NCBI GenBank assembly: GCA_015207585.1 | Contig: JADEWQ010000002.1 | Span: 62,001-126,000, forward strand | DNA: 64,000 nucleotides | DNA from: Pleurocapsales cyanobacterium LEGE 06147 | Lineage (GTDB): Bacteria; Cyanobacteriota; Cyanobacteriia; Cyanobacteriales; Xenococcaceae | Direction: 5' to 3' | Shown here: piece after piece, positions 1 through 64,000 of the stretch | Numbering within the stretch: the stretch's first letter is position 1 | Layout: each line of letters opens with the position of its first letter | Program-made: the position numbers and the translations under genes | Notes under the pieces: model-generated | The model's database searches: none | What the model saw: only the letters and a program-made list of their open reading frames with translations | Told to the model about the DNA's origin: nothing

Positions 1-1410
1 ATTCCAGGCTACGATACATCCCAGGTGAGTACATACAGCAGAGACTTGGTGCAAAGTACCCATTTGGTCTCGATAGGCGGCAATTTTTTTACCATTGACG
101 CTAACTACCTTGCCTTCTCCTTGCCTTACATTCTCGGGCGAATCGAGTAATCCCTTGAGGCGATCGCCAACCCAATGTATGCCCACATCAAGATTTTGTT
201 TAATCGATTCTTGAGTGACAAATGGTGTGGGACGAGTCGCGTCATAAAGCTCAATCCAAGGATTGTCGATCCCCAAAATCATGTCCGACAATAGCATGGC
301 TGCCATCGTGGATTTACTCATACCCCACAGACTAAAGCCCGTTGCCACGTAAGTATGATTATTTATTGGGGTTAACTTACCAATGTAAGGAAGTCGATCG
401 AAAGACACCATATCCTGAGTTGACCAACGATAGGCGACTTCTTCTACCCCAAACTTGGAACGAGCATACTCTGCCAAACGTTCGTATCGCTCTTCGGTAT
501 CGGAAGCTTCTCCAACTTTGTGCCCTTCTCCACCAATTAACAGTAGTGTTTTCCCTTCGTGAGGAGTAGTACGAATCGAGCGATAATCTCCTCCAGCACC
601 AATATACATGCCTTGGGGATCTTTAGCCGGATCGATCCAAGCACCAATCAAATAGGAACGTTTTGCATAAGCTTTGGCAAAGAACAATCCCCGATCCAGA
701 ATAGGCGCATTGGTGGCAATAATAACGTCTCGTGCCGTGACAACACATTTATTTTCTGCAATTATCCGACAGGGATTTTCCCCTTCAACTGTTTTGATAC
801 GAGTGCTTTCAAATACATAGCTTCCATCCCCTGGAATGGTTCCAGCCAAGTTCAAAATATACTTGCGAGGATGAAACTGTGCCTGATTGGCAAATTTAAC
901 GGCTCCCGCAATCTCAAAGGGTAATTTGGTTTCTTTGACAAAGGATGCGGGTAATCCTAAACGTATTGCTGCATCGACCTCTGCTTCAATCTTGTCTAAA
1001 TCTTGAGCCGAAGGAGCAAAAGTATAACTATCTTTGCGCTCAAAATCGCAATCAATCTGTTCTTCTTGCACGAAGGTAGCAACTTGCTCGAGCGCTGCCT
1101 GATTGGATAGTCCATAAAGACGAGCTTTTTCTTCGCCTAGCTTTTTGAGCAAGTCAGCATAAACTAGCTGATGCAGCGAAGTAATTTTGGCAGTAGTATG
1201 CCCAGAAACTCCCGTTGCAACTTTTTGGGCTTCGAGTACCGCAACTGTTTTTCCAGCTCGTTTCAAGAGCTTGGCGGCAGTAATACCCACCAAACCCGCA
1301 CCGACAATTGCCACATCAACTGATACGTCTTGTGTCAAAGTGGGATAGCTCGAATCAAGAGTTGAAGCAATCCAGAAAGAATGGGAGCGATCGGGCAGAG
1401 ATTGAGACAT
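1..1410 (-). CDS. FAD-dependent oxidoreductase with C-terminal Rieske domain (partial)
   Basis: The minus strand is open from the ATG at 1410 to the left edge (470 codons, no stop), so the C-terminus is missing. The dinucleotide-binding motif GAGLVG lies at residues 37-42, typical of the DAO fold that binds FAD. Residues 460-465 read CTHLGC, the first half of a Rieske [2Fe-2S] box (C-x-H); the second C-x-x-H would lie beyond the edge. This DAO-Rieske architecture is known from bacterial oxidoreductases related to glycine oxidase, and the physiological substrate is not known to me. It follows the dedA gene on the same strand after 117 bases. Family assignment is firm; the reaction is not. Confidence 0.9.
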   Translation of the reverse strand, partial: MSQSLPDRSHSFWIASTLDSSYPTLTQDVSVDVAIVGAGLVGITAAKLLKRAGKTVAVLEAQKVATGVSGHTTAKITSLHQLVYADLLKKLGEEKARLYGLSNQAALEQVATFVQEEQIDCDFERKDSYTFAPSAQDLDKIEAEVDAAIRLGLPASFVKETKLPFEIAGAVKFANQAQFHPRKYILNLAGTIPGDGSYVFESTRIKTVEGENPCRIIAENKCVVTARDVIIATNAPILDRGLFFAKAYAKRSYLIGAWIDPAKDPQGMYIGAGGDYRSIRTTPHEGKTLLLIGGEGHKVGEASDTEERYERLAEYARSKFGVEEVAYRWSTQDMVSFDRLPYIGKLTPINNHTYVATGFSLWGMSKSTMAAMLLSDMILGIDNPWIELYDATRPTPFVTQESIKQNLDVGIHWVGDRLKGLLDSPENVRQGEGKVVSVNGKKIAAYRDQMGTLHQVSAVCTHLGCIVAWN

Positions 1411-1527
1411 GAAGATTGGCAATTTGATGATACTTATACTTTATGAATTTCTATTAAGCTGCAATTTCCCCGCTCGATGCATCCACCTCAAGATGGAAGA
1501 AAAAGATATATACTACGCTACACAAAA

Positions 1528-2121
1528 TTATTTTCTACGTCTGATAATCCAAATTCCCAAAAAAATGACCAGGGTAACAATAACAATTGCAGAAATAGGG
1601 CTAAGATACTCTTTTACCAAATGATAATTTTGACCTAAAAGGTAGCCCGCATAGGTCAACAAGCTAGTCCATAGTGTAGTGCCAATAAGAGAGAAAAACA
1701 GAAACGGCAATAAGTGCATTTCCTCTATACCCGCAGGAATTGAAATATAAGTGCGCACTCCGGGTATCAAACGGCAGAAAAGTACCGCCTTGTTACCTTG
1801 TTTATGAAACCAGTAGGAAGCTTTACCAACGTCTCGTGCTGACAAAGTTAACCATTTACCGTATTTGTCTGCCAAACGCTCTAAGCGTCGTCGTCCAAAA
1901 AATTTCCCAGCATAATACCAGGGTAAGGTGCCAGCTATCGAACCGATTACTCCTGCCAGCACGACATAAGGAAACTCAATTTTTCCTTGATTAACGGCAA
2001 ATCCCGCCAGTGGCATGATGATTTCTGACGGAATCGGAGGAAACAAATTTTCTAAAAACATTAAGAAGGCAATTCCCCCATATCCCAGTGAATTGACAAT
2101 GTTAACAATCCAATCCGTCAT
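1528..2121 (-). CDS. DedA family (VTT domain) membrane protein
   Basis: The 197-residue integral membrane protein has the DedA/SNARE-associated pattern. It has the re-entrant segment FPPIPSEIIMPLAGF near residues 27-41, and the later motif FCRLIPGVRTYISIPAG with its conserved arginines. Hydrophobic segments follow to the C-terminus, which ends in a basic RRRK. DedA proteins are linked to lipid-carrier recycling (undecaprenyl phosphate, phosphatidylethanolamine flipping) and to membrane-potential homeostasis. Length is normal for the family. It is upstream of the FAD/Rieske gene on the same strand and may be co-transcribed with it. The exact lipid substrate cannot be told from sequence. Confidence 0.9.
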   Translation of the reverse strand: MTDWIVNIVNSLGYGGIAFLMFLENLFPPIPSEIIMPLAGFAVNQGKIEFPYVVLAGVIGSIAGTLPWYYAGKFFGRRRLERLADKYGKWLTLSARDVGKASYWFHKQGNKAVLFCRLIPGVRTYISIPAGIEEMHLLPFLFFSLIGTTLWTSLLTYAGYLLGQNYHLVKEYLSPISAIVIVTLVIFLGIWIIRRRK

Positions 2122-2383
2122 AGTGATATTTTCAATCTCATAATTTGTTATCTATTAATTTCAATCAATCAAGTTCTTAATCTTTTAAGTTAACAGTTTT
2201 ACAAACTATATTTAGAGAAAATCTAGCCAAATAAATCGTTTTTTCTTAGCTTCTAGCTATAGGTAGATATTTGATTAAAGGAAATTAGTTCATTAAGTAG
2301 AGTTGTCAAAGAAGACCAAACCCTAGAATTTGAGATAGCAAATCGGCATTAATAAAAATTTGAGTTAATTAAGGAGTGCTTTT

Positions 2384-2743
2384 ATGGGTTGGCTGCAAAG
2401 ACTATTTAACATTAACAAGCCACAATCTAATAAAGCCCAGCAATCTCAGACCAGCGGAGGCAGGACGGCTGCCGCTACTTCACCCCAACAATCAATTCCT
2501 CCAGAACGAGTTGGACTTAATGGCGAATACGATCAAAGTGGCTTAGCAAAACGGGTTGCTTTGGCATTTGATGAAGACCCGAATTTAGATGATATCGATA
2601 CTCTTTATGTTGCCCAAACTGGCAGCATAGTTGTTCTCAAAGGCAAGGCTCCCAATCAGCAAACTTTAGATAAAATGGTGTCTGTTGCCAGAAAAGTCAA
2701 AGGTGCTACGGCTGTAGATACCAGTCAGGTGTCAGTCGGTTAG
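2384..2743 (+). CDS. BON-domain protein
   Basis: This 119-residue soluble protein starts at an ATG preceded by AAGGAG at a good distance. Residues 1-45 are a low-complexity Gln/Ser/Thr-rich linker after an amphipathic start (MGWLQRLFNI). Residues 50-119 match the BON fold: alternating strands, a conserved glycine in SIVVLKGKAPN, then a helix and KGATAVDTSQV. BON domains bind phospholipid or other ligands and occur in osmotic-stress proteins. There is no signal peptide, so it is probably cytoplasmic or at the inner face of the membrane. It is monocistronic. Domain call good, role unknown. Confidence 0.8.
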   Translation: MGWLQRLFNINKPQSNKAQQSQTSGGRTAAATSPQQSIPPERVGLNGEYDQSGLAKRVALAFDEDPNLDDIDTLYVAQTGSIVVLKGKAPNQQTLDKMVSVARKVKGATAVDTSQVSVG

Positions 2744-2756
2744 GGTAGTACAGATA

Positions 2757-3050
2757 GTGCAATTCGAGCCTTCGGGTCACAATCTCCGTCCTCTAAGACG
2801 GAGATTAAAGGTGACTTCCTCCCAGCGGCAAACCTATGGTTCTGCCGTGGGCTTCCCAAACTCACGATTGGGCTTTCCTGCCCCACGCCACTTATCTAGA
2901 ACTCGTTGGTACAAACGTATGATTACTTCCACCGTTGGTTCCCCGATAGTACGACGCTCGACTCGAATGGTGCCGAACCAAGTTCCGCACCCGCTCGCTC
3001 GACTTGACAGGCAATTTCTTTCCCTCAGTGTCCCTGAGTACTAACTATCG
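2757..3050 (-). mobile_element. Putative decayed IS200/IS605-type element end
   Basis: This gene-free stretch is much more GC-rich than its flanks. It holds a strong hairpin (9-bp arms around CTCTAA, about 2787-2810) followed by AAAGGTGACTTCC, in the style of IS605-family right ends. On the minus strand a short frame ends ...GKPTAEP. No catalytic motif is visible, so I call it only a possible relic of a TnpB element or its guide-RNA region. Confidence 0.3.
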
Positions 3051-3200
3051 GATGAGATCTTCGATTTTTCTACATTTCCCAAGCTTTGCCGCCCCTACTA
3101 CAGATAAAGAGTCTTCAATTAAAAGTAGTCAAAATCTACTTTTAATTGACCTTCTGCCCTCTGCCTTCTTTTAACTTTTGACAGCCTTGGCTCTTTATTT

Positions 3201-3773
3201 ATGGCGATGAAAAATCAACTACCTCTTGTTTTAGAAAAAACCTTAGCGGTTAGCGATCGCCCCGATGCTGTCTTTAATGCTTTGCTCCCTGTTCTAGGTG
3301 AAGTCCTGCAATGCGATCGCTGCTTTCTTTACCTTCGCGATCCCGAAACTCGGATGGGTAGAGTTCCTTACTGTTGGCGTAGTAGCAATCGCTATCCAGA
3401 AATCTATGACCCCGACTGGAAAAAAGAACCGGACACTCTTGCTAAAGAAGATCCGCTGTTTGCTGCAGCACTCCGAACGGAAGACTCTATTTTTGTAGAA
3501 GATATCGAAACTGCCGACCCTAAAATAGTAAATCGAGACTTTGAGCGAGAACAGTTCGGTCATCGAGCTTTAATCCACGCACATATCTGTAAGGACAATT
3601 TGTTATGGGGAATTTTGCAACCCTGCATCTTCGCTCGCCCCAGAGTTTGGACTGACACAGATCGCGCGATCGTCAATCGAGTTGTCAAGAGGATCGCGCC
3701 AATGGCGATCGCCTATATCAATGCATTTGGACCAAATTTTGATTTCAGTACAAAGGAGAAGTCAAATACATGA
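3201..3773 (+). CDS. GAF-domain protein
   Basis: One GAF domain fills this 190-residue protein. It begins around residue 20 (DAVFNALLPVLGEVLQCDRC), continues with FLYLRDPETR, and ends with the WTDTDRAIVNRVVKRIA helix. GAF domains bind small ligands or chromophores. A bilin-type cysteine context is not obvious (there is a cysteine at DRCFLY but no CH pair), so a sensory, non-phytochrome role is more likely. No output domain is attached. The stop TGA overlaps the ATG of the DUF3891 gene (ATGA), so the two are translationally coupled and may act together. Confidence 0.85.
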   Translation: MAMKNQLPLVLEKTLAVSDRPDAVFNALLPVLGEVLQCDRCFLYLRDPETRMGRVPYCWRSSNRYPEIYDPDWKKEPDTLAKEDPLFAAALRTEDSIFVEDIETADPKIVNRDFEREQFGHRALIHAHICKDNLLWGILQPCIFARPRVWTDTDRAIVNRVVKRIAPMAIAYINAFGPNFDFSTKEKSNT

Positions 3774-4498
3774 TCGTTCATCTCACCGAGAATGGTTGGG
3801 AAATTATTTATCATCGAGCGCATGCACTGTTAGCAGCTCAAATTGCCGGACACTGGCGCAAAGAAAATGTGCCGAAACGTTTTTATGAAACACTAGCAGC
3901 CATTGCCCAACATGACGATTTAGAGCGGGAATGGGAACAAGATCGGTTGACTAAAGCCGGCGCTCCTTTAGATTTCACCCTCGATCGAGAATCGTCCATA
4001 GAACATCTGACTAGGTTAATTGAAGGTGCGTTCTATCGAGGACGATGGGTAGCATTAATGACATCAATGCATACTAGCTTTCTCAACGAGTCGCGACGGG
4101 GAACCTCAGCAGAATGGAATAGCTTCTTAGACGAACTGCGTCAGCAACAAAAGCAGTGGCAGCAGGAGTTGGGAGCGACCAAAGAAGAGGTCGATAAAAC
4201 TTACACCTTTATGCGCTGGTGCGATCGCCTTTCTCTCATCCTCTGTCAGCGGCAGTTGCCAGCCAACGAACGAGCTTTAGAAATTACCAACGGACCCGAT
4301 GGCAAACGTTATGAAGTCGTTCAGCGCAGCGACGGTTATCTTAATGTAACACCTTGGCCTTTTGATGAGGAAAAATTCACGGTCAATGTGGAAGCATCTT
4401 GCATCTCACAAGTAACATTTCCTGACAATGATGCTTTGACGCAAGTATTAAAACAGGCAAAAATCGAAGTTTTAGAGTGGACTTTCGTCCAGAGTTGA
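3770..4498 (+). CDS. DUF3891 family protein
   Basis: The 242-residue soluble protein starts with MIVHLTENGWEIIYHRAHAL, the signature opening of DUF3891. An HD-like histidine/aspartate pattern (HDDLEREW around residue 45) and many charged residues follow. The biochemical function of this family is not established as far as I know. Its start overlaps the last bases of the GAF gene by 4 nt, which suggests translational coupling and a shared sensory or regulatory role. Length fits the family. Confidence 0.85.
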   Translation: MIVHLTENGWEIIYHRAHALLAAQIAGHWRKENVPKRFYETLAAIAQHDDLEREWEQDRLTKAGAPLDFTLDRESSIEHLTRLIEGAFYRGRWVALMTSMHTSFLNESRRGTSAEWNSFLDELRQQQKQWQQELGATKEEVDKTYTFMRWCDRLSLILCQRQLPANERALEITNGPDGKRYEVVQRSDGYLNVTPWPFDEEKFTVNVEASCISQVTFPDNDALTQVLKQAKIEVLEWTFVQS

Positions 4499-4653
4499 TA
4501 GTTCTACTGGTAGGCTCGAATGCTCCACCGAACAAGATGTTGGAGGGTAAGTTACTCTTTGGACATTTCGTCGTAAACTTGAATGATGATAAGCCAGAGG
4601 CGATCGCTTTTTAATTTGACTTTTTTAATAGCTAAACGTCATCCAGTATTTAA

Positions 4654-4827
4654 GACTTACGCGTAGCCCCTAGGAAATCAATTTCCTCCTCTCAAAGCTA
4701 AAGTGGCGTGCCGTCTCCGCCGTGAGACGGCGGAGTACCTTGGACTCAAAATATTGGTTAAACTAACCCATTTCAATGGATTTGAGCTTTGAGCCAGAAC
4801 TTTAGTTCACGGCAAACTGCGTAAGTC
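4654..4827. repeat. MITE-like element with 9-bp inverted ends
   Basis: GACTTACGC at 4654-4662 is perfectly inverted at 4819-4827 (GCGTAAGTC). Between them lie a 7-bp hairpin (4711-4730, arms CCGTCTC/GAGACGG) and no reading frame. Ends of the form GGACTTACGCA are common in cyanobacterial DDE-type IS elements, so this is probably a non-autonomous derivative of one. A target-site duplication is not clear. It lies in the 535-bp gap between DUF3891 and the channel gene; the rest of that gap is AT-rich and shows nothing else. Confidence 0.6.
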
Positions 4828-5033
4828 CTATATTTATAAAGCAAAATCAATTTTGTTGCATCTAGAATTAGGCTAAAATTTTTGTTTTTCGCAGGTATTA
4901 AAACTATTTCCCTAGTAGGATTTAAAGATTTGACTTTTTAACAGAATTTAGAGAAAGCTAAGAAAAACTATTTTAGTAATGTTTTTTGAGATTAGTTGGA
5001 AATTAACCATGTAGTGGAGCAAAAAACTAAAAC

Positions 5034-6113
5034 ATGAATTTGTTTGTGCAAATAATTGGCTGGGGATTAGTTATTTTAGCCCTTACAGATATTTACCTGA
5101 CTGTATTGCGTCCTCGTGCTAATAGTGCTTTATTAAGTGTAAAAATTTCTAGAGCAATATGGCAGTTTTTCCGTTTAGCTGTACGTATTGTTCCTTTAAA
5201 AAAAGGGCAGTTGCTTTCTCACAGTGGGTCTATCATATTAATTGCGATCGTAGTGGCATGGGTATTGTTGCTACTTTTTGGATTTGCTTTAATTGTTTGG
5301 CAAGATTTAGGTTCTGGGATTCAAGCTAGCCAAGGACAAACTCCAACAGATTTTTTAACTGCACTCTACTACAGTGGTTTTTCTCTGACAACCCTTGGTA
5401 CAGGAGATATTGTCCCCAAAACAGACAATTATCGCTTGTTAATGATTTTGCAAGCAGCACTGGGCTTTTCAACTTTTACTTTGACTATTACCTACATCTT
5501 ATCGATATACAGTGCCCTAATCAGACGTAATACTTTTGCTCTGAGCTTGTATCATCGTGCTGATGATATGGCAGACTCTGCAGAAATGCTAGCTCGACTT
5601 GCAGCAGATAATAGCGTTAACAATATTCAACAAGATATTTCTAACATAGCTAGAGATTTAATGAATCTGCTCGAAACGCAAAACTCTTATTCAGTGCTTG
5701 TCTATTTTCGTTTTCAGCAGACTTATTATGCTTTACCAAGAATTGCCTATTTAGCAATGGATACAGCCACTCTTATTAAAACTGCATTGGATGTTGAACA
5801 GTATCGTTCGATTGTGAATTCTTCAGCAACAGCAGAATTGTGGAATGGTGGTTTACATTTGTTGGTTGAAGTATCGAAAACTCTTCTGCCAAAAAGACGT
5901 TTAAATTATAGAAAAAAAAATGAGCAAGCATGGCGAGCAAGATATTATCGCGCTCTCGAAAGACTTAAAGCAGAGGGAATAAAAACTGCCAAAGATCCCG
6001 AAGCTGGTGCTCTCTCATACATTTCTCTTCGTCATGAGTGGGCACCCCATCTGTCTAATATAAAGGATTATATGCAATACGAGTGGTCAGAAATTGCTCC
6101 CACTGAATATTGA
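5034..6113 (+). CDS. Two-TM potassium-channel-like protein (Ion_trans_2)
   Basis: This 359-residue protein has hydrophobic segments at about residues 1-25, 66-89 and 134-160. A pore loop runs at 105-128, and the filter-like sequence is T120-L-G-T-G-D125. The canonical K+ filter is TVGYGD; here the tyrosine is threonine, so ion selectivity may differ. A ~190-residue cytoplasmic domain follows, helical, with no recognisable RCK/TrkA-N nucleotide fold. It heads a same-strand run with two small membrane proteins. Assignment to the Ion_trans_2 superfamily is firm; conductance of K+ is inferred. Confidence 0.85.
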   Translation: MNLFVQIIGWGLVILALTDIYLTVLRPRANSALLSVKISRAIWQFFRLAVRIVPLKKGQLLSHSGSIILIAIVVAWVLLLLFGFALIVWQDLGSGIQASQGQTPTDFLTALYYSGFSLTTLGTGDIVPKTDNYRLLMILQAALGFSTFTLTITYILSIYSALIRRNTFALSLYHRADDMADSAEMLARLAADNSVNNIQQDISNIARDLMNLLETQNSYSVLVYFRFQQTYYALPRIAYLAMDTATLIKTALDVEQYRSIVNSSATAELWNGGLHLLVEVSKTLLPKRRLNYRKKNEQAWRARYYRALERLKAEGIKTAKDPEAGALSYISLRHEWAPHLSNIKDYMQYEWSEIAPTEY

Positions 6114-6229
6114 AATTATGTTTTCATTCTAGATAAAAAAATAATTAACTTTTTGAAGTGTTATTGCTAGAAATAGAAATAAGGCAGCAACTGTAATAAT
6201 CTCAGACAAAATCATTACGGAGGAAGCTA

Positions 6230-6412
6230 ATGAATAATTTATTATTGCGTTTTATTTTAATTAGCCTACTATTGCTTTTGGTTCTTGCTCCTTTTGCCGG
6301 ATTTGCTCCCTTAATGCTAGTGCTTCTAATCGCCGGATTTATTTGGTTTTTAGGTTCTCTACTGCAAATCCTTCTGTTTGGCAATAAAAATACCGAACCG
6401 GATTCAAAATAA
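6230..6412 (+). CDS. Small hydrophobic membrane protein (60 aa)
   Basis: The ATG is preceded by a strong GGAGG. Two hydrophobic stretches (residues 4-25 and 27-49), rich in Leu/Ile/Phe, are followed by a polar tail NKNTEPDSK. There is no known family. The ribosome-binding site and clear membrane topology make it a believable small gene, placed 116 bases after the channel gene on the same strand. It might be an accessory subunit, but nothing in the sequence proves it. Confidence 0.65.
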   Translation: MNNLLLRFILISLLLLLVLAPFAGFAPLMLVLLIAGFIWFLGSLLQILLFGNKNTEPDSK

Positions 6413-6506
6413 ATTAAGAGAGTATCTAAAACTTTAACAGTAAGCCAATTTAGATAAGTCTAACCTCATGTTTATCTAAGAATTAAACTATTGTAGACGG
6501 CAGGTT

Positions 6507-7304
6507 TTGAAATTACTGGCGATCGCCTTTTGGCTTATGTTTCTTGCTGTTTCTGAATCAAAGGTGTTCGACTCGATTACCTTTTCTCTCTCGGCACTTT
6601 TAGTTGTGGCTTTAGCACTCGTTCATCTTTACTGCGGTAAATTGCGTTTTCTCGATCGCATTCCGCGCAGTCGTTGGCTTTCCGTGGCAAGCGGCGTCTC
6701 GGTTGCCTATGTCTTTGTTCATTTACTCCCCGATTTAAATGCCAGACAAGAAGTATTTACAAAGATAAATGCTCTAAATTTCGTGGAAAATCATGTTTAT
6801 TTAATCGCGCTCTTCGGTCTTACTATATTTTATGGATTGGAGCGAGTAGCTAAGCGATCGCGTCAGTACAATGCTAAGTCGGGAAAAGATATAGCCGAAA
6901 TTGGCGTTTTTTGGTTACACATAGCATCTTTTGCTTTATACAATGGTCTGATTGGTTACTTATTACTTCACCGTGAAGAACCAGGTATTTACAGTCTATT
7001 GTTTTTTAGCATTGCGATGGGCTTACATTTTGTTGTCAATGATTATGGACTGCGACAACACCATAAACACATCTACCATAAGATTGGTCGATGGATATTA
7101 GCAGCAGCAATTATCGTAGGATGGGTAATTGGGACTAGAGTTAACATATCCGAAGCGGCGATCGCGGTTTTATTTGCCTTTCTAGCAGGAGGAATTATTC
7201 TTAATGTTCTTAAAGAAGAGTTACCCGAAGAACGCGAAAGTCGTTTTTGGGCTTTTGCTTTGGGTGCGATCGCTTATGCAGTCTTGCTGCTTGTTACCCT
7301 ATAA
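6507..7304 (+). CDS. Polytopic membrane protein, ZIP-like pattern
   Basis: The 265-residue protein has about eight hydrophobic segments. The frame opens with TTG at 6507; an ATG at 6537-6539 is an alternative start. Segments such as VAYVFVHLLPDL (around residue 70) and LAGGIILNVLKEELPE (around 225) recall the ZIP metal-transporter helices, but the canonical HNxPEG metal motif is not visible. A ZIP-like transporter is therefore tentative. A mid-protein histidine-rich loop (RQHHKHIYHK) lies between helices and could bind metal. It follows the channel and small membrane gene on the same strand. Confidence 0.75.
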   Translation: MKLLAIAFWLMFLAVSESKVFDSITFSLSALLVVALALVHLYCGKLRFLDRIPRSRWLSVASGVSVAYVFVHLLPDLNARQEVFTKINALNFVENHVYLIALFGLTIFYGLERVAKRSRQYNAKSGKDIAEIGVFWLHIASFALYNGLIGYLLLHREEPGIYSLLFFSIAMGLHFVVNDYGLRQHHKHIYHKIGRWILAAAIIVGWVIGTRVNISEAAIAVLFAFLAGGIILNVLKEELPEERESRFWAFALGAIAYAVLLLVTL

Positions 7305-7438
7305 CTTTTTATTTTTAACCCTAAGAAAGTTTATTCAAATCATAACTTTATATAATTAAGCGATCAAAAACTAGATTTATATATAAATCTTTAATTAATT
7401 AATCAAGGCAGGAATACTCTGCCTCGATCTTAATCCAT

Positions 7439-7972
7439 TCAACTGCCCGACCAACTGACCCAATGGTGGGAAGTAGACATTCTGGTTCTTTTACCTCGGT
7501 TTAAAGAAGTTTTTTCCCAATTAGCTCCTTCCAAATTAGCAACGCTAATATCCGTTCCTGCTAGTTTTGCCTTATTTAAGTTAGCACCACTTAAATCAGC
7601 GCCATTAAGATCGACATCAGTTAGATTAGCACCGCTTAAGTTAGCTTTCTGTAAATTAGCGCAACGCAAATCCGCACCGCTTAAATCGGCACTGCTTAAA
7701 TCCGCATTAGCTAATTCCGCACCAATCAGATTAATTTCAACAAGGTTAGCACCAACGAGATTAGCATTATTAAGATCGGCATCGGTCATATTTGCTTGTT
7801 GTAAACAAGCACCACTTAAATCGGCACCGTTCAAATCAGCAGAACTTAAATCTGCCTTGGTTAAATTAATCCGACTTAAATTGACATTTTTCAAATTAGC
7901 TCCATGTAAATTTGCGCCAGAAAAATCCAACTCTTTGTCGTTATAACGACGGAGAAGTTCGCGAGCGTCCAT
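7439..7972 (-). CDS. Pentapeptide-repeat protein
   Basis: Residues 15-160 are nearly unbroken A(D/N)Lxx pentapeptide repeats (GANLHGANLKNVNLSRINL and so on), predicting a right-handed quadrilateral beta-helix. The N-terminal MDARELLRRYNDKELDF is the usual cap of cyanobacterial members. The last ~20 residues are polar and non-repetitive. No partner domain is attached. Function in cyanobacteria is mostly unknown. It is monocistronic; the 440 bases upstream hold only AT-rich sequence and the stuttering GTCACCAGTCAACAGTTAATAACTG-type filler common in cyanobacteria. Confidence 0.9.
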   Translation of the reverse strand: MDARELLRRYNDKELDFSGANLHGANLKNVNLSRINLTKADLSSADLNGADLSGACLQQANMTDADLNNANLVGANLVEINLIGAELANADLSSADLSGADLRCANLQKANLSGANLTDVDLNGADLSGANLNKAKLAGTDISVANLEGANWEKTSLNRGKRTRMSTSHHWVSWSGS

Positions 7973-8412
7973 AATAAATTCCCCTCCGAAATTTGGTCTT
8001 TTGCTAGCTCAAGCAACTATAAAGTTTTCTAAAGCTAGCTAATTTGACTCTGGCTAATATTCAGACTTCTACTCAAGTCTATGTACCAATATTTTGCCGT
8101 ATAGATATCTTGGGAAAGTTAAAGGAGTTAAGTAAAATTGCCAAGAGATAAGACTTAAATAAAAGTCTGGGTTGTTTAGATCCTATCTCTTAATCTCTTG
8201 TTCTTTTATCAAAAATTATTAAGTTTTGTAAATTTTGCTGAGAAATTTGCTTAATTATCTTTTGATTTATTAGGTACCCAAATTAACATGAGTTCGTAAG
8301 ATTGAAAATCTAAGGGAAAAGGGGATGGTCAGCAGTCACCAGTCAACAGTTAATAACTGATAACTGGTAACTGAAAAAGCCCTTTCCCATTTCCTTGATT
8401 TAAGAGATGTCA

Positions 8413-9867
8413 TTAAGAAACTGTTGTTGCAGAAGAAGGCGTTTCTCTTTTTCCTGATAAGCGGTTCACGGCTTGTCGGACAAAATTATTCAAGAAAGCC
8501 GTGCGTTGATTTTGCTGAAATACTTGTTGAAGCTTAGCAGTAAATCGGGCAAGGTTGAATCCTTCTTGTGCGTCAAGACTAACTTCTTGTTCTTGAAAGT
8601 ACTCGATCAAACTCAAACCGGCTATGCGTGTTAGATAGGCTGCACTCACGCCCTGTACTGCACCGCCAGCGACATAGGTAAAAGCGTTACTTTTGAGGAT
8701 GCTAGCGATCGCTTGGGTAGATAGTTCTACCAAACCTAACTGCACCATTAATTTACCTAGAGTTCCGGTAGCCGTTTGTGCTTGCTCCAGAGAGAATTTT
8801 TGCCGATAAATCCCGCCCAGATCGACTAACATTTGAGTGCTAACCGCCGCTGCAGCCAAGAGATCGAGCGCGGCTACTGGATTAGCAAAAGCTGCTGCAG
8901 CAGCAACCCATTGATATTGTTCGATGACGGGAAGGGCGCGATCGCGTCGAACTTGGTTTAAGATTTCTCGTGCTTGTTGCTTTAATTCAATTGCCGTACG
9001 CCAAGTTGTTGCCCAAATCAATTGTTCTTGTTCTCGAGCCAAAATTGTAGTGAGGCGGGAGTTTAAGTTACTAATTTGGGCTGCTGGTTGCTCCATTGAT
9101 TCTTGAACGGAACCATCTTCTTGTTGCCGAAGAACTTTGATTGCTTTAGGTACGGTGGCGATCGCTACAATATCTTCTGGAGCAATTATTTCTGCTACTC
9201 TTTGCTGCAGTTGTTGCTCGATGTAAATTCTCTCTTCTGGCGAATACAAGTCTTGTTTATTAAAAATCAACAACACTCTTTGGCGCGATTGTTTTAACTG
9301 CTGCAAGATTTGCCATTCGGCATCCGTCAGATCTCCTGCAACTAAAAATAGAACTAAATCTGCAGCTAAAGCTTTTTCTTTAGCTGTTATTTCTTGTTGT
9401 TCTTTTTCAATTAATAAAGCTTCTGTTTCTAGCCAATCAATTTTGGTAGCGAATTTACTTTCTGCTAATGTTCGTGTAAGACTGGTTTTACCTACTGCTT
9501 TGCCGCCAGTAATTGCTATTTTTAGCTCTTGTCGTTGTAATAATGTCGGTAATCGATTGACCTCTTGTTTGAGCTTAGCAATATCGCGATCGGGTGCTTC
9601 TGCTTCTAAATCTTTAACAAGCTGATTAATTGCTGCGAGCGCTTGTTCTAATTCTTCTCGCTTAACTGGTAGCGATAGTTCAGTTAATGGTTGTTTGTGA
9701 GCAGTTTTTTTTCTTAGCAACCAAAAACCGGCACCGACAGTCATTGCTCCGAGCAGACTCCATTCTCCCACCTCAACCAAAGAATGTTGTAAACTATCCC
9801 AAAGCCAAAGTCCTATTGATAAAGTTACTCCGCCCACTAAAATAGGCTTACGCAATTGCACATTCAT
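8413..9867 (-). CDS. Membrane-anchored GTPase-like protein with DUF697 domain
   Basis: This is a 484-residue protein. Two N-terminal hydrophobic segments (about 8-25 and 35-50) are followed by a GTPase domain with P-loop GGKAVGKTSL near residue 120 and an NKQD (G4) motif near residue 205. The region from about 290 to 430 is alanine-rich and amphipathic, matching DUF697 (YcjF-like). Members of this family sit at the cytoplasmic or thylakoid membrane and their role is not settled. Sequence support for nucleotide binding is good. It is the only gene between the pentapeptide gene and tRNA-fMet. Confidence 0.85.
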   Translation of the reverse strand: MNVQLRKPILVGGVTLSIGLWLWDSLQHSLVEVGEWSLLGAMTVGAGFWLLRKKTAHKQPLTELSLPVKREELEQALAAINQLVKDLEAEAPDRDIAKLKQEVNRLPTLLQRQELKIAITGGKAVGKTSLTRTLAESKFATKIDWLETEALLIEKEQQEITAKEKALAADLVLFLVAGDLTDAEWQILQQLKQSRQRVLLIFNKQDLYSPEERIYIEQQLQQRVAEIIAPEDIVAIATVPKAIKVLRQQEDGSVQESMEQPAAQISNLNSRLTTILAREQEQLIWATTWRTAIELKQQAREILNQVRRDRALPVIEQYQWVAAAAAFANPVAALDLLAAAAVSTQMLVDLGGIYRQKFSLEQAQTATGTLGKLMVQLGLVELSTQAIASILKSNAFTYVAGGAVQGVSAAYLTRIAGLSLIEYFQEQEVSLDAQEGFNLARFTAKLQQVFQQNQRTAFLNNFVRQAVNRLSGKRETPSSATTVS

Positions 9868-10023
9868 GTTTGCTCCCCCTTGCCGATCTTGCCATACTCA
9901 AGCGTCACTAGTTTGGCATAACTCCCTTTTCTATGCTACTCCCAAGAGGGTTAAACTATTATGATTTGGTCAAAAAAAACAAAGCTATTCTAATATCTAG
10001 CTTCGTCTCAAATAATTTTTAAA

Positions 10024-10097
<74 letters not shown>

Positions 10098-10328
10098 TCG
10101 CCTTTCCTAGCATAACAGATAAGCGATTAAATGTGCAATTTTTTTTGGTAGGGGTAGTCAAAACAGATGAGGACACAGTCATCAGCCACCGGTCATCAGT
10201 CAACAGTTGATAACTCACGACTGACTCAGTGACTTGCTTCGGGAATTGAGGAATTGGGAATTTTCTCCCTATTTCCCTATCTCCCTAATCTTTAACTGGC
10301 TCGGTGACTCGGTGATTCCTACTATAGT

Positions 10329-11282
10329 TCAAAGCATCGATAACTCACCAACTGTTTCCAAACGCTTATAAGGACTCAATTTCATAAAGTCTTCTGCCAG
10401 GGCTTCTGCGATTGTGGGAGTAATCCAGCCCATTTGTTTGAGCAGGTGAATTGCCACTGCATATTTAGCTCGTTTCGAGCCATCCATGACTTTAATTGCC
10501 AAACCCATGCCTTCGCCGACACGACCAATACACTGAATTCCCTCGGCCCCAGATTTACTGACTAATTCTCCTTCGCTCAAACGCATTAATTCTGTATCAA
10601 AACCTCCATCTCCGGCTACCATGCGGGGATGATAAGTCATGGCGCGCACGATGCGTTCTAGATCGAGATTACTCCCTGAAGCCAAGTGGGCATATAAAGT
10701 AGCCATCTGCCTAAGTTGCATGGAATAGGTAGGTGCGCCGCAATCATCACGAGCACCAATCAACTCTTCTCCCGGCATTTGGAGCAACTCAGCTAGCTTG
10801 TTTAAAATCAGTTTTTGAACTGGATTGGAGCGGTGCAGATAGGTGTTTAAGGGCCAGTTTCGCTGCTGACAAACAGCTAACATTCCTGCATGTTTGCCGG
10901 AACAATTGTGTTGCAGAGGACTTTTTTTGCCTTCGGGGATAGGACATTGCAGCGCAGAGGGTTCGATATCAGCACGCCAGAGGATGTTAAATACTTGTCT
11001 GGATTGTTCGATGGTACCCTGATGAGAGCTACACATTATGGCTAAATCTTTATCAGTTAGCTCGTATCGCTCTAGAGTTCCAGTAGAGGTTACCGCTAAT
11101 GCTTGAAAAGGTTTGAGGGCAGAACGAATAAAGGTAGAAGTTTCATAACTACCTGCTATTAGCATTACCCTACCTCGGCAATCGCAGACAGTTGCCTCCA
11201 CTTGATGGACTGATTCGATAATACCTTCTCGCAGCAAATGAACTTCGATTTTAGGTGCTTGAGTGCGTTTTGCTCTGGTCAT
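10329..11282 (-). CDS. Type II-like asparaginase (Asparaginase_II family)
   Basis: The protein matches the PF06089-type asparaginases, which convert L-asparagine to aspartate and ammonia. Visible blocks are SALKPFQALAVTSTG, the CSSHQGT motif, HNCSGKHAGMLAVC and GARDDCGAPTYSM. The frame is open upstream to 11336, but that start would overlap the neighbouring gene by 19 bases and adds a poorly conserved leader. The ATG at 11282 (MTRAKRTQAPK) is preferred, giving 317 residues. It is last in the yqeK-rsfS-ycf36 cluster, an order I associate with cyanobacteria. Cytoplasmic. Confidence 0.88.
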   Translation of the reverse strand: MTRAKRTQAPKIEVHLLREGIIESVHQVEATVCDCRGRVMLIAGSYETSTFIRSALKPFQALAVTSTGTLERYELTDKDLAIMCSSHQGTIEQSRQVFNILWRADIEPSALQCPIPEGKKSPLQHNCSGKHAGMLAVCQQRNWPLNTYLHRSNPVQKLILNKLAELLQMPGEELIGARDDCGAPTYSMQLRQMATLYAHLASGSNLDLERIVRAMTYHPRMVAGDGGFDTELMRLSEGELVSKSGAEGIQCIGRVGEGMGLAIKVMDGSKRAKYAVAIHLLKQMGWITPTIAEALAEDFMKLSPYKRLETVGELSML

Positions 11283-11317
11283 GCGTGTTTGGATTACAGA
11301 TTTAGGGTATGATGAGT

Positions 11318-11821
11318 TTATTCCAAAATAAACCATATCAGACCACTAATTAGCCCTAGCATTAATAGAATTAAGAAGGTTTTTTGTAAACGAACCAAAA
11401 TCGGTTTAATTTGATAGGTAACAACTAAGCGATCGCGTTTGAGCATTGTCTTTGGCTTTAACCAAGTTTGCCCATCGTACCACCCCGACTCTTCATAGAA
11501 AATTTTGTCACTATTGAGGCGATCGCAGATATAAGACCAACCCAAATAAAGTCTTAGCAACACTAGGGTTACTATGAAGGTTGCACCGACATTACTGCAG
11601 AGAATAAATTTTAGGAAGAATTTGCTAGGAGAAAAACTGGCAGCAGCAATTGGTGCAGCAATGAGCCAACCCCATAATCCCACCCAAGCTAATTTTCTGC
11701 CGTAGCTGTCCGCTTCCAAGGTTGCCCAACGAAAAAACCAGGAATCTTTTAACTGTTCGTATTCATTAATTGGTTGTTGTTCTCGTGGAACGGGACAAAA
11801 ATCAACGGCAGATTCCCTCAT
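11318..11821 (-). CDS. ycf36: Ycf36 / CGLD27 family protein (DUF1230)
   Basis: The 167-residue protein opens with the family signature CPVPREQQPINEYEQLKDSW. Two pairs of hydrophobic helices (about 45-65, 72-92 and 140-165) and the motif ESGWYDGQTWLKP follow. The family is conserved in cyanobacteria, red-algal plastids (ycf36) and green plants (CGLD27), where it is associated with iron-dependent photosynthetic function; the biochemical role is open. It starts 15 bases after rsfS, so co-transcription is likely. Confidence 0.88.
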   Translation of the reverse strand: MRESAVDFCPVPREQQPINEYEQLKDSWFFRWATLEADSYGRKLAWVGLWGWLIAAPIAAASFSPSKFFLKFILCSNVGATFIVTLVLLRLYLGWSYICDRLNSDKIFYEESGWYDGQTWLKPKTMLKRDRLVVTYQIKPILVRLQKTFLILLMLGLISGLIWFILE

Positions 11822-11836
11822 AGTCCTTATCGTTAC

Positions 11837-12259
11837 CTATTTAGACACAGAAAACTCTATACGCTTGGCGTGTCCCCAAAAAGCCTCTAAAGTATAGTAC
11901 TCTCGTTCTGACGGAAGGAAAATATGAACGATAACTTCACCGTAGTCTTGAACAACCCAATTACCCTCTGTTTTTCCTTCAACTCGCACGGGATTTATCT
12001 GGAATTGTTCGGCGATCTTTTCTTCAATCGCATCGGCGATCGCTTTAACTTGAATTTTGGAAAATCCCGTAGCAATAACAAAGTAATCGGTCAGATAAGA
12101 TACATCCTCTACTTGCAAGATTGCAATATCAGCAGCTTTTTTATCATCAGCCGCTTCCGCAATTTTCCAAGCTAGTTCTTGGCTAGTGGGGATTGCATCG
12201 ATCGCGGTTTGGTTTTGGTTAGACAAATTGTCTATAGCATATTTTTGTTGCTGTCTCAT
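11837..12259 (-). CDS. rsfS: Ribosome silencing factor RsfS
   Basis: A 140-residue RsfS/Iojap protein. After a ~25-residue polar leader the core reads AWKIAEAADDKKAADIAILQ, then SYLTDYFVIATGFS, VEGKTEGNWVVQDYGEVIVHIF and REYYTLEAFWG. The family binds uL14 and blocks subunit joining when nutrients are short. Length and motifs are normal. It lies 65 bases downstream of yqeK in the conserved yqeK-rsfS pairing. Confidence 0.95.
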   Translation of the reverse strand: MRQQQKYAIDNLSNQNQTAIDAIPTSQELAWKIAEAADDKKAADIAILQVEDVSYLTDYFVIATGFSKIQVKAIADAIEEKIAEQFQINPVRVEGKTEGNWVVQDYGEVIVHIFLPSEREYYTLEAFWGHAKRIEFSVSK

Positions 12260-12324
12260 TCAATTTCTTATTTAATTTGTTCTACTTTATTCGTTTGCTT
12301 GCTCCAAATTAGAGTTATCTACTT

Positions 12325-12990
12325 CTATGCTACTTGTTCTGCCCTATTTGTGAGGGGCTGTCCCTCGAATTCACTTCGAGGGCTTGTATGCCCCGTGACC
12401 TTGCTCTTATCTTGATTAGCGATTGCTAATGCCCAGTTGCGCGTTAAGATAGTGCGCGGATGAATAACTTTGCAGTTATTAATTAAATATCTTAGAGAAT
12501 ATTCACAGATTTGGCGTACGCTTTTATAAAGATTTTCTCTAGCTACCTGACGCATTGCCACCAATTCTGGCGTATTACCGCGATTAGGTTCTAGTGCATC
12601 GGCAACAAACACAATACAACTGAGTCGACTCATCCCAGGAGAACCCAGAGTATGATTGGCAATAGCTGCTAATACATTTTTATCGTTTACTCCAAATTCA
12701 TCTCTTGCTACTATCGCGCCAACTTCTGCGTGCAAAAGATGGGGGTGGGTTGCGCAGATAGAATCGATTGTAATTCCTTCTGCTCGTGCCATTTGCAATA
12801 AACGACTGGGAGGAAAAAATTTGGCTAAATCGTGCATCAGACCAGCCATTGCCGCTTGTTGCTCGTTTACTTGATGGTAACGAGCCAGCTCGATACACAT
12901 CTGTTCTACCCCTAAAATATGTTCTAGGCGACTAGGAGAAACATTGTCTGTCAACCAGGATAGAACGCGCTTCCTTAGTGTCAGCTCCAC
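12325..12990 (-). CDS. yqeK: YqeK-type HD-domain diadenosine tetraphosphatase
   Basis: An HD hydrolase with residues RLEHILGVEQMCIELARYH, the HDLAKF metal motif near residue 50, HPHLLHAEVGA, and NHTLGSPGMS further on. YqeK proteins cleave Ap4A symmetrically to ADP. The family is usually about 190-200 residues. Here the last ~25 residues (after NQDKSK) read like translated repeat DNA, because a perfect 8-bp hairpin lies inside them (12362-12382). The core is intact, so activity is expected. First gene of the cluster. Confidence 0.92.
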   Translation of the reverse strand: MELTLRKRVLSWLTDNVSPSRLEHILGVEQMCIELARYHQVNEQQAAMAGLMHDLAKFFPPSRLLQMARAEGITIDSICATHPHLLHAEVGAIVARDEFGVNDKNVLAAIANHTLGSPGMSRLSCIVFVADALEPNRGNTPELVAMRQVARENLYKSVRQICEYSLRYLINNCKVIHPRTILTRNWALAIANQDKSKVTGHTSPRSEFEGQPLTNRAEQVA

Positions 12991-13049
12991 AATCGATAGT
13001 CGATAGCCTTTAGCTTTATATCCTTATTATATCCTACCAAGTTTGTCAA

Positions 13050-14279
13050 TCAGGCTCTGACGACTGAGGCAAATAGTTGCTCGTATTTATCCAAAGCTAT
13101 TTCAAAAGCATAATTGCTTTCGGCGTAGGCTCTACCTTTATTGCCTAGAGCGATCGTTTTTTCGCGGTAGTTGTATAAATCTTCGATCGCGGCGGCTAGA
13201 GCATGAGGATCTTCAGGAGGAGTTACAATTCCACCCCCACTTTTGTTGATGGCACTAGCAGCCGTACCAGTAGCAGGAACGGAAGCAATAATCGCTCTAC
13301 CGCTAGCCAGCAACACTTGAATTTTAGAAGGCATATTGAAATCAAGCACATTTTTCTTTTGTACTACTAAGCCTACGTCGGCAGCTGCTAGCATTTCTGG
13401 TAGTTTTTCTCTAGGTTGAAAGGGCAGCAGACGAACATTCTTTGCTCCGCAGCGATCGCAGTATTCTTGAAGTCTGGCTAAAGCTTTTTGTTCGCCTACA
13501 ATGACAACAGCAATGTCTGGAATATGCTGCACGAGAGCGGCAGCCTCTATTACTGTTTCTAGTCCTTGAGTTAGGGCAATATTACCCGAGTAAAGAATCA
13601 CAAATTTATCTTCTAGATTATTTTCCCGGCGAAAGTAATTATTTTCTCTGGGCATGGGTCTGATAAAGTTAATATCGACCCAATTGGGAATCTCCACAAT
13701 TTTTTCTAGAGCAACTCCTTTAGCAGCTATATTTTTGGTGAAACCATCAGCAATTACGCTGATTTTAGTTGCCGCTCGATAAGCAAACTTTTCTAGGTTC
13801 TTTAATATTTTAATTAGCTTTTCGTTGTTAATTAATCCTACCTGAACTGCAGCATCAGGCAAAATATCTTGTAAATTTAACACTACGGGAGAATCATAAA
13901 GATTCCCGAGTAAAGCAGCAGGAATACACACTGGCAATCCCGGTACAGTTAATAAAATAACATCGGGTCGCCATCCTTTAAGAGCTTGAATAAGACTAAA
14001 AAACACAAAACTAAATTCAAAGCCTATTCTACTAAATAGATTTCGTTTTTTACTCGTCCATATATAAGAGCGTTGAACTATAACACCACGAATATCTTCA
14101 GTGGTAAAAAACTTACCTTTATAGCTTGGGTGAATTTCTCCTTCTGGATACCAAGGCATAGCAGTAAGAACTCGAACTTCGTGTCCTCTTTTTACCATTC
14201 CTTCTGCTAACTCAGTCATCAAAGGAGCAATACCGATTAGTTCTGGATAGTAATTATATGAATAAATAAGAATCCGCAT
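13050..14279 (-). CDS. Glycosyltransferase, WcaI-like (GT4)
   Basis: A 409-residue GT-B fold enzyme. The N-terminus MRILIYSYNYYPELIG and the early TAMPWYPEG match the colanic-acid type WcaI group. The C-terminal donor-binding half has LLPFQPREKLPEMLAAADVG and FNMPSKIQVLLASGRAI, the usual GT4 layout. It transfers a sugar from a nucleotide donor during surface polysaccharide synthesis; donor and acceptor are not readable. It is isolated: yqeK ends the cluster downstream and ~700 gene-free bases lie upstream. Confidence 0.9.
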   Translation of the reverse strand: MRILIYSYNYYPELIGIAPLMTELAEGMVKRGHEVRVLTAMPWYPEGEIHPSYKGKFFTTEDIRGVIVQRSYIWTSKKRNLFSRIGFEFSFVFFSLIQALKGWRPDVILLTVPGLPVCIPAALLGNLYDSPVVLNLQDILPDAAVQVGLINNEKLIKILKNLEKFAYRAATKISVIADGFTKNIAAKGVALEKIVEIPNWVDINFIRPMPRENNYFRRENNLEDKFVILYSGNIALTQGLETVIEAAALVQHIPDIAVVIVGEQKALARLQEYCDRCGAKNVRLLPFQPREKLPEMLAAADVGLVVQKKNVLDFNMPSKIQVLLASGRAIIASVPATGTAASAINKSGGGIVTPPEDPHALAAAIEDLYNYREKTIALGNKGRAYAESNYAFEIALDKYEQLFASVVRA

Positions 14280-14975
14280 ATTTTAAAAGTGATTTTATTT
14301 CCAGTTAGAATACAAAATTGAAAAATAAAAATAAATAACCGAGGAACACTTTAGATTTAAGAACGATCGGGTTGGTTATTAACCCCTTCGTTTATTTTTC
14401 GATAATGAATTATCTTTTTATATCTAACTATGTAAATACCCTTAATTGGGTGAAGAATCCCTGAATTATTTTTAAAGTTTTAATAAAAACATTTTTAAAA
14501 AATTCAATGAAATCAATAAAAAGCTTTATTAAGGCGATAAATTAATTTTTAGCCTGATAGTTTTTAGAAGCATGAATATTCTTCAGAGATATAAAGTTTT
14601 CCTAAATCTTTAGTGTAGACTCGATAAAAGTATGTAAAAATACTTGACAACAAGCAGAATAATAACTCTTCAAAAGGAAACGACAGATAATTAATTTACA
14701 TAGGCTATTACTGATAACTGCATATGCGAATCATTTCTCTTAACCTTTTGAGCAAGCACCATAACAAAGCATTTGGGATAATTTTTCTTAGTCCTCCACC
14801 AAGAGTTACATAAATCTCTCGGGAAAGCGATCGCCATGAATCCAAAATTCTCTCAAACTTGAAGCGAGTCCAAGGTACTCCGACTTCGTCAACCGAATAC
14901 TATACTTTCAGGAATAGAGCGACTGTTTTTGCTGTGCCAAACAATTCTTAATTGGGGTAACAACTGCTTGAAGAA
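14280..14975. other. Gene-free intergenic region
   Basis: About 700 bases between the divergently oriented glycosyltransferase and the first ABC permease. It is very AT-rich with short palindromes. I see no convincing frame above 30 codons, no tRNA and no IS end. It probably carries the promoters of both flanking genes, but no clear -35/-10 pair could be chosen with confidence. Confidence 0.5.
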
Positions 14976-15932
14976 ATGAGCCAATATTTACTTAAACGCT
15001 TACTAATCTCTATACCTACTCTGATTGCTATTAGTGTAATAATATTTACTATTTTGGCATTAGCACCAGGAGATCCTCTAGGAGAATTTGCCTCTAATCC
15101 AGCAATTACAGCAGAAGTGAGGGAGAATATTCGCAGAGCTCTGGGTTTAGACCAACCAATTCCTATTCGTTATCTTAAGTGGTTTTGGGCATTTATTAGG
15201 GGAGATATGGGCTATTCTTTTACCAGTCGCAGTCCCGTACTTAATTTACTTCTACAACGCTTGCCAACCACTCTTTGGGTAGTAGGTTCTGCTTATCTTT
15301 TAGCCCTATTAATTGCTTTTCCTTTAGGCATTATTTCTGCTCTGCGACGCTATTCAGCTACCGACCAAATTATTACTACCTTTGCTTTTTTAGGTTTTTC
15401 GATTCCACCTTTTTTTACAGGTTTATTGTTTATTATTATTTTTAGCGTGCAACTAGGTTGGTTACCTTTTATCTATAACAGCACCTTACAAGTAACTGAT
15501 TGGTCGACTTTTCTAGAGCTGATTAAACAGTCAATTATGCCCGTTTTTGTACTTGCTTTATATCAATCAGCAGTATTAATGAGGTTTATACGTTCTTCAG
15601 TTTTAGAAGAATTAAATCAAGAATATGTACGTACGGCTTACGCCAAAGGATTAGGTCAGATTAGCGTACTCAAAAACCATATCCTGCGTAATGCGATGAT
15701 TCCTGTAGTTACTTTAATTGCCCTAGATATTCCTGCTATTTTTACAGGAGCATTAGTTACAGAACAAGTATTTAGAGTACCGGGTATTGGTGCTTTGTTG
15801 ATTGAATCGATTTATCGCAGCGATACTCCTGTAGTGATGGCAATTACTTTCATTTATGGTCTTTTAATTGTCGCGTTCAATTTGATTGCAGATATTGTTT
15901 ATGGTGTCCTCGATCCGCGAGTTAGGTATTAG
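14976..15932 (+). CDS. ABC transporter permease, DppB/OppB type
   Basis: The 318-residue protein has six hydrophobic segments. The N-terminus MSQYLLKRLLISIPTLIAIS and ALAPGDPLGEF are typical of DppB-type permeases. The EAA loop motif reads EYVRTAYAKGLGQISVLKNH, followed by LVTEQVFRVPGIGALL. It should pair with the DppC-type permease at 16463 to form the channel of a peptide or nickel type importer. The substrate-binding protein and ATPases are not in this window. An opposite-strand GxxExxY gene separates it from its partner. Confidence 0.92.
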   Translation: MSQYLLKRLLISIPTLIAISVIIFTILALAPGDPLGEFASNPAITAEVRENIRRALGLDQPIPIRYLKWFWAFIRGDMGYSFTSRSPVLNLLLQRLPTTLWVVGSAYLLALLIAFPLGIISALRRYSATDQIITTFAFLGFSIPPFFTGLLFIIIFSVQLGWLPFIYNSTLQVTDWSTFLELIKQSIMPVFVLALYQSAVLMRFIRSSVLEELNQEYVRTAYAKGLGQISVLKNHILRNAMIPVVTLIALDIPAIFTGALVTEQVFRVPGIGALLIESIYRSDTPVVMAITFIYGLLIVAFNLIADIVYGVLDPRVRY

Positions 15933-15935
15933 GAT

Positions 15936-15975
15936 CTCGCCAAGGCGAGGACTGGGGGGCGAACCATTTCGCCCC
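15936..15975. terminator. Two tandem hairpins after the DppB gene
   Basis: CTCGCC-AA-GGCGAG (15936-15949) is followed by GGGGCGAA-CCAT-TTCGCCCC (15956-15975). Both stems are perfect. No run of T follows, so they are not classic intrinsic terminators; they may be palindromic repeat units or 3'-end stabilisers. Confidence 0.45.
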
Positions 15976-16006
15976 ATTGAAGTCCGTAGCAAAAAACGCA
16001 AAGAGA

Positions 16007-16384
16007 TTAAAGGTTGTTGACAATACGAGTAATTCCGTTTTTGATAAGTTCTACATTGAAATTAATGAGTAAACCGAGATGTTTGTTACTAAGGCGGAGG
16101 AAAGTTAATAATTGTTTTTTGTGGACTGGTGCGATCGCTTCGACAGATTTAAGTTCAATGATTACTTTATTCTCAACGAGAAAATCAGCACGAAAGCCTT
16201 CTTCTAAATAAAGATTTTCATAAACAATAGGAATAGGCTGCTGACGCTTAAAAGTCAACCCTCGCTTGCTAAACTCATGAGTCATAACCGACTCGTAAAC
16301 AGATTCGAGCAAATCAGGTCCCAAAGAAATGTGAATTTTGTAGGCAACATCAACTATCTCTCTTGCAATCTCATTCTCATTCAT
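16007..16384 (-). CDS. GxxExxY protein (PD-(D/E)XK-like nuclease fold)
   Basis: A 125-residue protein with the family pattern in order: AREIVDVAYKIHISLGPDLLESVYE (the G-x-x-E-x-x-Y box is GPDLLESVY), RGLTFKRQQPIPIVYEN, FRADFLVENKVIIELKSVE with a candidate D-(x)n-ExK core, and a leucine-rich C-terminus. Families of this type (PF13366) have a nuclease-like fold but no assigned role that I know of. It lies on the opposite strand between the two permease genes of one transporter, so it is likely an insertion. The DNA next to it has CTTTGCGTCCTTCGCGCC-type short repeats. Confidence 0.88.
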   Translation of the reverse strand: MNENEIAREIVDVAYKIHISLGPDLLESVYESVMTHEFSKRGLTFKRQQPIPIVYENLYLEEGFRADFLVENKVIIELKSVEAIAPVHKKQLLTFLRLSNKHLGLLINFNVELIKNGITRIVNNL

Positions 16385-16462
16385 ATAACTTACTATCTTC
16401 TCGACAAATCCTTAGTACCCTTACTTTGCGTCCTTCGCGCCTTTGCGTGACCCATAAAAAGC

Positions 16463-17362
16463 ATGAACATCTTAACCCATAACCCCCCCGTCAACAAACC
16501 TTCAACTAATACCTGGCGTAGATTTAAACGCGATCGCGCTGCCATCTTCGGCACCATTGTCTTACTAACCATTGTCATCGCCGTTATTTTTGGTCCTTTT
16601 ATTTACACCACTCCTATCGATAAAATTGATTTTGCTCGATCTGCTGCCCCTCCGAGTTGGCAACATCTGTTTGGTACAAACGATCTGGGTCAAGACCAGC
16701 TAGCAAGAATTTTATACGGTGGCAGAATATCACTGACAGTAGCGGTAGCAGCGATGGCAGTAGCCGTCTCTCTAGGTACCTTAGTTGGCGCGATCGCCGG
16801 TTTTTACGGAGGAATCATCGACAATGGCTTGATGCGTTTAACAGACCTATTTCTCGCTTTACCCCAGTTACCCCTGTTGCTACTAATCGTCTATCTATTT
16901 CGAGATTCAATTAGAGCAGTTGCCGGTCCAGAATTAGGTATTTTTCTGCTCGTTGTTTTAATCATTGGCTGTTTTAACTGGATGTCTGTAGCAAGGTTAG
17001 TTAGGGGAAATTTCCTCAAATTAAGAGAGATGGAATTTGTCAGTGCGGCTAAAGCTCTTGGTGCCAAACCTCAGCGGTTAATCTGGATTCATCTATTCCC
17101 AAATGTAGCCAGTATTATTATTGTTGCGGCGACTTTAGCCGTCGGCAATGCTATCATCACCGAATCTACTCTCAGTTTTCTTGGATTGGGTTTTCCTCCC
17201 GATGTACCTACTTGGGGACGCATGCTGTTTGATGCCCAAAATTACCTCACTTCTGCACCCCACATGGCAGTTTTTCCTGGTTTAGCTATTTTCCTGACAG
17301 TTTTGAGTATTAATTATATTGGTGATGGACTCAGAGATGCCCTCGATCCCAAACGTCGTTAG
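16463..17362 (+). CDS. ABC transporter permease, DppC/OppC type
   Basis: A 299-residue permease. The N-terminus has the DppC-type WRRFKRDRAAIFGTIVL. The middle has the conserved HLFGTNDLGQDQLARILYGGR, and the EAA loop reads EMEFVSAAKALGAKPQRLIW. It ends GDGLRDALDPKRR, the usual C-terminus of the family. It is the partner of the DppB-type permease at 14976. The 530-bp gap holding the GxxExxY gene may disturb their co-transcription. Confidence 0.92.
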   Translation: MNILTHNPPVNKPSTNTWRRFKRDRAAIFGTIVLLTIVIAVIFGPFIYTTPIDKIDFARSAAPPSWQHLFGTNDLGQDQLARILYGGRISLTVAVAAMAVAVSLGTLVGAIAGFYGGIIDNGLMRLTDLFLALPQLPLLLLIVYLFRDSIRAVAGPELGIFLLVVLIIGCFNWMSVARLVRGNFLKLREMEFVSAAKALGAKPQRLIWIHLFPNVASIIIVAATLAVGNAIITESTLSFLGLGFPPDVPTWGRMLFDAQNYLTSAPHMAVFPGLAIFLTVLSINYIGDGLRDALDPKRR

Positions 17363-17370
17363 CTTAAAGA

Positions 17371-17423
17371 AGCGATCGGTCATTGGCTATACACCTGTAA
17401 CCGATCGCTCTTTGCATTTTTTA
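17371..17423. terminator. Bidirectional intrinsic terminator
   Basis: A 10-bp perfect stem, AGCGATCGGT (17371-17380) with ACCGATCGCT (17400-17409), has a 19-nt loop and a T-rich tail (CTTTGCATTTTTT). It sits between the convergent permease and aminopeptidase genes and can serve both. The stem incorporates the HIP1 core GCGATCG. Confidence 0.75.
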
Positions 17424-17431
17424 AACTACAG

Positions 17432-20029
17432 TTAATGTTGGTTAGCGGTTGCTTCTAACTTAGCTAGACGACTTTGCAGTTCCTGATTTTCCTGTTTGAG
17501 TTGGTCGATTTCCTGACGCAATTCTTTAACTGCTTTGTCAGAACCAAGATTTTTTTGGACTTTTTCTACTGCCTCTTCTGCCATGCGACGTACCCTACCA
17601 TCAGGAGTTTGTTCGGCTAAGGCATTGAGAAGATTAATAGCTTGAGGCGTTTGCATTTGCCCTAAAGCGGAGGCAACTGCTACTTGGGTAAGGAAGAAGG
17701 TTTCTCTCGATAAAGCCCCTAATTGCTCTAAAATTACTTCTACTTTATCGGGAGTTTGACCCGTAGATACTGCCCCTAATGCCCGAATCGCTGCTAGACG
17801 TAAGGGTTGAGGTACGCCAGATTTAGTATAGTCAAAAATAATATCGGCGGCGGCAGGAGAAGTTTTTATCTGGCTGAGTCCGCCTATGGCACCTCCTCGC
17901 ACTACCTCATTCCAACCAGCACGTTCTTGCAGTACTTGTTGAAGTAGATGGATAACTTCTTCTTCTTTGTCTTTGAGATTACCGGAAACCATATTACCTA
18001 AACTACGGGCAGCCGTGGCTTCTGTGTAGTAACTAGCATCGCCTTTAGCCAGACATTCTTTGATGATTTCGTAGGCTTGAGTCGTCTTAAAGTTACTTAT
18101 AGCTTCGATAACGGCACGACGTACCCTAGCATCTTTATCCTGTAAACCAGGGACTAAAGCTTCTACTGCTTGATTGAGTTTGATACTACCTAACTGTTTG
18201 GCGACTTCGACTCGTACTCCCCAGAAAGGCTCGTTAGTAAGGGTTTCAGCGAGAACTTCAACTACTTCCAAGCCTCCTTTTTTAGCTAAAGCAGTAGCAG
18301 CATAGATGCGAGAAATAGAGTCGGGGTCGTATTTTAACTGGGCTTTAAGTTCTGGGATAGGGTATTCGAGAGTGACGGTTTTGAGGAAATTATTACCCAC
18401 ATCAAAGCTGACAAAATCGGGTTTTTTCTCTAGGGGAAAATAAAAGCTTTGTTCCTTTTGATGAATGCGAAGAGTTAAATTAGTTTGTTTTACATTATTT
18501 GTTCCTTTATCTTGAATATAACCAAAAGCGACGGGAATTTTTAAGTCAAACAATTCACTCTTGCTACCATTGCTGCTATTTTTAGCTTGGGTCTGAGTTA
18601 CAGTTAGGGTGGCTAAATTACTATCTCCGTCCCAGGAATAAGCGACTTTGTAGTCGGGATGACCGCCACGGAAGACGTACTGATCGAACAAGAACGCTAG
18701 ATTGTAACCAGTAGCCCTATCGATCGCCCGCAGTAGATCGATAGTTTCTACCGTTTGATGGGCATTGTCTCGTACAAAAGTTTGGATCGCTTTGTCAAAT
18801 AATTCGTCTCCCAACATCGCCCGAATCATATGATAAACACAAGCACCTTTTTCATAGAGGTGACGGTCATAAAGTTCGATCGCTTCTCGATAGACATGGG
18901 TAACGATGGGACGACGGTAACGGGAACTATCTTCGTCTAAGTAGCTGCGGGCTTCATTTAAAAGATAATAAGCAGCATCATCTTTGCCGTATTCGTGTTC
19001 CGTCCAGAGAACTTCGGCATAGGAAGCCATCCCCTCTTTAATCCAGGCGTGCGACCAGTGTTTGATTACTACCAGATCGCCAAACCATTGATGGGCAAGT
19101 TCGTGGAGAACTAAACTTTCTGTCCGCGTATTATCTATTGTTGCCCGTTCGTCCAACAGACAGCGATCGGTTAAAAGTGTAGTTGAGGTATTTTCCATCC
19201 CGCCGAAGATAAAATCATCGACGCAGACTTGGGCATATTTGGGATAAGGATAAGTATAGCCATATTTGTGAGATAAAAACTCCATCATGGCAGGAGTTTT
19301 ACCCATACTGCGTCGGGCATCTTCTTCTCTGTCCTTTTCGACGTAGTAGGGAATGGGAATGCCATTCCACTGGTCTTTAATTTCGGCAAAGTCCCCTACA
19401 GCCAACGTCATTAAATAAGTAGGATGGACTTGTTTTTGCGACCAATGATAAATTTTGTCTTCTCCTACTTCCTCCGTAGCAATTAACTCGCCGTTGGAAA
19501 TAGCGAGGAATTTTTTAGGGACGCGGACGCGAATTTCAGAGGTAGCCAATTGTCCTGGATAGTCGAAACAGGGAAACCAAAAACGGGAGTCTTCGTCTTC
19601 TCCTTGCGTCCATACCTGAGTTGGTTTGTTGGGATAGTCTTCTGTAGGGCTGATAAAATAAAGTCCTCTTTGGGGATGGTTAACGCTATAGGCGATCGCG
19701 ATCTCAATCGCTTCTTCTCCAGTCGGTTGCAACAAATGGACGTTTAGTTGTTTGCCATCATAATCAAACGGTTGACTAATCCCATCAAATAAGACCGATT
19801 CAATTTGTAAATCTACTGCATCTAGAATCAACTGCTTAACACCAGAACGTACCGGAGTCAAAGTAATGGTGCAAGTCCCCCGAAAACTTTGCTTGGGGAT
19901 ATCGAGCACTAGATCGAGGCAGATATGATTAACTTGTCCGGGGCGATCTGGGTTGTAGTGGGGTTTAGCCCCCGGTAACTCAAAGGACTTGCGTGCCTGT
20001 TCTTCCGAATCGAATCCAAAATACAACAT
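17432..20029 (-). CDS. M1 family aminopeptidase with HEAT-repeat C-terminus
   Basis: An 865-residue zinc metallopeptidase. GGMEN at 276-280 is the family's GAMEN exopeptidase motif. Zinc ligands are visible as H309-E-x-x-H313 and E332 (HELAHQWFGD ... KEGMASYAE). The C-terminal part from about 575 to 810 contains HEAT-like helical repeats (VRRAVIEAISNF, LRLAAIRALGAV), and the last 40 residues are a coiled coil (QEIDQLKQENQELQSRLAKL). It releases N-terminal residues from peptides. There is no signal peptide, so cytoplasmic. It ends against the bidirectional terminator. Confidence 0.93.
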   Translation of the reverse strand: MLYFGFDSEEQARKSFELPGAKPHYNPDRPGQVNHICLDLVLDIPKQSFRGTCTITLTPVRSGVKQLILDAVDLQIESVLFDGISQPFDYDGKQLNVHLLQPTGEEAIEIAIAYSVNHPQRGLYFISPTEDYPNKPTQVWTQGEDEDSRFWFPCFDYPGQLATSEIRVRVPKKFLAISNGELIATEEVGEDKIYHWSQKQVHPTYLMTLAVGDFAEIKDQWNGIPIPYYVEKDREEDARRSMGKTPAMMEFLSHKYGYTYPYPKYAQVCVDDFIFGGMENTSTTLLTDRCLLDERATIDNTRTESLVLHELAHQWFGDLVVIKHWSHAWIKEGMASYAEVLWTEHEYGKDDAAYYLLNEARSYLDEDSSRYRRPIVTHVYREAIELYDRHLYEKGACVYHMIRAMLGDELFDKAIQTFVRDNAHQTVETIDLLRAIDRATGYNLAFLFDQYVFRGGHPDYKVAYSWDGDSNLATLTVTQTQAKNSSNGSKSELFDLKIPVAFGYIQDKGTNNVKQTNLTLRIHQKEQSFYFPLEKKPDFVSFDVGNNFLKTVTLEYPIPELKAQLKYDPDSISRIYAATALAKKGGLEVVEVLAETLTNEPFWGVRVEVAKQLGSIKLNQAVEALVPGLQDKDARVRRAVIEAISNFKTTQAYEIIKECLAKGDASYYTEATAARSLGNMVSGNLKDKEEEVIHLLQQVLQERAGWNEVVRGGAIGGLSQIKTSPAAADIIFDYTKSGVPQPLRLAAIRALGAVSTGQTPDKVEVILEQLGALSRETFFLTQVAVASALGQMQTPQAINLLNALAEQTPDGRVRRMAEEAVEKVQKNLGSDKAVKELRQEIDQLKQENQELQSRLAKLEATANQH

Positions 20030-20416
20030 AAAATAATGCCAAAATTTTCAGCTAACTTAGACAAAAAAAGCTTTGACTATTGAAATGCTATTTATAAAGT
20101 AGATCTTAGAGCGATATTGAAGAGCTAGAAAGTGAAATTTTCCTTTAGACGCGATCGCTAATGACCAATTAAGCTGCATTCCTAAAAATATTAGTGCGAT
20201 CGCATTATGGTGATGAATACTAGAAAAATAGTCGAAGCAAGATCGATTCTAGTTTGATAATCAAAAAAAATTACGCTTCTGCTCAAATAGAGCAGAGAAC
20301 GTATTATGATTATTGCGGTTATAACAAAGATTTCTTAGCGAGGCTGATTGTCTGGTTAATACAATTAGCGATCGCTTTTTTTTGCTTTAATTATTAAGCA
20401 AAAGTTTTCGTTGCCA

Positions 20417-20863
20417 TTACCGCGATGATACTACGCTGCGCATGAAATTAATTCTTTGCTCGAAGTCTAGCTGAGAAATTGCGTCTGTAAATTCTTGGGT
20501 TTCTTCGGGCAATTGATAATCGGAAGGAACCTGAATAATCGTTCCGTTTTCCATTCCCCGAGCTAACAATAACCAAGCATTCATTCTGCCGCTAGTGTCG
20601 AGTGCGCTATAGGCTTGACCTACTTCACTTTGTGACCCATCGATCGTGTCCCGTTGTGCTTGCAATTGTTCTTCTGAAGACAATTCCTTAATTTTGTCAA
20701 ACAGAGCAGAACTTACCGTTTCTACAGAATCTGGAGGAGCAGGGGTCAGGTTTTCTTTAATGTCTAAGTAACCATACCACAGCAGCGCAAGTTTAGTATC
20801 GGTATCAAAATTTTGAAACATATCTAAGGCTTGCCGTGTCTCGTTACTTGCTGCGTAAGTCAT
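20417..20863 (-). CDS. Helical carotenoid protein (OCP N-terminal domain homologue)
   Basis: 148 residues from the ATG at 20863, preceded by a good GGAG. The frame is open to 20950, but the extra leader is unrelated to the family. The sequence is the all-helical carotenoid-binding domain of the orange carotenoid protein, with ALLWYGYLDIKENLTPAPP, GQAYSALDTSGRMNAWLLLARGM and a C-terminal FEQRINFMRSVV. The OCP C-terminal NTF2 domain is absent, as expected for the stand-alone HCP group. These proteins bind a keto-carotenoid and quench singlet oxygen, and some HCPs quench phycobilisomes. Which clade it belongs to needs a tree. Confidence 0.9.
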   Translation of the reverse strand: MTYAASNETRQALDMFQNFDTDTKLALLWYGYLDIKENLTPAPPDSVETVSSALFDKIKELSSEEQLQAQRDTIDGSQSEVGQAYSALDTSGRMNAWLLLARGMENGTIIQVPSDYQLPEETQEFTDAISQLDFEQRINFMRSVVSSR

Positions 20864-21163
20864 AAAGCACTCCGAATAAATTAACAAGTTATTTTTGTCT
20901 TTCTTAGTGAAGCGAGAGCATTTCCCGCTTTTCTTTAAAAAACTTAACAAATGCAGGAGAGACGAATAACCCCACAGAAGTTAGATATGGTAATTATTAC
21001 TATGGATGGATGAAGCTGCACTGATTTTTACTGACAGTGTTAATCTTTACCAAATATGGCAATCACTAGAAAATGTCAGAACGAAAAGAATTTCAAGGGT
21101 AGGTCTAAACCTTACCCCTTGTGGATGGCTTGATTCTCCTGACTTCTGACTCCTGATTTATAA

Positions 21164-23446
21164 TTAAGTTTTTTCTGGAGAAACACCATTTGACTCACTC
21201 GCGGGTGCAATCGACTTACTTATTTGATTGAGTGAGTAAAAGCTGCCGCAAAGCAGCAAAAGATCTCCTGCTTGGATATCATTGCCGCCGCTGGGAAAAC
21301 GAATAAACTTTTCTTTGCGTCGAATTGTCTGCACCAAGACACCAAACTTGCGCCGAAGGTCTAGTTCTTCTAGTGTCTTGCCAACAACAGGACTGTCTTC
21401 TGGAACTAAGAGCCACTGACAGGATGAATTTTCAGTGGGAACCGCTACTTCTCCCTTCGCCAGATCGTCAAATCCTGCTAATTCATCCGGTTCGCCAACG
21501 ATCAGAAGTTCGTCGCCTTTTTCTAGTAATGTTTGATTATTAGGGTAATCCATCTCTTCGCCACTAGAACGGCGGATTGCCATTAAGCTAACACCTGTTA
21601 GACGACGAACATTGGTTTCTTCCAGTGTCATTCCCGCCAAAGGCGAATTAGCTGGCAAGGAATACCACTTGCTGTTCATTTCCTGAGTAACCTTCTTGAG
21701 TTCCCGCGACACTTGGTCGGAAGACTTTTCTGGTCGTAGTGCTAGATAATGGGAGTAGCGAATCTGTTGGACTTCCTGCTCGATGACGAGGGAGGATAGT
21801 CCCAATCCCTTCAAAAGATGGGCGGACAGTTCCAAGCTAGCTTCAAACTCTGGTTGAACAACTTCTCTGGCTCCCAATTGATATAAGAGTTCGATATCTG
21901 CGTCTTGATTGGCTCGAACCACAACATCCAAATCGGGCATTAGTTCGAGAGAACGCTTTAAACAAAGACGGGTACTCATCGAATCGGGTAGAGCGATCGC
22001 CATTCCCCGTGCCTTACTAACCCCTGCTCTTTCAAGAACGTACAAACTAACTGCATTGCCGTAAACATAAGGAATTGCTGCTTCCCTTAATTGTTGAATG
22101 CGTTGTTCGGACTGGTCTATGACTAATACGGGATAACCTCGAGCTTGCAATAGTTTAACAATGTTGCGACCAACTCGCCCATAGCCACATACCACCACAT
22201 GCTCTTGTACGGGTAAGTTATCTGCTACTTCTAGAGGCACATCTGCTTTATCGAGCAAATCTTTGAGCCAGGGTATAGATTCTGCCCAAACCAATATTTG
22301 AGGCATCAATCGCAGGACAAATGGTGTCAGCAGCAGCGTTACTGCCGTGGTACCTAAAATCAGCAAATAAACCTTTTGAGAAACTATCCCCAACTGTTGT
22401 CCCTCACTAGCAAGCACAAAGGAAAATTCTCCAATCTGTGCCAGTCCTAAACCAGCAATTAGTGAAGTTTTTAAGGGATAGCGAAATAACATGACTAGGG
22501 GGGTGATAATGAGAAACTTACCCAAAAAGGTCAAAGCTACTAATCCTAAGATCAGTTCCAGATTATTCCATAGAAAAATCGGGTCGATTAACATGCCAAT
22601 GGCAGCAAAAAACAAGGAAGCACAGATGTCCCTCAGCGGTTCTACATAGGTCAGCGTTTGATCTGCGTACTCTACTTCGGAGATCGTCAGTCCGGCGACA
22701 AAGGCTCCCATTTCAATAGAAAGTCCCAACTCCTCAGTCAGTAAAGCTATTCCCAGACACAGAGCAACTACCCCCAAAAGGAATAATTCTCGGCTTTCCG
22801 TCCGTGCCAGTAGGCGTAGTAGGGAAGGAATTACCCAAATACCTACGATAACGGCTCCCAGAGCAAATAGTCCTATTTGCAGTAATGCCCAACCTACTGC
22901 CAGACCAATTTCTTCAGGGGGTTTGTCTAGAGCTGGTAACACGGCTAGCATTAATCCTAATGCCAAATCTTGTACTACTAAAATCCCCAGCATTACCTGT
23001 CCGTGAAGAGTGGCTGTTTCGTTGCGCTCCATCAGCTCCTTGAGCACGACAGCGGTGGAAGAGAGAGAAAGAATACCCCCTAGAAAAACACCTTGAGCTG
23101 GAGAACTCACCCATCCCATCCCTAGAGAGACTAAGGCTGTCATTAGAATGGTTAGGGCAATTTGAAGTCCTCCGCCACCCAAGCTAATGCCTTTGACTTT
23201 TTGGAGTTCGGCAAAGGAAAACTCTACCCCCAAACTAAACAGTAAAAAGGCGACTCCCAATTGAGCTAGTGTCTCTACCTGAATGATTTCCTTAATTAAT
23301 CCCAGCCCCGTTGGACCTACAATCGTGCCTGCTAGCAAATACCCCAAGAGAATAGGCTGTCGTAATAAAGACGCTAGTAAACCTCCGATGGCGGCTGCTG
23401 CCAATACCGATACCAAATCAACAATTAGGCGAACGTCTTCCTGCAC
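21164..23446 (-). CDS. KefB-type cation/proton antiporter with TrkA-N and two TrkA-C domains
   Basis: A 760-residue CPA2-type protein. Residues 1-385 form 12-13 transmembrane helices with the GGLLASLLRQPILLGYLLAG opening. A Rossmann domain (about 405-535) has VVCGYGRVGRN as its NAD-binding loop, and two TrkA-C-like domains follow in the last ~200 residues. It is predicted to exchange K+ or Na+ for H+ with nucleotide gating. It is monocistronic and next to the carotenoid gene on the same strand, 213 bases apart, without clear coupling. Confidence 0.92.
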   Translation of the reverse strand: MQEDVRLIVDLVSVLAAAAIGGLLASLLRQPILLGYLLAGTIVGPTGLGLIKEIIQVETLAQLGVAFLLFSLGVEFSFAELQKVKGISLGGGGLQIALTILMTALVSLGMGWVSSPAQGVFLGGILSLSSTAVVLKELMERNETATLHGQVMLGILVVQDLALGLMLAVLPALDKPPEEIGLAVGWALLQIGLFALGAVIVGIWVIPSLLRLLARTESRELFLLGVVALCLGIALLTEELGLSIEMGAFVAGLTISEVEYADQTLTYVEPLRDICASLFFAAIGMLIDPIFLWNNLELILGLVALTFLGKFLIITPLVMLFRYPLKTSLIAGLGLAQIGEFSFVLASEGQQLGIVSQKVYLLILGTTAVTLLLTPFVLRLMPQILVWAESIPWLKDLLDKADVPLEVADNLPVQEHVVVCGYGRVGRNIVKLLQARGYPVLVIDQSEQRIQQLREAAIPYVYGNAVSLYVLERAGVSKARGMAIALPDSMSTRLCLKRSLELMPDLDVVVRANQDADIELLYQLGAREVVQPEFEASLELSAHLLKGLGLSSLVIEQEVQQIRYSHYLALRPEKSSDQVSRELKKVTQEMNSKWYSLPANSPLAGMTLEETNVRRLTGVSLMAIRRSSGEEMDYPNNQTLLEKGDELLIVGEPDELAGFDDLAKGEVAVPTENSSCQWLLVPEDSPVVGKTLEELDLRRKFGVLVQTIRRKEKFIRFPSGGNDIQAGDLLLLCGSFYSLNQISKSIAPASESNGVSPEKT

Positions 23447-23494
23447 AAAATTTACTTAACATAACATCTGAAAAAACTATTGTTACATTAATTT

Positions 23495-23724
23495 TCAAGC
23501 TAGGTCTATTGCTATAGGGTTGTGTACTTTAGCTACAAGTTTTCTAGCCTTATTCCTACGATTAGAGCCTTTTTGTTTACGTGCTAGTTTGCGCTCTTTA
23601 CGTACTCGGTTCTTTTCGTGTTTAGCCATCCATTTAGGGTTACTAAACTTCTGACCGTCGCTCGTAACCGCTATATCAGTAACACCTACATCAATCTCAA
23701 TAGCTTTAAGTTTGAGTTTAGCGA
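23495..23724 (-). pseudogene. TnpB (IS200/IS605) internal fragment
   Basis: The minus strand encodes IEIDVGVTDIAVTSDGQKF, SNPKWMAKHEKN and RKLARKQKGSNRRNKARK, the RuvC-I region of TnpB with its catalytic aspartate in IDVG. The rest is missing on both sides and the frame ends at 23497. No promoter or ends are left. It abuts the preceding small gene, whose stop lies just upstream, suggesting a decayed insertion at that spot. Confidence 0.8.
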
Positions 23725-23933
23725 AAAGAAACTTTTTTCTCTAACCAATTAGTTACCAATAGAGGAACATTTTTCTTCACCCAACCAAGCATAACCATAC
23801 GGAAAACGGGTTTGGACATAATAGCGATCGCTTTCATTAAATCGTTCAAGCGTCGATTGCAGATTTTTTTATTGACTAGAGTTACCTCTTCCTTTTCTAC
23901 TAAATGTTGTAGCAATAAAAATACATCGCGCAT
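23718..23933 (-). CDS. Unrecognised basic protein, probably truncated
   Basis: Reading from the ATG at 23933 gives 71 residues, with helix-rich sequence RDVFLLLQHLVEKEEVTLV, then KKICNRRLNDLMK and a hydrophobic segment SKPVFRMVMLGWVKKNVPLL. The frame is open further upstream to about 24009 with charged, protein-like sequence, so the real start may lie there with a non-ATG codon. The 3' end runs into the TnpB fragment, so the original C-terminus may be lost. Family not recognised. Confidence 0.4.
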   Translation of the reverse strand: MRDVFLLLQHLVEKEEVTLVNKKICNRRLNDLMKAIAIMSKPVFRMVMLGWVKKNVPLLVTNWLEKKVSFR

Positions 23934-24078
23934 GCGTTCTTGCTTTTTGCGCTCTCGAACAGTAAGATTTTGAACTTTAACAGTTGTATCTGGGTAGGAT
24001 AAGCATAAAAATTTAGATTAAAAGTTAATTGCTATTAAATTAGTAAATCTCAATTTGACTCGAAGCTATGGTATATCA

Positions 24079-24825
24079 ATGTTCAAAATTTATCAATATC
24101 CTCCTCTTCTTGCTGGCAAACTGATTAAACGCTATAAACGCTTCTTAGCAGATATCCGATTAGCTTCGGGAGAAATAATTACCGCTCATTGTCCCAATAC
24201 AGGTCCAATGACAGGAGTATGCGTTCCTGGTAATTTAGTACAAGTTTCTCAAAGTAGCGATCGCAAGCGAAAATTACCTTACACTTGGGAGATGATTGAA
24301 GTCAAAGATACTCAACCAACTTGGGTAGGAGTTAATACAGGCTTACCTAACAGAGTAGTCAAACTAGCTTTAGAGCAACAGCTATTCCCTGAATTAGCAG
24401 GAAAATACGACTATATTCGTACGGAAGTTAAATATGGTCTAGACGGGCAAAGTCGCGTTGACTTTCTTCTTACTGGTGATGATTCTCAATCTCCGATTTA
24501 TTTAGAAGTTAAAAGCGTTACCTTAGCCCAAGGTAAAATAGCCCTCTTTCCCGATACGGTTACTACTCGCGGACAAAAACATTTGCGCGAGTTGATGGCA
24601 TTAATACCAAAAGCTAGACCAGTAATGCTCTATTTTATTAATCGGGGTGATTGTTTGGCATTTGCGCCTGGCGATCGCTGCGATCCGGTCTACGGAGAAT
24701 TATTCAGAGAAGCTGTCGCTGCTGGAGTAGAAGTACTGCCCTACCGTTTTGAGATTACCCCTCAGGGTATTTATTATTTGGGAAAAGCAGAATTTTTAAT
24801 GAAGCAGCCAGTAATAAGAAAATAG
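24079..24825 (+). CDS. sfsA: SfsA family DNA/RNA nuclease
   Basis: 248 residues from the ATG at 24079 (MFKIYQYPPLLAGKLIKRYK). An earlier in-frame start at 24055 adds nothing conserved. SfsA motifs are present: HCPNTGPMTGVCVPG, VDFLLTGDDSQSPIYLEVKS (the PD-(D/E)XK core D...ExK) and FPDTVTTRGQKHLREL. In E. coli SfsA was named for sugar fermentation stimulation and has nuclease activity. It lies between two unrelated TnpB fragments on either side. Confidence 0.92.
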   Translation: MFKIYQYPPLLAGKLIKRYKRFLADIRLASGEIITAHCPNTGPMTGVCVPGNLVQVSQSSDRKRKLPYTWEMIEVKDTQPTWVGVNTGLPNRVVKLALEQQLFPELAGKYDYIRTEVKYGLDGQSRVDFLLTGDDSQSPIYLEVKSVTLAQGKIALFPDTVTTRGQKHLRELMALIPKARPVMLYFINRGDCLAFAPGDRCDPVYGELFREAVAAGVEVLPYRFEITPQGIYYLGKAEFLMKQPVIRK

Positions 24826-24836
24826 GGAATAGTTAG

Positions 24837-24870
24837 TAATTGATAATTATTAATTATCCATTATCAATTA
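24837..24870. repeat. AT-rich palindrome after sfsA
   Basis: TAATTGATAAT (24837-24847) is repeated inverted as ATTATCAATTA (24860-24870), followed by another TCCATTC. This GATAATTAATTATC-type stuttering filler is common in cyanobacteria. There is no T-run, so a terminator role is possible but not shown. Confidence 0.5.
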
Positions 24871-24883
24871 TCCATTCTTAAGT

Positions 24884-25120
24884 TCCCAAACCTGTCCGAA
24901 GTGTGGCAAACGGCACAAACATAGACGAGTCTATCGTTGTAGTTGTGAGGTTGTTGCACCGCGAGATGTAATCGGTGCAACCAACATTTTGTGCATCGGT
25001 GAACAGGGTCAACTGCTGCCGAATCGTCAAATTCCTAAACTGATTCAATGGGTTTATCCAACTAAGTATCCTGGCTCTCTCCAGGTAGTTCGAGCGGACA
25101 TCTCACAAGTAGCTCATTGA
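24884..25120 (+). pseudogene. TnpB C-terminal fragment (zinc finger, RuvC-III)
   Basis: A frame from 24884 reads SQTCPKCGKRHKHRRVYRCSC, the zinc-ribbon of TnpB (CPKC ... CSC). It continues APRDVIGATNIL, the RuvC-III motif, where the usual A-x-N remains and the aspartate is in RDV. It stops at 25120. The N-terminal two thirds are absent. It is on the opposite strand from the other TnpB fragment, so the two are not halves of one inverted copy without rearrangement. Confidence 0.85.
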
Positions 25121-25131
25121 GCTTTGGCTGT

Positions 25132-25168
25132 TTGAGAAGCCCCGGAATTCAATTTTGGGGAGTGTCAC
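25132..25168 (+). mobile_element. Right end of a TnpB element
   Basis: GAGAAGCCCCGG...TTTTGGGGAGTGTCAC has a 4-bp GCCCC/GGGG-type hairpin and the terminal GTGTCAC typical of IS605-family right ends in cyanobacteria. It directly follows the TnpB C-terminal fragment, which supports its identity. The stop codon of the neighbouring minus-strand gene lies inside the GTGTCAC. Confidence 0.6.
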
Positions 25169-25452
25169 TGATGAGGTTTATTACTCATCAACATTGGTAG
25201 AGGAGGACGAGATGAACTAGGGGGTAGCATTTGTCTTGGCGGGTTTTGGGCTATTACAGCTTGAGCTTTTTGTATTTTGCGCCAACGAACTAGTGTTCCT
25301 GTCAGGATTACGAGCAACCCAAATGATAGCAAACTCCACCGTCCTCCAACTCCACCAATTACTGCATCCACTGCTCCCAAAATAAAAATAAAGCTAGAAA
25401 TTGGTTCTTTACGGTAAGCTGACTTTAAAAATCTAGGAAATATAGCGTTCAT
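25165..25452 (-). CDS. Small two-TM membrane protein, C-terminus altered
   Basis: A 95-residue protein starting at the ATG at 25452. It has a polar start (MNAIFPRFLKSAYRKEP), hydrophobic segments at about 20-36 and 40-56, then a basic stretch and a proline/serine-rich tail. No known family. Its stop (TGA at 25165-25167) is formed by the TnpB element end, so the native C-terminus was probably different or longer. Confidence 0.55.
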   Translation of the reverse strand: MNAIFPRFLKSAYRKEPISSFIFILGAVDAVIGGVGGRWSLLSFGLLVILTGTLVRWRKIQKAQAVIAQNPPRQMLPPSSSRPPLPMLMSNKPHQ

Positions 25453-25767
25453 GCTGTTGCTTTATTTGGGTATTGTCACGATCTTATTTATTTTCAGCTC
25501 GATCTTAGCAGTACCTCGAGTGGTTGATACTTTCAGTATATTTATGTTTTATTGATTTTTTTGTAAAAAGTTTATATTGCGCGTTTATTGGGGAACGGAG
25601 AACAGGAAACAGAGAATTGGGAAAAGAAAATAGTAGTTTTCTCAACTCTTGTTCTAAGCTTTTAGGTAATCAGTAATTTCAGCCATAGTTAGCTAAAAAT
25701 GCCAATTACCACTAGCAGATAAACATAATAATGTTATCGCAACCAAACTTGAGTTTACCGAACAAGT

Positions 25768-25938
25768 TTACTGCAAGCCCAGCCAAGACAGTAAGCTCTG
25801 TCCTGTCAAATATTCGATCGCTAATGTTAAAACAAAGCCGATCATTGCTGCTCGACCATTTAAACGTTCTGCATATTCATTAAAACCAAATTTAGGCTCT
25901 TCTATTTTAGGCGTGGTGGTAGGTTGTGATTCGCTCAT
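25768..25938 (-). CDS. High-light-inducible protein (HLIP/Scp)
   Basis: This is a short gene of 56 codons. The ATG at 25938 opens MSESQPTTTPKIEEPKFGFN, followed by the signature EYAERLNGRAAMIGFVLTLAIE. The E-x-x-N-G-R-x-A-M-I-G-F motif binds chlorophyll through Glu and Asn. A single membrane helix and the short tail LTGQSLLSWLGLQ follow. HLIPs protect photosystem II assembly and dissipate excess energy. It lies alone in a ~700-bp region; the remainder is AT-rich and shows nothing else. Confidence 0.93.
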   Translation of the reverse strand: MSESQPTTTPKIEEPKFGFNEYAERLNGRAAMIGFVLTLAIEYLTGQSLLSWLGLQ

Positions 25939-26148
25939 GAGTATATTAACCTTGTGTCTATATCTTTACAATTCTTTACTTTATATTTTAGTCGATTTAC
26001 TGACCAGATATTCTTGCCTCTATTGCCTAAACCATCAATCTACAGCGAACAGGGGACAGGGTATTTTGAATTTTGAACTTTGAAGGAAGTGTCTTAAGCT
26101 TTGCTGTCACTGCTATACCTCTAGGTGGGCATTGCCCACCCAGTATAA

Positions 26149-26877
26149 TTATTCGCGACCGTTAAGGGCGATCAGTAACCGCAAGATAAAAATGAATAGA
26201 TTAATGTAAGTTAGATACATCGAGAGAGCGACTGGCAAATACTGATCGTCGCGGTAAGCGCGGGGCAGAATATAAAAATCTACTACAGCAGAACCTGCAA
26301 ATAACGCTACACCTATGCCAGAAATGCCTATTTCTAACCAGCTTGGAGTATATACTCCGAAAAGAGCAAAGCCTAATTGAGCAAAAAGAACTACTAATAA
26401 GGCAATAACTCCCAGACGAACGGTTTGCGCTAGAGCCAAGCCATCTTCTTCAGACAGGTTAGAACCAAGATTGCGCCCGATAATAAAAGTGACTCCGCAG
26501 CCGAGAGCGGCAATACCAATTCCTTGAATGCCAACTCCAGCCGTACCGAGAGCAACAAAGATGATACCACTGAGGGTATATCCAGAAAGAAGGCTATAAA
26601 TAGCCAAAAGAGGCAGAGCGGTACTATTATTACCTTTTTCAGCAACGCCACGAGCAATAAAAAAGAGAATTAACTCGGCGATGATTGCACCAAAAAAGGT
26701 AGGCATAAAGAGGTTGGGATAGGAATTAATTACACCCAAACCACCATAAGCACCAATCGCAGTTAAAACCAAACCTCCACCCAAATAGGGTAAGGCATTA
26801 GCGATTACGTTGGGACCAATGAGGGCTTTTCCTCTGACTTCCCCCATTGCTTGGCGAAAATTACTAGTGTTACTCAT
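26149..26877 (-). CDS. Bax inhibitor-1 family (YccA/YbhL-like) membrane protein
   Basis: 242 residues, mostly hydrophobic, with seven predicted helices after a soluble start (MSNTSNFRQAMGEVRGKAL). The C-terminal half has GVALFAGSAVVDFYILPRAYRDDQYLPVAL and LTYINLFIFILRLLIAL, where the conserved acidic residues of the BI-1 fold (D in VVDF and in YRDD) can be seen. Family members act as calcium or proton leak channels or protease modulators. No operon partner is visible. Confidence 0.88.
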   Translation of the reverse strand: MSNTSNFRQAMGEVRGKALIGPNVIANALPYLGGGLVLTAIGAYGGLGVINSYPNLFMPTFFGAIIAELILFFIARGVAEKGNNSTALPLLAIYSLLSGYTLSGIIFVALGTAGVGIQGIGIAALGCGVTFIIGRNLGSNLSEEDGLALAQTVRLGVIALLVVLFAQLGFALFGVYTPSWLEIGISGIGVALFAGSAVVDFYILPRAYRDDQYLPVALSMYLTYINLFIFILRLLIALNGRE

Positions 26878-27132
26878 GATTTTTTTACTGACAATCTAAA
26901 TCTAAATAGTAATTGAGTATACTTACCTCGATTTTAATCTAGTCTTCAAAGAAGCTAGAGATAGGGATTTCCGAATGACCAAATCAGTAAACAGCGAGAA
27001 GAATTTTCGGGCTGTATTTGAGAGCGTGCAGTTAGTTAAAAATTGAGTGTTAAAAGCATTTTGAGATTAATCCCATCATAAGATAAGGGAAGAGATAGCT
27101 ATTTGTATATTGTGTAAAGTGACCGGTCAAGA

Positions 27133-27756
27133 GTGAAAAATTCCCAAGTGGGCATAAAAATAGATAATACATTTACCGAGGCTGCTTTTGATATTGTGGC
27201 TATGGCAGCTTCGGCAGGCGGATTAAATGCTCTCTCGCAAATTCTCTCTAGCTTGCCTGCTAATTTTCCCGCAGCTATTGTTATCGTACAGCACCTCGAT
27301 CGCAAATACCGCTCTTTGATGGCAGATATCCTTAGTCGGCGCACTCCTTTGAAAGTTAAACAAGCTGAAGAAGGAGACTGTTTAAGTCCAGGGACAGTCT
27401 ATATTGCTCGTCCCAACCGTCACTTACTGGTCAATTCCGATGGCACCCTTTCCCTGAGCCAATCAGAGTTGGTACATTTTGTCCGTCCTTCTGCCGATCT
27501 TCTTTTCGACTCGACAGCAGCTAGCTACAAAGATCGAGCGATCGCACTTGTGCTTACAGGAACTGGTAATGATGGAGTTATGGGAGTTCAAGCGATTAAA
27601 AAAATGGGCGGGACGGTTATCGTTCAAGACGAGGAATCCTGTGAATATTTTGGCATGCCCAGTGCAGCTATTCAAACGGGAGTAGTAGATTTTATCTTGC
27701 CTTTATCGGAAATTGCTCCGGCATTAATATCTTTGGTGATGCAGAGAGAAAGCTGA
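27133..27756 (+). CDS. CheB-type methylesterase/deamidase domain protein
   Basis: 207 residues from a GTG start. It is a stand-alone CheB catalytic domain: S27 in AASAGGL, H54 in VQHLD and D147 in TGTGNDGVMG form the expected Ser-His-Asp triad. The REC domain found in E. coli CheB is absent. It starts a plus-strand run with a CheR-like protein, a small coiled coil and a hybrid kinase, so it likely acts in that pathway rather than classic chemotaxis. No receptor gene is visible. Confidence 0.92.
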   Translation: MKNSQVGIKIDNTFTEAAFDIVAMAASAGGLNALSQILSSLPANFPAAIVIVQHLDRKYRSLMADILSRRTPLKVKQAEEGDCLSPGTVYIARPNRHLLVNSDGTLSLSQSELVHFVRPSADLLFDSTAASYKDRAIALVLTGTGNDGVMGVQAIKKMGGTVIVQDEESCEYFGMPSAAIQTGVVDFILPLSEIAPALISLVMQRES

Positions 27757-27901
27757 ATTTAGTCCACTCTGTAAATCCTCAGAAAGGAGATAAGAAGCTT
27801 TTGCCTCTTGTGCAGCTGTAATAATAAGTGAGTCCCACCAAGATAAAGTTAAAAGTAGTAAGGTTTTTAGAAAATTTATAAATCACTGATATACCTCAGT
27901 A

Positions 27902-29767
27902 ATGACCAATAATAACGAGGAACGAGTATTTGAAGAACTTTTAGAGTACCTGAAACGATCGCGAGGTTTTGATTTTACTGGGTATAAGCGTTCCAGCCTC
28001 ATGCGCCGAGTTCGCAAGCAAATGCACTCGCACGGGATTAACAGTTTTGAAGCTTATCTGGACTACTTACAAGTTCATCAAGAAGAATTTTTACCTCTGT
28101 TTAACACTATCTTGATTAACGTTACTGGCTTTTTCCGAGATGTGAATGCTTGGAAATACTTGCAGAGTCAAATTATTCCCCGTCTCATTAACAACAAGTC
28201 CGAGCAATCGCCCATTCGCGTTTGGAGTACGGGCTGCGCTTCTGGTGAAGAAGCCTATATCCTGGCAATAATTTTGGCAGAAATTCTGGGAGTGGAGCAG
28301 TTTCGCCAAAGAGTCAAAATCTACGCTACCGACGTAGATGAAGAAGCCCTCAACCAAGCTCGTCATGCAAGCTACAGCGACAAAGATGTAGAGGCAATTT
28401 CGACGGAGCTACAGGAGCGATATTTTGAGGTAATGGGAAACCGCTATGTCTTCCGCCCCGATCTACGCCGTGCAGTAATTTTTGGACGACACGATTTGGT
28501 TCGGGATGCTCCTATTTCCCGCCTCGACCTTCTGGTATGCCGCAATACCCTAATGTACTTTAATGCGGAGACTCAAGCAAAAATTCTGGCTCGCTTCCGC
28601 TTTGCTCTCAACGATACTGGAGTGCTGTTTTTGGGTAAAGCGGAAATGCTACTCACCCGTACCAACCTCTTTATACCCATCAGCCTGCAACACCGTATTT
28701 TTAGTCGAGTGTCTAAAACCAATCGGCGCGATCGCCGGCTGCTGCTACCCCTGTCAGTAGAGGAAGAAGCCAACGAAACTTTGCAACGCTACGATCGAAT
28801 AAAAGAAATAGCTTTTGATGTCGCTCCTGTAGCTCAAATTATCGTCGATATCGATGGCAAACTAGTATCGGCAAATGCCTCCGCTCGCTCTATGTTTGGC
28901 ATTAACCTCTGCGATCTAGATCGTCCCTTACAAGATTTGCAAATTTCTTACCGTCCTCTGGAGCTGCGTTCTCTTATCGAACAAGCTTACCAAGAATGTC
29001 GAACGATCACGATCGATGATGTCGTTCGTAATCTACCAGATAATCAAACCCAATATCTAGACGTACGGATTAACTCTTTAGAAGACAATTATGGCAATGG
29101 CGAATTAATGGGAGTCAGCATTACTTTTACTGATGTTACTCGCTATCACAGTCTTCAAACAGAACTTCATCAAGCCAATCAGGAACTAGAAACTGCTAAT
29201 GAAGAACTTCAATCTAGCAATGAAGAACTAGAGACGACTAACGAGGAACTCCAATCTACCAACGAAGAATTGGAGACTACCAACGAAGAACTCCAATCTA
29301 CTAATGAAGAATTGGAGACAATGAATGAAGAACTCCACTCTACCAATGAGGAACTGCAGACGATTAATGATGAGTTGCGCCTGCGCACGTTCGAACTCAA
29401 TCAGGTAAATGCATTTTTGAAGTCTATCCTCGCTAGCCTCAAGGCGGGAGTAATTGTCGTAGATCCTCAATTCAACATCTTGAGTTGGAACAAGGAGGCA
29501 GAAAATCTTTGGGGATTGCGAACCGAAGAGGTGCAAAGACAATCTTTTTTCTCTCTCGATATCGGCTTGCCCGTCGACCAAATGCGAGAACCGATCCGCA
29601 ATTGCCTTTTGGGATTAGAACAGCAGCAGGAAGTAATAATAGAAGCAATCAACCGTCGAGGGAAAAGTATTCAGTGCCGAGTTAGTTACAATCCCCTTAT
29701 CGATGCCGAAAAAGAATGTCAGGGGGTCATTCTTTTGATAGAAGAAGTCGAACTTGAGTTTGTCTAA
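27902..29767 (+). CDS. CheR-type methyltransferase with PAS and coiled coil
   Basis: 621 residues. Residues 1-275 are CheR: an N-terminal domain (SSLMRRVRKQMHSHGINSF), the SAM-binding motif VWSTGCASGEEAYILA, and the later DLLVCRNTLMYF. A PAS domain follows (about 300-400), then a regular coiled coil of near-perfect TNEELQS/TNEELET heptads (about 420-500), then a second PAS (about 500-620). No kinase domain is attached. Fused CheB-CheR-PAS-kinase proteins are common; here the parts are separate. It likely methylates a protein and feeds the downstream kinase. Confidence 0.92.
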   Translation: MTNNNEERVFEELLEYLKRSRGFDFTGYKRSSLMRRVRKQMHSHGINSFEAYLDYLQVHQEEFLPLFNTILINVTGFFRDVNAWKYLQSQIIPRLINNKSEQSPIRVWSTGCASGEEAYILAIILAEILGVEQFRQRVKIYATDVDEEALNQARHASYSDKDVEAISTELQERYFEVMGNRYVFRPDLRRAVIFGRHDLVRDAPISRLDLLVCRNTLMYFNAETQAKILARFRFALNDTGVLFLGKAEMLLTRTNLFIPISLQHRIFSRVSKTNRRDRRLLLPLSVEEEANETLQRYDRIKEIAFDVAPVAQIIVDIDGKLVSANASARSMFGINLCDLDRPLQDLQISYRPLELRSLIEQAYQECRTITIDDVVRNLPDNQTQYLDVRINSLEDNYGNGELMGVSITFTDVTRYHSLQTELHQANQELETANEELQSSNEELETTNEELQSTNEELETTNEELQSTNEELETMNEELHSTNEELQTINDELRLRTFELNQVNAFLKSILASLKAGVIVVDPQFNILSWNKEAENLWGLRTEEVQRQSFFSLDIGLPVDQMREPIRNCLLGLEQQQEVIIEAINRRGKSIQCRVSYNPLIDAEKECQGVILLIEEVELEFV

Positions 29768-29825
29768 AATTTGATAGTAGATTTCTTGTATGAGGTCGGG
29801 AACGGTGGAGCTTTCAAGGTGAGGG

Positions 29826-29843
29826 GGCGGTGCGGGAACCGCC
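29826..29843. promoter_or_regulatory. GC-rich hairpin in the CheR / coiled-coil gap
   Basis: GGCGGT (29826-29831) and ACCGCC (29838-29843) form a 6-bp perfect stem in a GC-rich patch of ~90 bases (about 29800-29890) that contrasts with the AT-rich surroundings. It lies between the CheR stop and the coiled-coil start. A regulatory or mobile origin cannot be told apart. Confidence 0.3.
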
Positions 29844-29943
29844 AAGCCGCACTTTAGATCTCCTCCCTACCCGCACACAGCTCCTTGGGAACGGGGAACA
29901 GTTAAATATATATATTAAGGAAAGTTTTTACAAAATAGATACA

Positions 29944-30294
29944 ATGTCCAATAATGCTCGAAAACAAATTAAACAGGAGAGTGCCCAGAGAAAGATAAAA
30001 CTTGCTCAAAAGCACCAGAAGATAGCAGAAAAAACCGGAAACAAACTAGTCGAACACGGGAAATTGATACAAGAAAAAAATCCGTGTTTCCAGGAACAGG
30101 GTGAGTTTATAGAAGAGCGTGGCAAACAAATCAACGAGCTTGCCCGAATACAAGAACAAACCTTGCAAGCCGCAATAGAAAAAGAAGAATCTTTAGACGA
30201 ATTTTATCAATTAGTAGACAAGGCAGAGCAGCAACAGTTGCAGGCAAATCAAGCGCACACTAAAGCAATTAAAAAATATAACGAGATAATTTGA
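29944..30294 (+). CDS. Small coiled-coil protein of the CheB/CheR operon
   Basis: 116 residues from the ATG at 29944; an upstream in-frame start at 29830 runs through non-protein-like repeat DNA and is rejected. Composition is rich in Lys, Glu and Gln with heptad periodicity (KLAQKHQKIAEKTGNKL, HTKAIKKYNEII), so it is almost entirely helical and coiled coil. It has no hydrophobic segment. No family recognised. It sits in the run between CheR and the hybrid kinase and may be an adaptor in that module. Confidence 0.75.
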   Translation: MSNNARKQIKQESAQRKIKLAQKHQKIAEKTGNKLVEHGKLIQEKNPCFQEQGEFIEERGKQINELARIQEQTLQAAIEKEESLDEFYQLVDKAEQQQLQANQAHTKAIKKYNEII

Positions 30295-30354
30295 GAGCAA
30301 CTGGAAACAAATCAGAAATCAGCCGATAAAAATCAGTAGAAATCAAGAATAATC

Positions 30355-32535
30355 GTGGAATTTAGCGATCTAGAGCAACAAATAACTCGATTTCATCAGC
30401 GAATTGAACAGTTTCAGCACTACCTTAGGAAATCCTTACCTGATTCTAAGGATACATCGACAGAGGCGATCGCCGAACTTGATACGGCACTGGAAGAGTT
30501 AAACGTTGCGGTTGAAGAGTTACACATACAAAACGAAGAATTGCTCGTCACTCGTCAAGAATTAGAGTTCGAGCGTCAGCGTTACTTGGAGTTGTTTGAA
30601 TTCGCCCCAGACGGATATCTGGTGACAGATGCACGGGGAATAATCCAGGAGGCAAACTTAGCGGCGGAAACTATGCTTGACCTGCGCCGCGATTTGATGG
30701 CAGGCAAACCCTTAATTGTCTTTTTGACCGAGGCAGATCGCCAAATAATTCTCTCTCGACTGGATCGGCTGGCATGTTTGTCGCTCGAGAATTGGCAGAG
30801 TGTCCAAACTGTTGCTCGCACTCATCCCCAAAAGAAGCAAAATTTTCATACTCTGACACACTTCTTCTTGCCGAACTGGGAAGTAACTCTTACACCTAGA
30901 AAAGGCGAACCTTTTCCAGCAATACTTTCTGTCTCTGGCGAGTATAACTCTCAAGGAAATTTGCTCAGATTGCGCTGGCTAATCAGGAATATCAGCCAAC
31001 AGAAGCAAACCGAGCAGAAAATACGCGAGCAAGCTGCCTTACTCGATGTTGCGACAGAAGCAATTTTTGTTTTGAGGCTAGAAGATAACCAAATTTTGTT
31101 CTGGAACAAGGGAGCCGAGCAAATCTATGGCTGGAAGGCAAGAGAAGCTGTGGAGAAAACGTGGAGCGAACTTTGGTGTAAAGAAGTGTTGCCGCAACTC
31201 CAAGAAGTAAGGAAAGCTGTTATCGAGCAAGGCAAGTGGCAGGGGGAATTGCCCAAAACCACTAAAACCGGACGGGAAATTTACGTCGAAAGCTACTGGA
31301 CGCTAATGCGCGATGAGGAAGGCAAACCTAAATCTATTTTGGTTGTCGAGAGCGATATCACCCAAAAAAAACAACTCGAAGCACAATTTTTACACGCTCA
31401 GCGTCTGGAAAGTCTAGGTAGTTTAGCAAGCGGTATTGCCCACGATTTAAACAACATACTCAGCCCAATTATGGGAGTGGCTCAACTACTACCGCGAACG
31501 ATACCTAATTTAGAGCAGAGCCATTTAGAGCTGCTAAAAATACTGGAAAATAGCTCAAAACGCGGCAGTGAGCTAGTCAAGCAGATTTTATTATTTACCC
31601 GAGGCATAGAAGGCGATCGCCAACTCGTAAAAGTCAGAAACTTACTTTGGGAAGTAGTAACGGTGCTAGAGCAAACCTTTCCCAAATCGATTAAAATTCA
31701 CAAAAATATTCCAAAACAAAACCTCTATCTCGTCCGTGCAGATATTACTCAACTGCAGCAGGTATTGATGAACCTGTGCATTAATGCCCGCGATGCAATG
31801 CCTAACGGCGGCATTCTGACCCTTACCGCCCAAAATCGGTTTGTGGATCGGAACTTAGCCCTAAAACACCCAGATGCTAACATAGGTCATTATTTAGTCG
31901 TCTCTGTTGCCGATACGGGGATTGGCATATCTCCCGAAAACTTAGACCGCATTTTCGAGCCTTTTTTCACGACTAAAGAACGAGGCAAAGGAACTGGATT
32001 GGGACTTTCTAGCGTTTTCGGCATCGTTAAAAACCACGGCGGCTTTATCAGTGTAGATAGCGAGGTAGGAAAAGGTACTTGCTTCGAGATTTATTTACCA
32101 GCTCAGGACGGAAAAATAAAGCACGCCAATCTGTCAGAAAGCTCCCCATCTCTGACAGGAGAAGGAGAATTGCTCCTGGTAGTAGATGATGAAGCAGCGA
32201 TTCGAGAGACACTTTCATTCACCCTCAAGTCATACAATTACAAAACCATAACTGCCAGCAATGGAACTGAGGCGATCGAGCTTTATAAGCGCCACCAAGA
32301 TGAAATTAGTATAGTATTGCTAGACTTAATGATGCCATCCCTCGACGGTTCTACTACTATTCTTACCCTCAAAAAAATTAATCCCCAGGTCAAGATTATT
32401 GCGATGAGCGGACTTGTCTCCTATGAAGAGATCGGCTATAGCCAAGAAGTTCAAACTGCCGTTCGAGGATTTTTGTCCAAGCCTTTTAGTAGAGACGAGT
32501 TACTAACAACTATCAACGAGGTTATCAGAATCTAA
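30355..32535 (+). CDS. Hybrid sensor histidine kinase with two PAS and a REC domain
   Basis: 726 residues from a GTG start. Order: N-terminal helical part; PAS at about 70-215 (LFEFAPDGYLVTDARG); PAS at about 225-345 (ALLDVATEAIFVLRLED); HisKA with the H-box GSLASGIAHDLNN around 355-370; HATPase_c (NLCINARDAMPNG, DTGIGISPENLDRIFEPFF, GKGTGLGLSS); and a C-terminal REC domain with VVDDE and LLDLMMPSLDG. A hydrophobic anchor is absent, so it is probably cytoplasmic. It is the last gene of the CheB/CheR run and may receive or give input to it. Confidence 0.93.
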   Translation: MEFSDLEQQITRFHQRIEQFQHYLRKSLPDSKDTSTEAIAELDTALEELNVAVEELHIQNEELLVTRQELEFERQRYLELFEFAPDGYLVTDARGIIQEANLAAETMLDLRRDLMAGKPLIVFLTEADRQIILSRLDRLACLSLENWQSVQTVARTHPQKKQNFHTLTHFFLPNWEVTLTPRKGEPFPAILSVSGEYNSQGNLLRLRWLIRNISQQKQTEQKIREQAALLDVATEAIFVLRLEDNQILFWNKGAEQIYGWKAREAVEKTWSELWCKEVLPQLQEVRKAVIEQGKWQGELPKTTKTGREIYVESYWTLMRDEEGKPKSILVVESDITQKKQLEAQFLHAQRLESLGSLASGIAHDLNNILSPIMGVAQLLPRTIPNLEQSHLELLKILENSSKRGSELVKQILLFTRGIEGDRQLVKVRNLLWEVVTVLEQTFPKSIKIHKNIPKQNLYLVRADITQLQQVLMNLCINARDAMPNGGILTLTAQNRFVDRNLALKHPDANIGHYLVVSVADTGIGISPENLDRIFEPFFTTKERGKGTGLGLSSVFGIVKNHGGFISVDSEVGKGTCFEIYLPAQDGKIKHANLSESSPSLTGEGELLLVVDDEAAIRETLSFTLKSYNYKTITASNGTEAIELYKRHQDEISIVLLDLMMPSLDGSTTILTLKKINPQVKIIAMSGLVSYEEIGYSQEVQTAVRGFLSKPFSRDELLTTINEVIRI

Positions 32536-32655
32536 TATCAATTACCCAAAATAGCTAATACATTACGGATATCGTTACGCACCTATGGACGCTTCAAGAA
32601 CATGCATCTGGGATTTCTCTAGATGGCACGTCCTCAAGAAACTATTTGTTAGTTT

Positions 32656-32820
32656 AGTCCCATCAACTGCCAGGAAATTAATTTCCTGGCTAAGAGTTGA
32701 AGTCCTCTTTAGAGGACTAAACAAGGATTTTAGTTTATTTTAATAGACTTTAGATATTAGCTCGGAAATTGATTTGGGAGCAGACTGACAACGAATCCAC
32801 TTTCAGGAATTTTGTCAGTT
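32656..32820. repeat. Dispersed repeat, copy 1
   Basis: About 165 bases with high similarity to 35015-35190. It contains the palindrome CAGGAAATTAATTTCCTG and ends GAATCCACTTTCAGGAATTTTGTCAGT. Its copy lies on the far side of the UspA and acyltransferase genes, same orientation. No coding capacity. It occupies most of the ~440-base gap between the kinase and uspA. Confidence 0.85.
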
Positions 32821-32974
32821 AACCAGAGTCTGACTCTTGACCCCTAATCAAGTCTTTCATTACTTTTTCCAATTGGTATAATTAGATGAAATCTGTTTAA
32901 TTAGTAGTGATAAAAAACTCCCCGTCGGGAGCATCGATCGCAACAAGCTTAAAATCATCGCGGTCTACTACTAG

Positions 32975-33430
32975 CTATCTTACCACCAGGACAGGACACT
33001 GGACGTGGTGTAATACATGATCGCTCACACTACCGAGCAGTACCCGTTCGACTATTCCGTAGCCATGAGAACCGATGACTAACAAGTCTGGTGCTTCCTG
33101 TTTGGCTACATCACAGATAATTTTTTTAGAGTCGCCGATTTCATGACGAGTTAAATATTTAACACCAGCTTGTCTACAAAGTTGTGCTGCCTGTTCTAGA
33201 CTGGTTTGAGTTTTTTCTTCTTCCAGTTCGATCAGCTCTGCTTCTTGCCAAGCTCCAACACTTATATTATCTGTTAACATTCCCGGCATAGTTGGAGTTG
33301 TTGGCACGACAGCTGGTTCCTCTACAGAAAGTAACAAGAAATTAGCTTCCGGGGAATTGACTAAACGAAGTGCTTGTTTAAGGGCACGGTAGCTACATTC
33401 AGACAGATCGACAGCAACAAGAATTTTCAT
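32975..33430 (-). CDS. Universal stress protein (UspA family)
   Basis: 151 residues in the UspA fold. It starts MKILVAVDLSECSYRALKQA and ends with the ATP-binding G-x2-G-x9-G(S/T) block GSHGYGIVERVLLGSVSDHV. Family members bind ATP and respond to starvation or stress. Between strand 1 and the C-terminal block lies an inserted Met/Thr/Pro-rich loop (VVPTTPTMPGMLTDN). It is downstream of the acyltransferase with 71 bases between, likely co-transcribed. Confidence 0.92.
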   Translation of the reverse strand: MKILVAVDLSECSYRALKQALRLVNSPEANFLLLSVEEPAVVPTTPTMPGMLTDNISVGAWQEAELIELEEEKTQTSLEQAAQLCRQAGVKYLTRHEIGDSKKIICDVAKQEAPDLLVIGSHGYGIVERVLLGSVSDHVLHHVQCPVLVVR

Positions 33431-33501
33431 AGGTTTTTTAATTTAACTTCATCAATTACAAGTAAGCGATCGCTCTTAAAATATTGTAGAAAAACAAGAT
33501 G

Positions 33502-34731
33502 CTACTGTTGGTTAAGCTTACAGAAGTGAGAAACATTGAGTAAATCCAAATTGGTTTGAACTGTCTGTTGTAGCTGCTCGGTCAAGCTCTCTATCGTAGC
33601 TTCCCGGTTCTGTTTGTAGCGATGAAAATAATCTTTGAGGTTGATTGGTTTACCAATGGACAAGTGTGCTTTACGATGTCCTTTGGGTCGTGGATGCTCG
33701 ATCTGAAAAACCTCTCGTTCAAATCTGATGAGAGTATCCATGAAACGCTCTGGTGTAGGAGCTGAGGCTACATAACCATCATAAATGGCATCGAAGTTGA
33801 GGAGGCGGACAGTAGTTTGGTAAAGGGCATCGTAGGTTTCTTCCTCTTCTGACAATTTTTCGCTACGAGATTCTAAAATTGACTGAATTTTATAAATTCG
33901 TTCTCGCATTGGTAGATGTACAGCCGAAGTCAGTTTTAGTTTTTGTTCGCATTCATCGAGTACGCGATTTTTAAGTTGTTCGATCCTTTGGTTCCAATCT
34001 TTCTCAGTAGTTAAGTTCTTTTCGATGCCATATTCCCTTTCTAGATTGAGCAACACTTGCTCGGCTATAACCCGTAAACGCTGATAGAAATCTGAAACGG
34101 CTGGGTCAATGTTTAATGCTTCTTCCAAACGGCTTAATGTTCGTTCTATAACCGAATTCATCGAGCTGGTATAGCGATACTTGAGACTTACAGGCACTAG
34201 ATAAAAATTAGGAACTGTAGTCTCGTGTTGAGCTAGTCGATTCATAGCTTTTAAGGCTAGTTCGACAGCACCAGAACGGAAGGGCATAACCGTATCATTT
34301 TGGTAAGAACAGCCTCCTTCGGGAAAAATAACCAGGCGGCAGGCTGGTTCTTGAAGTAACTTCAAGGTTTGGACGATGCTAGGACGATCGCCTAAACCCC
34401 GTCTGATTGAGTAGGCACCAATACGCTGAAGGAATTTTCCCTGCAATCCTTTAAAAGCTTCATAAGCCACAATGTAATGGAAGAGTTGCCCTAAGCGGGT
34501 AGAAAGCAGAAACAAAACAACTCCATCATCGAGAGTGGGATGATTGGGAAGAAAGACTATTCTTTCTTCTTCTATAGCTTTCAATACCTCGATATCGGCA
34601 GGTGCGATCGCCAACTCTACTTGATAAACGCAGTAGACGATGGGATAGGAAATACTTTGACATATCCTAGTGAGGAGAGGATTGAGTTTCGGCGGATAAA
34701 ATGGGGGGTCAAAAGTAACCGAACTAGACAT
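33502..34731 (-). CDS. PlsC-type 1-acylglycerol-3-phosphate acyltransferase
   Basis: 409 residues. The catalytic H-x4-D reads HPTLDD in FLPNHPTLDDGV near residue 60. A second motif, FPEGGCSY, follows near residue 136, as in PlsC enzymes. The last ~200 residues (from about 210) are helical and charged and exceed the ~240-residue core of PlsC, so the substrate may be unusual. It acylates a lysophospholipid-like acceptor at the inner membrane. Upstream of uspA on the same strand. Confidence 0.85.
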   Translation of the reverse strand: MSSSVTFDPPFYPPKLNPLLTRICQSISYPIVYCVYQVELAIAPADIEVLKAIEEERIVFLPNHPTLDDGVVLFLLSTRLGQLFHYIVAYEAFKGLQGKFLQRIGAYSIRRGLGDRPSIVQTLKLLQEPACRLVIFPEGGCSYQNDTVMPFRSGAVELALKAMNRLAQHETTVPNFYLVPVSLKYRYTSSMNSVIERTLSRLEEALNIDPAVSDFYQRLRVIAEQVLLNLEREYGIEKNLTTEKDWNQRIEQLKNRVLDECEQKLKLTSAVHLPMRERIYKIQSILESRSEKLSEEEETYDALYQTTVRLLNFDAIYDGYVASAPTPERFMDTLIRFEREVFQIEHPRPKGHRKAHLSIGKPINLKDYFHRYKQNREATIESLTEQLQQTVQTNLDLLNVSHFCKLNQQ

Positions 34732-34802
34732 AAGTGGTCTGACATCATCTAGATTGATACTTCGCTCTCTCTGTTTGCTCTAGTTTAACTGAATCTTGTA
34801 AG

Positions 34803-35014
34803 AAGTCTTTCGATGAACGCGACGGGAGGGACATCACGAGCAGCCGACGCGGAAAGTGCTAGACGGGGGTTACGGATTCTTTGGGAAAGGAATGCCATTC
34901 GCCGAAGGCGCACTAAAAAGCGAAGGTGCGAGGAGCGACCTGGAACTTTTTGACCCTAGTCTTCGACGCTCTGCGTGTACGGGAACGGACTCCAGTACAG
35001 AATGACCCCTCATA
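34803..35014. other. GC-rich patch of probable mobile-element origin
   Basis: This ~200-base stretch is distinctly GC-rich compared with both sides and has a short plus-strand frame (MNATGGTSRAADAE ...). Its style matches the tails of TnpB-type elements, but no catalytic motif is present. It borders repeat copy 2. Identity uncertain. Confidence 0.25.
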
Positions 35015-35190
35015 AGTTCCATCAACCGCCAGGGAATTAATTTCCTGGCTAAAAGTCGAAGTTCTCTAAACAGGACTAAAAAGAGGAATAAACAAAGATG
35101 TTAGTCTATTGTAATAGACTTTAGATATTAGCTCGGAAATTAATTTGAGAGCGGGCTAACAACGAATCCACTTTCAGCAATTTTGTCAGT
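35015..35190. repeat. Dispersed repeat, copy 2
   Basis: Corresponds to 32656-32820 with scattered substitutions and a short insertion (AAGAGGAATAAAC). The palindrome AGGGAATTAATTTCCTGG is conserved, as is the end GAATCCACTTTCAGCAATTTTGTCAGT. Same orientation as copy 1. Confidence 0.85.
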
Positions 35191-35469
35191 CAAACTATAG
35201 TACAGATATTATTGATGGGACGCATCGATAGAGGAGTTACGCGCCGTCGTACGGCGCATAGTAACCTCCGTACTGCTCTTGGAAGACTTGTAAGAATTAT
35301 AAAAAGCGATCGAGCGCCCATTCCTTCTAGGAATAGTCATTTTTCCTTTGTATTGCGTCTATCGGCGTGTCTTATTGTCTGACGCTAATATTAGTAGTTA
35401 ACGTTCGTTAGCAATGTCAACGTTCTGCTACCTTGCAACGACAGAGGGTGCGCGCGCCCTTGATATTCG
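35191..35469. other. Gene-free region with a strong hairpin
   Basis: About 280 bases upstream of the glycosyltransferase stop (its 3' side). It contains the perfect hairpin GCGCCGT-CGT-ACGGCGC near 35246-35262 and mixed sequence further on. No reading frame or T-run was found. It probably belongs to repeat or IS debris. Confidence 0.35.
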
Positions 35470-36405
35470 TCAAAATCGAGATTCGGTATCGAGGTTTTTA
35501 TACTCCTCGTAACGTATTCCCCAAAAACCGGCAAATGTTCCGGCACCTCGATAAATGTTTAGTATAGATGCGATCGCAGCATGTTTTCCTCGGACTAAAG
35601 AGGGGAGCAGCCCAATTAGTCCGAACAAAATCAGTCCGCTTCCTTTGGCTAGGCGAATGGCTTGTACCTTAATTGACGGATATAGTTCTCGCTCTAATAA
35701 ACTTTGTGCGCTCCAACCGTGAAAATTACGCCTCAGAATCCACCTCAGCTTAGTACGAGACTTAGGAACCCACTCATAGACAATGGCTTCATTCGCCCAG
35801 ACAATCTTATATCCATCACGGCAAAGACGCATGAAAAGGTGCGAATCTTCTCCACCCGTTATCGCAAAACGGTCGTCAAAAACTGTGTCTAGTTTCCTTA
35901 AAACCTCAGCACGAACCAGGACATTATTAGTAAAGGCAACTTTCATCGGATGTCCTGTAGGCTTACGAAGCTGCTCAAAAAATTTTCCTTTCTTTAACCA
36001 CTCAGGAATATCTTCTTCAAAGCGCGCTACAACAGGTCCGGTAACCACATCTGCATTATATTCCTGTTGAACTAATAAGAGTTGTTCGAGCCAAGACGGT
36101 TCGGGTACTTCATCGTCATCAATCGTGGCGATAAAATCCGCATCTTTGGAAGCACGGGATATCGATTTATTGCGAGCATAGGAAATACCGCGCTGAGGTT
36201 CGATGCCATACTTGAGTACCCATTGAAAATTCGATTCGATCTCCTTACAAGACTGACCAGCCGAACCCGATGAATCGTTATCAATGACAATGACTTCTAT
36301 ATTAGGAGGCTCGATCTTGTTAAAAGTTAAGCGATCGAGACCTTCGAGCAAACGTTTCAATCCTCTAGGACGTTGATAGGTGATTACACAAATAGAAACT
36401 AGCAT
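35470..36405 (-). CDS. Family 2 glycosyltransferase
   Basis: 311 residues with the GT-A fold. It starts [19 protein letters not shown], has [12 protein letters not shown] and [14 protein letters not shown] (the DxD-like motif in the DDDE cluster), and ends with two hydrophobic helices near 240-285. It transfers a sugar in surface polysaccharide or carotenoid-glycoside synthesis; the exact acceptor is unknown. It lies 84 bases downstream of the HAD-UbiA gene on the same strand, so they may form one transcription unit. Confidence 0.88.
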
Positions 36406-36489
36406 TTTTAAATTAATCTTTATATTAGGAAAAATTATCTAATCTCTTTCCGCGTCACCCTTATCGAGGAAATTAAATACACGGGGAGC

Positions 36490-38025
36490 TTATTTATCTC
36501 TCTCCCACGCATCCTGCCAGATGGGATGAGCATTACTAACTATTTCCCAAAACTGACGACGACCTCGGAACAGACAGTAGCTAAAAACGATCGCAGCTTG
36601 CCAATTAATTAATAGAGAAGGATTTTGCGTACCGACGACGACAGCAGCCAGCATAAATGCGAACAGAACCCAGCGAAGCAATTGCCCTATATTTTTCATA
36701 TTGTCTAGCCATTCGGTTCTGGAGTATCGATAGATAATATAGGGAAGCCAACGGGAAAGAACCTGGGAAACGAACAACATCGACCCGACTAGATTAGTTA
36801 CTGTTATGCAGAGAAAGCCAAAGCACTTATAAGCTTGCAAAACTGGGTACAGCCATAGTCTGGTTTTTTTATCGATACGATTGTAAATCCAATAACTAGC
36901 TCGCAAGGCAATGAGTAAACATAACCAAAAACCCATGGGGGTCAATACACTGACTCGATTCAATTGGCTAAACTGAAAACCGAGATCGACAATGCTTGGA
37001 GTAACCTTAATCGATTCGAGCAGAATAATACCGGGAATTGCTAAAATTATCGCCCAAAACCAAGGCTGCCATAAATTGATTCTTTTTTTGTAGCGTTGAT
37101 AGTTTTCTGACAAAGCAGGATCTTTTTCAAACTTTTCGGCAATTAGGTCATTTTCCATGTAGCCTATTTCATAGATGCACCAGAAAGAGACCATCAAAAA
37201 TAGTAGGCTAGTAGCATGTAAGATAGGATGATTACTCAGCCAACTGGTCCCTAGGATTAGGAATAACAAGTCCTCAGCTACAATTACCTTGAAAAAATAA
37301 TGTTGACCTGAAAGTTTAACTCGCTCTGTATACAATAACGGAATATAAATATCAGCCATGGCAGGAATGTATTGAGCCGTTGGCCAGGTAACTAAGCAAG
37401 GTAAAGATACTGAAGAGAGTAAGGGTGCATCGTCGTCTATCGAATCGGTAACCGCAATGGCGCGAGTAACTACATCTTCTCCCAATACCGATGTCACTCG
37501 TAAATATTTGCCCCTGTTGCGGTCTGTTGAGCCTTGCCAAAAGCGACAAGCAATTATTTTATTTATGGGTAGGGGTAAATGTTTGCAGATTGGACGAACA
37601 ATAAAGTCAAAACCTTGGGTAGCTAAAATCAGTTGGGAATTTAGATTTTTATTAAGAGCTTGAACTAGCATTGCGTTAGTATGCGAATGAGCTAACTGCT
37701 GCGCACGCCTTTGCCACAATAGGGGTGTCCAAGGAAAAAACAAGGTTGTTACTACGACACGTACCCAATCCCGCGATCGCTCTCCCCTAATTGAACTCGG
37801 TAACCAGTTCCAGGGTTTCAGAAAGCTCATAAGCGCTAATAAAACAGCTCCAATGAGACGGGGTTGCAAGCTGTTAAGATATTCTTCTGTAGAATTGCGC
37901 AAGAAAAGAGTTTCATCAAAATCTAAAATAATTGGTGTATTATCTGGTGCTGTCTCGATAAGTTTTATCGTTTCTGCGACAGAGCGCCTAAAATTGTATT
38001 TCTCGGAATTTAAAATTTGAGACAT
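36490..38025 (-). CDS. HAD-like and UbiA-like fusion membrane protein
   Basis: 511 residues in two parts. Residues 1-220 contain the HAD motif I DFDETLFLRNSTEE near residue 40, with later phosphatase-like motifs (TDSIDDDAPLL). Residues 225-505 are polytopic, with about eight helices. In the UbiA family the first aspartate-rich motif is N-D-x-x-D; here the equivalent loop reads YMENDLIAEKFEKDP, a variant. This architecture is related to the decaprenyl-phosphate phosphoribose synthase type in polysaccharide pathways. It neighbours GT2, consistent with lipid-linked sugar synthesis. Family is clear, reaction inferred. Confidence 0.82.
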   Translation of the reverse strand: MSQILNSEKYNFRRSVAETIKLIETAPDNTPIILDFDETLFLRNSTEEYLNSLQPRLIGAVLLALMSFLKPWNWLPSSIRGERSRDWVRVVVTTLFFPWTPLLWQRRAQQLAHSHTNAMLVQALNKNLNSQLILATQGFDFIVRPICKHLPLPINKIIACRFWQGSTDRNRGKYLRVTSVLGEDVVTRAIAVTDSIDDDAPLLSSVSLPCLVTWPTAQYIPAMADIYIPLLYTERVKLSGQHYFFKVIVAEDLLFLILGTSWLSNHPILHATSLLFLMVSFWCIYEIGYMENDLIAEKFEKDPALSENYQRYKKRINLWQPWFWAIILAIPGIILLESIKVTPSIVDLGFQFSQLNRVSVLTPMGFWLCLLIALRASYWIYNRIDKKTRLWLYPVLQAYKCFGFLCITVTNLVGSMLFVSQVLSRWLPYIIYRYSRTEWLDNMKNIGQLLRWVLFAFMLAAVVVGTQNPSLLINWQAAIVFSYCLFRGRRQFWEIVSNAHPIWQDAWERDK

Positions 38026-38263
38026 GAGCTTGTGATGTCTTGGAATAATAGAAGAGCGAGATTTCTAAAAATAATAAAGTATAAAGTAATATTTTTTCGT
38101 GAAAATTTGGTTAATAAGAGTTGATTGGGAACAATAAAAAATTGGTATTAAATATGCCAATTTTGCCAAATTGATAGACTTATTGTTTTTTCTCGAGCGA
38201 GCGATAAATTCATTAAATCTTTACAACTTTTTGTCGATTTATTAAACTCATACTGCGATGAAT

Positions 38264-39496
38264 TTAAAATTTAAATAACAGCAAAGCTGTTTGAAATAAA
38301 CCAACAATAAACCCTAGCAAACCACCGAGATTAACAATCGCCTGTAGTTCATTTTTGACTATCCCTTGAGTAGCTTCTTCTAATTCTTGGGGAGAAGTTG
38401 CCGTAACGCGATCGATAATTAACGTATCAATAGAAAGAATGGGAATTACTTGTGCTACCAGTTTTTCCAAATCTTGTTCCAAATAGCGTTCTAAGATTAA
38501 TGCCAACTCTTGGCTAATTACTTCCAAGGAACTATTCACTGTTTCTGAAGCACGCAGTCGATTAATAATCAAGACTGCTAAATTATCCCAATCAACCGAA
38601 TCGCCTAAGTTTTGAATAAATTCTGCACCGCGACTTTGTATATAGTCACGCACTGCGTCGCGAGTGGTTTTTCGTAATTGTCTTACAGTAGCTACGGGTA
38701 CATTTTGTAGAGATAAATTCTGAAACCAATTTTTTAAACGATTGCGAATTTCTAAGGAAAACATCAACTCTTTTAAGCGAGCATTAGTAATATCTTTTTC
38801 ATCCAGGCAAAAAGTACGCAAACGAGTCAAAGTATTACGCAACCCAAATAGATTGGCTACTACCCAATAGGTACCGCTGGTTTTTTCACGAAAACCTTCA
38901 TCAATAATCTGGATATTGCGATCGGTTAAAAAATCAATAATTGCTTGGCGCAGAACATCTGGCGGGATAACTACCTCTAAGAGCCAATCAGAAACTTGCC
39001 TTGCTTGTGCGTCATTAAGCTTAAAATCTAATAAAATTTGGTCGAAAATTTGGTTGATTTGGTCTTCTAAAAAATCTTCTCGCCTTGCCAGGACTTTGAG
39101 TAAACGAGGTAATGATTGACTAAATAAATCTTTCAGGATTTTAGCTAAAATTTTGGCTGTTTTCTTTTCTTTATCAGCCTGGATTTGTTCTAAAGCTAGC
39201 TTTAAAAGCCATAACAAAGCTCCTTCGACTCGCTCGGTTTTTAGCAGTCGCTGTGCCAATTTTTGTAGCTCTCCAGGGGTTAACAGCGATCCCATAATTG
39301 TATCGGAGACTTTTTTGGCTAAACGCTCTTGATTGCTAGGAATTAACCCTGGAGTGAAAGGTAATCTTCGTTTACCAATATAAATAGGTTTATAGGGACG
39401 AAAGAGCATTTTAATGGCTAGATCGTTAGTGAAATAGCCAATGACCGCACCAGCTAAGGGAGGAACAAATAAGAACCAAAAACTAGACAGTTGCAA
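38264..39496 (-). CDS. DUF445 family membrane protein (YheB-like)
   Basis: 410 residues. It opens with [23 protein letters not shown] and [18 protein letters not shown], the defining N-terminus of DUF445, and ends with one C-terminal hydrophobic segment ([19 protein letters not shown]). The middle is long, helical and charged. Members in Bacillus (YheB/YheA) have unknown function. It is downstream of ubiE/menG (39 bases apart), likely in the same transcript. Confidence 0.88.
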
Positions 39497-39535
39497 GGCA
39501 GTAATCGAGAATTAATATTTACTATTATCTCTATC

Positions 39536-40246
39536 TTATTTGGTCAGAACTAATACACCCATCGTTCCACCAGCAAGAGCATAATGAGTAGCAGAGACAA
39601 ATTCGGCTTGAGAGGCAAGTTTGACTTGCTCCGTGCCTGTAGGAAATCGCTCTAAACTGGGCGCGATATAAGCGTATTCTTCTGTCATCTCGAAATGACG
39701 AGCAGTGGGGACTACAATATTTTGTAGATACCATTGTTGAAAAATGTGCATCCAAGGTGACTCTGGGCGATGAAAGTCGAGAATAGCAGCTTTTGCTCCT
39801 GGCTTGAGAACGCGATGTAATTCTTGCAAACAGAGAGGAATATTGATTACATTGCGCAGACCATAGCCCATGGTAGCACAGTCAAAAAAGTTATTGTCAA
39901 AAGGTAGTTTGAGAGCATCTCCTTCAACCCAGTCGATTGATAGAGTAGGACAATCGAGCATTTGACGTTGACGGGCGATCGCTAATTGCTGGCAGGCAAA
40001 ATCTAAACCAATTACTCTGCCACTCTTTCCTACTTGTTTTGCTAACATCAAAGCCAAATCTCCGCTACCGCAGCAAACATCTAAAGCCGTATCTCCTGGT
40101 TTAGGTTCGCTCCATTTGACGGTCATCAGCTTCCAAATCCGATGTTGACCGAGGCTTAACCAGTTATTTAAGCGATCGTATCTGGGAGCAATGCGATCGA
40201 AAATGGCTTTGATTTCCGATGCAGAGGGTGAAGTTACTTGGGTCAT
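39536..40246 (-). CDS. ubiE/menG: UbiE/MenG methyltransferase (demethylphylloquinone methylase)
   Basis: 236 residues with SAM motif LDVCCGSGDLALML near residue 53, preceded by the UbiE signature FDRIAPRYDRLNNWLSLGQH. In cyanobacteria this enzyme methylates 2-phytyl-1,4-naphthoquinol in the last step of phylloquinone synthesis. The C-terminal half has VLKPGAKAAILDFHRP. It starts the short run ubiE-DUF445 and shares the pathway with menD near 53 kb. Normal length. Confidence 0.92.
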   Translation of the reverse strand: MTQVTSPSASEIKAIFDRIAPRYDRLNNWLSLGQHRIWKLMTVKWSEPKPGDTALDVCCGSGDLALMLAKQVGKSGRVIGLDFACQQLAIARQRQMLDCPTLSIDWVEGDALKLPFDNNFFDCATMGYGLRNVINIPLCLQELHRVLKPGAKAAILDFHRPESPWMHIFQQWYLQNIVVPTARHFEMTEEYAYIAPSLERFPTGTEQVKLASQAEFVSATHYALAGGTMGVLVLTK

Positions 40247-40348
40247 TATTTAGTAGTCGGTCTTCAATCTATTATCGTGCCATAAGTTCAAAATTTAAAA
40301 TTGCCTATTACTTATTTCTTTTAATTTTTCATGACTACTTGTCTGGCA

Positions 40349-41458
40349 TCAACTCAGGCGCTGGCGAATCCACAAAGCAAAAAGTGGCAGGGCAATGCGA
40401 TAGTCAAGTTCTGCTCCGTAAATTAAACCCTTGTGCTGAAGTCCGGCGATCGCTCCTTGTAAACTGCCTCCTCTGGAAAGGTGGTGTTTATTGATATATT
40501 CCCGACTCTGAGGTTTATTAGTAGGATCTAAAGCCAAAGATTCTAATAGTTGTGCTTGAGAGGCAGGAAGCAATACTAATAAAGATTCAAAGATCGTAGA
40601 AAGATCTGTAAGCACCTCCCGAATAGTTTGCTCGATTTGGCGATCGCCGATTAGTCCGTTACTAATCCGCACGTTACACAAACGACGCACTAGGGTAGAA
40701 GCGTCTCCGAGGTGTCCTTGAACTGCATTTAAAAATCTCTCTAAAGCTCGCGATCGCGGATCGAAGGTTAACCCTTCTCGATGCAAAACTGTGCTTGCCC
40801 AAGCAGCAACCACATCGTCGGCTAGAGGAGTTAATTTGACGGTTTCTAAACTGATATCCGACTCTTCGACACGCTCGCTCGTTTCTGCTAGCGTTGCCAC
40901 TAACACGTAACTTGCTTCTGTCTGACGCTTAATCTCGCTGCGCAGTAATTTCTCCCATCGGCGATTGCGATCCCAAAAACGGATATGGGGAAAACTTTGC
41001 AAAATTATGACTACTTGCCTGCCCACTGCATCTGCTAGTTGTTGAGGCAACTTTAATAATAATTGATAAGCTTGCCACAACTGCTCCTCTGTAGTTGAGT
41101 TTGAGAGTATGAGCTGGAGATTTACTCTGCTTTCAGCTTTGAAAACAAAAAACTGGGCAGCTTCACCCGTTACCCACTCCCTTAGGAAAGCGATCGCACC
41201 CTGACTTTTGACCGCTTGACTAATACCTTCGCAAATTAATTGTACCAAACGCTGACCGTCGGTTGCCCGAATACAGTCAACTTCAACAATTTTCGCCCCT
41301 ACTTCTGCTGCTGCTCGTCGTACTAAAGTCCGTCGCCCGCTTCCCGGCACGCCAGCAATTAGTAAGTCTTTATCCTGAGCAAGGGCGTGAGTAATCTGCT
41401 GGAATTGAGCTTGCCGCCCATATAGTTCCAACGGTGCAGATAACTCTGATGAATTCAT
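40349..41458 (-). CDS. AAA-type ATPase with degenerate Walker motifs
   Basis: 369 residues. The N-terminal region resembles AAA_16 ATPases, with LYGRQAQFQQITHALAQ and then the P-loop-like AGVPGSGRRTLVRR near residue 36. The conserved lysine is replaced by arginine (GSGRRT), and the Walker B place reads VVIILQSFPHI, lacking the Asp/Glu. The C-terminal part is a helical lid and a winged-helix-like region. ATP hydrolysis is therefore doubtful; a sensor or scaffold role is possible. Confidence 0.78.
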   Translation of the reverse strand: MNSSELSAPLELYGRQAQFQQITHALAQDKDLLIAGVPGSGRRTLVRRAAAEVGAKIVEVDCIRATDGQRLVQLICEGISQAVKSQGAIAFLREWVTGEAAQFFVFKAESRVNLQLILSNSTTEEQLWQAYQLLLKLPQQLADAVGRQVVIILQSFPHIRFWDRNRRWEKLLRSEIKRQTEASYVLVATLAETSERVEESDISLETVKLTPLADDVVAAWASTVLHREGLTFDPRSRALERFLNAVQGHLGDASTLVRRLCNVRISNGLIGDRQIEQTIREVLTDLSTIFESLLVLLPASQAQLLESLALDPTNKPQSREYINKHHLSRGGSLQGAIAGLQHKGLIYGAELDYRIALPLFALWIRQRLS

Positions 41459-41674
41459 AACTCTCGTTTCAAAAGGTTGCCTGTTGATATTAGCATTTCC
41501 GTCGCTTTGTCATTAGTCATTGGTCATTAGTCATTCGATAACTACTAATACTAGGGTTATAACAAATGACAAACAACAAAAGATAAAGGACACGCCGATA
41601 GGCGTAATACAAAGGACAAACAGTTAATACAAGACAAAGGACTGCAATTAAACGATACAGAAAACGATCGTCTA

Positions 41675-41956
41675 GTGAATTCTTATCGAGGAAATCCTCT
41701 AGCACTTAAAATTGCTGCAATTGCGATCGCAGATATATTTGTCGGAGATTTATCCAAATTTTTGGCTCAAGAAAATCGAGTTTTTAATGGCATTCGTTAC
41801 CATCTCAACCAGCAGTTCGATCGCCTTTCAGAACGAGAAAAACAAGTTATGTACTGGTTGGCAATCGATCGCGAACCAGTTACTGCTAAGGAGTTACAAC
41901 AAGATTTAGTTTTTCCATCATCGGATGCCGATATTTTAGAAACCTTGGAATACTGA
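41675..41956 (+). pseudogene. STAND/NB-ARC domain remnant
   Basis: 93 residues from a GTG read NPLALKIAAIAIADIFVGDL, LNQQFDRLSEREKQVMYWLA and ELQQDLVFPSS. These match the part of cyanobacterial NB-ARC/WD-40 proteins just after the P-loop domain (the NPLAL ... LS..EKQVMYWLA pattern). The Walker motifs and WD repeats are missing, so it is a leftover fragment. The ~460 bases to the next gene are very AT-rich and show no feature. Confidence 0.6.
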
Positions 41957-42413
41957 GTAGGCGATCGCTGATTGAAAAAACTGTCACAGGTTTTACACAA
42001 CAACACCAATATTTTTAGGAATAATAATTGGTATTTATTGAGTTTTTTGGATAGGGTTTAATATTATTGTACATTAATCTAAAAAACATCAAATCCTTGT
42101 AATTAATTCAAATAATTTTTATAAAGTTTGATTAGTATAGTATAAGTTGCCGAGTTGCTCGATAGCGTTTTCTCGAGTAAAGTTTTTATTATATATAAAA
42201 TTCATCTATTTACTTATAATTACTTCATTTATAAAAATTTTTTATAAAATATTGATTGAAGTATAAAATACTTCAAGGTTTAATCGATCTAAATTTTAAC
42301 TTTAGTTTGCTAGTAGTATTTTACCTAAAGTCTAAAGTAATGATTTTTGATGAAAAAATTTCATTTAACTAAGTAACTAAACCCATTCAGAAAAAGAAGC
42401 AGAGTTTTCATTT

Positions 42414-42737
42414 ATGGAAGTAAATCTAAATTATTTTTTTAACCATATTACTGATTTTTCAATTAAGCTTTTAGCAATTAAAAATAAGTTAAAAATACAA
42501 CCAAAAATTCATGATTATACTCAATATGATTGTAATCATGACTATATTTTTGAGGTTGCAGAACGAGAAAATTACGGTTATATGACAGGACAAGGACAAG
42601 GTATTAATCAAGGGGATTACTTAATCTTATCCAGTGGCTCTAATACCCTTAAATATCAAGTTGAAGAAATTGAGTACTACTCCAATCCATCAGATATGTG
42701 GATAGCTCTGCTCAAAGAAGTGTCTATAGAACAATAA
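42414..42737 (+). CDS. Unrecognised 107-aa protein
   Basis: 107 residues starting MEVNLNYFFNHITDFSIK. It is soluble and rich in Tyr and Asn, with QGINQGDYLILSSGSNTLKYQVEEIEYYS suggesting a small beta-rich fold. I cannot name a family. The upstream DNA is AT-rich and the downstream DNA is IS200 debris. Coding is likely from the codon pattern and the clear start. Confidence 0.6.
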   Translation: MEVNLNYFFNHITDFSIKLLAIKNKLKIQPKIHDYTQYDCNHDYIFEVAERENYGYMTGQGQGINQGDYLILSSGSNTLKYQVEEIEYYSNPSDMWIALLKEVSIEQ

Positions 42738-42950
42738 ATCGGGTAATTGCTAGACTTCGTCACCCTGCGGGAACGCTGCACCTTCGACTCAGTTTCACTG
42801 AAACTGCTCTTAGGCAGCTTCACCCGATTCTCGATCCTGATTTTTCCTTTACCTTCTTCCCGAAAGAAGGCTCCCGCTTAAACGTTAGTAAGCGCGGAGA
42901 CGGGGCTTTCAAGCATCCGAAATGAATTCGGAACGCTGGCGACTTACCTT

Positions 42951-43058
42951 AATTGGAGTCCTAGTTATTTTGTATCTTCGGTTGGGGGCGCACCTATTGA
43001 AGTGCTAAAAAGATATATAGAGAACCAAGAAAAGCCTTCCTTACAGACGGGGTTTTAA
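42951..43058 (+). pseudogene. IS200 TnpA C-terminal fragment
   Basis: The frame reads NWSPSYFVSSVGGAPIEVLKR and YIENQEKP before a stop, matching the C-terminus of TnpA (Y1 transposase) of IS200/IS605 elements (S-P-S-Y-F-V ... GGAP ... Y-I-E-x-Q). The catalytic HUH and tyrosine parts are gone. The 200 bases upstream (42738-42950) have GC-rich palindromic sequence that looks like damaged element DNA. Confidence 0.7.
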
Positions 43059-43106
43059 ACCCAAATTCTCTGATAAACATCCGTTGATGTTGAAGTAATT
43101 CGTTAG

Positions 43107-44051
43107 CTATTTAACCACTGGAACTTTTGCTGTTACTAGAGGAACCACTTCTGAATCAAAACTATTTTCCGATGAAGCACTACCTGCTAATGCCATCCAA
43201 GAGAAAACAAGTACGGGAATAATACCCAACACAATTCCTAATAAGACTGGAAGATAAATCCCTGCAGCTAAACTCAGTATCGTAGCAAAAGCAAAATTAC
43301 TCAAATAAATTGCTACAGGTAATCCCAATCGAGCGCGAGATAAGTTAAGGGGTTTAACTTGCCAAAGAAGGGTAGCTATGGTCATAAAGACGATACCAGT
43401 TCCCATCCAGCCAACAAAATTTTGATAAGGCATACCAAAGAAAGCACCAGGCTGTTCCCAAATCCAGAAAGGAAGATGAGTCTGACTCATTGCCGGATCG
43501 AGAACGAAATCCCAGGAGGTTAACAACAATGCACCAAAAGCGATCGCAGCTATTTTAGCCAACCAACTTTTGATTTTTATACTTTCTAAACCTGCACGAG
43601 CAATTATATAAGTACTCAGTCCCAGATAAAACCAAGATAGAGGAATAGTAAAAGGAACCAAACCAGCTATTTTATAACCCAAACCACTGAGATAGCGATA
43701 ATGACCGAAAGGAAATCCCGTGCTAGTGCCTAACAATTCACTTCCTAAAGACACAAAAATTGCTGGAAGCATAAATGCTAACCAGTGCCAAATCCCCAGA
43801 GTCCGATAAGCATAAACAGCTACAGCTGCCATTCCCAATACCATGTAAACAACACCCCCACCAGCCATTGACCAGCTAAAAGCAGTCTGTCCCCAGGGGA
43901 ATTCTGACAATTTTGCCATAAAATCCTGATTGGGTAAGACTAATAAAATTCCTGCCAACCCAAAAGCCATCGATAAAATGTGACCGATGAGAAGATAAAA
44001 CATAAATTTCTGGATATAGTTTTGCTTATTGGCACTAATCAATGGTTTCAT
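43107..44051 (-). CDS. cruF: CruF, carotenoid 1',2'-hydratase
   Basis: 314 residues and seven to eight hydrophobic segments. Diagnostic stretches are GTSTGFPFGHYRYLSGLGYK, LVPFTIPLSWFYLG, DFVLDPAMSQTHLPFW and FFGMPYQNFVGW, defining the DUF422/CruF family. CruF hydrates the acyclic end of gamma-carotene or lycopene on the way to myxoxanthophyll. Its frequent partner cruG is not in this window. Monocistronic. Confidence 0.88.
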   Translation of the reverse strand: MKPLISANKQNYIQKFMFYLLIGHILSMAFGLAGILLVLPNQDFMAKLSEFPWGQTAFSWSMAGGGVVYMVLGMAAVAVYAYRTLGIWHWLAFMLPAIFVSLGSELLGTSTGFPFGHYRYLSGLGYKIAGLVPFTIPLSWFYLGLSTYIIARAGLESIKIKSWLAKIAAIAFGALLLTSWDFVLDPAMSQTHLPFWIWEQPGAFFGMPYQNFVGWMGTGIVFMTIATLLWQVKPLNLSRARLGLPVAIYLSNFAFATILSLAAGIYLPVLLGIVLGIIPVLVFSWMALAGSASSENSFDSEVVPLVTAKVPVVK

Positions 44052-44202
44052 CAGTAAACAATATTAATACGAGATTTGTTCTCTACTAGTTTACAAATCT
44101 TGATTAAAAAATGTGTAAAAATCTATAGATTTATTTAATTCCCCCAAATACTACATGGCACTCTTGTTACGTTAGCAGATACCAGTTAATCGAGTCGGCA
44201 AT

Positions 44203-45705
44203 TTAAATATTAAACCACTGAGCAACAGTCACGGGTAAGGGTAACAGGATCGTGACGAGTAAAGCTAGTGCTAGCAGTCCGGATAAATCTCGCCATCGAT
44301 CTAGTTCTGTCACATCATTGAGGGCTGGTTGGTCGATTAGGGGAATTAACCACAAGATAATTGCCCAGATCCAAAAGTGAGGATGTAGCAAAGCAAACAA
44401 GACAGCTACAAAGCGAGTTATTTGCCCCACAATCATTGCTGTTTTTTGACCGAATACAGCATGGACGATATGACCGCCATCTAGTTGTCCTACAGGCATT
44501 AAATTTAGTGCGGCAATCCACAGTCCGATATAACCAGCTATTGCCAAGGGATGAAGATTGACTCCCATTCCTGGTTGTAATTGGCTGCCAAGGGCTATTT
44601 TACCAAGCACTGCTAGTAAGAAAGAAAAGCGCAGGTCGAGAGCCTCAAAATTGATAATATTAGAATCTTGCAAAGGTACTAATTCTGATAAAGACAAACC
44701 CCACAATAAAATAGGCAAAGTAGCTAACAACCCAACTAGGGGACCGACAATCGATACATCAAAAAGAGCCTTGCGATGGGGAAATGGCTCTTGCCGTTGC
44801 ATAAAAGCTCCCAAAGTGCCGATAAAAAAAGGAAAAGGAATGAAATAGGGAAGAGTAGTGCGAATATGATAATGACAAGCGGTTAAGTACTGACTCAGTT
44901 CGTGAATACCCAAGATGAAAATTAGTGCCAAACTATAAGCAAGTCCAGAAAAAATGAGACTGGGATTAGATTCTAACTGTTCCCAAGTAATACCACTCAT
45001 CTCTAAGCCAACTTGGGTAGTGGTAATCAGAGCAATAAATAATAATGCTAAAGCCAAACCGGGACGAGTAATTTTTTTGGTTGTCTGCCGCTCTTTTTGC
45101 TGAACTTGTGGATTGGGAACGAGGGCAAAAAAAGGTTGATCGCGAAAACTTTCTTGAAAAATCAAGAAAAAGCGATCGCCAAAAGCTCGTTCAACATTAA
45201 TTTTTATCTTTTGATAAGCTTCTTCCGGTACGGTTTTTAGTTTTCCGCGACACAAAATTGCTTGGGGACGATAGTCAATATGCTGAAGATAATATATATT
45301 CCAGGGAAAGCAACTACGTAGTGCTTTCTCTTCTGTAGAGTTAATCGGGCGTACCTGAGACAATTCCTGAGAGGTGTTGGGCTTGGCTGTATCTAGACTG
45401 GGCCTAGTTTCAGCTTCAAGATTATTAACTCTTTTTAACTGTTCGGCTTCAGTTTTGTTGGGTCTTCCTCTCTGAATCAACCATCCATATAACAGGGGAC
45501 AAATAACAAAGGGAAGAACAATTAAGACTAGAGGTAATGGTCGCTCTTCACCAAAAAAGGCAGCCCAAGCAGTCCAAATAAAAGCTGGAAGCATCATTAC
45601 TAGCCAGCACAACCAGACTGGCGTTTTCGTAATTTTACTTACGCTACGCTGAACGAGATAATAAGTAATCAAACTGAGTAAAATGAGAATTAACCAAAGT
45701 TTCAT
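44203..45705 (-). CDS. Site-2 protease-like (M50) membrane protein with altered active site
   Basis: 500 residues. The C-terminal half has the M50 membrane core: HYHIRTTLPYFIPFPFFIGTLGAF, QEPFPHRKALFDVSIVGPL and the second motif NLMPVGQLDGGH. The zinc motif should read HExxH but here is H268-E-L-S-Q272, with glutamine in place of the second histidine; the codon is CAG. Close relatives (cyanobacterial EGY-type) keep HExGH. So this is probably a non-catalytic or altered member. The N-terminal half is membrane-anchored plus a polar domain. Confidence 0.85.
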   Translation of the reverse strand: MKLWLILILLSLITYYLVQRSVSKITKTPVWLCWLVMMLPAFIWTAWAAFFGEERPLPLVLIVLPFVICPLLYGWLIQRGRPNKTEAEQLKRVNNLEAETRPSLDTAKPNTSQELSQVRPINSTEEKALRSCFPWNIYYLQHIDYRPQAILCRGKLKTVPEEAYQKIKINVERAFGDRFFLIFQESFRDQPFFALVPNPQVQQKERQTTKKITRPGLALALLFIALITTTQVGLEMSGITWEQLESNPSLIFSGLAYSLALIFILGIHELSQYLTACHYHIRTTLPYFIPFPFFIGTLGAFMQRQEPFPHRKALFDVSIVGPLVGLLATLPILLWGLSLSELVPLQDSNIINFEALDLRFSFLLAVLGKIALGSQLQPGMGVNLHPLAIAGYIGLWIAALNLMPVGQLDGGHIVHAVFGQKTAMIVGQITRFVAVLFALLHPHFWIWAIILWLIPLIDQPALNDVTELDRWRDLSGLLALALLVTILLPLPVTVAQWFNI

Positions 45706-45779
45706 TTCAGCTATCCGAATCTGCTTTAAGGAGCTTATTTGTTGGTATCCTGCTTCGGGAAGATTATCAAAATATAAGA

Positions 45780-46514
45780 ATGCAACCAGATTTCTCAGAA
45801 CACCACACTCTTAATGTGCCCCAAAACTCTAAAGAGATCATCCCACGTTCTGATGGTATTACCAAACCGCCCCGCTCTATTTTGCCAGGAATATTCGCTT
45901 TTGCGCCTAATCGGGACACATTGGGAGCTACTGCTTATTTCATTGTAAATAAAAGCGGTAATATTCTTCTGGACTGTCCTGCTTGGAATGAAACCAATCA
46001 GAAATTTGTAAACGAGCGTGGAGTTCGTTGGTTGGCGATTTCTCATAGGGGAAGTCTTAGCAAACGGATTAGTCAAATACAAGAAGCTTTGTATTGCGAA
46101 ATAATCATCCAGGAACAAGAAGCTTATCTTTTATCAGAAGTAAAAGTAACTACTTTTAGCGAAAAATTAGCTCTCACCCATGAAATCGAACTAATTTGGA
46201 CTCCCGGTCATTCTCCAGGTGCTTCTTGCCTCTATTGGCAAGACCATGGCGGCGTTCTCTTCTGTGGTAGACATTTACTACCAGACTCCTCGGGTGAAAT
46301 TGTTCCCTTACGCACGGCAAAAACTTTTCACTGGTACAGACAGTTACGAAGTGTCCAAAAATTACGCGATCGCTTTACACCCGACACTCTCAGCTATATT
46401 TGTCCGGGTGCTAATACAGGTTTTTTACGGGGTAAAGGTTATGTAGATCGAGCTTATCAAAGATTAGCAGCGATCGATTTAGATGCTTTACGAACAGTAG
46501 AAGCTTGGATTTAA
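45780..46514 (+). CDS. Metallo-beta-lactamase-fold protein lacking canonical metal motif
   Basis: 244 residues with the MBL fold order. The usual HxHxDH is replaced by ISHRGSLSK around residue 88, and the later metal Asp by FCGRHLLP. One H remains in TPGHSPGAS. From memory, cyanobacteria have a conserved family with a similar THRGG-type variant, so loss may be an ancestral trait and not damage. It is divergent from the protease-like gene, with 74 bases between. Confidence 0.8.
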   Translation: MQPDFSEHHTLNVPQNSKEIIPRSDGITKPPRSILPGIFAFAPNRDTLGATAYFIVNKSGNILLDCPAWNETNQKFVNERGVRWLAISHRGSLSKRISQIQEALYCEIIIQEQEAYLLSEVKVTTFSEKLALTHEIELIWTPGHSPGASCLYWQDHGGVLFCGRHLLPDSSGEIVPLRTAKTFHWYRQLRSVQKLRDRFTPDTLSYICPGANTGFLRGKGYVDRAYQRLAAIDLDALRTVEAWI

Positions 46515-46544
46515 TTATTCTTAATTTTTGGTTAGTATGCCCTT

Positions 46545-47099
46545 GTGAGTCAAGCTAAGCAGTTATTTTTTATCGCTCTACTACCACCGCACGAAGTGCA
46601 ACAAGTCGCTAATGCAATTAAACATGAGTTTGCCGAAGTTTATCATAGCCGTGCTGCCTTAAAATCTCCCCCTCACGTTACGCTGCAACCTCCTTTTTAT
46701 TGGGAACGAGAAAAATTGCCGGATTTAGAACAACTATTGCGCAAATTTGCCCAATCTCAATCGCCTATTCCCATGATTCTTGATGGTTTTGCTGCTTTTC
46801 GTCCCCGGGTGATTTATATTAATGTGCTTAAAACCTCAGAATTACTGGCAGTGCAACAAGCATTAACGGCTGAATTAGATTCTTCTCTAGGTATCGTCCA
46901 TCAGTCCTCCAAAAATCGTCCCTTTGCTCCCCATTTAACTGTAGGGTTTAAAGATTTAACTAAACAAAACTTTCATCTAGCTTGGTCAGAATTTCAACAC
47001 CGACAGCTACACTTCGAGTTTATCGTGCCTCAATTAACTCTTTTAGTCCACAATAACAAGCGTTGGGAAATTATTCAGGAATTTTCTTTTCTAAATTAA
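46545..47099 (+). CDS. 2'-5' RNA ligase-like phosphodiesterase (ThpR family)
   Basis: 184 residues from a GTG start. It has the two HxTx motifs of the 2H superfamily: HVTLQPPF near residue 44 and HLTVGF near residue 130. These catalyse hydrolysis or ligation of cyclic phosphates at RNA ends. Length is typical. It lies 30 bases after the MBL-fold gene on the same strand, suggesting a two-gene unit. Confidence 0.9.
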   Translation: MSQAKQLFFIALLPPHEVQQVANAIKHEFAEVYHSRAALKSPPHVTLQPPFYWEREKLPDLEQLLRKFAQSQSPIPMILDGFAAFRPRVIYINVLKTSELLAVQQALTAELDSSLGIVHQSSKNRPFAPHLTVGFKDLTKQNFHLAWSEFQHRQLHFEFIVPQLTLLVHNNKRWEIIQEFSFLN

Positions 47100-47308
47100 C
47101 TCTTCTCTCTATGTTCTTATCTCCAGTCTCTCTAATAACTCAAGTTGCGGGTTGTCAAATTAGGGATGGTTGTTAACTATCAATTCAGGCGATCGCACGC
47201 GACAAGTTGGGAGTGACAATAAAGTATTACTACTAAGATTTCAGCAAAAGTACACAAGTTAAATTAAGTTATATTGTTCAAATTTAACTCAATATATATT
47301 AATTAACT

Positions 47309-50300
47309 ATGACTAATCAGCTTCCTATGACCATAGAATCAGCCATAGAAAAATTACATCAATTAACACGAATTAATGTCCAAGATAATTGGTATTGGTG
47401 TTTTAATGATTTACCAATTAATCAAGATAGTTTAATTACAATTAATCCAAATAATTGGCAACTCGCACCAGTTAATCAAAAAGGATGCATTACCTGGTCA
47501 AAAGGTCATAAAGTTTGTTGGGTGGCACAAAAAATTACTATTCCTCGCGCTTTAAAAGATTATCCTTTATCAGGTTTAGCTCTACGTTTAATATTAACTT
47601 GGTGGGCAGAAGATGCTCAAATATTTATTAATGGTAAGTTAGTACAACAAGGAGATTTATTTGATTCTTCGGCACGTATTGTCTTAACTAAATCAGCAAT
47701 TGCTAATGAAAAAATTTTAGTCGCTATTCGTTTGGTAAGTCCAGGACACGATATCGGTGCATTAATGCGATCGCAATGTGTCTATGAAAGAGAACAGCAT
47801 CATGCTCCAGCAATTCCTAATTCTGCCAATTCAATCGATCCGGGTTTTATTGCCGATGAATTGTCTATTTTATATAAATATTTAGCCCAATTTGAATCAG
47901 AAAAATTAACAAGACTAGCCCAAGAAATTAACCGAATTGACTGGGATTTAGTCGCAAATGCAGAAGAATTCGATCGCTCTTTAGCTAATCTTCGTCAGCG
48001 ATTATTACCGCTAGCAAAAGAGATCGAACAACGTTGCTTTTATCCTATAGGTCATGCCCATTTAGACATGGCTTGGTTGTGGACTACAAGAGAAACTTAT
48101 GAAGTAGCACAACGTACCTTTCAATCCGTTCTCAATCTACAACAAGAATTTCCTTACCTTACCTTCTGTCATACTAGCCCAGCTCTTTATGAATGGATCG
48201 AACAAAATCGTCCCGATTTATTTGCTGCCATTGTCGAAGCAGTAAAACAGGGAAAATGGGAAGTAATTGGGGGAATGTGGGTAGAACCGGAGGTAAATTT
48301 AGTCAGTGGAGAATCGCTGGTTCGCCAACTACTTTATGGACAAAAATATATTAAAGAACAATTTGGCGAGATTACCAGAGTTGCTTGGTTACCAGATAGT
48401 TTTGGCTTTTGTTGGCAATTACCTCAGATTTTTAAACAGAGTGGCATAGATTATTTCGTCACGGGAAAACTCCATTGGAACGATACTACTAAATTTCCTC
48501 ACGGTTGTTTCTGGTGGGAATCCCCTGACGGTACCCAAATATTTACCCTCATGTCGCCGCCTAATATTACTGGGGTAATGGATACAAATCCTATTACCAT
48601 GACTGACTATGCTGTTGATTGGGAAAATCAAACCGGATTGCAGGAAATTTTCTGGTTACCTGGTGTAGGCGATCACGGTGGCGGTCCCACAAGGGATATG
48701 CTGGAAGTAGCAAAAAAATGGCACAATTCTCCTTTCTTTCCCAAAATTGAGTTTTCGACTGCGATTGAGTATTTAAATAAAATTAGCCAAAATCCAAAAA
48801 TAAAATCCAATTCCTCATTTCCTATCTGGAAAGACGAACTGTATCTCGAATTCCATCGTGGTTGCTATACTACTCACGCCGATCAAAAACGCTTTAACCG
48901 CTGCTGTGAAGGATTGCTGTATCAGGCGGAGTTATTTGCTACTCTTGCTAGCTTAATACAAAAGGAGAACGGCGATCGCGATTGGTTACCAAAAATAGAA
49001 GAGGCTTGGAAAAAAGTATTATTCAATCAATTTCATGACATTTTGCCTGGAACTTCGATTCCTGAAGTATTTACCGAAGCAAATCGCGCTTGGGAAGAAG
49101 TAATCGAAGTAGGAGAAGAGATATTAACAAATTCATTAAAAGCGATCGCTTCTTGTCTTACTCTACCGCCACCACCTCAACCAGAGGCGAAACCTATATT
49201 TGTCTTTAATCCTCTCAATTGGGAACGTTCGGAAGTAGTGGCTATTTCTGTGTCTCAGGGAACTTGGGAAGTATGGGATTTGGATGGCAAAAAAGTGCGA
49301 GCGCAATTATCGAAAGATAAGAAATTATTGTTTTTAGCAGAAAACATACCATCTGTAGGTTATCGTCTGTTTTGGTTTTGTCGAAATTTAGATAACGAAC
49401 CACTAAGTTACCAAGACACAAAGGATTTTGTACTGGAGAATGAATATTTAAAGGTAGTCGTAAATTCCCAAATAGGAGATTTGGATGGTATTTTCGACAA
49501 AATTAACCAAAAAGAAGTCCTCAAAGGCGCGGGAAATCAACTACAAGCGTTTGAGGATCGAGGACAGTATTGGGATGCTTGGAATATCGATCCCAATTAC
49601 CATCAACATCCTTTATCACTAACTACATTAAAATCGATTCAGTGGTTGGAGAATGGCGAAATACAACAATGTATCCGCGTAGTCAGACAGTTAGGCAATT
49701 CAGAATTTAGACAAGATTATATTCTACAAGCCCATTCTCCAATTCTAAAAATTGCCACTACCGTAGATTGGCAGGAAACCCACGTACTAGTTAAAGTAGC
49801 TTTTCCCTTAAATGTAGAAAGTGACTGGGTTACCTACGAAATCCCCGGCGGTGCGATCGCCCGTTCTACTCGTCCTCAGACTCCGGCAGATAAGGCTAAA
49901 TGGGAAGTCCCTGCCCTGCGTTGGGCAGATCTAAGCGATAATAATGAAGATTATGGTGTTAGTCTGCTAAATAACTGCAAATATGGCTACGATAGTCAAC
50001 CAAATTGCTTGCGTTTAACCTTGTTACGCAGCCCTATATGGCCCGATCCTACAGCAGACAAGGGCATTCACCAATTTACTTATGCTATTTACCCTCATCG
50101 GGGTAGTTGGCGCTCTGCTAAAACTGTACATCGAGGTTATGAATTAAACTTACCCCTTCAAGTTGTTATTGGAGGAGAGATTAATAAAATTAATAATCAA
50201 CAATATAGACAATTACCTCCTGTAAGTAGTCTGTTAAATTTATCAGCAGAAAATTTGATTTTAATGGCTTTTAAATATGGAGAAGATGAGGATCTAATTT

Positions 50301-50488
50301 TACGTTGTTATGAATGTCAGGGAGAAACAGCAAAATTAGTTTTACAAGGAAATTTAGAACTTAAAATTGCTCATTTAGTGGATTTATTAGAAAGAAAAGA
50401 ACAACAAGCCGAAGATTTAAAAGAGAAAAATATACAACAAATAAAATCTTGGCAAATTGCTACTTTTAAACTGAATCGATTTTCGTGA
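47309..50488 (+). CDS. Alpha-mannosidase, glycoside hydrolase family 38
   Basis: 1059 residues. The GH38 core shows GHAHLDMAWLW (zinc ligands in H-x-H-x-D) near residue 250, and the nucleophile region AWLPDSFGFCWQLPQIF near 370. A further metal or acid motif is GVGDHGGGPTRDM. The C-terminal beta-domains are complete in outline. No signal peptide is visible, so it may be cytoplasmic and process intracellular mannosides. The stop TGA lies at the start of IS-like DNA (GTGAACTACCCGC), so the last residues could be altered. Confidence 0.92.
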   Translation: MTNQLPMTIESAIEKLHQLTRINVQDNWYWCFNDLPINQDSLITINPNNWQLAPVNQKGCITWSKGHKVCWVAQKITIPRALKDYPLSGLALRLILTWWAEDAQIFINGKLVQQGDLFDSSARIVLTKSAIANEKILVAIRLVSPGHDIGALMRSQCVYEREQHHAPAIPNSANSIDPGFIADELSILYKYLAQFESEKLTRLAQEINRIDWDLVANAEEFDRSLANLRQRLLPLAKEIEQRCFYPIGHAHLDMAWLWTTRETYEVAQRTFQSVLNLQQEFPYLTFCHTSPALYEWIEQNRPDLFAAIVEAVKQGKWEVIGGMWVEPEVNLVSGESLVRQLLYGQKYIKEQFGEITRVAWLPDSFGFCWQLPQIFKQSGIDYFVTGKLHWNDTTKFPHGCFWWESPDGTQIFTLMSPPNITGVMDTNPITMTDYAVDWENQTGLQEIFWLPGVGDHGGGPTRDMLEVAKKWHNSPFFPKIEFSTAIEYLNKISQNPKIKSNSSFPIWKDELYLEFHRGCYTTHADQKRFNRCCEGLLYQAELFATLASLIQKENGDRDWLPKIEEAWKKVLFNQFHDILPGTSIPEVFTEANRAWEEVIEVGEEILTNSLKAIASCLTLPPPPQPEAKPIFVFNPLNWERSEVVAISVSQGTWEVWDLDGKKVRAQLSKDKKLLFLAENIPSVGYRLFWFCRNLDNEPLSYQDTKDFVLENEYLKVVVNSQIGDLDGIFDKINQKEVLKGAGNQLQAFEDRGQYWDAWNIDPNYHQHPLSLTTLKSIQWLENGEIQQCIRVVRQLGNSEFRQDYILQAHSPILKIATTVDWQETHVLVKVAFPLNVESDWVTYEIPGGAIARSTRPQTPADKAKWEVPALRWADLSDNNEDYGVSLLNNCKYGYDSQPNCLRLTLLRSPIWPDPTADKGIHQFTYAIYPHRGSWRSAKTVHRGYELNLPLQVVIGGEINKINNQQYRQLPPVSSLLNLSAENLILMAFKYGEDEDLILRCYECQGETAKLVLQGNLELKIAHLVDLLERKEQQAEDLKEKNIQQIKSWQIATFKLNRFS

Positions 50489-50712
50489 ACTACCCGCGAT
50501 GAATCCGACGGGGCGTTTAAAGTGCGGAAACACGTTCCGCACGCAGCCCCTCAGCTTCCTACCCAACAGACTGTCCAACAGTAGATTTCTTACGTCCTCT
50601 ACTCCTAGATCTTACATCTGGACAGTAGGCTGTAGCTCCAGTCCCTGCAGAAAACTCGCACGCCTCTCAAAAAAGTTGATAAAAGCGTTGGATAAGTTCA
50701 ATGCTACTACTT
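50486..50712 (-). mobile_element. Remnant of an IS200/IS605-type element
   Basis: On the minus strand the end nearest 50486 reads CCCCGTCGGATTCATCGCGGG, then TAGTTCAC, in the style of an IS605 right end with a hairpin. Further inside, NLSNAFINFFERR around 50660-50710 recalls the TnpB N-terminus. The middle of tnpB is deleted. No intact gene remains. Confidence 0.45.
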
Positions 50713-50793
50713 GAAAACATTTATAGCAAAAAAACTATAGAATTAGAACATCAATACTTTGAACGGACAAGCGATCGCAAAGCCCCTACTTTC

Positions 50794-51573
50794 TTACTCA
50801 TCTGGTTCTTCTCCCAACTCTTTCAATCGCGCTGCTAAGCGTTCTGCCCGTTGCCGTTCCGCTTCTGCCCGTTGCCGTTCCGCTTCTGCTCGTTGCCGTT
50901 CCGCTTCTGCTCGTTGATAAGCCGCTTCTTCTGGTAACAAGACTAAATTTCCCTCGCGGTCATAAAATCGCAGCCAGATAGCAGTTTCCCTCTGTATCGT
51001 TCCTTCCCATGTTCCCAACCAAAATCCTAAAGTTTCGCACCACAACCAACCTCGATCGTTGAAAACTAAGGGCTGATAGCGAAAATTTTCATCCAACCTC
51101 CATCCTTGCAAAGAGTTAGAGTCAAAAGGGTCAAAAACGAAATAATCTCTAGTTTTAAAAGTCTTTTCATAGAGATTTTTTTTATCCCCAATATCAATAT
51201 TTTTCGTGGATGGGGACATTAATTCAACAATTACATCAGGATAGCGTCCCTCCTCATCCCACACAACCCAACCTTGACGAGAACGAGTCCCTTCGACGTT
51301 GAGAACCACAAAAAAATCAGGTCCCTTAAAATCTCTATTTCGCGCTTGAGTACGACTGTAGTAAACAAACATATTACCACCGACGAAGTAATCGTTGCGA
51401 TCTGACCAAGCTTGTTGCAAGGACTGAATTAAAACATTCATAGCAATGCGGTGGCGGTTACTTTCCAAGGGTTCTCCGTCATCAAAAATTAAATCTTCTG
51501 GGGGCATGGGAGGTTCCCAGTCTGGGACAGGAGATGTCGAGAAACTCTGGTTTTGAGTAATATTAGTTGACAT
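50794..51573 (-). CDS. Uma2-family (DUF820) nuclease-like protein
   Basis: 259 residues from the ATG at 51573, which has GGAGG seven bases upstream; an in-frame start 15 bases earlier is less likely. It has the PD-(D/E)XK pattern of Uma2: LIFDDGEPLESNRH, KGPDFFVVLNVE, the core PDVIVELMSPSTKN and YFVFDP. The last ~45 residues are tandem QRAEAER units encoded by 21-bp repeats. Cyanobacteria carry many such genes of unknown role; a mobile or nuclease role is inferred only. Confidence 0.88.
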   Translation of the reverse strand: MSTNITQNQSFSTSPVPDWEPPMPPEDLIFDDGEPLESNRHRIAMNVLIQSLQQAWSDRNDYFVGGNMFVYYSRTQARNRDFKGPDFFVVLNVEGTRSRQGWVVWDEEGRYPDVIVELMSPSTKNIDIGDKKNLYEKTFKTRDYFVFDPFDSNSLQGWRLDENFRYQPLVFNDRGWLWCETLGFWLGTWEGTIQRETAIWLRFYDREGNLVLLPEEAAYQRAEAERQRAEAERQRAEAERQRAERLAARLKELGEEPDE

Positions 51574-51712
51574 GGCACGACCTCCCAACTTCGAGATTTT
51601 TATATTATTGCAACTTATTACAACTTTTTTGAAATTTTCCGAGATTTCTTAGCAAAGCGATCGCATTATTCAATTGTGCTTAAAAGCAATTTGTAACTTT
51701 AAATGAGTTACC

Positions 51713-53482
51713 TCAACTGAGAATAATATTTCGTGCAAATATTGGCAGATTATTCTGTAGCCAAAGAGTATCTGTTTTACGATTAGTTGGTATTTCGAGA
51801 ACCCGAATACCTATTGTTGGCAATGTACTTAGTAAATCCTCAAACCACGCCCAATTATCAATTAACTTATATTCAACCCCATAAGTAGCACATAACTTGC
51901 CATAATCAATCTGCTGAGGAGTGGCAAAACATTCTTCAAAAGGTGGGTCGAATTCGGCAATAGGTAAAGCTTCAAATATCCCGCCTCCATTGTTATTAAT
52001 TAAAATAATAGTTAAATGTCCCTGAAATTTCTTGCCGATCAAAAAACCATTGGTATCGTGTAGTAAAGCCAGATCGCCCGTAAGAATTACTGCACTTTGA
52101 TGGCGATGAGCGATACCCAAAGCAGTAGATAAAGTACCGTCTATTCCATTAGCTCCTCGATTAAAATAAGGAATTACCTTACTGTTATTGGGTTGCCAAA
52201 AAAACTCTACATTCCGCACGGACATGCTATTGGCAATAAAAATAGGCGTTTGAGGGGGTAAACTCCGGGAGAGTAACCAAGCAGCTTTTCCATCATAAAA
52301 CACTTCGAGAGTCTCCATCGTCTTGTCGATCGCTTTTCTGATTTGTTTGTCTGCTTCACACCATTTTTGGAGGTAATCCACAGGAAAATTGCTCGAATTA
52401 GTTTCTTTTTGACAGTAGGCACTAATGCGATCGATTAACTCTTCTATAGAAGTACGTAAGTGTACGCTATTGCCATTAAGGGAATCGAAGTTGTCAGGAT
52501 GAGGAGAGATAATCCAGCGTTGGCATTGAGTTTGTTCTAACCAACTCCTTAGCTGTTTACTGGTGGGTAGTTCGCCAACTTGAATAACTACGTCTGGAGT
52601 TAATTGGGAAGCTAGTCGCTCGTTACGCAGAATGCAGTCATAGGTAGAAATTAAGTAAGGATTGAGATCGGCATAATTTCTAATGGGAGATAGAGCTTCG
52701 GCTAGTACGGGAAATTGTAATGTTTCGGAAAGATAGGCGATCGCCCGACAATATTGTTCTGGTTTGGCTGGTTGAGCTAAACCGGCGATGATTATACCTC
52801 TGGGGGAAGATTGCCATTGTTGAAACGGAAAAGACAACGAGGAAGAGGGAAGGGTAAAAGGGTAAGAGTTAGGAATGTGGGCAAAGAAATCTTTTATGGG
52901 AAACTGAGATTTAATAACTTCAACTTCTGGTTGAGGTGTAGGGGCTAATGGTTCTTGAAACGGTAAATTAAGGTGAACTACACCTTTAACAGGAAAGAGC
53001 GATCGCTCCCAGGCGTGAATGATATTTTGCCTAAGATAGCGCAACATCCCTATATCGGCTTTTGGTAGGGCTAATTCTGCTTGCCAGTTGGGATAATTCC
53101 CGTATAGTTTAACTTGATCGATTGTTTGTCCTGCGTGACAGTTACGCAATTGGGGCGGGCGATCGGCGGTAAGAATAATTAGAGGTACGCTACTTTCCTT
53201 AGCTTCTATGACTGCAGGATAAAAATTTGCGCCTGCCGTTCCCGAGGTACAGACTAATACGACTGGTAAACCACTTTTCTTGGCTATCCCTAAGGCAAAA
53301 AAAGCTGCCGAACGTTCATCTAAAATTGGAATTGTTTCAATTGCCTGATGTTGAGCGAAAGCAATAGTTAAAGGCGTAGAGCGCGAACCAGGACAGATAA
53401 TAGCAGTTGCCAATCCCAGACGTTGTAAAGTTTCGACTAAAATTGAACTCCACAGAATATTAAGATTTCGAAAGTCAATCAT
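51713..53482 (-). CDS. menD: MenD, SEPHCHC synthase
   Basis: 589 residues, ThDP-dependent. The N-terminal domain has CPGSRSTPLTIAFAQHQ and VCTSGTAGANFYPAVIEA, and the C-terminal ThDP-binding region has ILTGDLALLHDTNGFL and IILINNNGGGIF. The enzyme joins isochorismate and 2-oxoglutarate in phylloquinone (vitamin K1) synthesis. It shares this pathway with ubiE/menG at 39.5 kb. The last 230 bases upstream of the ATG hold only filler DNA. Full length. Confidence 0.95.
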   Translation of the reverse strand: MIDFRNLNILWSSILVETLQRLGLATAIICPGSRSTPLTIAFAQHQAIETIPILDERSAAFFALGIAKKSGLPVVLVCTSGTAGANFYPAVIEAKESSVPLIILTADRPPQLRNCHAGQTIDQVKLYGNYPNWQAELALPKADIGMLRYLRQNIIHAWERSLFPVKGVVHLNLPFQEPLAPTPQPEVEVIKSQFPIKDFFAHIPNSYPFTLPSSSLSFPFQQWQSSPRGIIIAGLAQPAKPEQYCRAIAYLSETLQFPVLAEALSPIRNYADLNPYLISTYDCILRNERLASQLTPDVVIQVGELPTSKQLRSWLEQTQCQRWIISPHPDNFDSLNGNSVHLRTSIEELIDRISAYCQKETNSSNFPVDYLQKWCEADKQIRKAIDKTMETLEVFYDGKAAWLLSRSLPPQTPIFIANSMSVRNVEFFWQPNNSKVIPYFNRGANGIDGTLSTALGIAHRHQSAVILTGDLALLHDTNGFLIGKKFQGHLTIILINNNGGGIFEALPIAEFDPPFEECFATPQQIDYGKLCATYGVEYKLIDNWAWFEDLLSTLPTIGIRVLEIPTNRKTDTLWLQNNLPIFARNIILS

Positions 53483-53744
53483 TTTATTGGTATTAGATAG
53501 TCAGTAGTCATTCGAAAGTCAACAGCCAAATGACAAAAGACACTAAACAAAGTCTATACCGATGATTATCAGACAAATAGTCAAGAACAAAAAAATAATA
53601 GATTGAAATAAGACAAGGAGGACATAAGATCTTATCTCTTGTCTTCCCCATCTTTCCTCAAACCTTTTCCCTAGAGGCTGAGCGGCTCTGCTCTTTCCTC
53701 CAAGACGGAAGTATTGTCAGTCGCGATCGCTCATTTCTAAAAAT

Positions 53745-54539
53745 TCATTCGATTTCAATAGAACTGGGAGCCGCTCCCAACGATGGCGTGCTCGTACCAG
53801 ATAGTTTGCGATAATTCGCATACAGGCGATCGCGCCAAGCAAAAAACGGTTCATAAGTACTGTTGTCAGCTAATCCTGGAATGCCTTTACCTTTAAGTTG
53901 TTCGGGAATATCTAGGTAAGACCCCTCTGGAAACTTCAAAATTATACTCAACCCTGCTACTGCTAAATCTGCCAAGGTAGGAGTATCGCTAACCAAGTAA
54001 GGGCGATTTTGCAAAATCAAACAAAGAGCTTCTAAATCTTGCTTAAGACCTTTTTGCGCCTCTTTAACTGCATCGCCACCAAAACCAACTCCGGTACTGA
54101 GTATGTCTAATAGTTCTCCAGGTATAGAACTTATTAACGTTTTGAGCAGATCGGGGGTTTGTTTTGGCAAAATCGAGGTACGCAAGTTCTGATATTGATT
54201 TAACGCACCAATAAAAGCTTTGCGTCCTTTCAATCCAATAGATTCATCCGCCCATTCTTCAATTAAGAGGCACTGTCCTCTAGCTACTGGCTCGTCTGGT
54301 ATAAGTCGTGGTTCGGGATATTTTCGGTCTAAATAAAAAGCTATTTCCGTTGAATCGGCAATATAAGTATCTCCATCTTTCAATACTGGAACTTTTCGTT
54401 GACCAGACAAACGAAATAGCTCGATTTGTCCCACACCGGGAGTAACTTCGATTTTGCGGTATTCTAAACCCTTATAATCCAAAATTAAACGGACTTTTTC
54501 CGAGTATTGAGATAGCTCAAATTGATATAACTCCAGCAT
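53745..54539 (-). CDS. Glutathione S-transferase family protein
   Basis: 264 residues. The N-terminal thioredoxin-like half (1-75) reads QFELSQYSEKVRLILDYKG, with Ser/Tyr instead of a CxxC, and RKVPVLKDGDTYIADSTEIA carries the cis-proline and the glutathione-binding D-S-T. The rest is helical, as in GSTs. It would act on oxidised or electrophilic compounds in the cytoplasm. Length is somewhat above the usual ~220 because of a C-terminal extension. Confidence 0.88.
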   Translation of the reverse strand: MLELYQFELSQYSEKVRLILDYKGLEYRKIEVTPGVGQIELFRLSGQRKVPVLKDGDTYIADSTEIAFYLDRKYPEPRLIPDEPVARGQCLLIEEWADESIGLKGRKAFIGALNQYQNLRTSILPKQTPDLLKTLISSIPGELLDILSTGVGFGGDAVKEAQKGLKQDLEALCLILQNRPYLVSDTPTLADLAVAGLSIILKFPEGSYLDIPEQLKGKGIPGLADNSTYEPFFAWRDRLYANYRKLSGTSTPSLGAAPSSIEIE

Positions 54540-54822
54540 TGGGTCTCCTTGTCTTTATTTATATAACTTAACAATATTTACGATAGCTAATATGCAACTA
54601 CTCGATCTCTCATGATTAAATTTCCGACTTTTGCTGTAGTTAGTGCTACAATTATTTTCCCAACGCGATACACTATTAAATGGTTATCCCTATTCAGATC
54701 GGACCAAAGTTGCCAGAAAATTGCCTTCAAGGTTAATTTTTCAGGAGCTAGTCTGGGAGTATTTATCTGAGAGACTGCGGATAGAGAGAAAACATTGGCG
54801 TAAAAGGGTTAGAAGAGCGAGC

Positions 54823-55845
54823 ATGAGTCCCAGAAAACTGTCTGACGATGACAAACAAAAGATACTTCAACTCTATCGACAGTCAGATGCAACAACATCT
54901 ACCTTAGCAGAACGCTACGAAGTCAGCAGTTCAACCATTAGTCGTTTTCTCAAAAACAACTTATCTAAATCAGAATATGAAGCGTTAATTCAACAAAAGC
55001 GTCTTGCTCATGTAGCTAAACGTGACAACCCAGACTCTCAATCCATTCAGCAAAAGAATGAAGAATTATCTTCTCCCAGTAACGAATTAAAGACCGCAGA
55101 AGATAAGGAATTATCTTTTCTCAGTAGCGAACCCAAGATTGCAGAAGATGAGGAATTATCTTCTCCAACTGACGAATCAAATATCCCAGATAAGCAAGAG
55201 ACTTCGTTAGTCCGTCGACGGCGACGACGTTCTTCAATATCCTCCGAACCGATAACTTCCCCTTCTGTACCGACGCAAAAGCCAAAAATCCAAGCAAAAG
55301 AAAAAGAGACGGAAAAGCTACCTCTTGACAAAGAAGAAGAGTTTTTAGCTGAGGAACCCGAAGAAAAGGAATTTGAGCGAGTAGAGGCAATTACTCTAAA
55401 GGAAATGCTGGGAGAAGATTTGCTCGATCTAGATGAAGATGAGGATGAGGATGAGCTAGATGAAGATGAAGATGAGGAATGGGATGCAGAAACCGATAAA
55501 GATTTGAGCTATCCTCATGCTGCCTCCAGTAATATAAAGATCAAAATCTTACCTTTGTCAGCAGCTTCTTTTCCCAGAACTTGCTACTTAGTAGTGGATC
55601 GTACTGCAGAGTTAATCACTAGACCTTTAGAAGATTTTGCAGACCTCGGTACTATCCCAGACAGCGAAATACAACAACAAACCCTACCTGTTTTTGACAA
55701 TCATCGAGTAGCTAGACGTTTTTCTCATCGTCGAGAGCGAGTAATTAAAGTTCCTGACGGTCGCATGTTACAAAAGACTTCTCAATATTTACAGGCCAAG
55801 GGAATTACAAGACTTTTAATTGATGGGCAAATTTATTCTTTGTAA
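54823..55845 (+). CDS. HTH-containing acidic protein
   Basis: 340 residues from the ATG at 54823; an earlier GTG at 54643 has no better support and adds non-conserved sequence. Residues 1-55 form a helix-turn-helix (KILQLYRQSDATTSTLAERY, SSSTISRFLKNN), similar to those of transposases and regulators. A long Ser/Glu/Lys/Pro-rich linker and a very acidic tract (DEDEDEDELDEDEDEEWD) follow, then a C-terminal domain with TCYLVVDRTAELITRPLED. It may bind DNA; family unknown. It ends before a strong terminator. Confidence 0.7.
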   Translation: MSPRKLSDDDKQKILQLYRQSDATTSTLAERYEVSSSTISRFLKNNLSKSEYEALIQQKRLAHVAKRDNPDSQSIQQKNEELSSPSNELKTAEDKELSFLSSEPKIAEDEELSSPTDESNIPDKQETSLVRRRRRRSSISSEPITSPSVPTQKPKIQAKEKETEKLPLDKEEEFLAEEPEEKEFERVEAITLKEMLGEDLLDLDEDEDEDELDEDEDEEWDAETDKDLSYPHAASSNIKIKILPLSAASFPRTCYLVVDRTAELITRPLEDFADLGTIPDSEIQQQTLPVFDNHRVARRFSHRRERVIKVPDGRMLQKTSQYLQAKGITRLLIDGQIYSL

Positions 55846-55857
55846 TTTCTAAATTTT

Positions 55858-55892
55858 CTTGACTATTAATGACCGTTAATAGTCAAGTTTTT
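55858..55892 (+). terminator. Rho-independent terminator
   Basis: Perfect 12-bp stem CTTGACTATTAA (55858-55869) with TTAATAGTCAAG (55876-55887), 6-nt loop TGACCG, and a run of five T. It ends the transcript of the HTH gene. Confidence 0.85.
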
Positions 55893-55957
55893 GAAAGCAA
55901 AATATAAAAAGTAACATAATATTTCTTGTTATTACAAAAAGACTCAAATATAAAAGT

Positions 55958-56409
55958 ATGAAAATTAGTAACTTATTAAGACTTTACGAACAAGGGCATA
56001 GAGACTTCTCTGAAGTGGCTCTTAGAGGTGCGGATTTGAGCAGAATAATGCTGATATCCGTAAATTTAACCGGAGCAAATTTAATGGGAGCCAACTTAAG
56101 TCATGCGTTTTTGACTAAATCAAACCTTAGTCATGCTAAGCTTAATTGGGCTAATTTAAGTTGTGTCAAAATGAGTGATGCTCAGCTAAATAATGCAGAT
56201 TTGACTAGAGCAGATTTAAGCGGTGCTTTTATGGTTAAATCTGCATTAAAGCGGACTTGACAGAGGCAAATTTAACGAAAGTAGATTTACGCGATGTTAA
56301 TCTACGAAGAGCTATTTTAATTAATGCTAAGTTAGATGATATTTTAGTTAGTGAAGTTGTTTATTTATCGCCAACACCAATAGCTTCTTCTAGTTATCCG
56401 GCTATGTAG
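55958..56409 (+). pseudogene. Pentapeptide-repeat gene broken by a frameshift
   Basis: The first frame (55958-56260) codes for 100 residues of clear A(D/N)Lxx repeats, starting MKISNLLRLYEQGHRDFSE, and stops. Shifting frame at about 56253 restores the repeat: ADLTEANLTKVDLRDVNLRR and a tail to the stop at 56409. A single-base loss in AAAG explains this. It is either a real pseudogene or a sequencing error. The natural length would be about 150 residues. Confidence 0.85.
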
Positions 56410-56424
56410 TTAATTATCTCCATT

Positions 56425-56754
56425 ATGGAACAAAATTCTGCTCGATATGGTGTGGTTTTGGTGACTGCTGCTTCTCAGGTAGAGGGAGAAGCGATCGCTA
56501 AAGCTTTATTGACGGAAAAACTCGCCGCTTGTGTTAATATTACGCCAGTCCATTCTTTTTATACTTGGCAGGGAAAACAACAGAGCGATCGCGAGTGGCA
56601 ACTGATTATCAAAACTAATCTAATTCTCTTTTCTCAATTAGTAGCAAAAATTAAAGAACTCCATTCCTACGAAGTTCCAGAAATCATTGCTTTGCCTATT
56701 ATTGCTGGTGCTGAATCTTATTTGAGTTGGCTCGACGAAAACGTTAAGCAATAA
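56425..56754 (+). CDS. cutA: CutA divalent-cation tolerance protein
   Basis: 109 residues with the CutA fold. Motifs GVVLVTAASQVEGEAIAKAL, EKLAACVNITPVHSFYTWQG and LHSYEVPEIIALPI are all present. The protein forms a very stable trimer; its role in metal tolerance is debated. It starts 15 bases after the broken pentapeptide gene. Confidence 0.93.
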   Translation: MEQNSARYGVVLVTAASQVEGEAIAKALLTEKLAACVNITPVHSFYTWQGKQQSDREWQLIIKTNLILFSQLVAKIKELHSYEVPEIIALPIIAGAESYLSWLDENVKQ

Positions 56755-56794
56755 TAAAAATAATAAATAGATACAGAGCGATTTATTAATTTAT

Positions 56795-57184
56795 TTATCC
56801 TTCTTCAACAAAGCGTATAATATCATCTTCGCCCAGATATTCTCCATTTTGAACTTCAATCATGACTAGGGGAATTACACCTGGATTTTCTACACGATGG
56901 GGAGTGTTCATAGGAACATAAGTTGATTGTTCTTGCATCAGCAGTTTTTCTTCCCCATTGCAAATAACTTTCGCTGTACCAGAGACAACAATCCAGTGTT
57001 CGCTACGATGGTAGTGCATTTGGGTACTAATATGATGTCCTGGTTTAACTTCAATGCGATTGATCCGGTAACGTTCCCCTTCTTCTAAAACCGTAACTTT
57101 TCCCCAAGGTGGTTTCCGAGTTGATTCCATTTCAACTTCTATAGCATCGAGCAAAGTCTCTTCGCTCTTAGTTGTTTCGCTCAT
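56795..57184 (-). CDS. Cupin (mannose-6-phosphate isomerase type II C-terminal-like)
   Basis: 129 residues from the ATG at 57184 with AGGA six bases upstream; a TTG two codons earlier is a less likely start. The core reads PPWGKVTVLEEGERYRINRI, then the metal motif MHYHRSEHWIVVSG and MNTPHRVENPG. This is the cupin domain fused to GDP-mannose pyrophosphorylase in bifunctional enzymes; here it stands alone. Mannose-6-phosphate isomerase or a related function is likely. Confidence 0.85.
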   Translation of the reverse strand: MSETTKSEETLLDAIEVEMESTRKPPWGKVTVLEEGERYRINRIEVKPGHHISTQMHYHRSEHWIVVSGTAKVICNGEEKLLMQEQSTYVPMNTPHRVENPGVIPLVMIEVQNGEYLGEDDIIRFVEEG

Positions 57185-57256
57185 ATCCAATCCTTAGCTT
57201 AAAAAGTTAATTATTTCTCTCCAGTTTAAACAATCTCATTTAAGAAAGTAAACTAA

Positions 57257-57637
57257 CTAAAGTCCTTCTGCTTCATAAGTATAAAAGTTCTGAAAAACGC
57301 CTACAGTTTTGACTTGATAATTGGGCAAAGCCGAGGGAATAAACAGATCCGTTTGGTAAAGACTAAAAACAATAAAATTTTGTCTTTTTGTATTGCGAGC
57401 AATAATTTGAGACAATTGAGGGCGCGCCGTATCTACTAAAAAATAACACTGACTTTCTAAAAACTGACTCAATTCAGAAGGAACTCGTGTACAAACATTT
57501 TCCTTAAGATAGTCATTGAGAGTTTCAGAAGCATACTGTTCATAAGCTTTTTGACCGGGATTAGTTAATGCCATCCCAACTCCCAAACCAGCCAAGATTA
57601 TTCCTCCAATCCTAAAAATTAGCTTTGAGCCGCTCAT
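57257..57637 (-). CDS. DUF4359 domain protein
   Basis: 126 residues. An N-terminal hydrophobic segment (IFRIGGIILAGLGVGMALTN) could be an uncleaved signal anchor, followed by NPGQKAYEQYASETLNDYLKE, matching DUF4359. Members are small, mostly periplasmic or membrane-anchored proteins in cyanobacteria with no known role. It lies upstream of the cupin gene on the same strand, 72 bases apart. Confidence 0.85.
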   Translation of the reverse strand: MSGSKLIFRIGGIILAGLGVGMALTNPGQKAYEQYASETLNDYLKENVCTRVPSELSQFLESQCYFLVDTARPQLSQIIARNTKRQNFIVFSLYQTDLFIPSALPNYQVKTVGVFQNFYTYEAEGL

Positions 57638-57750
57638 TTAACATTTTTCTCTCTAGAAATCTATTTATTTATCCATTTATATATTAACTAGCGCTCGATC
57701 TCGATTTATCCGTGAATAAGATGCTATAATAACTTAATGTAAACAATTAT

Positions 57751-57824
57751 GGCGAGCGTAGCCAAGTGGTTAAGGCAGTGGATTGTGGTTCCACCATTCG
57801 CGGGTTCGAGTCCCGTCGTTCGCC
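57751..57824 (+). tRNA. tRNA-His(GTG)
   Basis: Cloverleaf with anticodon GTG in ATTGTGGTT and T arm CGGGTTCGAGTCCCG. The acceptor has the extra G-1 pairing with C73, the identity mark of tRNA-His. CCA is not encoded. Its 3' end points into the accessory stretch that follows, so it could be an integration site, but no direct repeat of the 3' end was found in the rest of the window. Confidence 0.95.
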
Positions 57825-58129
57825 CTAATTCTAGACTTTCAATCTAAGATTAGACTAAAATTCGGACTAAATCCAAACGAACTCAGATGTATAGGCTACT
57901 GGTAATGATACCTGAGTTTTGCCTTGCAGAATTTTTTCGATAGCTTGTCATAAGCCATCAAAATCCCACCGTAGGAGCATGTCAGATTTGTCAGTTTAAA
58001 TATACTAATCTATGATCTATAAATGTTATGGATTGGAAGCAGTCTTTAAAATCGATAGAACCAAGCTACAGAACCATTTAGTACAGAAGTTCTGGTAACG
58101 GAGACATTCTCTCCTGACCTTGGCTACTG
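57825..58129. other. Gene-free stretch after tRNA-His
   Basis: About 300 bases between the tRNA and the next gene's stop. It is AT-leaning with no frame above background, no repeat of the tRNA end and no visible integrase. It could be one arm of an att region, but nothing proves it. Confidence 0.4.
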
Positions 58130-58513
58130 TCAAGTCCATCTCTTCTCTGGTAGCTCTGCCAGTCGTTTCTGGCAGCGTTTAATATCAAAATAGTATCGAG
58201 GCAGCTTAGCCGCTGGCTGGCGGCGATCTTCAACTTCTCTGCCAAGTCGAAGAAGTCCAGAAGCAACGGCATCCCGCAATTGCTCGGCACGATCGTAGCC
58301 GAGAAGCTTGAAAGCCTTTGAGGTTGGATACATTTTTCTTTGATTTAGCTCGACATCTACCCCTAACATCTCCGCTAAGATTTCTCGTACAGCTTGTTTA
58401 AGCTGACTTTTGGAAATTAGATAGTCAATCGTTTGTTCAGCCAATCCATTGAGGTTGGGATTCCTGCCATTTATCGTGCCGTTACCTGAACTTTCTTTGT
58501 TTTTATCGAACAT
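58130..58513 (-). CDS. Unrecognised 127-aa basic protein
   Basis: The ATG at 58513 has an ideal GGAGG seven bases upstream. After a Gly/Asn-rich N-terminus the sequence has AVREILAEMLGVDVELNQRK and KAFKLLGYDRAEQLRDAVASG, then a basic C-terminus. This looks like a small helical DNA-binding or adaptor protein of the type seen on plasmids and prophages, but I recognise no family. It is isolated in the accessory stretch. Confidence 0.65.
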   Translation of the reverse strand: MFDKNKESSGNGTINGRNPNLNGLAEQTIDYLISKSQLKQAVREILAEMLGVDVELNQRKMYPTSKAFKLLGYDRAEQLRDAVASGLLRLGREVEDRRQPAAKLPRYYFDIKRCQKRLAELPEKRWT

Positions 58514-58726
58514 CAACCAACCTCCTTAAATATTAGAAATTTCGTCGGAAAATTCCTCAAAAATGTGATTAATTTGTCTTGAATTTCAGGTTTATTTAAT
58601 AATTTTTAAAGGGGGTATGTTGATTATAATTGAAGCTCAGTTTATCGCCAGGAATAAGCTATAATTGCCAGAAAAATTCACGATTTTGTCTTTGATTACA
58701 AGTTGATTATTTTCATTTAATCACTC

Positions 58727-59034
58727 CTAGATAATTAAGTTACCTAAAATTTCCCTTACAAGCCAGGTGAAAAAAAAGGGGATTTCTTCTAGCTGTAAAC
58801 GCTGAAATTTTGGAACAGCCCGACGCACCACATTAAATATTCCAGTAAAGCTTAATCGCAAAGGGGAGATTTGAGTGTGCGAGACAACTTGAAACATAAG
58901 CGAACGCACAGCCCAATGTCCAACAAGCCAACCATAAATTTCTTGAACAACTTCACGTAAACTTGGAGAACGAATAAGAGTTGGGGGCGACCCAAAAGAT
59001 GGACTTTTAGTTCATCAATGGTATATATTTCCAT
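58727..59034 (-). pseudogene. IS4-family transposase C-terminal remnant, frameshifted
   Basis: On the minus strand one frame from 59034 gives MEIYTIDELKVHLLGR. After a shift another gives VVQEIYGWLVGHWAVRSLMF, QISPLRLSFTGIFNVVRRAV and PKFQRLQLEEIPFFFTWLV. This is the C-terminal end of cyanobacterial IS4 transposases (E-I-Y-G-x-L ... ISPLRLSFTG). The catalytic N-terminal part is missing, so it is inactive. Confidence 0.8.
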
Positions 59035-60151
59035 CTATGGGCAATTCCCGGCAGTCCCCCTAAAAAAGCTCCTGGAGTGTCGATTATGATCCTTAGGGCA
59101 TACTAATTGAGCGAACAGACGATTCATTACCTGCGACCGACTCGCTGTCGAGCTTCTGTAATTGATGATTTGAATGGTACTCACCAATACTTATCGATGT
59201 ATGTAAATCTCACATAAGCCCGCTTACGCTCTTCATTACTATGTGTGTTCGCGATGCGGTAGCACTCGCTTGGCGAGACCGCTTGTTTAATTGCTGCCGA
59301 TGGAATAGCTGTTTCTAAAGCTTTGAGTACTGTATCTGATTCAACCACAGGTGAGAGCAGCGAGAATTATTTGAGTTGCATTCGCGCTCGGTACGCTCAT
59401 AGGACAACGGTTAGTTTACCTGATTTTGGGTTTAACAGAACCGTATTGGGTTTACTCCCTCTACTCTACCTATTAGGAAGTTATCGATTTGAAGTTGAGA
59501 ATTTTTCAGGTTTAACGCTTGCTCTACTCGCTTATCATCTGGAGGCTTTCTTGAATTTTATTCCTAGTGCATTTTCTAAAGACCTGTTGTGCAATAGATA
59601 AGAAAAAGATTGACTATTCGAGCGCGACAAAAATGTGTGACATTTACATGGCTTGCTCGACCTTTTTGACCCCACCCGATAAGCCAAAAAAAGAACAGGC
59701 AAAGCAGAGGAAAGTCTCAAAAAATTCTCTTGAAGTCATCTTCAAGCTCAATTCTAGCAACCAAACAGCAAAATTGCTTGGCTTCAACTCCTCAAATCTA
59801 TTCATTGACTAGAACAAGATTGCTGTTAACTGGTCAATTACTGATTTTAACTCAACTTAAAAATGCTGATTAATGCTTTTGAGATTGGTAGTTGATAGAC
59901 AAAAAGTGTGTCGATCAAAAATCCAAATCCATGAAAGGGGTATTGGATTTTTTGGGACATCTAGTTAGCTCCTTTTGGCTCTTTTCGAGCAGTCTGGCGA
60001 GATTGGGAATCAGCCAGTTCGGCTCTCAATAACTCCACTTTTTACTGATAATATACGCTCGCCTAATAAAAGTCTGAGGATTCCGAGCCAAGAAAGCAGA
60101 AATTGCCGAAAAATCGGGATTAACCGAGCTTAAAGCGTTTGAGCATCATAT
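59035..60151. other. Degenerate accessory DNA without a confident gene
   Basis: About 1.1 kb. A nested hairpin (59256-59282, GCGGT...ACCGC with inner CTCGC-TTG-GCGAG) resembles cyanobacterial short palindromic repeats. Two short plus-strand frames (59323-59601 and 59567-59812) have no family match, poor starts and no ribosome-binding site. I read the stretch as IS and gene debris. Confidence 0.5.
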
Positions 60152-60331
60152 TTAATGATTCAAGGTCTTTTCTAGTTGTTGTCGTCGTTGCTGAATATTG
60201 ACTTGTTCAAGCTTCAAAATGAAATCTTCCAATTGAAGACAAGCTAATTCTAACTCCTGACGGCGGCGACGGGAATTGGCTACGGTTTGTTGAACTTGTT
60301 CTAAAGATGGTATTTTTCTTGGCTCACTCAT
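60152..60331 (-). CDS. Small coiled-coil protein
   Basis: 59 residues from the ATG at 60331, highly charged and helical (VANSRRRRQELELACLQL, KLEQVNIQQRRQQLEKTL). Its ATG overlaps the stop of an upstream small frame (TCATGA), the usual sign of a coupled pair. There is no known family. The 4-bp overlap makes a real gene likely. Confidence 0.55.
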   Translation of the reverse strand: MSEPRKIPSLEQVQQTVANSRRRRQELELACLQLEDFILKLEQVNIQQRRQQLEKTLNH

Positions 60332-60575
60332 GATAGCCCCCAATCTAACTTAATTTCTGCAGTACTGCACTCCAAGGCAGGAACTCGATTTTGGAGCGTC
60401 GTAATTCTTTGTTCCAATAACCTTAGCATATCAGGTGAGAGCATCGGTTGAGCTTCGGCTATCCTAATCCGAAGTGTCGAGATTTGCGAATATAAATCGT
60501 TAGCTTGTTGAGCTATCTCGGTTAATTCATCTAAAGCGATCGCCGATGGTAATGGCTTTGGCTCCAGCCCCCTGC
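60328..60575 (-). CDS. Small helical protein upstream of the coiled-coil gene
   Basis: The minus-strand frame ending at 60328 reads AIALDELTEIAQQANDLYSQ, then MLSPDMLRLLEQRITTLQN and EIKLDWGLS. No ATG is available before internal Met residues, so the start is uncertain; the frame is open upstream to about 60590. It overlaps the next gene by 4 bases. Sequence is helix-rich and unrecognised. The upstream DNA (60533-60600) carries VLETLIQELQGAGAKAITIG in another frame, recalling DUF881, which suggests decayed coding DNA. Confidence 0.4.
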
Positions 60576-60634
60576 AATTCTTGGATGAGGGTTTCTAGAA
60601 CACCGATTCAGTAATCAATGGCACTAAGTTAACG

Positions 60635-60982
60635 TTGAAAGCCTTAATTGGTAAAGGAAGCAGGGGAGGCAAGGGAAGCAAACAAAACCAACGGGAAGTC
60701 GTTTATAATTTACCCCGCCAAACCCGTTCTCTGCCCGAGAATGTCTTCCCGGACAATCCTCTCCCCAAAGGAGGGCTTCAGGGAATCAATGATTTTGGGC
60801 AAGTTGCTTATGGTGGTCCCTGGTCACCCGGTGGTACTCACCGCTATTTCTTCAAACTTTATGCCCTCGAGCGGGTACTGGAACTCAAAGGGGGAGCGAC
60901 CAAAGCTCAACTAGAAGCCGCGATGAAGGGTCACATCCTAGCTCAAGCCGAACTCATAGGGCGTTATCGCCGCCAGCGATAG
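60635..60982 (+). pseudogene. Truncated PEBP (YbhB/YbcL Raf-kinase-inhibitor-like) gene
   Basis: The C-terminal two thirds of the family are clear: VVYNLPRQTRSLPENVFPDN, GINDFGQVAYGGPWSPGGTH and RYFFKLYALERVLELKGG. The first ~60 residues of the family (including the D-P-D-A ligand region) are missing and replaced by KGSRGGKGSKQNQ, with only a weak TTG start. It is most likely a 5'-truncated pseudogene. Confidence 0.8.
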
Positions 60983-61013
60983 GGAGTTTTTTGAGAAAGG
61001 AAAGTTGTCCGCC

Positions 61014-63251
61014 TCAAATGATTTTGCTCTCTAACCGCTCTTTAAGTCGAGTGTAACGCTGCTGCTGGTTGATTTGTCTGACGGCCATACCTATCGCCTG
61101 ATTCGAGCCGATAATAATCGTTAACTTCTTGGCGCGAGTCAACCCTGTATAGATGAGATTGCGAGAGAGCATGACGTAGTGAGTCATATAGATGGGCAGC
61201 AGCACAACCGGATACTCAGAACCCTGGCTTTTATGAATAGAAATCGACCAAGCCAAGTCAACTTCGTTGAGGTCAGCATAATCGTAGGTCACGTCTCGCC
61301 CATCAAACTGAACGATCAGTTCCTGTTCAGTCGCATCGAGCGCAGCCACCACGCCTAAATCCCCATTGAACACTTCGCGCTCGTAGTCGTTCTTGAGTTG
61401 AATTACCCTATCTCCGACCCTAAAAGTCATCCCGCCTCTGGAAACTTCGGGCTTGTCGGGACTGGGAGGGTTAATTAATTGCTGGAGGACTTGATTGAAA
61501 TTGCGCGTCCCCACTGCCCCTCTCGTCATCGGACAGAGAAGCTGGACATCGTTAGCTGGATTGAAACCGAGTCGGGGAATCAACTCCTGAATCAATTCGC
61601 AGACGACTCGAACGCCATGTTCTGGCTCAGATCCCCCGTTGTGCCAGAGGCAGTCCGATTGGGGAACATTGCTAATCGATTCGAGGTTGGGATATTGACC
61701 CCGATTAATTTGGTGAGCTGCCCGCACGATGGCACTGCTTTGAGCTTGGCGGAAGACTTGAGACAGACGCACGACGGGGATCTTTTCCGAGTCGATGAGA
61801 TCGGCTAAGACCTTTCCCGGACCGACGCTGGGCAACTGATCTACGTCCCCCACTAGCAAGAGTTGGACTTCGGGTCCAATAGCTTTGAGCAGTGAGTGAG
61901 CCAAAAACAAGTCCAGCATGGAGGTTTCATCAACTACCACCGCATCGTAGGGTAGGGGGTTGTCTTTATCCCGTTTAAATCCCCGCGTGGCCGGGTCAAA
62001 CTCCAGCATTCGGTGTAAGGTTTTGGCTTCCAACCCCGTCACTTCACCCATCCTCTGGGCTGCGCGTCCGGTGGGAGCAGCTAAACCAATCTTTTTGCCC
62101 ATTGCTTTCCACAGTGCCACAATAGTGCGGGTACAGAAAGTCTTGCCCGTCCCCGGTCCTCCCGTCAGCACCATCACCCGCGAACTGGCCGCCATCTCTA
62201 CCGCTTGCTGCTGTTGGGGGGAAAGGGCGAGCTGGCGGCTTTGGGTAAACCGCTCAATCCAACTCCTGACGCGAACCAAATCAACTTCTGTGGAACGGGC
62301 GAGTTGCTGTCGGAGTAGTTGGGCGAGGTTTCTTTCGGTGGTGAAGAAGGCGGGTTTGTAGCATAGAGGCATCCCGCCTTCTCCTTTCTCTACCATTAAT
62401 TCTTGCTGCTGTCCCATCTCCTCGATAATGGTACAGACCGCCTCTACATCTGCTTCGTGTCCGTCAGTGGTCAGCAGTTCTGCCGCGAGTTTCATCAATT
62501 CGGGTTGAGGCAGGAAGCAGTGACCGTCTTCTGCAGCTTGACTCAAGACGTGCAACAATCCCGACTTGTAGCGGTACTTCGACCAGGGAGAAACCCCTAC
62601 GTTGCGGGCAATTCTATCTGCCGTCAGGAAGCCGATGCCATAGATGTCGTCCGCCAGTTGATAGGGGTTGTTGGTGACGGTAGAGATCGCTCCTGCGCCA
62701 TACTGCTTGAAGATCTTGACGGCGTAGATGGTGGAAACGCCATGTCCCTGCAAGAAGACCATCACTTCTTTAATGGCTTTCTGTTCTGCCCAGGCTTTTT
62801 GAATCATCCTCACCCGTTTCTTGCCGATCCTGGGGACTTCAATTAGCCGCTCCACCTGACTTTCAATGACCTCCAGCGTCTCCAGCCCAAAGTGAGCGAC
62901 GATGCGTCTGGCAGTAACCGGGCCGACTCCCTTAATCAAGCCACTGCCGAGATATTTCTCAATGCCTGTCAGAGTGGCGGGTTTAGTTTCGGTGTACTGC
63001 TGCACCTCGAACTGTTGCCCGTATTGGGGATGGCTCTTCCAAACACCCTTGAGTTGAAGAGTCTGTCCGGCTTGGATGTTGGCAAAGTTGCCTACCACCG
63101 TCACCAGTTCCCGGACTCTGGGGGCTTGAATTCGAGCAACGGTATAGCCAGATTCGGAGGAGTGGTAGGTGATGCGCTCGACTACACCGGTGAGCGATTC
63201 GGTAGTTGGGTAGCGGTAGGGTACGGGAGAGTCTTGGGCTGAGGGAGACAT
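61014..63251 (-). CDS. RecD2-like ATP-dependent helicase
   Basis: About 745 residues from the ATG at 63251 (a GTG one codon earlier is possible). An N-terminal OB-like region (ESLTGVVERITYHSSESGYT) and helix-hairpin-helix segments precede the motor: Walker A LTGGPGTGKTFCTRTIV, APTGRAAQRMGEVTG, VVDETSMLDLFLAHSL, LVGDVDQLPSVGPG and SIHKSQGSEYPVVLLP. This is an SF1B 5'-3' helicase of the RecD2 type, not RecBCD-bound RecD. GC content is clearly higher than in the rest of the window, suggesting acquisition. Confidence 0.93.
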   Translation of the reverse strand: MSPSAQDSPVPYRYPTTESLTGVVERITYHSSESGYTVARIQAPRVRELVTVVGNFANIQAGQTLQLKGVWKSHPQYGQQFEVQQYTETKPATLTGIEKYLGSGLIKGVGPVTARRIVAHFGLETLEVIESQVERLIEVPRIGKKRVRMIQKAWAEQKAIKEVMVFLQGHGVSTIYAVKIFKQYGAGAISTVTNNPYQLADDIYGIGFLTADRIARNVGVSPWSKYRYKSGLLHVLSQAAEDGHCFLPQPELMKLAAELLTTDGHEADVEAVCTIIEEMGQQQELMVEKGEGGMPLCYKPAFFTTERNLAQLLRQQLARSTEVDLVRVRSWIERFTQSRQLALSPQQQQAVEMAASSRVMVLTGGPGTGKTFCTRTIVALWKAMGKKIGLAAPTGRAAQRMGEVTGLEAKTLHRMLEFDPATRGFKRDKDNPLPYDAVVVDETSMLDLFLAHSLLKAIGPEVQLLLVGDVDQLPSVGPGKVLADLIDSEKIPVVRLSQVFRQAQSSAIVRAAHQINRGQYPNLESISNVPQSDCLWHNGGSEPEHGVRVVCELIQELIPRLGFNPANDVQLLCPMTRGAVGTRNFNQVLQQLINPPSPDKPEVSRGGMTFRVGDRVIQLKNDYEREVFNGDLGVVAALDATEQELIVQFDGRDVTYDYADLNEVDLAWSISIHKSQGSEYPVVLLPIYMTHYVMLSRNLIYTGLTRAKKLTIIIGSNQAIGMAVRQINQQQRYTRLKERLESKII

Positions 63252-63431
63252 CACAGAAAGCAGGCACTAGGCAATTGAGAAATTGAGAATTGTCTGAGGA
63301 ATTGAATTTGCCAACAATTGTACTAAACAAGAGGGGAAGTACGCCCTCAAATCCGTGACGAATTGGGAGTTCATCGGCTCGGGGAGAGCCAATAATCTTG
63401 CTAGGCTAGAGAGAGCTAGCTGTCTGGAGTT

Positions 63432-63657
63432 ATGAACGAGCGAATCGAAGTTATTGAAGGAGACATCACCCAATTGCGCGTTGATGCCTTGGCTATCCTT
63501 TAGAGCCAGCTACCGAAATCTAGAGCCAGCCACTGAAATCGCCCTGACCCAAGTCACGAAATTTCTGAAACAGAATACCTCGCTCAAAAAGGTCATTTTT
63601 GTCTGTCGGGAGGCATCTTATCGATGCTACTTGAAGGCACTCAAGCGGTTTGTTTAA
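63432..63657 (+). pseudogene. Macro-domain gene remnant with internal deletion
   Basis: The ATG at 63432 gives MNERIEVIEGDITQLRVDAL, the classic start of macro-domain (ADP-ribose) proteins, then a stop at 63500. In another frame the C-terminus appears: ATEIALTQVTKFLKQNTSLK and KVIFVCREASYRCYLKALK. The central ~90 residues are gone. An imperfect 20-bp tandem repeat (63501-63540, TAGAGCCAGC units) marks the scar. Confidence 0.8.
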
Positions 63658-63909
63658 CTTCCTTGATTGGGCTTCGAGGTAATCGAGGATAGCCAGGGAT
63701 TCGAGTGCCTTAAAGTCGCCATCAATCAAGACAGGAATGTGATGGAAAGGGTTGAGAGCGAGAAAGTCCACTTGAAACTGCTCTCCATCTAGTTTCATCG
63801 GAATTAGCTCAAATTCTAGCCCTTTCTCCAAGAGAGCAACCCGGACTCGGCGAGAATTAAAGGAAATGGGAGCAGAAGCGTTGGGGAACTCGCACGGAGT
63901 TGACCGCAT
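63520..63909 (-). pseudogene. GST N-terminal fragment overlapping the macro-domain remnant
   Basis: From 63909 the minus strand encodes ISFNSRRVRVALLEKGLEFE, LNPFHHIPVLIDGDF and LESLAILDYLEA, a glutathione S-transferase thioredoxin-like domain (family start SFNARRVxxALLEKG; cis-Pro in IPVL; S in ESLA). After about residue 85 the reading runs antisense to the macro-domain remnant and the helical C-terminal domain is absent. It is a truncated gene. Confidence 0.75.
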
Positions 63910-64000
63910 CGGGAACGCTCACACTACACTGGCAATAAGGTTCGTCGGCTAAGGAGTCAGAATCTTCAATTAAATTATGGGGAGAAGTATAGAGAGTTAC

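What the first reader, a model, noticed from the sequence alone, without database searches (positions are those of the whole stretch)
44203..45705. Site-2 protease with HELSQ instead of HExxH
The second zinc histidine is glutamine (codon CAG at 44890-44892). The other motifs (PYFIPFP, LDGGH) are intact and the frame is open. A pseudoprotease or altered metal centre is possible, as in plant EGY3-type proteins.
Basis: partly seen in the sequence, partly recalled or inferred. Interest (0 to 1): 0.55.

Follow-up and report, generated by a model that had tools for sequence, protein, structure and literature searches.

The report
Cyanobacterial membrane protease missing zinc ligand
A cyanobacterial gene for a membrane-embedded zinc protease has lost one of its zinc-holding residues, and the same gene has lost its zinc site separately many times in other cyanobacteria while still being preserved, so the protein probably does a job that does not need cutting.

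Summary
In detail: on the minus strand, Gln272 (CAG, 44892-44890) replaces the second zinc histidine in an open 500-residue frame with PYFIPFP and LDGGH intact. It is not a private oddity. The protein belongs to the Synechocystis Slr0643 group (primer matching), found in 381 of 388 genomes of its order. HExxH is missing in 49 of 247 group sequences, 33 of 208 genera, needing at least 24 changes on a motif-masked tree. The sister paralogue keeps it in 68 of 70, and in 24 of 24 motif-less genomes read. Motif-less copies stay under purifying selection (median dN/dS 0.11) and are predicted to keep the S2P fold. Arg appears in 13 of 19 events changing the first His. The usual head-to-head neighbour is an MBL-fold protein whose metal motif is also degenerate. 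Best reading: a conserved, probably non-cutting S2P pseudoprotease that has arisen repeatedly. Inactivity is untested, and a weak metal site in this protein is not excluded.

The parts
44203..45705 (-). Slr0643-type site-2 protease homologue, 500 aa, HExxH changed to HELSQ
   Evidence: ORF; Pfam PF02163 50 bits over cut-off 27.2; AF2 model pLDDT 92.3, pTM 0.84; best VIA match MjS2P 3b4r Z 10.7 over 186 residues
44890..44904 (-). HELSQ (residues 268-272); Gln272 codon CAG at 44892-44890 in place of the second zinc His
   Evidence: column is His in all motif-intact genera by definition, 33% His in motif-less genera
44830..44850 (-). PYFIPFP loop (residues 286-292), intact
44470..44484 (-). LDGGH (residues 408-412); Asp409 is the third zinc ligand by homology, intact
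45103..45363 (-). soluble domain near the N terminus (about residues 115-201), strongly conserved also in motif-less copies; resembles the periplasmic domains of PulL/EpsL/XcpY
   Evidence: VIA matches Z up to 6.8 and 7.2; Cys132, Phe133, Gln148, Gly154, Arg178 nearly invariant in both sets
44332..45063 (-). S2P membrane core (about residues 215-458)
   Evidence: range aligned to MjS2P 3b4r
45780..46514 (+). head-to-head neighbour, MBL-fold protein whose HxHxDH place reads HRGSLS; conserved partner across the order
   Evidence: PF00753 30.8 bits; present beside the S2P gene in 52 of 58 loci; motif degenerate in all 52 aligned relatives
45706..45779 (.). 74-base gap between the two divergent start codons, presumably both promoters
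   Evidence: coordinates; function inferred

Best explanation
The gene encodes a functional but probably non-cutting member (pseudoprotease) of a widespread cyanobacterial S2P/M50 group whose Synechocystis member is Slr0643. Shown here: the zinc site is lost repeatedly in this group but hardly ever in the sister paralogue; the rest of the protein stays conserved and is predicted to fold as an S2P; every motif-less genome whose paralogue I read keeps that paralogue intact. Inferred: the conserved job of the group does not need peptide hydrolysis. The protein most likely still takes transmembrane helices or membrane-protein clients into the S2P cleft, with the soluble N-terminal domain as a docking module, and stabilises, sequesters or presents them, as plant EGY3 is reported to stabilise chloroplast proteins. 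With no need for catalysis the zinc ligands can drift; where the metal goes, a basic residue often appears, perhaps to balance the charge of Glu269 and Asp409. In the window genome the loss looks recent: only one ligand has changed and the second shell is intact.
For: HELSQ confirmed. Orthologue group in 381 of 388 order genomes. HExxH lost in 49 of 247 sequences, 33 of 208 genera, 21 of 54 families; 41 of 217 and 28 of 188 genera when the 30 loci, picked largely for low scores, are left out. Tree without motif columns: 24 changes among the 247, and 26 motif-less clades in all 277 including one unclear sequence, L290. In the window's own family three separate losses; holding the motif-less rows together is rejected (p-AU 0.0004). 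Paralogue control: HExxH in 68 of 70, and 24 of 24 in genomes whose orthologue lost it. Purifying selection: median dN/dS 0.108 in motif-less pairs (92 pairs with dS under 2; L290 was in this set), 0.138 intact, 0.104 paralogue. Conservation falls mainly at His268 (0.27), His272 (0.33), Pro322 (0.36), His412 (0.45), Thr284 (0.55), Glu269 (0.67), while N-terminal-domain and C-terminal signature residues stay. Both the window protein and a REMVR protein are predicted as S2P folds with high confidence. A catalytically dead S2P (SpoIVFB E44Q) can still be purified bound to its substrate, and the SpoIVFB preparations had no zinc (passages of PMC11486902).
Against: No activity or metal measurement exists. 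Motif-less lineages have longer root-to-tip paths (median 1.85 against 1.40), so some relaxation is real, and conservation drops in more than the three ligand columns. dN/dS pairs are not independent and dS is high. In about 85% of genera the motif is intact, so proteolysis is evidently useful there, and a purely non-catalytic role does not explain that. The Slr0643-type gene read in a Synechocystis has an intact motif (HELSH), and the acid phenotype of Slr0643 has been linked to SigH activation (PMC4284730 passage), which fits proteolysis too. Client binding is inferred only.
Confidence: 0.72

Rival explanations
1. Altered but working metal centre: His268, Asp409 and Gln272 (or water) still hold zinc or another metal and the protease cuts slowly or cuts another substrate.
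For: Only one ligand changed; Glu269, Asp409, PYFIPFP, Pro322 and His412 kept. Several other lineages also change only the second His (HEFAR, HEWTR, HELSR, HELGS).
Against: Most other losses hit the first His or Glu and bring Arg or Lys (19 of 26 events), which do not normally ligate zinc, so the group as a whole tolerates full loss. PMC10202637 (passage) says that mutations in the motifs reduce S2P activity.
Confidence: 0.14
2. Decay: the gene is on its way to a pseudogene in each lineage, with the intact paralogue or other M50 proteins covering its role.
For: Longer branches in motif-less lineages; 7 of 388 genomes have no match under the cut-off, one of them holding only fragments (G073).
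Against: Frames are open and full length, dN/dS about 0.11 after loss, thirteen g8 genomes with mean identity 77% share an invariant QKF in the motif.
Confidence: 0.09
3. Sequencing or assembly error at one base of the CAG codon.
For: Draft genome in 244 contigs; no other genome of the genus was on hand.
Against: The motif is missing in about a fifth of the group and in 16 of 25 other sequences of the same family, so a real change is expected often.
Confidence: 0.04

Closest known systems
Slr0643 of Synechocystis sp. PCC 6803 (S2P homologue needed for acid acclimation; Zhang 2012, not read, cited in PMC4284730)
   Same: Same orthologue group: 55% identity to the window protein in a Synechocystis-like genome, G272; the published slr0643 left primer matches that gene with 2 of 20 mismatches, whereas primers of the other three published S2P genes match the other three M50 loci best
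   Different: The gene in G272 keeps HELSH; the window has HELSQ
Plant EGY3 pseudoprotease
   Same: S2P/M50 homologue without HExxH; reported to lack activity and to stabilise other chloroplast proteins (passages of PMC10978774)
   Different: [quoted passage not shown] Here the loss is bacterial, recurrent and varies within one orthologue group. Kinship with EGY3 not tested
Sll0862-type paralogue (EGY-like S2P with intact motif)
   Same: Same architecture, 33% identity, in the same genome; identified as Sll0862-type by an exact primer match in G272
   Different: HExxH kept in 68 of 70; LDGGR instead of LDGGH
MjS2P (3b4r) and SpoIVFB (8vjm)
   Same: Predicted fold of residues 213-465
   Different: Both have HExxH (8vjm is an E44Q variant); the cyanobacterial protein has an extra N-terminal membrane part and a soluble domain
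Rhomboid pseudoproteases (iRhoms, derlins)
   Same: Precedent for intramembrane proteases kept after losing catalysis (starts of abstracts in the listing)
   Different: Different catalytic type and fold (recalled)

Membership tests
S2P / peptidase family M50 (homology) | Match to Peptidase_M50 profile over its cut-off | tested here: met
   PF02163 50 bits, cut-off 27.2
S2P / peptidase family M50 (homology) | S2P membrane fold | tested here: met
   AF2 model pLDDT 92.3; MjS2P 3b4r Z 10.7, rmsd 5.0, 186 aligned
Active S2P metalloprotease | HExxH zinc motif | tested here: not met
   HELSQ
Active S2P metalloprotease | LDG motif with third ligand Asp | tested here: met
   LDGGH at 408-412
Active S2P metalloprotease | Zinc binding and cleavage | not testable with these tools
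   needs biochemistry
Slr0643 orthologue group | Closer to the Slr0643-type gene than to the Sll0862-type paralogue | tested here: met
   55% against 32% identity in G272; gene identity by primers
Slr0643 orthologue group | Divergent MBL-fold neighbour, as in most of the group | tested here: met
   52 of 58 loci; 45780-46514 in the window
EGY3 | Lacks HExxH while keeping the S2P fold | tested here: met
EGY3 | Common descent with plant EGY3 | not tested
   no plant sequences in the collections used

The most novel reading that the evidence does not exclude
The ancestral and universal function of the Slr0643 group is non-proteolytic (a membrane client-binding or stabilising role, together with a divergently encoded MBL-fold partner that has itself lost its metal motif), and peptide cleavage is an optional extra that cyanobacteria have shed some two dozen times; when zinc is lost, an Arg or Lys often takes over its electrostatic role between Glu269 and Asp409. 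The gene pair would be a membrane module built from two former metalloenzymes and a bacterial counterpart of EGY3.
Probability: 0.3. Interest if true: 0.75.

Novelty: new variant of a known kind. Interest (0 to 1): 0.6.

Why it matters
S2P pseudoproteases are described, in the papers seen here, only for plants (EGY3). A bacterial orthologue group in which active-looking and motif-less forms coexist, with about two dozen independent losses, is a natural experiment that separates catalytic from non-catalytic roles of an intramembrane protease. It bears on a phenotype already tied to this gene in a genetic model (acid acclimation in Synechocystis), so whether that role needs proteolysis becomes directly testable by changing one residue. 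It also warns against annotating every Slr0643-type gene as a protease.

Tried and rejected
Considered and rejected: (1) a private oddity of this genome: the census shows a group-wide pattern. (2) One shared loss in the window's family: rejected by the AU test. (3) A compensating histidine shift: I saw no alternative HExxH in the motif region printed; not tested structurally. (4) A conserved operon with the downstream carotenoid gene cruF: cruF was found beside the orthologue in none of the 58 loci tested, whose flanks are mostly 1.5-2 kb. (5) PHROGs and PADLOC gave no hit, NCBIfam none for this protein, phmmer against PDB sequences none.

Weak points kept in view. The charge-compensation idea: loss of the acid at 409 goes with events that bring no Arg/Lys (3 of 7 against 1 of 19, Fisher p 0.047), but this is post hoc, the events were assigned by hand, two of the 13 Arg clades are mixed, one event (L290) is of uncertain group, and the p-value for Arg enrichment depends on the null (6.5e-6 at 0.2, 3.7e-4 at 0.286, 0.012 at 0.4). 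The tree of 277 is FastTree with long branches; the clustering of motif-less sequences in f48 and in f31 with f22 may be real or attraction, so the count is on the low side if they are separate. Outgroup rooting did not isolate the paralogues as one clade; motif-less clades were counted on that rooting. The script ended in an error after printing the dN/dS results; its last comparison (g8 paralogues) is not used, and 23 paralogue rows could not be codon-mapped and are absent from the paralogue dN/dS. The paralogue G058 (GEIAR) was read after the tree was made and is not in it. In G272 only the left slr0643 primer matches well; the right one has 5 of 18 mismatches, so the Slr0643 assignment also rests on elimination among four genes. 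Absence of the finding from print rests on searches of an open-access library only; Chen and Zhang 2010 was not held, and Zhang 2012 was not looked up, though both are likely places for an earlier remark.

Full report
What is there. The finding's coordinates hold an open frame of 500 codons on the minus strand, ATG at 45705 and stop ending at 44203; the plus strand is closed by many stops. The motif is HELSQ with codons CAC GAA CTG AGT CAG, the Gln codon at 44892-44890. PYFIPFP and LDGGH are intact. Pfam places it in Peptidase_M50 at 50 bits over a cut-off of 27.2; NCBIfam and PDB sequence searches gave nothing. The AlphaFold2 model built from 94 orthologue sequences has mean pLDDT 92.3 and pTM 0.84. 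Its membrane core aligns best with the solved site-2 proteases MjS2P (Z 10.7, 186 residues, rmsd 5.0) and SpoIVFB (Z 10.2), and residues 115-201 resemble the small periplasmic domains of PulL/EpsL/XcpY (Z up to 6.8).

Paralogue and orthologues. The window genome (G000, 6.23 Mb in 244 contigs) holds a second EGY-like protein at C228:44333-45706 with HEIGH and LDGGR, 33% identical, besides several other M50 matches. Named relatives are Xenococcaceae, Pleurocapsa, Hyella and similar cyanobacteria. Two groups separate clearly by score: close orthologues of the window protein, and the paralogue group near E 1e-50. In a Synechocystis-like genome (G272, identified only through primers) four M50 genes stand over the cut-off. 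Published qPCR primers for the four Synechocystis S2P genes point to them one to one: sll0862 left exactly on the paralogue, slr0643 left with 2 of 20 mismatches on the orthologue of the window gene, sll0528 left with 1 of 22 and slr1821 left with 3 of 18 on the other two. So the window gene belongs to the Slr0643 group. Slr0643 is reported as essential for acid acclimation, probably through SigH (PMC4284730, passage seen; the original paper was not read).

Census of the motif. The orthologue group is in 381 of 388 genomes drawn from the order. Of 156 genomes drawn from the class, 20 have neither group at E 1e-20, 16 of them from one family, f34, with genomes of 1.6-3.0 Mb. I read 247 distinct orthologue-group sequences (at least 200 bits to the window protein) from 208 genera and 54 families. 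HExxH is intact in 198 and missing in 49; 33 genera and 21 families show a loss. One batch of 30 loci was picked largely for low scores; without it the figures are 41 of 217 sequences and 28 of 188 genera. In the window's own family 16 of 25 other sequences lack the motif, elsewhere in the order 17 of 154, elsewhere in the class 15 of 67. Dropped before the count: exact duplicates, three fragments (L217 twice, L149 once). Replacements include HELSQ, RELVH, RELCN, QKFSH, RELGR, YEVGH, HELGS, YAVSR, REMVR, HKSVH, KDVVK, RSLGC and others. Asp409 is kept in 44 of the 49. The paralogue group is the control: 29 of 30 and 39 of 40 keep HExxH. The exceptions are L290, which may be a divergent orthologue, and G058 (GEIAR). 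In 24 genomes that lost the motif in the orthologue and whose paralogue I read, the paralogue is intact in all 24, of 48 genomes with a loss. Fisher tests of lost against intact in the two groups give p below 0.001, without correction for relatedness.

Independence. On a FastTree of all 277 sequences with motif columns masked, the fewest changes of state are 24 within the orthologue group and 26 overall; 26 clades are wholly motif-less, counting L290. In a careful tree of the window's family with ten outgroups there are three separate losses: the window, two copies inside genus g3, and the g4 plus g8 clade. Forcing all motif-less rows into one clade is rejected (p-AU 0.0004).

Still under selection. 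Same-family pairs with dS below 2 have median dN/dS 0.108 when both lack the motif (92 pairs), 0.138 when both have it (681 pairs) and 0.104 in the paralogue (50 pairs). Pairs are not independent. The thirteen g8 genomes share mean identity 77% yet all carry Q, K, F in the motif. Against this, motif-less sequences have longer root-to-tip paths (1.85 against 1.40), so some relaxation is present. Column by column, conservation drops most at His268, His272, Pro322, His412, Thr284 and, less, Asn401, Thr398 and Glu269, while the N-terminal domain (Cys132, Phe133, Gln148, Gly154, Arg178) and the C-terminal signature (Arg472, Asp473, Gly476, Pro489, Pro491) hold. A REMVR orthologue (L182) is predicted as confidently (pLDDT 90.3) and matches the same solved S2Ps (Z 10.1).

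A pattern in the replacements. Of 19 events that change His268, 13 include Arg; 19 of 26 events bring Arg or Lys into one of the three positions. With the chance of Arg set at 0.2 to 0.4 the p-value runs from 6.5e-6 to 0.012. Losses of the acid at 409 lie mainly in events without a new basic residue (3 of 7 against 1 of 19, p 0.047). This suggests, no more, that a positive side chain replaces the charge of zinc.

Neighbourhood. The gene is divergent from an MBL-fold gene at 45780-46514, 74 bases away. The same neighbour was found beside the orthologue in 52 of 58 loci; the downstream cruF gene in none. In all 52 aligned relatives the place of the usual MBL metal motif HxHxDH (motif recalled) reads THRGGIGK or similar, so this partner too appears to be a former metalloenzyme. 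A functional link is inferred from the conserved arrangement only.

How it most likely works. Shown: repeated zinc-site loss, continued constraint, retained predicted fold, intact paralogue, conserved neighbour. Inferred: the protein binds membrane clients in its S2P cleft without cutting them and stabilises or sequesters them. This is plausible because a dead S2P, SpoIVFB E44Q, can be purified with its substrate and preparations lacked zinc (PMC11486902, passages), and because EGY3 is reported to stabilise chloroplast proteins without activity (PMC10978774, passages). For the window protein alone, a weak metal site from His268, Asp409 and Gln272 is not excluded.

Place among the known. It is a homologue of S2P/M50 but fails the HExxH test that defines active members, so it is filed as a motif-less member of the Slr0643 group, not as an active protease. 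It may work like EGY3; kinship was not tested. [quoted passage not shown] My searches of the open-access library listed no title or abstract reporting cyanobacterial S2Ps without HExxH; subscription papers were not covered.

Noticed in passing
45780-46514 (+) and neighbours in L024-L080: MBL-fold protein head-to-head with the S2P gene, with the HxHxDH place reading a conserved THRG[GA]IGK-like stretch in the 52 relatives aligned; probably a conserved pseudo-hydrolase.
   Followed up: partly
L341 (G058:C1:3255140-3256525): The only clear paralogue-group sequence without HExxH reads GEIAR, again with a basic residue.
   Followed up: no
L030 and L085 (G016), L031 (G009): Genome G016 has two motif-less orthologue copies (RELVH, RELAH); one is identical in protein to the copy in G009.
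   Followed up: no
L100 and L101 (G304): Two orthologue copies in one genome, both with intact HELSH.
   Followed up: no
L217 (G073:C183) and G073:C101: Orthologue in pieces in a draft genome of genus g29, motif reading QKLGY; may be decay or assembly.
   Followed up: no
L133, L134 (G260, G269): Genomes of only 1.4-1.5 Mb keep this gene, with HEFSH intact, which speaks for a core role.
   Followed up: no
L276 (G446), L286 (G471): Two sequences keep HExxH but lose the third ligand Asp (LGGG, LSGG), a second route to a broken zinc site.
   Followed up: no
43107-44051 (-): cruF (gamma-carotene 1'-hydroxylase, NCBIfam NF045693, 468 bits) lies 151 bases downstream on the same strand; not conserved next to the gene elsewhere.
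   Followed up: yes
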